NCBI GenBank assembly: GCA_017390945.1
Contig: JAFOZZ010000003.1
Location: forward strand, 1-34,135
Direction of reading: 5' to 3'
Origin: Akkermansia sp.
Lineage (GTDB): Bacteria > Verrucomicrobiota > Verrucomicrobiia > Verrucomicrobiales > Akkermansiaceae
Length of the DNA: 34,135 nt
The position numbers and the translations under genes are program-made. The notes below the pieces were generated by a model that was not told the DNA's origin, ran no database searches, and worked only from the letters and a program-made list of their open reading frames with translations. This document shows, one piece after another, positions 1-34,135 of this stretch (positions within the stretch are counted from its first letter, which is position 1; each line of letters begins with the position of its first letter).

Positions 1-17
1 AAATGAGCTATGCCCGC

Positions 18-43
18 AAATTGCGCAGCCGTTTGGCTGCGCA
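18..43 (-). terminator. Hairpin downstream of tRNA-Phe, probable terminator
   Basis: A perfect 9-bp stem (TGCGCAGCC at 22-30, GGCTGCGCA at 35-43) with a four-base loop lies 7 nt past the tRNA CCA end. On the minus strand it is followed only by A and a short TTT, so the U-tract is weak. It may terminate the tRNA transcript or guide 3' processing. Confidence 0.55.
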
Positions 44-50
44 TAAGTTA

Positions 51-126
51 TGGTGCCTCCGGTCGGAGTCGAACCAACGACACGCGGATTTTCAATCCGC
101 TGCTCTACCAACTGAGCTACCGAGCC
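51..126 (-). tRNA. tRNA-Phe (GAA)
   Basis: A 76-nt tRNA is read on the minus strand with the 3' CCA encoded (51-53). The anticodon stem GCGGA/TCCGC encloses the seven-base loop TTGAAAA, giving anticodon GAA (phenylalanine). The D arm (GCTC..GAGC) and T arm (GTTGG TTCGACT CCGAC) are canonical. Oddity: the acceptor stem 5' strand GGCTCGG pairs with 3' strand CGGAGGC at only five of seven positions; 2-71 and 6-67 are G-G. The identity is secure, but whether the gene is fully functional is open. Confidence 0.93.
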
Positions 127-164
127 ATTCTTGCAAGCCATCGTTTCCGGTGGGGTGCGGCGCA

Positions 165-193
165 ATGATACACCTTTTTGTTTCGTTTGGCAA
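165..193 (-). promoter_or_regulatory. sigma70-like promoter of tRNA-Phe
   Basis: On the minus strand, TTGCCA (188-193) and TATCAT (165-170) are separated by 17 nt. The start would fall near 158, about 32 nt before the mature tRNA 5' end at 126, leaving a short 5' leader for RNase P. Confidence 0.65.
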
Positions 194-382
194 GTAAAAA
201 ATGTAAAAATTCTTAAAAAAGTTGATTTTTTCTTTGATTTCTGCCCGGAAAGGGCGGGTGAGGGGCACCTCGGGCGCATGTGGGGGCCGATTGAGAGAGG
301 GAGCAACGGAGCACTGCGTGAAGCGGCGGTCGCGCCTCATACACATGCGCGCGAGAAAATATGGAAATCTTAAATAAAAAGA
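194..382. other. Intergenic stretch with no gene seen
   Basis: Between the tRNA promoter and the plsY promoter I see no coding sequence, RNA gene or repeat. It contains an A/T-rich patch at about 197-240 and otherwise GC-rich unremarkable sequence. Confidence 0.5.
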
Positions 383-411
383 TTGCAATCGGGGGCAGAA
401 GGGAGTATACT
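383..411 (+). promoter_or_regulatory. plsY promoter, start codon almost at +1
   Basis: TTGCAA (383-388), 17-nt spacer, TATACT (406-411). Only 8 nt separate the -10 box from the plsY ATG at 420, so transcription would begin about 1-2 nt before the start codon. An AGGGAG string (400-405) lies inside the promoter spacer and would not be in the mRNA. Confidence 0.7.
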
Positions 412-419
412 AACGCTGC

Positions 420-1070
420 ATGGTAGAAAATATTCTGTATATCGTAGCGGCGTATCTTATTGGCTCTATTCCTTTTGGGTATATTGCAGGTAAGTTGAAC
501 GGTATTGACTTGCGAGAGCATGGCTCCTGTAATATCGGTGCAACGAATGCTGTGCGCGTGTTGGGCAAAGCCTGGGGTATACCTGTTTTTGTGTGTGATT
601 TCCTGAAGGGCATGCTGCCGCTGCTGTACATGAAGTGCCACCTGGGTGGCGATGTGACGGCGATGTCTGCCGGCGATATGGGGTGGCTGCTGGGTACCAT
701 GTTTGCGCTTGTGCTGGGGCACACCTACACCTGTTTCCTGCATTTCAAAGGCGGCAAGGGCGTGGCTACCACGGCTGGCTGCATGTTTGCGTTCTCTCTG
801 GTCATCGGCCTGTCCATTCTGGTGACATGGATAGTCATGATGGTGCTGACTCGCTATGTGTCGCTCTCCAGTATGGTGGCTGGTCTGGTACTGGTGCTGA
901 CCGCTGCCTGGCAGTTCTGGTGGCAGGATGGTGTGCTGAGTGTGGCCGATGGTATGGCACTGGGGCTTCTTTTCCTGATTTTCGCGCTTGTTGTATACAA
1001 GCACCGCAGTAACATTGTGCGCCTGTGCAATGGAACAGAACCTAAAGCTTTTTCCAAAAAATCCAAGTGA
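420..1070 (+). CDS. plsY: Glycerol-3-phosphate acyltransferase PlsY
   Basis: Integral membrane enzyme that transfers an acyl group from acyl-phosphate to sn-glycerol-3-phosphate, giving lysophosphatidic acid, the first step of bacterial phospholipid synthesis. The 216-residue length is normal. The N-terminus has the family pattern AYLIGSIPFGY, followed by the glycine-rich motif around HGSCNIGATNAVRVLG and by HFKGGKGVATT, both PlsY signatures; several hydrophobic helices fill the rest. The start at 420 matches the usual short N-terminus of the family. It is one base from gpsA, whose product makes the PlsY substrate, so the two form an operon for phosphatidic acid synthesis. The promoter places the ATG at or next to the transcription start. 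Confidence 0.95.
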   Translation: MVENILYIVAAYLIGSIPFGYIAGKLNGIDLREHGSCNIGATNAVRVLGKAWGIPVFVCDFLKGMLPLLYMKCHLGGDVTAMSAGDMGWLLGTMFALVLGHTYTCFLHFKGGKGVATTAGCMFAFSLVIGLSILVTWIVMMVLTRYVSLSSMVAGLVLVLTAAWQFWWQDGVLSVADGMALGLLFLIFALVVYKHRSNIVRLCNGTEPKAFSKKSK

Positions 1071-1071
1071 T

Positions 1072-2085
1072 ATGATTCAGACTTTCAAAAAGACAGCAGT
1101 TATTGGTGGTGGCGCCTGGGGTACAGCTCTTGCGCTGACGGCTAGCAGCAACGGCGGAGACGTCGTGCTCTGGACTTACCGTGAGGAGGAGGCTGCTATT
1201 ATCCGCGAGACCCGCATGAGCCTCTGCAAGGTGGAGGGCGCTCGCCCCCTGCCGGAGAATGTGAAGGTAACCAGCAGCTGGGACGATGTAGCCGGTGCCG
1301 ACCTGGTGATTGTGGTGGTGCCCAGCGTGGTCATGCGCGGGGTGGCTACTTGCCTGGCCAAGGCTGGCCTGGCTGAGAATGCGGTGGTCGTGAGCTGCAC
1401 CAAGGGTATCGAGAAGGATACTAACCTGCTGATGACCGACATTCTTGCCTCTGAGGTGAATTGCCCGGTGGGTGCGCTTTCCGGTCCTAACCATGCAGAG
1501 GATATTGTGCTGGGGCTGCCGAGCCTGACGCTTGTAGGCTTTGCGGACCAGGATATTGCTACTGCTGTGCAGCGCCGCATGAGCACGCCGTTCCTGCGCA
1601 TCTATACCACGACTGATGTGGTGAGCATGCAGATTGGTGGTGCCATTAAGAATGTGTTTGCCCTTGCCAGCGGCATCTGCGCCGGGCTGGGGCTGGGCGA
1701 CAATGCCCGCGCTGCCTTGGCTACGCGCGCTCTGGCCGAGATGACCCGCCTGGGTATGGCTATGGGCGGCAAGATGGAGACGTTCATGGGGCTTTCCGGC
1801 ATGGGCGACCTGGTCGTGACGTGTTACTCCGAGCACAGCCGTAACCTGACGGCTGGCCGTATGATTGCCCAGGGTGTGCCGATGCAGGACTGCCAGGCGC
1901 GTATCGGCCAGGTGGTGGAGGGGATTCCGAACACGATTTCCTCCTATCAGCTGGCTCGCAAGCTGGGTGTGCGTACGCCGCTGACCGATGCCATGTATGA
2001 AATCCTTTACTGCGGCAAGCCCGCCCGCCAGGCTCTGGAGGAGCTGATGGGACGCGACCTGCGCGCAGAGAATGTGCAGGATTAA
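1072..2085 (+). CDS. gpsA: Glycerol-3-phosphate dehydrogenase [NAD(P)+]
   Basis: Cytoplasmic enzyme that reduces dihydroxyacetone phosphate to sn-glycerol-3-phosphate for lipid synthesis. The 337-residue length is typical. The N-terminus carries the Rossmann nucleotide-binding motif AVIGGGAWGTALA, then LSGPNHAEDI, the lysine-containing GGAIKNVFALASG and the C-terminal GMGDLVVTCYSEHSRN block of the family. I chose the ATG at 1072 because the family begins just before the Rossmann strand; an upstream in-frame ATG would overlap plsY by over 80 nt with unrelated residues. It starts one base after the plsY stop with no Shine-Dalgarno, so translation is probably coupled to plsY. Confidence 0.96.
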   Translation: MIQTFKKTAVIGGGAWGTALALTASSNGGDVVLWTYREEEAAIIRETRMSLCKVEGARPLPENVKVTSSWDDVAGADLVIVVVPSVVMRGVATCLAKAGLAENAVVVSCTKGIEKDTNLLMTDILASEVNCPVGALSGPNHAEDIVLGLPSLTLVGFADQDIATAVQRRMSTPFLRIYTTTDVVSMQIGGAIKNVFALASGICAGLGLGDNARAALATRALAEMTRLGMAMGGKMETFMGLSGMGDLVVTCYSEHSRNLTAGRMIAQGVPMQDCQARIGQVVEGIPNTISSYQLARKLGVRTPLTDAMYEILYCGKPARQALEELMGRDLRAENVQD

Positions 2086-2119
2086 CCCCGCTCGTTAACA
2101 CCATTAACCGCCTGAGTTT

Positions 2120-2698
2120 ATGCCTGAATCTCCCGAAAATCTGTGGCTGGCTGAGCTCTGGTTGCAACACCGTGACCGCCTGGTGCGCTTGATTGCCACC
2201 AGAATGTCGCCGGTGTTGCTGCGGCGCATGAGCCCGGATGACGTGGCGCAGGAGACCTACCTGGCCTGCGGTCGCCGCATGAAGTTCTTGCAGGAGCTGG
2301 AGGATGTGCCCATGTTTGTGAAGCTGCGTAAGTTGGCCTTGCAGACGATTACTGACATGGAGCGCAAGCACCTGGCCGCCGGTAAGCGCGATGCGATGAA
2401 GGAGAGCTTTGTGGCTGAGCATGATAATGACGTGACCGTCAATGCGTTGTCCCGCTTTGCTGATTCGCTGGTGGGGCCGCGCACGCACCTAGAGCGCATG
2501 GAGCTGCTGGAGCAGACGCGCCGCGCGATGCGCGAGCTGCCGGATACAGACCGCGAAATCCTGGAACTGCGCCATTTTGAAGAGCTGAGCAATACAGAAT
2601 GCGCCGCTGCTCTCGGTATAGATGTGAAAGCGGCCAGTATTCGCTATATTCGTGCACTGAAGCGCATGAAGGAAATCATGGGCGATGTTGCGTTATGA
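2120..2698 (+). CDS. ECF-type RNA polymerase sigma factor
   Basis: A 192-residue sigma70-family protein with only the regions typical of ECF factors. Region 2 is near the N-terminus (MSPDDVAQETYLACGRR, with the DDVAQE core-binding pattern), followed by a linker, and region 4 is C-terminal (RAMRELPDTDREILELRHFEELSNTECAAALG, then a recognition helix with AASIRYIRALKRM). It probably directs RNA polymerase to a small regulon. Its stop overlaps the start of a Ser/Thr kinase gene by 4 nt (ATGA). Pairs of ECF factor and kinase are known in Planctomycetes and Verrucomicrobia, where the kinase is thought to control the sigma factor. No anti-sigma gene is adjacent. The target regulon is unknown. Confidence 0.87.
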   Translation: MPESPENLWLAELWLQHRDRLVRLIATRMSPVLLRRMSPDDVAQETYLACGRRMKFLQELEDVPMFVKLRKLALQTITDMERKHLAAGKRDAMKESFVAEHDNDVTVNALSRFADSLVGPRTHLERMELLEQTRRAMRELPDTDREILELRHFEELSNTECAAALGIDVKAASIRYIRALKRMKEIMGDVAL

Positions 2699-5163
2699 CC
2701 TCCGCCGAAAAGGATGAGCTGGTAGCTGAGCTGGCGGAGGCCTATCTGGAGAAAGCCCGGGCCGGTGAGCTGCTGAGCGTGGCTGCATATGCTGCGCAGC
2801 ACCCCGAGTGCGAGGGTGATTTGCTGGATATTCTGCCCATGATGCTGGAGGTAGAGGGGCTTGGCCGTACATCCATGCCGCCGGCTCCTGTCATGGCGCA
2901 TTACCCGGAGCGCCTCGGCGACTACCACCTGCTGGAGCGTATCGGCAGTGGCGGCATGGGTACTGTATTCCGTGCGCGGCAGGAATCCCTGCGCCGTGAG
3001 GTGGCAGTGAAGATTCTTGCGCCGTCGTGGAGCACGGATGCCCGCATCAGCGAGGCTTTCGAGAATGAGTCCCGCGTATTGGCGGGGCTGCGCCATACGA
3101 ATATCGTGGAAGTTTTTGGTGCCGGTCATGAGGGGCGCTACCGCTATTATGTGATGGGGCTGGTGCAGGGGAAAGGCCTGAGCGCAGGGCGCCTGGGCGC
3201 TGCATTTCCCGGCATACCCTATGCCCAGGCTGTAGCCAGTGTGGGCTTGCAGGCGGCTAAGGCGCTGGCGTTTGCCCATGCGCATGGCGTGGTGCACCGC
3301 GATATTAAGCCCGGCAACTTACTGATGGGCAATGATGGCGTGCTGCTGGTGAGCGATTTTGGCCTGGCAACGATTCTGAATGCCGGCGAGGATGCCCCGC
3401 TTGTGGCGCAGAGCCATGATGGCACGGTGCGCTATATGGCACCGGAGCGTTTGCGCGGCGAGGCGGATACCTTTGCCGGCGATCAATACAGCCTGGGCCT
3501 GACCCTGTACGAACTGCTGAACCGCCAGCCGGTGTTCCGAGATGTGGAGGGGGGCCAGTTGGTTAAAACGATTTGCGAGACCCCGCTGCCGCCTCTGAAG
3601 GGATTTGGCGAGCTGGGCGCCGTGGTGAATAAGGCTGTGGCGTTTAACCCGGCGGAGCGCTACGAGTCGATGCAGGCTATGGCGGAGGATTTGCAGCGCG
3701 TGCTCAATAGCGAGCCTGTGCGTGCTCGCCGTACATCGCTGTGGCGCCGCTACCGATTGTGGACGCGCCGCCGCCCGGCCGCTGCCGTGTGGAGCCATGT
3801 GGCCGCCGGCCTCATGCTGCTGCTCTATACCACGATTACTGTATCCTATGCTCGCGTGAAACGCTCTCTGCGCAGCGAGAATGAGCAGCGTGAGCGCGCG
3901 GAGCTCAATGAGCAGATTGCGGATGCTTCTTTGCAGCGTATTCTGGCCTCCATGGTATCGCAAGGGGCGGGGGAGGAGGATTTCCTGCCGCCCTCGCGTG
4001 CGGATGTGCGCCTGTTGCAGGATTTGATGCCGTATTACGAGCAGCTGGCTACGCAGGTGGATGGCAATAGCGATAAAGTGACGGAGGCTTCGTCCATTCT
4101 GGCTACGATTGCCTCGCAGACAGGTGATTACCAGATGGCGGAAAAGTATTTCCGACGCGTCGTCGAGCAGACGCCTGATGGCAGCTACGACCACGTGGTG
4201 GCCGCGATTGGCCTGGCTACTGCTATCTTCTCGATGGAGGATGAGAGCCGCTACAAAGAAGCCCGCCAGCTGCTGCTGGGGCTGGAAAAGCAGGTGCCGG
4301 AGAATGCAGACTTTGAAACACGCCTGGAGCTGGTGCGTGCCTTGCAGCTGGCTACCCGCCATTTCGGTCGTCCCGGCTTTGGCGCTGCACCGCAGCCGCC
4401 TCGCTCGAATGGTAAAAAGGACAAGAGCCGCGATGTGGCTACGGCGGTGCTGGGCTCGCATGCCAACCCGGCAGAGCGCGCGGCGCGTCACCTGGCGCGT
4501 CTGCTGAAAGAGCAGCCTCAGCATACGGGGGCACGCTTGTTGCAGGCGGAGCTGCTCTCCAGCCCCAAGAATGCAAGTGCTGTGAGCGATGTGCTGGCGC
4601 CTGCCGGTGAAACTGCTTTGTCGCTGCTGGAGGGGCTGCTGAAGGAGGACCCCAATTCGGAGGCATTTAAGCGAGCCTATGTGCGCCTGGCTATGATGCC
4701 CGCCCGCAATGGAAGCGCCCGACCGGATGCCGAGAAGGCCGCTGCCTATGCTCAGGAGCTGCTGTCAGCTTCGGCCGTGGACAGCGAGTTGATTATGCTC
4801 TTCCTCTCCGCCCGCGACCGCTATGCCCATGAGCTGGCAGAGAAGGGGCAGCAGCAGGAGGCTGTGAACGTCCGTGAGCGCACGCTTGGTATCCTGTCGT
4901 TCGTCACCTCTCGCAGCGATTTCACGCCTTCCATGCGCGACCGCCTGGTCAAATGGGTGGCAATGCACTACCGACATGATTCGGATAGCGCCCAGCAGGA
5001 AAAAGAGTTGCGCACGCTGCTCAAGGATTTTGACTCGGATCGTATCAAAACGCTGCGCGACCGTTTTAAGCGGATGCGGCGCATGCAGCCCGGGCGCTAT
5101 CCATCCCGCGGCTCTCGTCTGTTCCGCCGTGGTGGCCAGTCAGCCGCCGGTTCAACCCCGTAA
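2695..5163 (+). CDS. Membrane Ser/Thr protein kinase with TPR-like extracytoplasmic region
   Basis: An 822-residue Hanks-type kinase. Residues about 74-340 form the kinase domain: glycine loop GSGGMG (84-89), ATP lysine in VAVKIL (K106), catalytic HRDIKPGN (201-208, D203), DFG (221-223) and the APE region MAPERL. A basic stretch precedes one transmembrane helix (about 365-387). The C-terminal half is helical, with TPR-like tetratricopeptide character (for example the stretch around GDYQMAEKYFRRVVEQ), probably outside the cytoplasmic membrane. The N-terminal about 70 residues are acidic and helical (LAEAYLEKARAG, also seen in kinases of this type). The start at 2695 is set by the ATGA overlap with the sigma gene. 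It probably senses or binds a partner through the TPR part and signals to the sigma factor; that link is inference. Confidence 0.9.
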   Translation: MTSAEKDELVAELAEAYLEKARAGELLSVAAYAAQHPECEGDLLDILPMMLEVEGLGRTSMPPAPVMAHYPERLGDYHLLERIGSGGMGTVFRARQESLRREVAVKILAPSWSTDARISEAFENESRVLAGLRHTNIVEVFGAGHEGRYRYYVMGLVQGKGLSAGRLGAAFPGIPYAQAVASVGLQAAKALAFAHAHGVVHRDIKPGNLLMGNDGVLLVSDFGLATILNAGEDAPLVAQSHDGTVRYMAPERLRGEADTFAGDQYSLGLTLYELLNRQPVFRDVEGGQLVKTICETPLPPLKGFGELGAVVNKAVAFNPAERYESMQAMAEDLQRVLNSEPVRARRTSLWRRYRLWTRRRPAAAVWSHVAAGLMLLLYTTITVSYARVKRSLRSENEQRERAELNEQIADASLQRILASMVSQGAGEEDFLPPSRADVRLLQDLMPYYEQLATQVDGNSDKVTEASSILATIASQTGDYQMAEKYFRRVVEQTPDGSYDHVVAAIGLATAIFSMEDESRYKEARQLLLGLEKQVPENADFETRLELVRALQLATRHFGRPGFGAAPQPPRSNGKKDKSRDVATAVLGSHANPAERAARHLARLLKEQPQHTGARLLQAELLSSPKNASAVSDVLAPAGETALSLLEGLLKEDPNSEAFKRAYVRLAMMPARNGSARPDAEKAAAYAQELLSASAVDSELIMLFLSARDRYAHELAEKGQQQEAVNVRERTLGILSFVTSRSDFTPSMRDRLVKWVAMHYRHDSDSAQQEKELRTLLKDFDSDRIKTLRDRFKRMRRMQPGRYPSRGSRLFRRGGQSAAGSTP

Positions 5164-5164
5164 G

Positions 5165-5205
5165 AAAAAGCCCTCGCAATCGGTATGATAGCGAGGGCTT
5201 TTTTT
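5165..5205. terminator. Bidirectional rho-independent terminator
   Basis: The stem GCCCTCGC/GCGAGGGC (5170-5177 with 5191-5198) has a 13-nt loop, followed by seven T on the plus strand and preceded by AAAAA, which gives a T-run on the minus strand. It lies between the convergent kinase and GH89 genes and can serve both. Confidence 0.85.
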
Positions 5206-5227
5206 CTGCTACAGGACGGTAGCTTGA

Positions 5228-7438
5228 TTATTTCTTGCTCAGAATCTTTTCCGCGAGCTTGAGGATATCCCCTTGCGGTTTCGTGGGGAGCTTCGGCTTG
5301 GATTGAGCGAATCCGAGCTCAAACTTTTCCAGGCTCTTGTTGCGGATGGTGACGTGCTCGACTTTCTCACCATTGTTTTGCGTGACGCCGCGTTCCACTT
5401 CCTCGCTGGCGACTTTCTTGCCCTCCAACTCACTGATGCGGTTGGCAAAGAACATTTCCCAGCGCGGTTTGTAGTACAGGCGGAGCATCTCGGGGAACTG
5501 ACGGTGTGAGTAATCGTTCAGCACGCCGATGTCCGGGCGCCATGTGGTGATGAGTTGCAGCAGGCTGCGGCGCATGGCTGCTTTGTCCTCGGCGGTCGTA
5601 CCACGGTTCATCGCTCCGTTGACAAAGCGGTGCATGAGGAAATATTCCGAGGTGGAGAGCACGGCGGCGCAGTCCTCAATCATCTGAAGGAATGCGGCAC
5701 TTTCCTTGCGGAACGCTGCGGTGTTCTTGTTATCGAATGCCTGCTTGCATTTTTCCAATTGCTTGCGGGCGCGGTCGGCCAGCACCTGGCGGCAGAGGTC
5801 TGCCAGGTCGTAGCGGTAGGTGGAGAGTCTGGTGAGACTTTTACCTGCCTTTTTACCGGCTGCGAGGTAGAGCTTAGCGGCGGCTTCGATGCTCTCGGGT
5901 TTGTAGTACATGTCGGGGGCAGCCCAGGTGGACGCCTTACGCACATTGAGCCCCGGGCGGGCGCACATGATGTTTTCCAGGCTACCCTCACGGCGTTTGT
6001 CGGGGGTGTAGATGCCTTTGGCCAGCAGGTTCAATGCCTCGACAAAGCGCCGGTCCTTGCTGCCATAGCGAGCCCGGGCATAGCGGGTCAGGAAATCATT
6101 GCGGTCAATCTTCTTGTCGTTGTTCATACGTTCCCACACGAGTTCGTAGAACAGCGGATTGGTTTCCAGCCCTTCCGATATCATGCCGATGCCGATGGCC
6201 TTGCTCTTGTCGCGGGTGAGATTTTCCACAACGTCCATACCGCCGAACATGCCGTGCTTGCCACCAAAGTTGGAGAGCTCGCACCACACAAAGGGACGAC
6301 CGGCATAGTTGAAGTCTACCTGCGCTTTGGGCGTCAGGTCCTTTTGCAGCGCAAGAATGACGGTGTGCTGCGGGTCGGTCCCGGCCAGCAGGCGGGCATC
6401 GGGGTTGTGTCCCCAGGCTTGCAGCAGCCATTTGCTGCCGGGGGCGGCTTGCTGCATGGCGGATTGTACAGCGCGGGCTGCTTCATCGAGCACAGTGTTG
6501 CCCTTTTTGCCACCCTCGTGGAAGAGGTCGCCGCCGTATGCTTTGGCCGTGGTGCCGTACACCGCATGCAGGTGCTTGTACCACAGCTTGGCAATTCCCG
6601 GGAAGGCCGGTGCCGTGGGTTGCAGGACGCAGGGGCGATTGTAAGCGCACCATTTACCCTGGGGCAGCAGTTTGCCGTTCAGCCCGGCCTGCGGGAAGTC
6701 ATGAGGCAGGAAGCCAACATAGCCTTGCAGCACCGGCTCCATACCGAGGGATTGCAGACGCTGTACGATGAAGCGCCCCAGCTCCGCCTCGCTGTCGATA
6801 AGAGTTTGGCTCACCGGTCCGCCTTCGCCCTCCAGGTTGCCCATGTTCCACCAGGCGGCATAGCAGGGATTAGGAATGAACTTCTTGATTTTGTCGGCCG
6901 GATAATCCAGCTCGGTGAGGAAGTCCTGCCACACTTTCTCCAGACCGGATGTTACCAGTACGTACTGTACACCATTGAGTGCCATGTAGTCCAGCTCTCG
7001 CTCCCAGCGCTTTTTATCCCAGCTGGCGGAGGTATAGCTGAGCGTGCAGTAATTGTATGCGTAGTTGAAGGGCAGGGCTTCCGGTACCACGATTTTGCGG
7101 GTCGGAATGATGAATGAGGAGCCGGAGGTGTTGTTGCCATTCCAGGAGAAATGAATCTTGGCGACGCGGCGCAGGTAGTAGCCATAGCCACGGATGCATT
7201 CGCGTACATTGGGCGCGCTGACGAGCACGCTCCCGCCCTTGCCCTCAATAACTGGTGATTTCAGCTTCGGGGCTATGGCAAACTGAACACGCCCGGCGAG
7301 CTTCGGGGTCATGCGCTTTACCAGCTGCTCAGCCGCAGCTGTGTCAGAGGCGGCTGTATCAGGTGCAGCATGTGAAACACATGCTGCTATGGGGGCGAGG
7401 CAGGCTAATGCCAGTGCTGAGGTGAAGGTTCCATTCAT
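5228..7438 (-). CDS. Secreted alpha-N-acetylglucosaminidase, GH89 (NAGLU-like)
   Basis: A 736-residue exported glycosidase predicted to cleave terminal alpha-GlcNAc, as found on some gastric mucin O-glycans and heparan sulfate. An N-terminal signal peptide (about 1-24) is followed by a small N-terminal domain and a TIM-barrel region. NAGLU family motifs are visible: AWWNMGNLEG (195-204), GGDLFHEGG with the likely acid/base E308, FVWCELSNFGGKHGMFGG (383-400), and GMISEGLETN with the likely nucleophile E422. The last about 250 residues are the helical C-terminal domain. It lies 85 bp downstream of gspG on the same strand, which suggests it may be a substrate of that secretion system; this is inference. 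No Shine-Dalgarno precedes the ATG. Confidence 0.9.
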   Translation of the reverse strand: MNGTFTSALALACLAPIAACVSHAAPDTAASDTAAAEQLVKRMTPKLAGRVQFAIAPKLKSPVIEGKGGSVLVSAPNVRECIRGYGYYLRRVAKIHFSWNGNNTSGSSFIIPTRKIVVPEALPFNYAYNYCTLSYTSASWDKKRWERELDYMALNGVQYVLVTSGLEKVWQDFLTELDYPADKIKKFIPNPCYAAWWNMGNLEGEGGPVSQTLIDSEAELGRFIVQRLQSLGMEPVLQGYVGFLPHDFPQAGLNGKLLPQGKWCAYNRPCVLQPTAPAFPGIAKLWYKHLHAVYGTTAKAYGGDLFHEGGKKGNTVLDEAARAVQSAMQQAAPGSKWLLQAWGHNPDARLLAGTDPQHTVILALQKDLTPKAQVDFNYAGRPFVWCELSNFGGKHGMFGGMDVVENLTRDKSKAIGIGMISEGLETNPLFYELVWERMNNDKKIDRNDFLTRYARARYGSKDRRFVEALNLLAKGIYTPDKRREGSLENIMCARPGLNVRKASTWAAPDMYYKPESIEAAAKLYLAAGKKAGKSLTRLSTYRYDLADLCRQVLADRARKQLEKCKQAFDNKNTAAFRKESAAFLQMIEDCAAVLSTSEYFLMHRFVNGAMNRGTTAEDKAAMRRSLLQLITTWRPDIGVLNDYSHRQFPEMLRLYYKPRWEMFFANRISELEGKKVASEEVERGVTQNNGEKVEHVTIRNKSLEKFELGFAQSKPKLPTKPQGDILKLAEKILSKK

Positions 7439-7457
7439 TGCTGTTGTTCTGAAATTG

Positions 7458-7492
7458 GCAGCGCCCGTATCGGTGGCGGATACGGGCGCTGC
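7458..7492 (-). terminator. Long hairpin between gspG and the GH89 gene
   Basis: A perfect 14-bp GC-rich stem (7458-7471 with 7479-7492) with a 7-nt loop lies after the gspG stop and 19 nt before the GH89 ATG. The minus-strand side has no T-run, so it may be a partial terminator, an RNA stability or processing element, or an attenuator that sets GH89 expression below that of the secretion genes. Confidence 0.5.
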
Positions 7493-7523
7493 GGGTTAAG
7501 TTTATCTTATTCAGGCCGGCGTT

Positions 7524-8162
7524 TTACCAGACCTGGATATTGGAGATGTTGTCGGTGTTGTCGCCGTCTTTGGTCAGGCCGTCACCCTTGGCGTCCGGCC
7601 CGAGGGAGAAGATGTCGAAGTCCGGGTTGATACCCATGCCGACCTTGCCATCTTCGTCTGCTACTTCGCAGCCTAGACGATAGCGGTAGGGATTGTTCCA
7701 GGGGTCGATGATAGCATAGCGCTTGCCCTTGAACTTCTTACCTTTCACATCCTTGCCACTGAGCTTGATTTTGATGCAGGGGATACCTTCCTCGCGCTCC
7801 TTGGACTTGGTGTTCTCGATGATAATGAGCTGTTCGCAGTACGGCATGCGGGTGGAGCCATTCTCATCCTTGTCGGGGTTGCCATCGTTGTCCTCATCGC
7901 AGTAGAGCGCGGTGTAGAGGATGTTGGCGCTGATGGCATCGCCCTTACCGTGGGGGAGGATATCACCATTGTCGGCGCGGTAGGCATTCATGGCCTGAGA
8001 CATCAGGCCGATGTGCGACTCCGCAGTCGTGGTAAGCTGCTTGTTGTCAATCCAGCCCTTAGCTGTCCAAGCACCGGCTGCCAGTGTTGCCAGAATGGCA
8101 ATCACCACCAGAATCTCGATGAGTGTGAAACCAGCTGCCGGTTTGTTTGTGCGATACTTCAT
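7524..8162 (-). CDS. gspG: Type II secretion major pseudopilin GspG-like
   Basis: A 212-residue pseudopilin. A short basic leader ends in the prepilin peptidase site AAG|FTLIEILVVIAIL; the first about 25 mature residues form the hydrophobic assembly helix. The C-terminal part has the GspG hallmarks DPWNNPYRYRLG and FDIFSLGPDAKGDG. It is longer than classical GspG (about 140-150 residues) because of an insertion that includes a D/N/G-rich loop (CDEDNDGNPDKDENG) resembling an EF-hand calcium loop, beyond the C-terminal calcium loop known in GspG. It is the fourth gene of a gspE-gspE-gspF-gspG operon. Its role is to build the periplasmic pseudopilus that pushes substrates through the outer membrane. 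Confidence 0.87.
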   Translation of the reverse strand: MKYRTNKPAAGFTLIEILVVIAILATLAAGAWTAKGWIDNKQLTTTAESHIGLMSQAMNAYRADNGDILPHGKGDAISANILYTALYCDEDNDGNPDKDENGSTRMPYCEQLIIIENTKSKEREEGIPCIKIKLSGKDVKGKKFKGKRYAIIDPWNNPYRYRLGCEVADEDGKVGMGINPDFDIFSLGPDAKGDGLTKDGDNTDNISNIQVW

Positions 8163-8168
8163 GACGTA

Positions 8169-9461
8169 TTACACGTTCTTAATGATTTCCATCATCGGCA
8201 TGAACATAGCCAGCACGATGCCACCTACCACAACGGCGAGGAACACAATCATGAGCGGCTCCAGCATGGCGGTAAGGGCGGTGACGCTGTTGTCCACCTC
8301 TTCATCGTACACCTCGGCCACCTTCATGAGCATGTCGGGCAGCTGGCCGGTTTCCTCACCTACGTCCACCATGGAAATCATCATGGGCGGGAAGATGTTG
8401 TTGGCGGCGCTCATGGGCGTTACGATGGATTCACCCTCACGCACGGAGTCGTGAATCTTGTTCACGGCGTCGGCTACCACGCTGTTACCGGCGGTGTCGC
8501 GGGTAATCATGAGTGCCTGCAGAATCGGAACACCGGAGGATACAAGCGTGCCGAAAGTACGGGAGAAGCGAGCTACGGCATTCACGCGGGTGAGGTGGCC
8601 GAGCTTAGGAATCTTGAGCGTGAAGGTGTCCATGGCGCGTGCACCCTTGGGCGTGCGCTTCCATACACTCAGGCCTGCAACAGCGGCGATAATCAGACCG
8701 ATAACCAGCACGGCATTGGGCACGAAGGGTATGAGGTCACACGCCATACAGTTGTCGGAGAACCCGAACACGAACTGGGAGAGCGCGGGCAGCTCCATGT
8801 TCTGGCCTTCAAACATTTCCTTGAACTTGGGCACGATAACCAGCATGAGGAAGATAAGAATACCCACGGCAATCACCATAATGATTAGCGGGTAGACCAT
8901 GGCGGACGTTACCTTGCCACGCAGCTTGTTGGCTTTTTCCTGGTATTCAGCCAGACGGTTGAGCACGACTTCGAGCACACCGCCAATCTCACCAGCCTTC
9001 ACCATGTTGACGAAGAGGCGGTTGAACATCTTGGGATAAGCGGAGAGAGCCTCGGAGAAGGTAGAGCCGCCCTGTACAGCCTCACCCAGTGCACCGATGG
9101 TGGCGCGCAGGTTGGGATTGGGCTCCTGCTTGTTGAGCACGTTGAGGCTCTGGAGCAGGGGGAGGCCGGCATCGATAAGGGTGGCCAGCTGGCGGGTGAA
9201 CACCATGAGCTCCTTCTGGCTCACGCTGCCACCGGCTTTGCCGCTCTTCTTGACGGCCTCGCCCTTCTTGCCCTTGGCGCCTTTCTTCTTGGCATCCTTG
9301 GCAGCAGTGGGCTTGGCGCCTTTAGCGGCTTCCTCGCATTCGCGCAGCAGAAGACCCTGTGAGCGAATCATCTCGGCGGCAGCAATCTTGCTGTCGGCTG
9401 TGATGATGCCAGTCTTCTCAACGCCGTTCTGATCCAGCGCGGTATATTTGAAATTAGGCAT
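8169..9461 (-). CDS. gspF: Type II secretion / type IV pilus inner membrane platform protein GspF
   Basis: A 430-residue inner membrane protein that anchors the assembly ATPase and organises pseudopilin addition. It begins with the family pattern FKYTALDQNGVEKTGII, has a Lys/Ala/Gly-rich linker at about 50-75 (KKGAKGKKGEAVKKSG), and then two copies of the T2SSF domain (from KELMVFTRQLATLIDAGLPLL, and from FSRTFGTLVSSGVPILQAL), each followed by hydrophobic helices. It lies between gspE and gspG on the minus strand, ending 6 nt before the gspG start. The Lys-rich linker is longer than usual. The gene sits 78 nt after the upstream gspE stop without a Shine-Dalgarno sequence. Confidence 0.93.
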   Translation of the reverse strand: MPNFKYTALDQNGVEKTGIITADSKIAAAEMIRSQGLLLRECEEAAKGAKPTAAKDAKKKGAKGKKGEAVKKSGKAGGSVSQKELMVFTRQLATLIDAGLPLLQSLNVLNKQEPNPNLRATIGALGEAVQGGSTFSEALSAYPKMFNRLFVNMVKAGEIGGVLEVVLNRLAEYQEKANKLRGKVTSAMVYPLIIMVIAVGILIFLMLVIVPKFKEMFEGQNMELPALSQFVFGFSDNCMACDLIPFVPNAVLVIGLIIAAVAGLSVWKRTPKGARAMDTFTLKIPKLGHLTRVNAVARFSRTFGTLVSSGVPILQALMITRDTAGNSVVADAVNKIHDSVREGESIVTPMSAANNIFPPMMISMVDVGEETGQLPDMLMKVAEVYDEEVDNSVTALTAMLEPLMIVFLAVVVGGIVLAMFMPMMEIIKNV

Positions 9462-9539
9462 AATATATGGTGTAAGTTAGAGGAAAATGGATTGATTACG
9501 TATAAAAGATAGCAGAAGTGGTGTGTTCCGTCAAGCTAA

Positions 9540-11207
9540 TTAAGTGTACTTAAGCACTTCTTCGATGGTGGTGTTGCCTTCAAAGATATTCTGGATGCCG
9601 TCTTCGCGCAGGGTGGTCATGCCCAGCTCGATAGCTTTCTGGCGCAGAACAATGGAAGGTACGTTCTCGGTAATGAGCTCGCGGATGGGGTCGCTGGCAT
9701 TCAGCAGCTCGTGGATGCCCTTACGCCCCTTGTAACCGGTGTTGGCGCACTTGTCGCAGCGTGCACCGGTGTAGAACTGCTGCTGGCCCAGAAGCGCCGG
9801 GTTGATACCCAGCTGATTAAGCAGGGAGTTCGACGGCTTGTAGGGGGTCTTGCAGTAGGGGCAGATGGTACGCACCAGTCGCTGTGCCAGCACACCCAGA
9901 ATGGTGGCGGAGAGCAGGAAGGGCTGTACACCCATGTCCACAAAACGCGTGACTGCACCGGCGGCATCGTTCGTGTGAAGCGTGGAGAGCACCAAGTGAC
10001 CCGTCAGAGCAGCCTGAATGGCAATCTGGGCGGTGTCCTGGTCTCGAATTTCGCCCACCAGAATGCGGTCGGGGTCCTGACGCAGGAAGGCGCGCAGCAC
10101 GCGGGGGAAGGTGACGCCGATAGCCTCGTTGATGGGTACCTGCACGATGCCGTCGATGTCGTATTCCACCGGGTCCTCTGCCGTGAGAATCTTGGTGTCG
10201 ATGGTGTTAATTTCTCGCAGAGCGGCGTAAAGGGTGGTGGTCTTACCGGAACCGGTGGGACCTGTCACCACGAAGATACCGTTGGGTTTGTTAACGGTGT
10301 CGATGATGTACTCGTGCAGCTTGGGGGAGAGGTTCAGGTTATCGAGGTTGAGGCTGACGCTGTTGCGGTCGAGCACACGCATTACCACGGATTCACCGTA
10401 CTGGGTGGGCAGGGAGTTCACACGCATGTCCACGCCGCCTTTGCCCATCTTCATCACGATACGACCATCCTGCGGTACGCGGCGCTCTGCGATGTTCATG
10501 CCGGCCATTACCTTTACGCGGGAGATAATCGGGTTGGCCAGGTAGGCAGGGGGAGGAGCCATTTCGTACAAGGCACCGTCCACGCGGTAACGAATCTTGA
10601 ATTCCTTCTCGAAGGGCTCCAGGTGAATATCGGAGGCTTTCTCCTTAACAGCCTGCTCGATAACGAGGTTGACGAACTTGATGATGGGAGCGGCGTTTGC
10701 CTCATCCGTACCATCGCTGCTGCCTACGCTCATGCCGTCCAGCTCGCCGAGCAGGTCGCCCATGGCGGCATCAGCACCGCCGTAGAACTCGCTCACGCGG
10801 GCGCGTACTTCGTAGTCGGCTGCCACGTACAGGTAGACGTCCTGGTTGGTGGCAATGCGCAGGTCGTCAATGGTCTGCGGGTTGAGCGGGTCTTCCAGAC
10901 AGACGTACAGGCCCTCGCCATCGCGGTATTCGATGGGCAGGGCTCCCAGCATACGTGCCTGGGGGGCGGGAATCATGGCCAGCAGGTCCTCGGAGGGAAT
11001 AAAGCCCTCCAGTGAGATGTACTGGGCGCCCACTTCCGTGGCAATCACGCTCCAGAAGTCCTCCGGGCCGCCAATCACGCCGAAGTCGATGAGGGTTTCC
11101 CAGAGCTCCTTGCCGCTGTTGGACATTTCCTCCTTGACGTCGCGCGCCAGGGATTTGTCCATCATGCCGTTGTTGATGAAAACTTCAAGTGCTACATTCG
11201 TATCCAT
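9540..11207 (-). CDS. gspE: Type II secretion / type IV pilus assembly ATPase GspE (second of two)
   Basis: A 555-residue hexameric ATPase that powers pseudopilus or pilus assembly from the cytoplasm. It has an N-terminal T2SSE_N region (about 1-140), an ASDIHLEP motif (191-198), Walker A GPTGSGKT (316-323), Asp box and Walker B around DPDRILVGEIRDQDTA, the His box LSTLHTNDA, and a tetracysteine zinc site (CPYCK and CDKCANTG), typical of GspE/PilB. A neighbouring paralog (11251-12876) has the same architecture. No arginine- or ASDIH-motif loss is seen, so it looks active. Confidence 0.93.
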   Translation of the reverse strand: MDTNVALEVFINNGMMDKSLARDVKEEMSNSGKELWETLIDFGVIGGPEDFWSVIATEVGAQYISLEGFIPSEDLLAMIPAPQARMLGALPIEYRDGEGLYVCLEDPLNPQTIDDLRIATNQDVYLYVAADYEVRARVSEFYGGADAAMGDLLGELDGMSVGSSDGTDEANAAPIIKFVNLVIEQAVKEKASDIHLEPFEKEFKIRYRVDGALYEMAPPPAYLANPIISRVKVMAGMNIAERRVPQDGRIVMKMGKGGVDMRVNSLPTQYGESVVMRVLDRNSVSLNLDNLNLSPKLHEYIIDTVNKPNGIFVVTGPTGSGKTTTLYAALREINTIDTKILTAEDPVEYDIDGIVQVPINEAIGVTFPRVLRAFLRQDPDRILVGEIRDQDTAQIAIQAALTGHLVLSTLHTNDAAGAVTRFVDMGVQPFLLSATILGVLAQRLVRTICPYCKTPYKPSNSLLNQLGINPALLGQQQFYTGARCDKCANTGYKGRKGIHELLNASDPIRELITENVPSIVLRQKAIELGMTTLREDGIQNIFEGNTTIEEVLKYT

Positions 11208-11250
11208 ATAAAAATCAGTCAGGTAAACGGTTAATGGTGCAGGGCGTGTA

Positions 11251-12876
11251 TTAGCTGGCGTCGCCGGTGGTTACGCGGATGACTTCTTCTGCCGTGGTGC
11301 GCCCGGCCAGAACCTTACGAATGCCGTCTTCGCGCAGGGTGCGCATGCCCAGCTCGCGAGCGCGCTTACGCAGCTGTGCCGATGTCAGGTTGGAGTTGAT
11401 GAGGCCGCGCACATCGTCCGTTACCTGGAAGATTTCGAAGATGCCCATACGGCCGCGCATACCCTTGCCCTTGCACTTGTCGCAACCGCAGGGATTGGCG
11501 ACCATGACGGGGCGGTTGATGTCGATGCCCAGGGTGCGGGCTTCCTTCTCGGTGAGGGAGCCTTCCATCTTGCAGTTGGCGCACAGGCTGCGGCAGAGTC
11601 GCTGAGCCATCACGGCACGCACGGCGGAGGCGATGAGGAAGCGGTCCACGCCCATGTCAGCAAGACGAGCTACGGAGGACGGGGCGTCGTTCGTGTGAAG
11701 GGTGGAAAGGACGAGGTGACCAGTCATGGCGGCCTGGATGGCGATACCGGCGGTCTCCCCGTCTCGAATTTCACCAATCATGATGATGTTCGGAGCCTGA
11801 CGGAGCATGGCTCGCAGAGCTGCGGCGAAGGTCATGCCGATTTCCGTGCGAATCATTACCTGGTTGATACCGGCCATTTCGTATTCCACCGGGTCTTCAG
11901 CGGTGATAATCTTCTTGTCCGGGCGGTTCAGGTGGTTCAGGCAGGCGTAAAGGGTGGTGGTCTTACCGGAACCGGTGGGGCCTGTTACCAGAATCACACC
12001 ATCGGGCAGGGTGACAAGGCGGTCGAAGGTGGCCTCGTCATCGGAAAGGAAGCCGAGCTGCGGCAGACCGAGTGCCAGAGCGGACTTGTCCAGAATACGC
12101 ATCACCACGGATTCGCCGTGGTTGGTGGGCACGGTGCTCACACGAAGGTCGATGTGGTTGCCGTCGCGCAGGTCGAGCTCGATACGTCCGTCCTGAGGAA
12201 CGCGCTTTTCGGCAATGCTCATGGTGGTGCTCATGACCTTCAGACGGGCAACGATGGGGCCGAGCAGCTTCTTGGGGTGATTGGCTACCTCGACCAGGCG
12301 ACCGTCCACGCGGAAGCGGATGCGGACGCGGTCCTCCATGGGCTCAATGTGAATATCGGACGTGCGCATTTCGTGCGCATCGTTGAACATGTTGTCCACC
12401 AGCTCAATGATGGGAGCTTCTGTGTCACCCTTGGCGTAGGTCTTCTTCTCCGGGTAATACTTCGCAATGGCTTTTTGCAGCCCCGCCTCAGAAGCAACAA
12501 AGAACGTGACCTCGCGACCCAAGAACTGCGGCAGGCTGTCGAGAGTCTCCATCGCAAAGGGGTCGGAGATAGCCACCTGGAGCGAGTAGCCGTCATCGCC
12601 AATGGGCAGGAAGCCCACGCGACGAGCCAGCTCGCCCTTCACGCTGGCAATAATCTCAGGGTCAATCTCGAAGGTGGTCAGATCCACATACTCCATTGCT
12701 GAGTTGTAGGCCGCTACCTGGGCGACGTATTCAGCAGTAAAGTATCCATTTTGGATGAGGTGGTCGATGGCGCTGTCCAGCGGCGAAAGCTCCGCACGCA
12801 CGGCATCGAGCGTGCCGGCATCTATGGCTCCTGCCTCTACCAGGAGATCCAGAAGATAATTTTCGTTTGAGTACAC
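11251..12876 (-). CDS. Type II secretion / type IV pilus assembly ATPase GspE/PilB (first of two)
   Basis: A 541-residue paralog of the next gene, with an N-terminal T2SSE_N domain (about 1-140), RTSDIHIEP (171-179), Walker A GPTGSGKT (299-306), Walker B region APNIIMIGEIRDGETA, LSTLHTNDA, and a zinc site made of CANCK and GCDKCKGKG. The start is GTG at 12876 (no in-frame ATG nearby gives a better N-terminus). It is the first gene after a strong sigma70-like promoter and leads the gspE-gspE-gspF-gspG operon. Two tandem ATPases with one GspF suggest that one serves assembly with a different partner or pseudopilus, or that the machine uses both; this cannot be decided from sequence. Confidence 0.92.
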   Translation of the reverse strand: MYSNENYLLDLLVEAGAIDAGTLDAVRAELSPLDSAIDHLIQNGYFTAEYVAQVAAYNSAMEYVDLTTFEIDPEIIASVKGELARRVGFLPIGDDGYSLQVAISDPFAMETLDSLPQFLGREVTFFVASEAGLQKAIAKYYPEKKTYAKGDTEAPIIELVDNMFNDAHEMRTSDIHIEPMEDRVRIRFRVDGRLVEVANHPKKLLGPIVARLKVMSTTMSIAEKRVPQDGRIELDLRDGNHIDLRVSTVPTNHGESVVMRILDKSALALGLPQLGFLSDDEATFDRLVTLPDGVILVTGPTGSGKTTTLYACLNHLNRPDKKIITAEDPVEYEMAGINQVMIRTEIGMTFAAALRAMLRQAPNIIMIGEIRDGETAGIAIQAAMTGHLVLSTLHTNDAPSSVARLADMGVDRFLIASAVRAVMAQRLCRSLCANCKMEGSLTEKEARTLGIDINRPVMVANPCGCDKCKGKGMRGRMGIFEIFQVTDDVRGLINSNLTSAQLRKRARELGMRTLREDGIRKVLAGRTTAEEVIRVTTGDAS

Positions 12877-12939
12877 GGGAAAGAGTTTGGTGAAGTATTA
12901 CGCGTAACAGGCGCGGGTATAGACCTGCACCTGTCCTCT

Positions 12940-12968
12940 ACTCTACACCATATTCCCCTCGGCGTCAA
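12940..12968 (-). promoter_or_regulatory. Promoter of the type II secretion operon
   Basis: On the minus strand, TTGACG (12963-12968), 17-nt spacer, TAGAGT (12940-12945). The start would be near 12933, leaving a leader of about 57 nt before the GTG at 12876. The leader contains no Shine-Dalgarno sequence. Confidence 0.72.
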
Positions 12969-12969
12969 T

Positions 12970-13000
12970 CATACTTTTTGAAAAAGTGAATTTTCGTATG
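12970..13000. promoter_or_regulatory. Imperfect palindrome just upstream of the secretion promoter
   Basis: CATAC (12970-12974) and GTATG (12996-13000) flank an A/T-rich core that contains the exact 15-nt palindrome ACTTTTTGAAAAAGT (12973-12987). It begins 2 nt beyond the -35 box, an expected place for an activator or repressor site. Confidence 0.4.
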
Positions 13001-13016
13001 CATTCATCCCCCGTTC

Positions 13017-14039
13017 TCAGAGGGTATCGAGGTCGATAATCTGGACGCCCGCCCCTGGTGTCATGATGCTGACGCTGCGGATGCTGCCTCTGGGGGTGCA
13101 GTAAGCGGCGAATTCGGCTTTGCCGCGGAGGCGGAATTGGTAGATATGTTGCTCGGCGCTTTTGTGGATGCTGGCAGGGCTGCCCAGGTGTTCGGTGAGC
13201 TCACTGATACTCATGCCTCGGTGCAGGGTGGCGGCTGCGGCCTCCGGGGTGAGGAGCGCGGCATCTTTTTTGGCATAGGCGTCGAGGTAGCCCTGCGGGG
13301 TGAAGGTTCTCAAGGTCGCAGCGGCGGTTTTTTGCAATTCGCGTGCCTGCGATGTAGTGAGGCGCAGTTGGGCGCTTTTGACACGCAGCGGAAGCTTGGT
13401 GGCGGGAGTGTCGGTCAGGGCGTTGTAAATGACGCAGGCAGCCAGGTAACTACCGGCGGGGGTAGGGTGAGACATGTCTCTAGTGTGCAGCGGCTTGTCA
13501 GGGTGTTTCTTGTACCAGCGGCGCCAGGCTTCGCCCACGGGCGCCACGCTGGCCTGATGCTGAACGGCGGCACGGCAATAGGTGTGGCTGGTGTCGTCCT
13601 GCATGGCGCTTTGCAGGCAGGTCTTGCCGTTCATGGTATCGGCATGTGCCCAGGTGAGAAATAACATGACGCGCGTCTGGTGTGCAGCTGCAAGCTGGCT
13701 CCACCGCTGAACAGCGCCGAGTGTGTCGTTCGGATTGTAGGCGGGTGTCTGGCTTTGGTCTTGCAGGATGACCCAGTCGTAGTTTCCCTCGGCGAGCTTG
13801 CGAGCTGCCTGTGCGTGCTGGGGCGAGTTGAGCAGGCTGCGCAGGCTGGCAGCGCCAACCGTGTAGCTGTCGACTTCCATGGGGTACTTCTTTTCGTCCG
13901 CCATGGCTTGCACAATGCCGGGCAGGTCGTTGCAGTAGGTGTAACTGTTGCCGATGAAAAGCACGCGCAGCGGCTCTGCGGCATGCAGCTGGCAGAGGAG
14001 GGCGAGGAAGGATAGGATGAAGGTGTATAGCGAGCGCAT
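13017..14039 (-). CDS. Secreted SGNH/GDSL-type hydrolase
   Basis: A 340-residue protein with an N-terminal signal peptide (about 1-20, cleaved near LHAAEP). The first strand carries the nucleophile motif LFIGNSYTY (S32), a Gly block II candidate (TVGAAS), and the C-terminal catalytic pair D188-x-x-H191 in RDMSHPTPAGS. The usual block III Asn is not obvious (ILQDQSQTP instead). Members are esterases or carbohydrate deacetylases. The last about 100 residues after the hydrolase fold (from about 240) form an extra domain of unknown role. It is the last gene after marR-pgeF-cyclo-ligase, 10 bp from the cyclo-ligase stop, so probably co-transcribed although functionally unrelated. The substrate is unknown; glycan O-acetyl groups are one possibility. 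Confidence 0.8.
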   Translation of the reverse strand: MRSLYTFILSFLALLCQLHAAEPLRVLFIGNSYTYCNDLPGIVQAMADEKKYPMEVDSYTVGAASLRSLLNSPQHAQAARKLAEGNYDWVILQDQSQTPAYNPNDTLGAVQRWSQLAAAHQTRVMLFLTWAHADTMNGKTCLQSAMQDDTSHTYCRAAVQHQASVAPVGEAWRRWYKKHPDKPLHTRDMSHPTPAGSYLAACVIYNALTDTPATKLPLRVKSAQLRLTTSQARELQKTAAATLRTFTPQGYLDAYAKKDAALLTPEAAAATLHRGMSISELTEHLGSPASIHKSAEQHIYQFRLRGKAEFAAYCTPRGSIRSVSIMTPGAGVQIIDLDTL

Positions 14040-14049
14040 GGGGGGCGAA

Positions 14050-14598
14050 TCAGGCGATGATGACGTGGGGGATGCTCAGGTCGTGAGCTTCTGTGGGCAG
14101 GTCTCTACATATCTGCTCCGGAAAGGCGGCTGCAACGATGCGAGCCTGGGGGCATCGGGGCAGGTAGCGGTCGTAAAAGCCACCGCCATAGCCCAGGCGC
14201 TGACCATCCGCAGTAAAGCCTACACCCGGCACGATAACCAGGTGCATCTCTTGTGCGGGGATGATGGGGAGCTCGGGCAGTGGTGCCAGTATGCCGAGTG
14301 CTCCGGGGGTGAGCTGCGTGGCTGGACGCGTGACGTGGTGAAAGGCCATGTAGCCATGTTTACCGCAGCGCGGGAATCCGTAACGATGCTGCGGGTATTC
14401 GTGCAGCAGCGGCATCAGGTCGACCTCGTGTGGCAGCGGGGCGTACAGGGCTACATTCAGCGGCTTCGGCGTGTCCAAGTAAGCGGCGAGCTGTTGACGC
14501 AGGGTTGCTGAACGCAGATTGCGCAGCTCCGCCGGCATGGCTCGGAGCTGCGCAAGAAGTGAATGCCGCAGGTCGCGTTTGCTGTCTGCTGTATTCAT
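14050..14598 (-). CDS. 5-formyltetrahydrofolate cyclo-ligase
   Basis: A 182-residue cytoplasmic enzyme that converts 5-formyl-THF to 5,10-methenyl-THF with ATP, returning folate to the one-carbon pool. It has the family's basic N-terminus (SKRDLRHSLLAQLRAM), the substrate region LYAPLPHEVD (51-60) and the ATP-binding signature PGVGFTADGQRLGYGGGFYDRYL (124-146). The ATG directly follows the pgeF stop (TAAATG), which indicates translational coupling. Confidence 0.92.
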   Translation of the reverse strand: MNTADSKRDLRHSLLAQLRAMPAELRNLRSATLRQQLAAYLDTPKPLNVALYAPLPHEVDLMPLLHEYPQHRYGFPRCGKHGYMAFHHVTRPATQLTPGALGILAPLPELPIIPAQEMHLVIVPGVGFTADGQRLGYGGGFYDRYLPRCPQARIVAAAFPEQICRDLPTEAHDLSIPHVIIA

Positions 14599-15270
14599 TT
14601 ATTCGGGTTTGCGACCAAAGAGGGCAAGCATACGACCCGTCTTGCCCTTTTCGACGCGGTAAGAGTAGAATGTATCGAGGTCAGCGGCAGTGTCCAGCTC
14701 GCTGTCGATGATGTTTTCGGGTGCCAGACCGGCTTCGGCCAGCTGCTTCTTAATCTCGGTGGGAATGTCCACCTCGTAGTGCGGCGGGCGAATGCAGGGG
14801 GAGATAACAGCAATGCAGTTCTCGGGCTGTACACCGAGGGTCTTACGCATGGAGCGCAGCAGCTCGCCTACAATATTCTGCTGGGTGCCCAGCTTGCCGG
14901 AGTGTACCAGACCACGGCAACCAGTCTCAGTATCGTACACCCACACAGCGGCGCAGTCTGCCACATAGATGCCCAGGCAGCAGTCGGCCTTGCCGCCGCA
15001 GAACAGGCCATCCACGCCCTCCACGGGGAAGGAGCAGCCGATGTCGCCTACGAGAGCTACCTTGTTACCGTGTACCTGCTGAGCGCGGCGCAGCATCTTG
15101 GGGGCAATGCCGCCTTCACGAAGCACCTCCTCGTGGGTGGGAGTAAGGGCTGCAATGACGACGGCGCGGTCGGTGGTGAGCTCCACGCCCGGTACACGTG
15201 TGATGAAACGGGCGAAGTTCTCGGGGTACTCGTTGAGGCGATTCAGGTATGAGGGACTGTAGCTGCTCAT
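14599..15270 (-). CDS. pgeF: PgeF/YfiH family protein (polyphenol oxidase / purine nucleoside phosphorylase fold)
   Basis: A 223-residue member of the DUF152/LACC1 family. The zinc-binding triad is visible: H67 in QQVHGNKV, C106 in YVADCAAV and H123 in GLVHSGKLG. Family members act as purine nucleoside phosphorylases/adenosine deaminases, and PgeF of E. coli removes wrong peptidoglycan precursors. The third motif, normally HAGWRG, reads HSGKLG here, so the family is retained but divergent in the active-site loop. It lies 35 nt after a MarR regulator and directly abuts the cyclo-ligase gene. Confidence 0.85.
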   Translation of the reverse strand: MSSYSPSYLNRLNEYPENFARFITRVPGVELTTDRAVVIAALTPTHEEVLREGGIAPKMLRRAQQVHGNKVALVGDIGCSFPVEGVDGLFCGGKADCCLGIYVADCAAVWVYDTETGCRGLVHSGKLGTQQNIVGELLRSMRKTLGVQPENCIAVISPCIRPPHYEVDIPTEIKKQLAEAGLAPENIIDSELDTAADLDTFYSYRVEKGKTGRMLALFGRKPE

Positions 15271-15305
15271 GGTGGATGGGGAGTGCTGTCTGAATGGAAA
15301 AACGA

Positions 15306-15767
15306 TTAGTGAGTGGCGTGCTTGCTGCGGCGGGAGAGTACGCTGCGGGCGCGGCCTGTGCGCTCGGCATGGTCTTCCTCAGCCATCAGGTTGGCGAGGT
15401 CGCGGGCGATGTTGCCACGCATACGCTCGATGAGCTCCAGCCCCTGCTCGGTGATGCGCACCATAATCTTGCGGCGGTCTGCAGCTGCCGTGAAGCGCTT
15501 GAGGTGCCCCAGCTCCTGCAGCTTGTCTACCATGCCGGTGGCGGCTGCGGTGGAGTGACCCATCATGCGGGCAATGCTGCTCATGGACAGGCTTTCCTCC
15601 TCGGCGAGGTAGGTAAGCAGGAAGAACTGCGGGTAGGAAATCTTGTCCTGAGTGAGCTCCGGGGAGAGCTTCAGAATGCAGTTGCGCTGGGAGAACAGCA
15701 CAAAGTCGGCCAGCTGCTGAGCTTCGTCAGCGCTGATGTTGCGTTTGGTGGAAAGAGTGTGTTTCAT
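15306..15767 (-). CDS. MarR family transcriptional regulator
   Basis: A 153-residue winged-helix DNA-binding protein. The recognition helix region is SMSSIARMMGHSTAAATGMVDKLQELGHLKR, and the wing contains the MarR signature FTAAADRRKIMVRITEQGLELIE. The N-terminal helix forms the dimer interface, and the C-terminus ends in a basic tail (SVLSRRSKHATH). It heads a likely operon with pgeF, the cyclo-ligase and the SGNH hydrolase and may regulate itself. The ligand is unknown. Confidence 0.9.
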   Translation of the reverse strand: MKHTLSTKRNISADEAQQLADFVLFSQRNCILKLSPELTQDKISYPQFFLLTYLAEEESLSMSSIARMMGHSTAAATGMVDKLQELGHLKRFTAAADRRKIMVRITEQGLELIERMRGNIARDLANLMAEEDHAERTGRARSVLSRRSKHATH

Positions 15768-15796
15768 GAAGTGTAATAGGTGCTTCGGTTAACTCG

Positions 15797-15824
15797 ATAT
15801 TACGGTTTTGCTGACATTTTGCAA
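15797..15824 (-). promoter_or_regulatory. marR operon promoter
   Basis: On the minus strand, TTGCAA (15819-15824), 16-nt spacer, TAATAT (15797-15802). The start would be near 15790, giving a leader of about 23 nt. A GTTAAC palindrome lies in the leader. Confidence 0.6.
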
Positions 15825-15948
15825 GCACAAAATTTCGAGCCGGTCGCCGCCTCAGCAGCCTGTTTTTTGCTCTTTCCGGTAATGTGGCACGCTTTTGGGG
15901 AGATGTATACTATATCTTGTGGTTGGTGCCGCGAAAACTTTTTTTTAT

Positions 15949-16350
15949 TTATTTTGTAGTAGGTGCGATGCAGAGCACCTTTCGGAGCTCATCCGACATC
16001 AAACCGTCCTTTTGCAGGCGCTCAATGTGGCTCTGAATGGCGCTCCAGAGGTTCTGAAAATCCTTGACCTGACGAGCGATGGTAATATCCTCCTGCAATG
16101 AAGAATCGGGCAAGGTGAGCTGTTTTGCTTTTATCTGTTGAGCCTCATCGCCTAATTTTTTGAGCTCCGGTATGGCGGCTGCTACGCTTTCCGCATCACG
16201 GCAGGAGTTGAGCAGAAGCTCCGTTTCGGCCAGTAGGTTAATGACTTCCTGGGCGATGGTGAAATGAGTGGTGGACTCATCAGCAGCTGCTACGCTGCAG
16301 ATGGTGAGGGGTAGGGCGGCTGCGGCGAGGCGGTGCATATGGGGGTACAT
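15949..16350 (-). CDS. Small secreted protein of unknown function
   Basis: A 133-residue protein. A hydrophobic signal peptide (about 5-23, MHRLAAAALPL.. SVAAADE) suggests export; the ATG at codon 5 may be the true start. The mature part is helical and acidic/amphipathic (INLLAETELLLNS, AIPELKKLGDEAQQIKAK), with two cysteines. It starts 9 nt after the stop of the upstream zinc-ribbon membrane protein and is the last gene of the valS cluster. I do not recognise a family. Confidence 0.65.
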   Translation of the reverse strand: MYPHMHRLAAAALPLTICSVAAADESTTHFTIAQEVINLLAETELLLNSCRDAESVAAAIPELKKLGDEAQQIKAKQLTLPDSSLQEDITIARQVKDFQNLWSAIQSHIERLQKDGLMSDELRKVLCIAPTTK

Positions 16351-16359
16351 GGTGTGGTG

Positions 16360-17109
16360 TTAGCGTCTGGATTTGCGGCGCAGGATTGCTTGCGGTGTGC
16401 CGCAGGCGGGGCATCTGAACCACAAGCGGAAAATGATGTGCAGAGCGGTGGACAGCAAGCGTCCGAAGATGGGCCAGTTGTGAGCGTAGCGGTTGAAGCC
16501 GAACTTCCGCAGTGTAAAGATATGCACATTGCACACGGTGCATCTGGCATTGCGAGAAATTTGCCAGAACAGGATGAGTGGCAGGAGCAGCCCTACGATG
16601 ATGATGTAGGGGTTAAACGGTGGTAATAGACCTACCATGAAGAGAGCCGGTACAATGAACCACGCTGCGATATCGATGTAGAGCAGGATGGTCACCCAAG
16701 CGGAGAAGTAGATGCGCAGCGGGGAGACGCAGTGCACGCTGTGATTCTTTTTGTGCAGCGCCTCAATATTGTACTCTTTATCATGCTCTTTATTGATGCG
16801 ACGCTGCCTGTAGCGGCGAGATACTACCAGCTGCGGACTGATGCGAGTGAAGCCTTCTTCGCTGATGCAACTTTCGTCTCGCTTGGCCTCTTCTTCGGCC
16901 TGTTCGTCAGTGCCGCAGACGGAGCGGTAGATTTCTGTCAGCCGCTCGTCTGACAGGCTGCTCATCTGCTCCGGGAAGAGCTCGCGGGCTTTGGATACGT
17001 CGCCGAGCAAGGACGCCAATCCGCACTTCGATAGCTGGCTGGCTTTTGTGATACCACAAATGGCTAAAGCCTGCTGTTCGGAGGTGCTGAGGGTAGTAAA
17101 GGCGTCCAT
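16360..17109 (-). CDS. Membrane protein with helical N-terminal domain and split zinc-ribbon
   Basis: A 249-residue protein. Residues 1-65 look like a small helical domain that resembles helix-hairpin-helix/DUF4332-like segments (CGITKASQLSKCGLASLLGDV). A charged, Arg-rich region follows, then two hydrophobic helices (about 133-160 and 164-184). The C-terminal cytoplasmic part has CTVC (C190, C193) and CPAC (C233, C236), spaced to form one zinc ribbon interrupted by a 39-residue insertion. It is preceded by valS with a 34-nt gap, so probably in its operon. Function is unknown; the family assignment of the N-terminus is tentative. Confidence 0.65.
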   Translation of the reverse strand: MDAFTTLSTSEQQALAICGITKASQLSKCGLASLLGDVSKARELFPEQMSSLSDERLTEIYRSVCGTDEQAEEEAKRDESCISEEGFTRISPQLVVSRRYRQRRINKEHDKEYNIEALHKKNHSVHCVSPLRIYFSAWVTILLYIDIAAWFIVPALFMVGLLPPFNPYIIIVGLLLPLILFWQISRNARCTVCNVHIFTLRKFGFNRYAHNWPIFGRLLSTALHIIFRLWFRCPACGTPQAILRRKSRR

Positions 17110-17143
17110 ATGCTCGTGCGACAGTTTGTTATTGATAGGCGTG

Positions 17144-19819
17144 TTAGCTCAGGGAGGCCATCATTGCTTCTAGCTGAGCCTTCTTGGTTTCCCATTCGGC
17201 CAGTCGGGCGCGTTCCTGGTCTACCACAGCGGCGGGGGCGCGGTCAACGAAGGAGGCGTTGCTGAGCTTAGCGTTGCTCTTCACGATTTCTTTGGTAATC
17301 TTTTCGAGCTCCTTGCCGATACGGCTGCGCTCGGCATCTACGTCTACCAGGCCGTCGAGCGGCAGGAAGAGCTCACCGAAGGGCGTAAGAGCCGTGGGCG
17401 TTCCCTTGGGCGCCTCGTAGGCGGCGTCCATGGTGGCGCTCTGGGCTCCGGCCAGCAGCGCCAGACGAGCCATCAGGTCATCGCTCAGGGGCAGGGTGCC
17501 GGGCTTCACCACAAAGCGTACTTTCTTGTTGGTGGCCAGGTTGTACTCAGCCTTGAGATTGCGGGCGCGGTTTGCGGTCTCGTACAGAGCCGTGGACAGG
17601 GCGCGAGCCTTGAAGATGTCCTCATCGCTCAGGCCGGCCAGCAGGCTGTCGGCGCAGGGCAGCGGGCTGCTCATGAGGGGCAGGCCGTTGTTGCGGGCGG
17701 CAAAGCCCAGGCTCTGCCAGAGCTCCTCAGCGATGTGCGGCATGATGGGAGCCAGCAGTGCCAGGTAGTGGCGCAGCACTGTGTCGATGGTGTAGAGCGT
17801 GGCGTTCTTCACGGCGGGCTCACCCTCGCGCAGGTCGTTCTTCACGGCCTCCAGGAAGAGGGAGCAGTACTCGCTCCAGAAGAAGGTGTAGAGGGACTGC
17901 GTGTAGGTATTGAACTCGTACTTGGACAGTGCCTCCGCTACCGTAGCGTGCAGCTCCTTCAGCTTGGAAAGAATGTCGATGTGAACAGGCGTGAACTTGG
18001 GAGCCTCGGTGCCGGTCTCGCCCTGCATCATGCGGAAGCGGGCGGCATTGTACAGCTTGTTAGCGAAGTTCTTACCTTCTTCAATCTGTTTCTCGTCAAA
18101 CTTTACGTCTGTGCCGGTGGGGGCAATACGCATCAGACCGAAGCGCAGACCATCAGCGCCGTAGCGGGCGATGAGGTCGAGCGGGTCGGGGCTGTTGCCG
18201 AGGCTCTTGCTCATCTTGCGACCCTGGAGGTCACGCACGATGGAGGTGAAGAATACATTGCTGAAGGGCTTCTTACCATCAGCAAAGCGATAGCCGGCCA
18301 TAATCATGCGAGCTACCCAGAAGAAGATGATGTCCGGACCGGTCACCAGGTCGGAGGTGGGGTAGAACTTGGCACGGCACTCGTCATCCATGGTGGCGAA
18401 GGGCCACAGCCAGCTGGAGAACCAGGTGTCCAGAGCGTCCTCATCCTGTACCCAGTTTTCGGGGTCGGCGGGGGGCTCTACGCCTACATAGATGTCGCCG
18501 GCAGCGGCATCGGCCTCGTCGAGCTTAGCAGCCTCCTGCAGCTCGGCGGCCTTGTCCTTGCGGTACCATACCGGGATGCGGTGCCCCCACCACAGCTGGC
18601 GGGAAATGCACCAGTCCTGGATACCCTCCAGCCAGTGGGCGTAGGTCTTGCCCCAGTGGGCAGGGCGGAAAACGATATCGCCGTTAGCCACGGCATCGGC
18701 GGCTTCCTGTACGCAGGGGTATTTGAGGAACCACTGCATGCTGAGGCGCGGCTCGATGGGTACATCGGAGCGCTGGGAGATGCCTACGTTGTTCTCGTAG
18801 TCCTCCACCTTCTCCAGCAAGCCCTTGGCTTCGATAAGCTCTACGGACTTGTCGCGGGCTACGAAGCGATCCAGCCCGTGCAGCTCGGGGCATGCGGGGC
18901 AGTTGATGTGGCCATCGGCGGTCAGAATGTCGATGATTTCGAGGTTGTTCTTCATACCTACCTCGAAGTCGGTACGGTCGTGAGCCGGGGTAATCTTGAG
19001 GGCACCGGTGCCGAAGTCGATTTCCACGTGGTCGTCGGCGATAATCGGAATCTCGGTCTCTACCAGCGGGCGGATAACGGTCTTGCCAATCAGGTGGCCG
19101 AAACGCGGATCCTTCGGGTTTACTGCTACGGCCACGTCAGCCATGATGGTCTCCGGACGCGTGGTGGACACCAGCAGCTGGCCGCTGCCGTCTGCCAGTT
19201 TGTAGCGGATGGTGTAAAGCTTGCTCTTGGAGGGCGTCATGATTACCTCCTCATCGGACAGAGCAGTGCGCAGCACGGGGTCCCAGTTCACCATACGGCG
19301 GCCACGGTAGATAAGACCCTCTTTGAACAGCTCAGCGAAAGCGCGGGCTACCTCGGGGGCGAACACATCATCCATGGTGAAACGCTCACGGTCCCAGTCG
19401 CAGGAGCAACCCAGCTTCTTAAGCTGCTTGATAATGATGCCACCATGCTTTTCCTTCCACTCCCACACCATCTTTACGAAGTCCTCACGGCCTACGTCGT
19501 AGCGGGTGCGCGGCGGGTTCTCCTTGGCGAGCTCTTTTTCCACACGAGCCTGAGTGGCGATGCCGGCGTGGTCGGTGCCGGGCAGCCAGAGCACTTCCTT
19601 ACCCTCCTGGCGGGCGCGGCGTGCCAGAATATCCTGAATTGTGTTGTTAAGCACGTGCCCCATGTGCAGCACACCCGTTACGTTGGGCGGGGGGATAACG
19701 ATGCTATACGCGGGTTTGTCAGATTGCGGGTCTGCGTGGAAGCAACCCTCTGACATCCAGCGGTTCTGCCATTTTTCTTCAACAACGGTCGGTTCGTAAG
19801 CCTTGGGCAATTCAGTCAT
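17144..19819 (-). CDS. valS: Valine-tRNA ligase
   Basis: An 891-residue class I aminoacyl-tRNA synthetase. It has the HIGH-type motif (VLHMGHVLN), the valine-specific catalytic site PGTDHAGIATQ, an editing domain with TTRPETIMADVAVAVNP and DRTDFEVG, the KMSKS loop (GRKMSKSLGNSPDP), an anticodon-binding domain and a C-terminal coiled-coil arm (LDGLVDVDAERSRIGKELEKI). I chose the ATG at 19819: MTELPKAYEP.. is the usual start, and the in-frame upstream extension to 19921 runs through the promoter and an intergenic hairpin. Only about 4 nt separate the predicted transcription start from this ATG. Confidence 0.97.
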   Translation of the reverse strand: MTELPKAYEPTVVEEKWQNRWMSEGCFHADPQSDKPAYSIVIPPPNVTGVLHMGHVLNNTIQDILARRARQEGKEVLWLPGTDHAGIATQARVEKELAKENPPRTRYDVGREDFVKMVWEWKEKHGGIIIKQLKKLGCSCDWDRERFTMDDVFAPEVARAFAELFKEGLIYRGRRMVNWDPVLRTALSDEEVIMTPSKSKLYTIRYKLADGSGQLLVSTTRPETIMADVAVAVNPKDPRFGHLIGKTVIRPLVETEIPIIADDHVEIDFGTGALKITPAHDRTDFEVGMKNNLEIIDILTADGHINCPACPELHGLDRFVARDKSVELIEAKGLLEKVEDYENNVGISQRSDVPIEPRLSMQWFLKYPCVQEAADAVANGDIVFRPAHWGKTYAHWLEGIQDWCISRQLWWGHRIPVWYRKDKAAELQEAAKLDEADAAAGDIYVGVEPPADPENWVQDEDALDTWFSSWLWPFATMDDECRAKFYPTSDLVTGPDIIFFWVARMIMAGYRFADGKKPFSNVFFTSIVRDLQGRKMSKSLGNSPDPLDLIARYGADGLRFGLMRIAPTGTDVKFDEKQIEEGKNFANKLYNAARFRMMQGETGTEAPKFTPVHIDILSKLKELHATVAEALSKYEFNTYTQSLYTFFWSEYCSLFLEAVKNDLREGEPAVKNATLYTIDTVLRHYLALLAPIMPHIAEELWQSLGFAARNNGLPLMSSPLPCADSLLAGLSDEDIFKARALSTALYETANRARNLKAEYNLATNKKVRFVVKPGTLPLSDDLMARLALLAGAQSATMDAAYEAPKGTPTALTPFGELFLPLDGLVDVDAERSRIGKELEKITKEIVKSNAKLSNASFVDRAPAAVVDQERARLAEWETKKAQLEAMMASLS

Positions 19820-19829
19820 GACGCGCGCA

Positions 19830-19858
19830 AGTATACAGCATCCCAATCGCTTGTGCAA
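19830..19858 (-). promoter_or_regulatory. valS promoter, very short leader
   Basis: On the minus strand, TTGCAC (19853-19858), 17-nt spacer, TATACT (19830-19835). The -10 box is 10 nt before the ATG at 19819, so the leader would be 3-4 nt. No room exists for a T-box leader, the usual valS control in Firmicutes. Confidence 0.72.
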
Positions 19859-19887
19859 GCTTTTTGTAGAAGTTATGACAACACGCA

Positions 19888-19919
19888 GCAGGGGCGGTAC
19901 CCATTGGCACCGCCCCTGC
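19888..19919 (-). terminator. Hairpin after the PiT gene, possible terminator
   Basis: An 11-bp stem GCAGGGGCGGT/ACCGCCCCTGC lies between the PiT stop and the valS promoter. The minus strand has no T-run after it, so termination would be weak or rho-assisted. Confidence 0.55.
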
Positions 19920-19942
19920 ATGTGGAGTTGTTTGCCGGGAAA

Positions 19943-22147
19943 TTAACCCTCGTATATCTCGTAAATGCGGCGGATAAGGGCGAACCCGTGGCTCACCATA
20001 GCGCGAGTCTCATTGAGCAGCGTGAGGTAGAGGATGCCGTTACGCATGTCTGTCTCATTAGAAGCGCTGTGCATGAGGTGGCGGGTGATGCAGTCTGCAA
20101 AGTCATCGCTGAGCTGCTCGGTGGTTTCGAGCATGGCCTTGATGCCGGTGTAGTTGCCAGCTTTCAGCATGTCGATGAGGTTGGGATAGAAGCGCCCAAT
20201 CTTTTCGGTGAGGGTCAACAGGTCGTTTGCCTGCTCTTTGCTCAGGCCGGCGTGGAAGTTGTCAATGTGATTGTAGCTGGCTTTCACCAGGGTGGTGAGT
20301 CGCTCACAAGTGGTGAGCGAAATCTCCGTGATGCGGAAAATCAGCTGGCCTCGGTCTGCCAGTGCTGCCGGGATGGTGGGCAGGGTGGGCAGTACCTCGT
20401 TCTCCTTCAGCACTTCGAGGTCTCGCTTAATCGAGCGAGCCTTCTTGCGCAGACGCTTCAGGTCGTCAAGGTCTTCTTCCAGCAGAGCCTTCACCATGGC
20501 CTTGTAGATGCCAATCATGCGCCCCAGACGACCGGCTGCCGCTGTGGCGAACTCGTGTACGGAAGCATCCTTTGCAACATCGATGAGGCGAATCTCCTGC
20601 TTATCATCGCGAGTAAAGAAGGTGGACTTGATGAGCAGGCCTGCTGCAATGACTATCATGATAATCATGCCCCAGGTGCCACCGTAGGCCATGATAAGTG
20701 CCACAACCAGTGTGGCAACACAGGCGGCTACGCCGGTGAGCAACCAACCGGCAATCACGGTCAGCACGCCCGTTATGCGGTACACGGCGCTGTCGCGTCC
20801 CCAGGCGCGGTCGGCCAGGGAGGTGCCCATGGATACCATGAAGATGACGTAGGTGGTGGACAGCGGCAGGCCGAGGTCGGTACCTACGGAGATGAGCAGA
20901 GCCGCAATTGTGAGGTTGACCGATGCGCGAATCATGTCGTAGTTAGCACCGGTTTCCTCCTCAGGGGTGAGCGGGGTGAAGCGGCGGCTTACGAAGTCTG
21001 CAATGGGCTTGGGGGTAATGCGGGTGATAAAGCGAGCCGTGTTGATAGCCGAGCGCACGATGATGCGAGCGGGCTGGCTGGAGCCGAAGCGCTCTTTGCC
21101 GGTGTTGGAGGAAGAGAGCTTCAGCTCGGTCTCCGTCACCTTGCGAGCCTTCTTGGAGAGGAAGAGGGCGGCTACCATGATAACGCCTGCGGAGATGAGG
21201 TAGAGCATGCTGGCAGCAGCGCCGTCCCCGGCCAGAATTTCGCCCATCTTGAGCGTGGTGGCGGTCTCGGCAGTGACCTGCGGGTCGAACAGGGCATCCT
21301 TGGATGCCATGAACACGCCGATGAAGTTTACCATGTCGTTACCGGCAAAGGCAAGAGCCAGCGAGCCGGTGCCGGCCAGTACAGCGATACGCAGGGTATT
21401 CACCTTGCATACGTACTGGAGCAGGGCGGAGAACAGAGCCCAGATGATGGCGGCGCCAATCATAATGGTGCCAACGAGCCCCTGGTCAACCAGGGCCTGG
21501 ATATCTTCCTTGAAGATGCTGCCTTTCAGGCCCTTAAAGATGATGAAGTAGCTGATGGCGGTAAAGGCAAGAGAGCACCACAGCGGGCCGATAAGGCGGT
21601 AGAGCTTTTGGAAGCGGAAGCTGAAGATGAGGCGCGAAATCCACATGACGATGGAGCCTACTGTGAAGGCGATGGCTACTGAGGCAAAGATGGCAATGAC
21701 CATCTTAAAGCAGCGCTCTTCGTTGATGTAGTCTGCAATCGGGCAGTTGAGCACCTCACCGCTGGAGTAGAAGGCCATACCCAGAGCCGCACCAAGTAGT
21801 GAGAATACCAGCGACACGGTGGTCGAGGTGGGCAGGCCGAGCGTGTTGAAGGTGTCCAGCAGGATGATGTTGCCTACCATTACAGCCAAGTAGAGCAGCA
21901 TCACTTCGTGGAAGGTGAACATTTCCGGCTGCATGACGCCGTTACGTGCCACGCTCATCATGCCACTGGAGAAGCAGGCGCCCAGCAGAACACCAATAGC
22001 GGCTACGGCTACAGCCTGATTGTAGGTGCCAGCGCGGCTGCCAATGGAAGAGTTCAGGAAGTTGCATGCGTCGTTACTCACACCCACAATCAGGGCGAAG
22101 ACCGACAGCAACGCGATCATGCCAAAGATAATATAGTAGATTTCCAT
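19943..22147 (-). CDS. PiT-family inorganic phosphate transporter with PhoU-like C-terminal domain
   Basis: A 734-residue membrane protein. Both inverted PiT repeats are present: GVSNDACNFLNSSIGSRA near the N-terminus with LPTSTTVSLVFSLLGA, and AGNDMVNFIGVFMASKDALFDP with GLPLSTTYVIFMVSMGTSL. At least ten hydrophobic helices span about 1-550. The last about 180 residues form a soluble helical DUF47/PhoU-like domain. In many bacteria PiT and DUF47 are separate neighbouring genes; here they are fused. It probably imports phosphate with Na+ or H+, the PhoU-like tail regulating transport; this is inferred from the family. Confidence 0.9.
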   Translation of the reverse strand: MEIYYIIFGMIALLSVFALIVGVSNDACNFLNSSIGSRAGTYNQAVAVAAIGVLLGACFSSGMMSVARNGVMQPEMFTFHEVMLLYLAVMVGNIILLDTFNTLGLPTSTTVSLVFSLLGAALGMAFYSSGEVLNCPIADYINEERCFKMVIAIFASVAIAFTVGSIVMWISRLIFSFRFQKLYRLIGPLWCSLAFTAISYFIIFKGLKGSIFKEDIQALVDQGLVGTIMIGAAIIWALFSALLQYVCKVNTLRIAVLAGTGSLALAFAGNDMVNFIGVFMASKDALFDPQVTAETATTLKMGEILAGDGAAASMLYLISAGVIMVAALFLSKKARKVTETELKLSSSNTGKERFGSSQPARIIVRSAINTARFITRITPKPIADFVSRRFTPLTPEEETGANYDMIRASVNLTIAALLISVGTDLGLPLSTTYVIFMVSMGTSLADRAWGRDSAVYRITGVLTVIAGWLLTGVAACVATLVVALIMAYGGTWGMIIMIVIAAGLLIKSTFFTRDDKQEIRLIDVAKDASVHEFATAAAGRLGRMIGIYKAMVKALLEEDLDDLKRLRKKARSIKRDLEVLKENEVLPTLPTIPAALADRGQLIFRITEISLTTCERLTTLVKASYNHIDNFHAGLSKEQANDLLTLTEKIGRFYPNLIDMLKAGNYTGIKAMLETTEQLSDDFADCITRHLMHSASNETDMRNGILYLTLLNETRAMVSHGFALIRRIYEIYEG

Positions 22148-22160
22148 GGTATTTGCAGTT

Positions 22161-22189
22161 GTTTTACCATGTTCTCACCCCGTTGACAA
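22161..22189 (-). promoter_or_regulatory. Possible promoter of the PiT gene
   Basis: On the minus strand, TTGTCA (22184-22189), 17-nt spacer, TAAAAC (22161-22166). The -10 box is weak, and the start would be about 7 nt before the ATG at 22147. Confidence 0.45.
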
Positions 22190-22252
22190 GAAAAATGTGA
22201 TGTTTTCGCCTGTTTCCGGCGCGGACGTCACAGGAGAAAACAGGAAACGAAA

Positions 22253-22283
22253 ACCCCGGGCGGCTGGTATCGCCACCCGGGGT
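22253..22283 (-). terminator. Rho-independent terminator of gpmI
   Basis: A 12-bp stem with one G-U pair on the minus strand (22253-22264 with 22272-22283, core CCCCGGG) and a 7-nt loop is followed by TTTTCGTTTCC. It lies 27 nt after the gpmI stop. Confidence 0.75.
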
Positions 22284-22309
22284 GTACGGAAATGATGTAT
22301 TGCTCCGCT

Positions 22310-23845
22310 TTACTTGGTCACCAGGCTGTGGCCGGTCATCTCGGCGGGCTGGGCGATGCCCAGCAGGCTCAGCAGGGTGGGAGAGATGTCGGCAAGAATG
22401 CCATCGGACATCTTCACCTGGTCCTGATCGGGGCCGCAGTAGATGAGATCCACCAGGTTGGTGGTGTGAGCGGTGTTGGGGGAGCCATCGGGGTTGAGCA
22501 TGTTCTCGCAGTTACCGTGGTCGGCGCAGATGAGGCAGCAGCCGCCCAGCTCGAGAATCTTGTTCACGCTCTTCTCCAGAGCCTTATCCACAGCCTCACA
22601 GGCGGTGATGCCGGCCTCGAGGTAGCCGGTGTGACCCACCATGTCGGGGTTGGCGAAGTTCATGATGGCGATGTCGTAGTTAGCAATGGCGTCTACGAAC
22701 TTGTCGGCCACCTCACCCACGCTCATCTGGGGCTTGAGGTCGTAGGTAGCTACCTCGCGGGGGGAGGGCACCAGGATGCGGTCTTCGCCCTCGAACTGTG
22801 TCTCTACGCCACCGTTGAAGAAGAAGGTTACGTGAGCGTACTTCTCCGTCTCAGCGATGCGCAGCTGCTTCAGACCGGCTGCGGCGATAACCTCGCCCAG
22901 AATGTTGGTGAGCTGCTCCTGCTCGAACACCACGGGGGTGGGGTAGCATGCCTCGTACTCAGACATGGTGATGTAGTGTACGTGGGGGTGAGCACCGCGC
23001 TCAAAGCCGTCGAAATCATCGTAGATGAATGCGCGGGAGAGCTCGCGGGCACGGTCAGCACGGAAGTTGAAGAAGAATACCACGTCCTCGTCGCGTACAC
23101 GCTGGGTGTTGCCCTCGCAGAAGATGGCAGGCTTCAGGAACTCGTCGGTCACACCGTTCTCGTAGCTGGCAGCTGCGTACTCAGCGGGGGTGCAGGTGCA
23201 CTGCTCGCCCTTGCCCAGCACGATGGCGTCCCAACCTACCTGAACGCGATCCCAGCGCTTGTCGCGATCCATGGCGAAGAAACGACCCACCACGGTAGCA
23301 ATCTTGGCGCCGTAGGGAGCCACGGCCTCCTGCAGCTGAGCGAGGAAACCGGCGCCGCTCTTGGGGTCGGTGTCGCGGCCGTCAGTGATAGCGTGAATCA
23401 TGATGTCCTTCACGCCGGCCTCAGCGGCAATCTTCACCACGCCAATCAGGTGGTCAATGTGGGAGTGTACGCCACCATCGGACACGAGGCCGAGCAGGTG
23501 CAGGCGAGTGCCGGCAGCCTTGGCAAAGGCTTCGGTGATAACGGGGTTCTTGGCAAGGGAGCCATCGTTGATGGCGTTGGTGATGCGGCAAAGGTCCTGG
23601 AACACCACGCGGCCGGCACCCAGATTCAGGTGGCCTACCTCGGAGTTGCCCATCTGCCCATCAGGCAGACCTACGTCCTGACCGCTGGCACCCAGCATGG
23701 AGTGCGGGCAGGTAGCCAGCAGCTTGTCAGTGAAAGGAGTATCGGCGAGCACAGTAGCGTCGCCCGTCTGTTTGGCGGCCTCCGGCCCCTGAGGGTTGCG
23801 GCCCCAGCCGTCACGAATAATCAGAACTACGGGTTTATTAGCCAT
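22310..23845 (-). CDS. gpmI: 2,3-bisphosphoglycerate-independent phosphoglycerate mutase
   Basis: A 511-residue cytoplasmic glycolytic enzyme that interconverts 3- and 2-phosphoglycerate with two Mn2+ ions. The metal motif LIIRDGWG starts at residue 9, the phosphorylated serine is S68 in GQMGNSEVGHLNLGAGR, and SDGGVHSHIDHL and ICADHGNCENM are family signatures. I use the ATG at 23845 (MANKPV). A GTG two codons upstream abuts the -10 box and would lie before the transcription start. The promoter -10 TATAAT ends 6 nt before this ATG, so a leaderless mRNA is predicted. Confidence 0.96.
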   Translation of the reverse strand: MANKPVVLIIRDGWGRNPQGPEAAKQTGDATVLADTPFTDKLLATCPHSMLGASGQDVGLPDGQMGNSEVGHLNLGAGRVVFQDLCRITNAINDGSLAKNPVITEAFAKAAGTRLHLLGLVSDGGVHSHIDHLIGVVKIAAEAGVKDIMIHAITDGRDTDPKSGAGFLAQLQEAVAPYGAKIATVVGRFFAMDRDKRWDRVQVGWDAIVLGKGEQCTCTPAEYAAASYENGVTDEFLKPAIFCEGNTQRVRDEDVVFFFNFRADRARELSRAFIYDDFDGFERGAHPHVHYITMSEYEACYPTPVVFEQEQLTNILGEVIAAAGLKQLRIAETEKYAHVTFFFNGGVETQFEGEDRILVPSPREVATYDLKPQMSVGEVADKFVDAIANYDIAIMNFANPDMVGHTGYLEAGITACEAVDKALEKSVNKILELGGCCLICADHGNCENMLNPDGSPNTAHTTNLVDLIYCGPDQDQVKMSDGILADISPTLLSLLGIAQPAEMTGHSLVTK

Positions 23846-23851
23846 GGGCAC

Positions 23852-23880
23852 ATTATACCACGCGCGAGTCGCCTTGTGAA
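23852..23880 (-). promoter_or_regulatory. gpmI promoter, predicted leaderless
   Basis: On the minus strand, TTCACA (23875-23880), 17-nt spacer, consensus TATAAT (23852-23857). Exactly 6 nt lie between the -10 box and the ATG, so the A of ATG is at about +1. Confidence 0.78.
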
Positions 23881-23902
23881 GCCCAAATGATGCATGGGGA
23901 TG

Positions 23903-23939
23903 AAAAAAACGCGCACGGCGATGGGCTCGTCGTGCGCGT
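23903..23939 (-). terminator. Strong rho-independent terminator after the M16/clan-CD-like pair
   Basis: A 13-bp stem (23909-23921 with 23927-23939, one G-U pair) and a 5-nt loop are followed on the minus strand by seven T. It is 21 nt past the stop codon at 23961. Confidence 0.88.
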
Positions 23940-23960
23940 CTGGTGAATCTGGTGGAGCGA

Positions 23961-25373
23961 TTACTTGATGGTAATGGTGCGAGTTTCGCCCTTCTTCATT
24001 TCCAGTTCCGGGAACAGGATGAAGTCGTTGGTGAATACTGCATCGGCGGCATTACATCCGGTAGCTCCCTTGCCGGTAGCAGGTGTGGGGAACCAGATAC
24101 CGAGGCGGCCCTTGTAATCGCGGTTGGCGGTTACAGTGACAGTCTTCTCGTTCTGCCAGCTGGTAGCCAGCGGGCGAGAGTTGCGGGAGGTGTCGACGGT
24201 GGCACTCCAGGCAGGGTCGCCGTAGAAAGCAACGACGTCGCGGTCATGCACCAGGCCCATAGCATCCTTGGCATTTTGCTGCGTGAGCTGTACGCCGGAG
24301 CGCATGAGGTCTCGCTGGAATGCGAAGTCGAGCTGTTCGCCATTGAACTGAACCGTGAGCAATCTGGGGTCGACTTTCAGCGTGTCGTTGAGGATGAACT
24401 GATTGTTCAGGAACCAAGCTTCTGCCAGCGTGGTGTTGTCCACCGTGTCAACAAAGGTGCCGAACGTGCCCCAGCCACCGGCGCCGTACCAGGAGGGAAC
24501 GGTGTAGCCGACCACCTGATTGCAGGTGTAGGCCGAGAGGGCGGTAATAGCCATGCTCTGATTGGTGTTGCGGGCGTCGCCGAACAGGCAGTTGCCTGCT
24601 GCCAGCCATACGCGAGTCTGACCATCGGGCTCGATGGCCGGGCACTTCTTGTTAGCCGCAAGCTCTGCCAGTTTGGAGGCATCGCCACGATTAGCGGCAG
24701 AGAGCGCCGGGAAGAAATCAATCATATTCTGCTGGCTCAGCTCGTAGAAACGATTGTTCGACGGGAAAATGAGACCGCGGGAGAACGGCATTTCCAGATT
24801 GAACTGCGTGGCATGGCTGGATGTTACGACCAGCTGAGAGCCATTCTTGCTGAGAGCCTTGCCGAAGAGTGACTGCATGCCATTCTTGCCCTCGGGGGTA
24901 TCCTTGCCGTACACGGTTGTGGTAGGCTCGGTGTAGCCCTGCTGTTCCAGCACCGGTGCATCGGTCCAGTCGGTGATGCAGTAGCTCTGCTCAAAGGGGT
25001 GCCAACCGACGTTGGTGGTGCCCAGTACGCGCTTGATGACAAGCGGCTGAGTGTCCTCGGCAATACGCAGCGCATCTTCTGCGCTGTAGCCGGTGACAAT
25101 ACCCCAGATGCAGTCACCCCACATGTCGCTGTCCACCTTGCGGGCGGCACGGTGCAGGGCATTGACGGCCTCGCGGCCTACCTCCTGCGGTTGCAGTACA
25201 ACAGCAGCGTAGTGTGCACCGGCTTCACGAAGTGCCTGGGCAATGGCGTCCTCGGTGAGCTTTTCCACGGCTACAACCTGTGCGCCGGGGTACTTCTTCA
25301 CCAGCGCGGCAATCACCTTCTGCCACTCGGGCAGCTGTACTGTGGGTACAGTGGTGAGTACGGTGTAACCCAT
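23961..25373 (-). CDS. Possible gingipain-like (clan CD, C25-type) domain protein, out of frame with the M16 peptidase
   Basis: A 470-residue reading frame from ATG 25373, open back to 25472. The C-terminal ORF resembles C25-type cysteine peptidase proteins: hydrophobic strands end in the possible catalytic His (LVVTSSHATQ, H187) and Cys (WLAAGNCLFGD, C262), and a VAFYGDPAWS segment is reminiscent of C25 relatives. The residue after His is Ala rather than Gly, so the assignment is tentative. As a separate protein it would have no signal peptide. In frame upstream of its ATG, it continues as an Ala/Pro/Glu linker (AEEAAAPAAPAAAAEEPQP), which would join it to the M16 peptidase if one base were restored near 25454. 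No Shine-Dalgarno precedes ATG 25373. Confidence 0.7.
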   Translation of the reverse strand: MGYTVLTTVPTVQLPEWQKVIAALVKKYPGAQVVAVEKLTEDAIAQALREAGAHYAAVVLQPQEVGREAVNALHRAARKVDSDMWGDCIWGIVTGYSAEDALRIAEDTQPLVIKRVLGTTNVGWHPFEQSYCITDWTDAPVLEQQGYTEPTTTVYGKDTPEGKNGMQSLFGKALSKNGSQLVVTSSHATQFNLEMPFSRGLIFPSNNRFYELSQQNMIDFFPALSAANRGDASKLAELAANKKCPAIEPDGQTRVWLAAGNCLFGDARNTNQSMAITALSAYTCNQVVGYTVPSWYGAGGWGTFGTFVDTVDNTTLAEAWFLNNQFILNDTLKVDPRLLTVQFNGEQLDFAFQRDLMRSGVQLTQQNAKDAMGLVHDRDVVAFYGDPAWSATVDTSRNSRPLATSWQNEKTVTVTANRDYKGRLGIWFPTPATGKGATGCNAADAVFTNDFILFPELEMKKGETRTITIK

Positions 25374-25472
25374 TTCTGCGCCCTTGCCGGTAGCGACAGG
25401 CTGAGGCTCCTCGGCTGCGGCTGCCGGAGCTGCCGGAGCTGCGGCCTCCTCGGCTCGGGAGCCGGTACGCCA
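25313..25472 (-). other. Frame overlap where M16 and clan-CD-like frames would join
   Basis: The M16 frame ends at 25313, and the -1 frame is open from just after TGA at 25473-25475. A single base added near 25454 (GAG CCG to GAG GCC) would make one continuous frame whose sequence (PAPE-AEEAAAPAAP..) is a typical flexible linker. The current M16 frame gives an unnatural Arg/Gln-rich tail. No clear slippery heptamer is seen, which argues for a deletion or sequencing error rather than programmed shifting. Confidence 0.65.
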
Positions 25473-28324
25473 TCAGCGGGCATGGTGAAGTAGAAGTTGG
25501 CGTTGTCCTTGCCGAATACTTCTTTGGCGAGAGTCTGGATTTCCTCCAGCGTGATGGAGCGCAGGTCATCCAGCACGTCGCGGATGAGGCCAATCTGCTC
25601 CGGGTCACTCTGCAGGCTGGCCAGGCTGCTGCACCAGAAGGCGTTCTGTCGCATGCTCTTCTCCGTGGAGGAGATGAGCGGGCGGATAGCGCAGTCGAAA
25701 TCCTCCTGCGTGATGGTGGTGCCACGGCCAAGGCCGGTGAGGAGGCTGTCCATGGCGGCGCTCACCTTCTCGCGGTTGCTCTTCACACCGGCGCTCACTG
25801 CGGAGATGGTAGCGGCGTTCTTGAGATCCGGGTTGAGGGAGATGCGGACGAAGGGAGAGTAGGCCTCACCCATTTCGGCGCGGATGCCGTCGAACAGCTT
25901 CTCGCGAGCAATGGCGCACAGTACCGTCAGGCGGCGGTTGCGGCGGCGATCCATACCGTCACCGGCGGGGCGTACCTGGGTCACGAGCGTCTTGTCCAGT
26001 GAGGTGGGGTATGCGAAGAACTCGCGCTGTCCCCAGGGCTGGAAGTTGACGCTGCGCTGAGCTTCCGTGGGCTCGGTGAACTCGGCATTGCGCTGGGGCA
26101 TGGCACCGAACGTGCGCTCGATGATGGGCAGGGCGGCCTCTACGTCGAAATCACCCACGATAGTGACTTCGATAGCGCCCTTCTGCAGGTAGGGCTCCAG
26201 GGCGGACTTCACGTCATCCATGGTGATGGCAGTCACCTGTTCCTGAGAGGGGACGGTGAAGCGGGGATCATTGCCATAGAGAGCCTTGGCGGACTGCATG
26301 GTGTAGGCACCCTCGGGCGTGGTGGTGAGCTTGCGGTACACGCTGGGCAGGTTGCGGTGAAGCATGCTGATGGCCTCGGGGCGGTAGCCGGGGTGCAGGA
26401 TGTTGGCTACGATGAGCTTGCATTGCATCTCGAGGTCTTTTTCCGTCGTGCCACCGGAGAAGGTGAAACGGCGGTCGGACATGCCGAAGTTCAGGTCGAC
26501 ATTGTGACCCATCATGATACGCTTGAGCTCATCGAGGTCGTGCTCGGCCAGAGCGCTCAGGCGCATGACGTTGTCGGCCACCATGTTCAGGCCTGGTGTG
26601 GTGGGCAGCAGCATTGTGCCGCCGTCGACAGCAGCCGATACGGTCATAGCGCCTTTGCGGAAGGCGGTCTTCTTCAGGTTGACGCGTACACCATTGGAAA
26701 GGGTGAGGGTGGTGACATCGAGGTCAGCAATGTGCTCTTTCTTCACGATGCTGCCGGGCTCGCCCACATTGTCGTAGGCAAAGGGCTTGGCCGGACGCAG
26801 CTCGGGCTTCTGAACCTCCATGGCGGCGGAGGCCTGGAAGGTCTCGCGCAGGCCAGCCTCGGTCAGCCCCTCGGGGATGGAGCCCGACATGGTGAGCTTG
26901 GCGCGGTTGTAGTCGAACGCGGCCTCCAGTGCGGCGCGGCAGCAGTCGGGATTCTGCGAGATGAGTTGCAGCGCACCCTGCAGCACCTTCATGCTTTCCT
27001 CGGGAGAGGTGGGAATGGTGCGCTCCGCAATGTGGTCGACCAGGCGGTTGGCCATGTCGGCAGCCTGTACGGACTCCCAGGTCTGCGTGGCGTGGGTGAT
27101 GCTGGAGGCGATGGCGGACAGGCTCTCCTGGAACTCGTGCGGCTCGAAGCCGTACTTGATGGCCTTGCGTAGCTCCTGCTCGGTGGTGGCAAGTGCCTCT
27201 TTCCACTTGTTCGGGGCGGCGGTTACGGAGAAGCCGAATGACTGGGAGATATCAAACATCTCGCCCTCCGATACGCTGGCCTTGTGGAAGGGGGCATCGG
27301 CGCGCTGGGAGATGCGGCTGAGGCGCTGGTTGAGCATCTGGCAAGCCAGCTGCAAGGGGAAGTCCTTCACGCGCTGCTCGAAGCTGTCGGTCTTGAGCTT
27401 CCAGGGGTTGGCCGTTGTTGCCATGATGCTGACGGTAGCCTGTTCCTTGTTATGCAGCAGGCGTTCGCTGGCACCGGTGTTGGTCAGGCTGCCATTATCC
27501 GGGCGCACCGGGTCGGCGCTGGCCTCCATGCTGTCGAAGTACTTGTGTACCCAGTTTGTGGCAGTGGCCGGGTCAACATCACCGGTGATGATGACCGTCA
27601 TGCGGCTGGGAATGTAGGTCTCCTTGTAGTATTTGCGGAAAGCTTCGTAGGGAGCATTGCGAATCACCTCTTCCAGACCGATGGGCATGAACTTAGCCAC
27701 ACGGGAGCCTTCGCAGAGCTGGTCAATCATACCCAGCATGGCGCGGTAGCTCTCGGAGTCGCGGCTCTTGAGCTCGCTTACGATGATGCCACGCTCGTGG
27801 TCAATCGCCTCGTCCTCCAGGCTGGCGCCATCGGCAAAATCGCGCATGATGGTGAGGGCAAAGTCTACAGTCTCGTCCTTCAGGTTGGGCAGGTCGAGCA
27901 TGTATACCGTGCGCTGGAGCGAGGTGTACGCATTGGCATCGCCACCGAAGCCCAGACCCAGCTTCTGCATGGCCGGGATAAGCTCGCCGCGCTTAAAGTT
28001 GCGGCTGCCGTTGAATACCATGTGTTCCAGGAAGTGGGAGATGCCGCTCGTTTCTGTTTGCTCATCCAGCGAACCAGTGGAGACATACAGGCGAATGCTG
28101 GCGCGGCCAGCGGGTTCCTTGGTGGGGCGAATGATGTAGCTGAGCCCGTTGGCGAGCTTGCCTTGCGTCAGCAAGGGGTCTTTTACCAGTTCCATCTGCT
28201 CGGCAGCAGGTGCCTGGATGGTTTGCATCTGCTCCTGGTTAGGAGCCTCTGCTGCATCCTGAGCAAAAGTCGGCGTGGCTGTAATAGCCAGCCCCAATAT
28301 GGCGGAGGTGGTACTTCTGTTCAT
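25313..28324 (-). CDS. Secreted M16 family zinc metallopeptidase (pitrilysin-like), with out-of-frame C-terminal tail
   Basis: A 1003-residue protein with a signal peptide (about 1-21, ending ..TFAQDA). The first M16 domain carries the inverted zinc motif HFLEH (H97, H101) with the third ligand E177 in DHERGII about 76 residues on. A second inactive M16-like domain follows (from about 530), as usual for the two-domain family. The last 46 residues after about residue 957 (RRPQLRQLRQ and onward) are Arg/Gln/Pro-rich and read as the wrong frame of an Ala/Pro linker. The real protein may therefore end in the -1 frame, fused to the next domain (about 1,450 residues in all). The ATG at 28324 fits the signal peptide. 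Confidence 0.88.
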   Translation of the reverse strand: MNRSTTSAILGLAITATPTFAQDAAEAPNQEQMQTIQAPAAEQMELVKDPLLTQGKLANGLSYIIRPTKEPAGRASIRLYVSTGSLDEQTETSGISHFLEHMVFNGSRNFKRGELIPAMQKLGLGFGGDANAYTSLQRTVYMLDLPNLKDETVDFALTIMRDFADGASLEDEAIDHERGIIVSELKSRDSESYRAMLGMIDQLCEGSRVAKFMPIGLEEVIRNAPYEAFRKYYKETYIPSRMTVIITGDVDPATATNWVHKYFDSMEASADPVRPDNGSLTNTGASERLLHNKEQATVSIMATTANPWKLKTDSFEQRVKDFPLQLACQMLNQRLSRISQRADAPFHKASVSEGEMFDISQSFGFSVTAAPNKWKEALATTEQELRKAIKYGFEPHEFQESLSAIASSITHATQTWESVQAADMANRLVDHIAERTIPTSPEESMKVLQGALQLISQNPDCCRAALEAAFDYNRAKLTMSGSIPEGLTEAGLRETFQASAAMEVQKPELRPAKPFAYDNVGEPGSIVKKEHIADLDVTTLTLSNGVRVNLKKTAFRKGAMTVSAAVDGGTMLLPTTPGLNMVADNVMRLSALAEHDLDELKRIMMGHNVDLNFGMSDRRFTFSGGTTEKDLEMQCKLIVANILHPGYRPEAISMLHRNLPSVYRKLTTTPEGAYTMQSAKALYGNDPRFTVPSQEQVTAITMDDVKSALEPYLQKGAIEVTIVGDFDVEAALPIIERTFGAMPQRNAEFTEPTEAQRSVNFQPWGQREFFAYPTSLDKTLVTQVRPAGDGMDRRRNRRLTVLCAIAREKLFDGIRAEMGEAYSPFVRISLNPDLKNAATISAVSAGVKSNREKVSAAMDSLLTGLGRGTTITQEDFDCAIRPLISSTEKSMRQNAFWCSSLASLQSDPEQIGLIRDVLDDLRSITLEEIQTLAKEVFGKDNANFYFTMPADGVPAPEPRRPQLRQLRQPQPRSLSLSLPARAQKWVTPYSPLYPQYSCPSGRR

Positions 28325-28471
28325 ACTTTTCTGATGGGCTATACCATATCACATGGATAGTAGTTTGTCGAACATTCTTTCCATTTCGTTCAAAAATAGT
28401 CAGAAAAAAATGCGATTGAGCTGGAAAACGCAGTGGAGGTCCTAAACGCGGAAAATGAAAACTTAACGGAA
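28325..28471. other. Intergenic stretch with no gene seen
   Basis: Between the M16 start and the inverted-repeat element no gene or clear RNA is visible. A weak minus-strand promoter for the M16 gene may exist (TCGACA, 17 nt, TATGGT), but I cannot support it well. Confidence 0.4.
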
Positions 28472-28659
28472 GTACAAAGTACCATGTACAATGTACAAAT
28501 TATCGAGGCAGGCGGCTGGCGCCGCTGATTTGCGATGTCTAGGCCTCACTTAACGCCCGCGCTTTAAGGCGCGGAACACAGGCGGTTGCTTAGCTTTGCT
28601 CATCCTGCGCTGTAAGCAGCGAACTTAAAACTTTGTACATGGTACATTGTACTTTGTAC
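28472..28659. repeat. 188-bp MITE-like element with 28-bp terminal inverted repeats
   Basis: The ends 28472-28499 and 28632-28659 are inverted repeats of 28 bp matching at 26 positions. Each is built of GTAC-centred modules (GTACAAAGTAC, CATGTAC, AATGTAC). The 132-bp interior has no open reading frame of note but holds small hairpins (CCGCGC..GCGCGG near 28556-28575; CGCTG TAAG CAGCG near 28609-28622). No clear target duplication is visible at the ends. It could be a MITE, a REP-type element or a structured RNA. Confidence 0.6.
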
Positions 28660-28730
28660 ATTCTGCAAATTCTCCCTTCTCTATCGTAACTCGTCGCTTG
28701 TCCTTCGCCATGGTAGGACGTACGTTGCTC

Positions 28731-28759
28731 TTGCATTCGCTGTCAGATGGTGGTATAGT
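28731..28759 (+). promoter_or_regulatory. panC promoter, predicted leaderless
   Basis: TTGCAT (28731-28736), 17-nt spacer, TATAGT (28754-28759). The panC ATG at 28767 comes 7 nt later, at about +1/+2. Confidence 0.75.
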
Positions 28760-28766
28760 GCCGTGC

Positions 28767-29618
28767 ATGCAGACTGCATGTACAAAGGATGAGCTCCGCG
28801 CACTGTTGGCACCCGTGCGTGGTCGTAAGATTGTGCTGGTGCCCACGATGGGTGCACTGCATGAGGGGCACGCCTCGCTGCTGCGTCAGGCTCGTGAGCT
28901 GGCCGGTACGGAGGGTTGCGTGGTAGCCAGTGTGTTCCTCAACCCTGTGCAGTTCGACAATGCCGGCGACCTGGCTACCTATCCTCAGACCCCCGAGGCA
29001 GATTTGCAGACCTGCCGTGAGTGCGGGGTGGATGTGGTGTTCATGCCGACACCCGATATCATGTACTGCGGCGACCGCTCCATTACACTGGAGGAGACTC
29101 ACCTTTCCACCGTATTGTGTGGTGCCAAGCGCCCCGGCCATTTCGCCGGTGTGTGTCTCGTGGTGAATAAGCTTTTCAACCTTGTGCAGCCGACGGATGC
29201 TATCTTCGGCAAGAATGACTACCAGCAGCTGGCGATTCTGCGCCGCATGGTTCGCGACCTCGATATCCCCATTACCATCCACGGCGCCGAAATCGTGCGC
29301 GATACGGATGGGCTGGCACTCTCCAGCCGCAATGTGCGCCTCACGCCGGAGCATCGTGCCGCAGCTCCCGGTATTCGCCGTGTGCTGCTGGCTGCCGCTG
29401 AGGCATATGGTAAGGGCGCCGCAGTGGCCGATGTCACGGCCGGTGTGGTGGACACGCTGAGCGCCATTCCCGGTGTGAAAGTGGACTACGTGGAGCTGGT
29501 GGATGCGGAAAACCTGCATGCTGTGACGGATGAGACCCGCCCGGCTCTGCTGGCTGTAGCCGCGTTCTTTGGCGATGTTCGCCTGATTGACAACATTGAA
29601 CTGACTCGCAATTTATGA
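28767..29618 (+). CDS. panC: Pantothenate synthetase
   Basis: A 283-residue cytoplasmic enzyme that joins pantoate and beta-alanine with ATP to make pantothenate, the vitamin B5 precursor of CoA. The HIGH-type motif PTMGALHEGH (H32, H35), VFLNPVQFD, GKNDYQQLAIL (KMSKS-equivalent region) and LALSSRNVRL are all present. I chose ATG 28767 because family members begin with a short strand before RGRKIVLVPTMG; a longer in-frame reading from 28647 would run through the promoter and the inverted repeat. No panB or panD gene is nearby. The stop overlaps the next gene's ATG by 4 nt. Confidence 0.96.
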   Translation: MQTACTKDELRALLAPVRGRKIVLVPTMGALHEGHASLLRQARELAGTEGCVVASVFLNPVQFDNAGDLATYPQTPEADLQTCRECGVDVVFMPTPDIMYCGDRSITLEETHLSTVLCGAKRPGHFAGVCLVVNKLFNLVQPTDAIFGKNDYQQLAILRRMVRDLDIPITIHGAEIVRDTDGLALSSRNVRLTPEHRAAAPGIRRVLLAAAEAYGKGAAVADVTAGVVDTLSAIPGVKVDYVELVDAENLHAVTDETRPALLAVAAFFGDVRLIDNIELTRNL

Positions 29619-30274
29619 TTACCGCCGAAAATCTTCACCGCAGCTACACTATCGGCCACAAGACGGTAGAGGTGCTGCACGGCCTGAGCCTCCATATCAA
29701 GCGCGGCGAAAAGGTGTTCCTTTGCGGCCCCAGCGGCGCTGGTAAGACTACTCTTATGTACACGCTTGCCGGTCTGGAGCAACCGCAGCAGGGTAAGGTG
29801 CTGATTGATGGGGAGGATATTTATGCCCTTAATCTTCGCAAGCGCGCCTTGTTCCGCAACAAGACGATGGGCTTCATCTTCCAGAACTACATGCTGATGC
29901 CGGAGCTTACGGCACTCGAGAATGCCTCGCTGGCCACCTCCATCGCCGGCCGTGAGTCCACGGAGCGCGTGAAGGCTCTGCTGGAGCGTGTGGGGCTGGG
30001 CGACCGTATGGAGCACCTGCCCAATGAGCTTTCCGGTGGTGAGCAACAGCGCGTGGCTATCGCTCGTGCTCTGGCTCATGACCCCGCCCTCATTTTTGCA
30101 GACGAGCCCACGGGTAATCTCGATTCCCGCAACGGTCGCCAGATTCTCGACCTCCTTTTTGAGCTGGCCGATGAAGCCAATAAGACGCTCGTTATCGTGA
30201 CCCACGATTCGCAGATTGCGGCTCGCGGCGACCGTACCCTCATTATTCGCGACGGTATCGTGGCTTCCGAGTAA
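29615..30274 (+). CDS. ABC transporter ATP-binding protein, LolD/MacB type
   Basis: A 219-residue ATPase with Walker A GPSGAGKTTL, Q-loop FIFQNYMLMPELTALEN, signature LSGGEQQRVAIARAL, Walker B ALIFADEPTGNLDS and H-loop VTHDSQ. The DEPTGNLDS form and size are typical of LolD (lipoprotein release), MacB and FtsE ATPases. No permease gene lies next to it, so its partner must be encoded elsewhere; the ATGA overlap with panC suggests only co-transcription. Most likely lipoprotein export or efflux; the exact substrate is not determinable. Confidence 0.9.
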   Translation: MITAENLHRSYTIGHKTVEVLHGLSLHIKRGEKVFLCGPSGAGKTTLMYTLAGLEQPQQGKVLIDGEDIYALNLRKRALFRNKTMGFIFQNYMLMPELTALENASLATSIAGRESTERVKALLERVGLGDRMEHLPNELSGGEQQRVAIARALAHDPALIFADEPTGNLDSRNGRQILDLLFELADEANKTLVIVTHDSQIAARGDRTLIIRDGIVASE

Positions 30275-30301
30275 TATCGTGCCACCAACCGTTGGTTGAC
30301 A

Positions 30302-30342
30302 AAAAGAAACTCCGGCGTGCAGATGAGGCCGGAGTTTCTTTT
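30302..30342. terminator. Bidirectional rho-independent terminator
   Basis: A 15-bp stem AAAAGAAACTCCGGC/GCCGGAGTTTCTTTT (30302-30316 with 30328-30342) has A and T runs on both strands. It sits between the convergent ABC ATPase and coiled-coil membrane protein genes. Confidence 0.88.
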
Positions 30343-30364
30343 GTATGAAGTTGTGCGCTGGCAA

Positions 30365-31435
30365 TCAGAAGGGCAGCTCGCCGGAGACATCGCTGCCGGA
30401 GTCCTGCTGCACAGGCGGAGCGGTGATGGTGCTGCCTGCGCTGGTGTCCACCGTGGGGGAGCCGCCGCGTGCCTCGTAGTCCTGCTCCATCCTGCGGGCA
30501 GGCTTCGCCTTTTCGCGGGGCTGGGACTCCTCCGTTGCCGCGGTGTCGATAGCGGTGTCGAAGTCGCTCATGTCGATGAGGTCTTCCTCACCGAAAGCAT
30601 AGCGAGCCATCTTGTGCATATCTTTCTTAATCAGCTCACGGATGGGGACGCGAATCTGCCCTTCGTGGGAACGCAGAACGATGAGCTTGCCCTCCAGGCG
30701 GTAGATGTAGGCATCGTTCAGGGATTTGCCACGAGTAGTGGTAGCGTTGCCGATAGACATGCCGGGCAGCAGGCTGACAGCAATGGCGCGGCTCTCCTTG
30801 TCGGCGGTACGGATTTCGTGCTGCATGGCCAGCACATTGTTCTGCTGGGTATCGATGGAGGCCTGAAGCTTGTTGCACTCGTTCTGAAGACGCCCCAGCT
30901 CATTGTTAAGATGAGCCAGGCTCTTGTTCATGGCAATCTGTTCGTCAGCGCGGTAATAGGCGTCCGTCAGCTCATCATGCTGCTTTTGCAGGCGGGCGTT
31001 CTCCTGAAGCGCCATCTCCATGGGAGTGGGCACGCGGTAGAGCTCCATCTGCTGCTTGATGTAGTAACCGCCGCAACCCAGTACTGCCAGCAGGAGGAGG
31101 ACGAGTAAGGTGTCGAACAGAACGGCGAAGAATCCGCCCTTCTTCTTTTCCGGCTTTTCGGCCTTTTCCTTCTTTTTAGCAGGCTTTGCCGGCTTTTCTT
31201 CCTTGGCGGGAGTGGCCTCGGGTTCTGCCTGCTTGTCGGCAGGTACCTCCTTTGCTTCGTCCTTGCTGGGCGCTGCTTCCCTGGGCGCCTCCTTGGGGGC
31301 AGGGGGCTCAGGCTTTTTTTCTTCCTTTACCTCCTCCTTGGCAGGAGCAGCCTGCATGCGGGCAGAGCGGGGGCGGAACTCGATATCGGCGAAATCGTCG
31401 TCCTCAGGCTTGGTATTGTTGGCGGAAATACTCAT
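30365..31435 (-). CDS. Single-pass membrane protein with Lys/Glu/Pro/Ala-rich tail and coiled coil
   Basis: A 356-residue protein of unknown function. Residues about 30-100 are a low-complexity cytoplasmic stretch rich in K, E, P and A. One transmembrane helix follows (about 102-124). Then comes a coiled coil (about 140-215: QENARLQKQHDELTD, LGRLQNECNKLQASIDTQQNN), a globular part (LPGMSIGNATTTRGKSLNDAYIYRLEGKLIVLRSHEGQIRVPIRELI), and a disordered tail. Its ATG overlaps the lipoprotein stop (ATGA), so the two are co-translated. It resembles envelope scaffold proteins only in layout; the domain after the coiled coil is not recognised. Confidence 0.72.
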   Translation of the reverse strand: MSISANNTKPEDDDFADIEFRPRSARMQAAPAKEEVKEEKKPEPPAPKEAPREAAPSKDEAKEVPADKQAEPEATPAKEEKPAKPAKKKEKAEKPEKKKGGFFAVLFDTLLVLLLLAVLGCGGYYIKQQMELYRVPTPMEMALQENARLQKQHDELTDAYYRADEQIAMNKSLAHLNNELGRLQNECNKLQASIDTQQNNVLAMQHEIRTADKESRAIAVSLLPGMSIGNATTTRGKSLNDAYIYRLEGKLIVLRSHEGQIRVPIRELIKKDMHKMARYAFGEEDLIDMSDFDTAIDTAATEESQPREKAKPARRMEQDYEARGGSPTVDTSAGSTITAPPVQQDSGSDVSGELPF

Positions 31436-31812
31436 GGCTGGGCGTTTTCGGTGTTGCTGTTAACGATTTTGTTCTGCATGTCGCTGAACTCCGCACGGAA
31501 CTCCTTGAGGCGGCTTTCGAGCTCGATGTAGCGCAGCTTGAGGGCGGTTTCCTTGCGGCGCAGTTCCGTTTTGCGAGCCAGCGTCTGATTGATAGCCTGG
31601 CGGCGCTCCTCAATTTGTTCCTGCAGCCCGGGCTGGTGCTCACCAGCTTCGCGGATGCGTTTCTGCATGTCGGAGATTTTCTGTCGCAATTGTTCGTTGC
31701 TGGTTTCTACAGCACGCAGGCGCTCCAGATCCGGCGCCTGGGGCTTGCAGCCTGTGCTCAGGCACAGTACAGCAGCGCTCAGTACCAAGGTTGATAGGCA
31801 AAAAAGTTTCAC
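31432..31812 (-). CDS. Coiled-coil lipoprotein of unknown function
   Basis: A 126-residue protein. I chose the GTG at 31812: it gives an ideal lipoprotein signal peptide MKLFCLSTLVLSAAVLCLSTGC (lipidated Cys 22), while upstream in-frame ATGs (31848, 31824) fall in the promoter and would spoil the signal. After the Cys the chain is a continuous alpha-helical coiled coil (LERLRAVETSNEQLRQKISDMQKRI, then QINQTLARKTELRRKETALKL). The predicted transcript begins about 1 nt before the GTG. It forms a two-gene operon with the coiled-coil membrane protein, so the pair may span the periplasm. Confidence 0.75.
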   Translation of the reverse strand: MKLFCLSTLVLSAAVLCLSTGCKPQAPDLERLRAVETSNEQLRQKISDMQKRIREAGEHQPGLQEQIEERRQAINQTLARKTELRRKETALKLRYIELESRLKEFRAEFSDMQNKIVNSNTENAQP

Positions 31813-31819
31813 GCTCCCT

Positions 31820-31848
31820 ATCATGCGACAGACCATCAGATACGTCAA
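31820..31848 (-). promoter_or_regulatory. Lipoprotein operon promoter, predicted leaderless (GTG)
   Basis: On the minus strand, TTGACG (31843-31848), 17-nt spacer, CATGAT (31820-31825), then 7 nt to the GTG at 31812. An AGGGAG lies inside those 7 nt, only 1 nt from the GTG, too close for normal Shine-Dalgarno use. Confidence 0.6.
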
Positions 31849-31903
31849 GCATGTTTTGCGTCACAACCCAGCGATTATCGTATATCCTCTTTAAAAATGC
31901 GGT

Positions 31904-31980
31904 AATTTAACCAGCCTGCAAGGTTGATTTCACCTTGCCGAATGGCAAGATTTAACCCGAGCGTTTTGCGAGGATTTCAC
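31904..31980. repeat. Four phased octamer repeats, RATTT(A/C)AC
   Basis: AATTTAAC (31904-31911), GATTTCAC (31926-31933), GATTTAAC (31949-31956) and GATTTCAC (31973-31980) lie in the same orientation with start-to-start spacing 22, 23 and 24 nt, about two helical turns. The array lies 56 nt and more upstream of the -35 box of the lipoprotein promoter and 57 nt beyond the Nudix gene's 3' end. A hairpin CTTGCC GAAT GGCAAG lies between copies two and three. Confidence 0.5.
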
Positions 31981-31999
31981 TTGCGCCGACAAGGCGCAA
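31981..31999 (-). terminator. Hairpin after the Nudix gene
   Basis: A 7-bp stem TTGCGCC/GGCGCAA (31981-31987 with 31993-31999) lies 37 nt past the Nudix stop. There is no T-run on the minus strand; it may be a weak terminator or part of the repeat array. Confidence 0.4.
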
Positions 32000-32036
32000 C
32001 AATTCTACAATTTATCTCATCTACATGTGTACCCGC

Positions 32037-32594
32037 TCAGGGCCACAGTGCGGCCAGTCGCAGCACGGCTTCATCCGCGGCGGGGGTAAGGTGCTGCAGG
32101 TCTTCGGCTGTGACCCATGCCAGCGCGTCCGATTCATCCGAAATGGCGAATTGCTCATGCTCGGCCTGTACCAGGTAGCGGACGTCGTAGTGCAGGTGTT
32201 CGGGCTCTCCCGTAGCGGGGCGGGCAGGGATGGTGTGAATGTCGATATCGTAGATTTCCGGGCTCAGGGCGCGGATAGCATCGATGCCGCTTTCTTCACG
32301 CGCCTCGCGCAGGGCTACACGCAGCACATCGGGGTCGCCATCGGCGTGGCCGCCGGGCTGAACCCACAGCTTGAGCTTGCGGTGCAGGGTGAGCAGCGCT
32401 TTGTTGCCCTCCGGGTTCAGCATCCATACGGAACCGGTGATATGGCCGGCGGCATGGCTGCGCTCAAAGCAGTCTGGGGTATCGAGGACAAAATGCAGCA
32501 ATTTTTCGGCTGTTTCCTTCCTCTCGGGATGCGAGTCGATATAGGTAGCAATCTGTTGACAGAGCATGCTGCGGTGGTCCTGGGGAAATTCCAT
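32037..32594 (-). CDS. Nudix hydrolase
   Basis: A 185-residue protein with a Nudix fold. The box is visible around WVQPGGHADGDPDVLRVALREAREESGI, with REAREESG the metal-binding helix; the first conserved Glu of the box is Asp/Pro here, as in some GGHADGD-type Nudix proteins. It probably hydrolyses a nucleoside diphosphate-linked compound, but the substrate is not visible. The start ATG 32594 lies 6 nt after a -10 box, so a leaderless transcript is predicted. It is divergent from the secreted repeat protein. Confidence 0.85.
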   Translation of the reverse strand: MEFPQDHRSMLCQQIATYIDSHPERKETAEKLLHFVLDTPDCFERSHAAGHITGSVWMLNPEGNKALLTLHRKLKLWVQPGGHADGDPDVLRVALREAREESGIDAIRALSPEIYDIDIHTIPARPATGEPEHLHYDVRYLVQAEHEQFAISDESDALAWVTAEDLQHLTPAADEAVLRLAALWP

Positions 32595-32600
32595 GCGCTT

Positions 32601-32628
32601 ATTCTACCTGATTGTTTGGGGAATGCAA
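32601..32628 (-). promoter_or_regulatory. Nudix promoter, predicted leaderless
   Basis: On the minus strand, TTGCAT (32623-32628), 16-nt spacer, TAGAAT (32601-32606), then 6 nt (AAGCGC) to the ATG at 32594. Confidence 0.72.
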
Positions 32629-32638
32629 GTGTAGAATA

Positions 32639-32651
32639 TAACAAATTGTTA
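32639..32651. promoter_or_regulatory. Inverted repeat TAACAA-A-TTGTTA in the divergent intergenic region
   Basis: A 6-bp perfect inverted repeat with 1-nt centre lies 10 nt beyond the Nudix -35 box and upstream of the repeat-protein promoter. It could be an operator shared by both. Confidence 0.35.
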
Positions 32652-32679
32652 TTTGTTTGTCTGATGTCGTATTTTGTTC

Positions 32680-32707
32680 TGTACATTAGGTTGTAATTTG
32701 CTAGAAT
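32680..32707 (+). promoter_or_regulatory. Possible extended -10 promoter of the repeat protein
   Basis: TGCTAGAAT (32699-32707) has the TGn extended -10 form. A weak -35 TGTACA (32680-32685) lies 16 nt before the TAGAAT. The leader would be about 22 nt and has no Shine-Dalgarno. Confidence 0.45.
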
Positions 32708-32735
32708 AACTACTCCCAAAACATGTTATCAAACT

Positions 32736-34124
32736 ATGAAAATGAGATTACCTAAAACGCTGATGGTGGCATTGGTCGCAGCAATGGCAATGAACACAGC
32801 ATCGGCAGTGTCGCATACTGTTACTTCAAACGAAACAATTACATCTGGTTCTTTGACAACAGATAGCGTAAACCCGGGTGCTACCCATGTTATTACTAAA
32901 ACTGGCGAAGAAACGGTATCAGTAACTGGCTCTGTGACCAAATATGCTTCGCTGTATGTGCACGAAGGTGAAGTGAAAGTTGGAGATGGTGTTACGGATA
33001 CCACGTTGACTGTGCGTCCTTATCAGACCATTGAAGGTTCTCTTATCATCGGGGGTCAGGATGCTGTTGTTACTTTTGATAATGCCAACTACAAAAATGC
33101 TAACAATGGTTTCATTGGAGTAGGCACTCAGGATGGCAGTGGTAAGTTGTATCTTACTAATGGTTCGACCATGACTGGTGATTGCGAGAAGTTTACGATA
33201 GGTTCTTCTACGTATGCCAGCACGAGCGGGTACAATGAAGGTACATTCCATGAAGCTGCAAACGGCAGCGGCGAAAAGTTTGGCCGTGGTGAGGTGTTTG
33301 TAAGCGGCGGTTCGAAGATGGATACCGCATACCGTAGCTTCTATATGGGTGAGGGGTTATTGTCCGTAGAAGGTACTGAGGGCAATGAAAGTTCTGTAGT
33401 TATCGGTAATAAAGAATCCAGCGACGATTCTTACAAGGGGTACCGTGTGCTCTTGGGTATTGAGAAGAACTCTACGTCTGATATCGAAGTTAGTGGTTAT
33501 GGCAAGGTAGAGGTGAATGCAGGGGAATTTCGCACCAATACGGCTAGTAACTCAACGACTAATATTACAGTTTCTGGCCCTGGCGCAGAGTTCAATGTAG
33601 GTGATGTGGTTGGTAAATATACGACCGCTTGGGTTGGCTATGATAACGATGAGGGTATTGAAGACTCATCGACTAACTTCAACGTAGAAAATGGTGGTGC
33701 CGTAAACTTTACTAATGACCGTATGGTGTTAGGCGGTGCTACCTCTGAACAAAACGGGAACTCCGTTTCTGTGAAGGTGCAAGATGACGAATCTTCATTT
33801 AACTTCAAGGGTACTTCTGCTAGCATGTATGCTGGAGTTGCCATTGAAAATAAAGGAACGGTGAAGATTGATAGTGCAAACTCCTTCTATATGTCTGGTG
33901 GTGAAATCGTTAATGATGGAAGCTTTACTACCAATGATATAGATATTAGCGGAGCTGCTTCTTCGATAAAGAATAATGGAACCTTCACGGCTGAAGATTA
34001 TACTCAGAAGGGCGGAGAAACTGTTAACAACGGAACTATCTCGGCTAAGACGTATTATCAGACGGCCGGTGAAACCGTTAATAATGGTACAATCGCTCTG
34101 ACTGGCTCTGGCGAACATATCTAG
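32736..34124 (+). CDS. Secreted beta-solenoid repeat protein (autotransporter-type passenger), no membrane anchor seen
   Basis: A 462-residue protein with a signal peptide (about 1-24, ending TASA). The rest is Gly/Ser/Asn/Thr-rich with short beta repeats of the autotransporter passenger type (SGGSKMDTAYRSF, VENGGAVNFTNDRMVLGGA). The C-terminal about 80 residues have clear near-repeats (GGETVNNGTISAKTYYQ, AGETVNNGTIALTGSG). It ends at TAG (34122-34124) with no outer membrane barrel, PEP-CTERM or LPXTG-like tail, so it is unusually short for such a surface protein. The gene is AT-richer than the rest of the window. A frameshift or premature stop just beyond the window edge cannot be judged. 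Function probably surface exposure; not determinable. Confidence 0.75.
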   Translation: MKMRLPKTLMVALVAAMAMNTASAVSHTVTSNETITSGSLTTDSVNPGATHVITKTGEETVSVTGSVTKYASLYVHEGEVKVGDGVTDTTLTVRPYQTIEGSLIIGGQDAVVTFDNANYKNANNGFIGVGTQDGSGKLYLTNGSTMTGDCEKFTIGSSTYASTSGYNEGTFHEAANGSGEKFGRGEVFVSGGSKMDTAYRSFYMGEGLLSVEGTEGNESSVVIGNKESSDDSYKGYRVLLGIEKNSTSDIEVSGYGKVEVNAGEFRTNTASNSTTNITVSGPGAEFNVGDVVGKYTTAWVGYDNDEGIEDSSTNFNVENGGAVNFTNDRMVLGGATSEQNGNSVSVKVQDDESSFNFKGTSASMYAGVAIENKGTVKIDSANSFYMSGGEIVNDGSFTTNDIDISGAASSIKNNGTFTAEDYTQKGGETVNNGTISAKTYYQTAGETVNNGTIALTGSGEHI

Positions 34125-34135
34125 ATATTTTTATA

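Follow-up and report, generated by a model that had tools for sequence, protein, structure and literature searches.

Akkermansia genomes encode a predicted exported M16 metallopeptidase fused to a gingipain-like clan CD domain

The M16 metallopeptidases PqqL and FusC are periplasmic single-chain clam-shell peptidases (PMC6793856, PMC12731061) and have been reported with TonB-dependent transporters (PMC6793856). In the peptidases of clan CD, a His and Cys dyad is situated at the C-terminal ends of strands β3 and β4 (PMC4357240). We analyzed a 34,135-nt stretch of Akkermansia sp. DNA (here the window), in which two minus-strand open reading frames (ORFs) in different frames, 25313-28324 (1,003 aa, an M16 protein) and 23961-25373 (470 aa), bring together relatives of both kinds of enzyme. 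The reading that we prefer, with a probability of roughly 0.78, is that they represent an exported, two-chemistry tethered protease composed of a PqqL/FusC-like M16 part, a linker, and a gingipain-like domain, the copy in the window being one base off. We found no report of the fusion protein in the open-access literature, most subscription papers lying outside that search. The features of the locus are as follows.

28262..28324, minus strand: predicted Sec signal peptide, MNRSTTSAILGLAITATPTFA, read from the translation
28022..28036, minus strand: zinc-site motif HFLEH, residues 97-101, from the alignment
27773..27796, minus strand: ERGIIVSE, residues 177-184, carrying the distal zinc-ligand Glu, from the alignment
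25454..28324, minus strand: M16 metallopeptidase part, 957 residues with two M16 halves, from Pfam and solved structures
25447..25472, minus strand: interval of the single-base frame break in the Pro/Ala/Glu linker, from the frame opening at 25472 and the 80-nt gap
25374..25453, minus strand: predicted disordered linker between the proteases, from the linkers of relatives and the model of L080
23961..25373, minus strand: gingipain-like clan CD domain, 470 aa, including a C-terminal β domain, from AlphaFold2 and structure alignment
24813..24815, minus strand: candidate catalytic His, H187 (SSHAT), from C25 alignment and conservation
24588..24590, minus strand: candidate catalytic Cys, C262 (GNCLFG), from C25 alignment and conservation
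23902..23941, minus strand: intrinsic terminator after the second domain (hairpin of -22.3 kcal/mol, z of -5.9, then seven U)

The M16 part has two homologous halves and is recovered above the Pfam cutoff by both PF00675 (E = 2.5e-23, 83 bits) and PF05193 (E = 3.5e-33, 115 bits, in two stretches), and its nearest solved structures are 9ldy (E = 5.3e-69) and PqqL (6ofs; E = 1.7e-50). The HxxEH motif is present in all 73 alignment rows that cover the site (74 rows in total), and the two Glu residues of ERGIIVSE are kept in 74 of 74, one of them being presumably the distal zinc ligand. The flanking ORFs that were scanned, a subset of those in the window, are iPGM and PanC, with no transporter among them. 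Elsewhere in the window are two adjacent GspE/PilB-type T2SSE ATPases (9540-11207 and 11251-12876, both minus strand) followed by a T2SSF protein at 8169-9461, and an α-N-acetylglucosaminidase with all three Pfam parts of NAGLU (5228-7438, minus strand), which fits mucin glycan use.

The stretch of the first ORF that is comparable to M16 orthologs ends at about residue 957 (25454), and its last 46 residues (PRRPQLRQLRQPQPRSLSLSLPARAQKW...) form an Arg/Gln/Pro tail with the look of a wrong frame, just as and just where the first-pass annotation had placed it. The alternative frame, open from 25472, reads AEEAAAPAAPAAAAEEPQPVATGKGAEMGYTV, an Ala/Glu/Pro linker that runs up to GKGAE and then into the 470-residue domain; the corresponding GKGA(E/D) is the end of the linker in relatives such as L081, L082, and L120. 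The gap between the M16 part and the domain is 80 nt in the window (2 mod 3), and it is a multiple of 3 in all of the fused relatives but L103, which is broken further on. Translation probably does not begin naturally at the ATG at 25373, because no signal peptide follows it, the same ATG lies within the unbroken ORF of L081, and the stand-alone relatives of the domain have N termini with signal-peptide-like segments. As assembled, the copy in the window thus reads as a putative truncated M16 protein and a leaderless second ORF.

L080 and L081, the relatives closest to the window, each have a single unbroken frame and are 83 to 84% identical to it in the M16 part and 79 to 81% identical in the C-terminal domain; such identities within one frame argue that the fusion is not due to chance. 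The break in the window is therefore isolated and, since L080 and L081 are unbroken and L088 and L103 are broken elsewhere, is a local lesion or consensus error rather than a matter of design. We conclude that it is a consensus error or a strain-level deletion of one base in an assembled draft (G000, 225 contigs, 87% complete). The other two broken copies also come from drafts, and their breaks lie within the M16 part (L088) and around residue 22 of the domain that follows it (L103). Programmed frameshifting in the linker, which would yield a short and a long product, is hardly credible: a break in a flexible linker is where a shift could be tolerated, but the intact relatives require none, the first-pass annotation noted no slippery site, and none stands out in the aligned segment. 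This bears out the earlier preference for a deletion or sequencing error over programmed shifting.

The proposal that one frame break splits one protein is also supported by the other genomes of the genus. The domain is present in 55 of 59 Akkermansia genomes, and in 47 of these 55 both parts share an open frame of about 1,290 to 1,640 codons (a contig end truncates two of the 47); this group includes G004, G015, and G053, each of which is a single-contig genome. Counted by locus, 51 of the 59 named Akkermansia loci are fused and unbroken, including those of the isolates A. muciniphila CSUN-56 (L123), a mouse A. muciniphila (L130), and A. glycaniphila Pyt (L113). One genome that is 99% complete (G041) lacks both the domain and a close M16 ortholog, and a search of plasmids did not find the domain. 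A strong hairpin followed by a U run lies 3' of the second domain, with none comparable between the two parts, a placement in keeping with a single transcript. Upstream of the M16 start, a sequence resembling a promoter (28371-28343) scored no better than chance for the region and was set aside.

Comparison of the second domain with Pfam, NCBIfam, PADLOC models, and PDB sequences returned nothing convincing, and weak matches such as that to MamM were dropped as chance. Its AlphaFold2 model, made with 38 relatives, is of high confidence (pLDDT of 94.5, pTM of 0.94), and a Foldseek search of the PDB with it gave gingipain K as the sole significant match (E = 1.2e-7). In structure alignments with VIA-align, the gingipains RgpB (Z of 23.3 with 4ief over 276 residues at an rmsd of 3.1, and 22.9) and Kgp (Z of 21.5) were followed by Csx29 (Z of 13.8), with CHAT/caspase-like proteins below the gingipains. 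The predicted structure is thus of the caspase/gingipain type of clan CD fold, as had been proposed from the letters of the sequence. That proposal was sustained in the fold and in the alignment and conservation of the dyad, with the qualifications that the C25 model PF01364 does not detect the domain and that the usual Gly is missing after the His. PF01364 had no match in the window genome, nor in the control genomes, nor in an hmmscan of the domain and its relatives, and it does detect other proteins of the same phylum. On the basis of the modeled fold, we assign the domain to clan CD but not to C25, because the profile match, the residue after the His, and the His-Cys spacing all depart. 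The domain appears to represent a gingipain-like family that has not been described.

Same-phylum proteins collected with PF01364 served as the C25 comparison set. An hhalign comparison of the domain profile with this set (E = 9.8e-5, probability of 58%) pairs H187 with the invariant His and C262 with the invariant Cys; it scores 42.3, and none of 40 column shuffles exceeded 23.8. In the model, H187 follows a strand at residues 181 to 184 and C262 follows a strand at 254 to 258, so that the predicted dyad stands at strand ends as in clan CD. The Gly beside the catalytic His that is a feature of the clan is absent from the window (S186-H187-A188); many distant stand-alone relatives have a Gly before the His. 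Both residues are invariant in all 24 stand-alone relatives, which span Verrucomicrobiota, Planctomycetota, Lentisphaerota, and Bacteroidota, and the dyad is kept in 61 of 72 Akkermansia rows. The motifs SSHAT and AGNCLFGD, named in the first-pass annotation as possible His and Cys motifs, therefore carry conserved residues that fall on the C25 dyad.

The linker of the fused relatives is 27 to 276 nt long and variable in sequence. A model of L080 that comprises the C-terminal half of the M16 part, the linker, and the domain, with the N-terminal M16 half left out, has two confident folded bodies, a linker with a pLDDT of 34 to 39, and a pTM of 0.54, and it predicts no fixed docking to the M16 C-terminal half. 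Given the disordered linker and the low overall pTM in this model, the two bodies are more likely to be flexibly tethered than docked in a fixed arrangement.

This prediction bears on a different understanding of the second domain, in which it would be a module that docks or scaffolds the M16 enzyme and not a working peptidase, its dyad being an ancestral residue. What speaks for such a module is a fully supported clade of 11 fused proteins (L114-L118, L121, L122, L126, L127, L133, and L142; most samples labeled Lapin [rabbit]) in which the Cys is replaced by Gly, with a nested clade of six in which the His is also replaced, by Pro or Gln; the M16 zinc motif is intact throughout. We nevertheless consider it unlikely, since the dyad is retained in the other Akkermansia rows and in every stand-alone relative, no fixed docking is predicted, and the domain of the dead-dyad clade evolves faster than its M16 part, as under relaxed constraint. 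Mean identity within that clade is 59% for the domain versus 67% for M16, and other pairs at a similar M16 distance have 69% versus 70%. Further, the Cys was lost first and the His only in lineages already without the Cys, the order expected for loss of a catalytic dyad. The clade shows that the fused protein retains some use without its predicted cysteine chemistry, which, as read from these substitutions, is not indispensable everywhere.

Natural separations of the two parts are also found. In one lineage (L089 and L124), in L112, and in L128, an M16 gene with an early stop is followed by an adjacent gene for the domain with a signal-peptide-like start, and in L110 and L136, the domain is sited at another locus than the M16 gene. 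The M16 ortholog stands alone in G023 and G009, the genomes with the domain elsewhere (L110/L136), and in G007 and G035. In all, four Akkermansia lineages have separate genes, as do all of the non-Akkermansia relatives seen, whose domain genes are roughly 450 to 560 codons long except for the longer open frames of L146 (Planctomycetota; 1,082 codons) and L149 (Lentisphaerota; 694 codons). Judged by eye, in the region 658-7350 of L143 (Gelidibacter maritimus), the stand-alone domain gene comes after ORFs for SusD-type and other lipoprotein-like proteins. The first-pass annotation had regarded a two-gene arrangement of homologs as speaking against the fusion; this arrangement is real in the lineages just named but does not occur in that of the window. 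These cases speak for reading the pair of ORFs in the window as a natural gene split as well, but the real splits have an early M16 stop and a signal-peptide-like second start, and the window has neither; its M16 tail is linker read out of frame and its nearest relatives are fused, leaving a natural split very improbable.

The trees of both parts require at least five changes between the fused and separate states. One fusion near the base of Akkermansia followed by four later separations would be the simplest history; there may instead have been several fusions, and a separation requires a new start and signal peptide. In either case, tethering is not indispensable everywhere, given the four Akkermansia lineages with separate genes. 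The same sister lineages would suit a cysteine domain whose main role is to cut the linker in cis and release the M16 part, as clan CD enzymes frequently self-process (PMC4357240). We judge this role quite unlikely, as the linkers vary in length and do not have a cleavage motif in common, and as the dead-dyad clade has kept the fusion.

We accordingly return to the tethered protease as the preferred reading. It would be one exported protein of about 1,430 to 1,640 residues in which a disordered Pro/Ala/Glu linker joins an M16 zinc peptidase to a clan CD domain. The cysteine domain would cleave exported or imported proteins endoproteolytically, and the M16 clam-shell, admitting peptides or small proteins, would finish the cut pieces on the same molecule. 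The comparisons themselves show the fusion, the isolation of the break, the fold, a dyad that is both alignable and conserved, and an intact zinc motif. We infer the export, which is read from the N terminus only, as well as both activities and the cooperation of the halves. A broader proposal, which we favor with some reserve, is that the domain founds an undescribed clan CD family that extends across several phyla, was joined to M16 in Akkermansia, and decayed to a single chemistry in one lineage.

The frame break is of little interest in itself; the points of interest are the fusion and the unannotated gingipain-like family. If active, the protein would unite two chemistries in one exported protease and would bear on the use of mucin proteins or peptides. 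Akkermansia muciniphila is a much-studied gut commensal, and its isolates carry a protein of which a gingipain-like third is unannotated. The repeated separation of the parts and the loss of the nucleophile offer a natural experiment on the role of each half.

With RgpB and Kgp, the second domain shares the fold over residues 1 to 396, a C-terminal β domain, a His and a Cys after successive strands, and, toward the end of the catalytic domain, a conserved GDP motif. Unlike them, it is missed by PF01364, has Ala instead of Gly after the His and a longer His-Cys stretch (75 residues), and is fused to M16 in Akkermansia, its identity to them being 12%; its stand-alone family members are without an N-terminal prodomain. 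Csx29 and other caspase-like CRISPR regulators have a clan CD-type fold as well (Z of 13 to 14), but they are a far weaker match, intracellular, and of unrelated context. PqqL and FusC, to which the M16 part is closest among named proteins of solved structure, are likewise exported single chains that contain HxxEH and two M16 halves. The Akkermansia fusion has a second protease attached, and no TonB-dependent transporter gene was seen among the flanking ORFs scanned.
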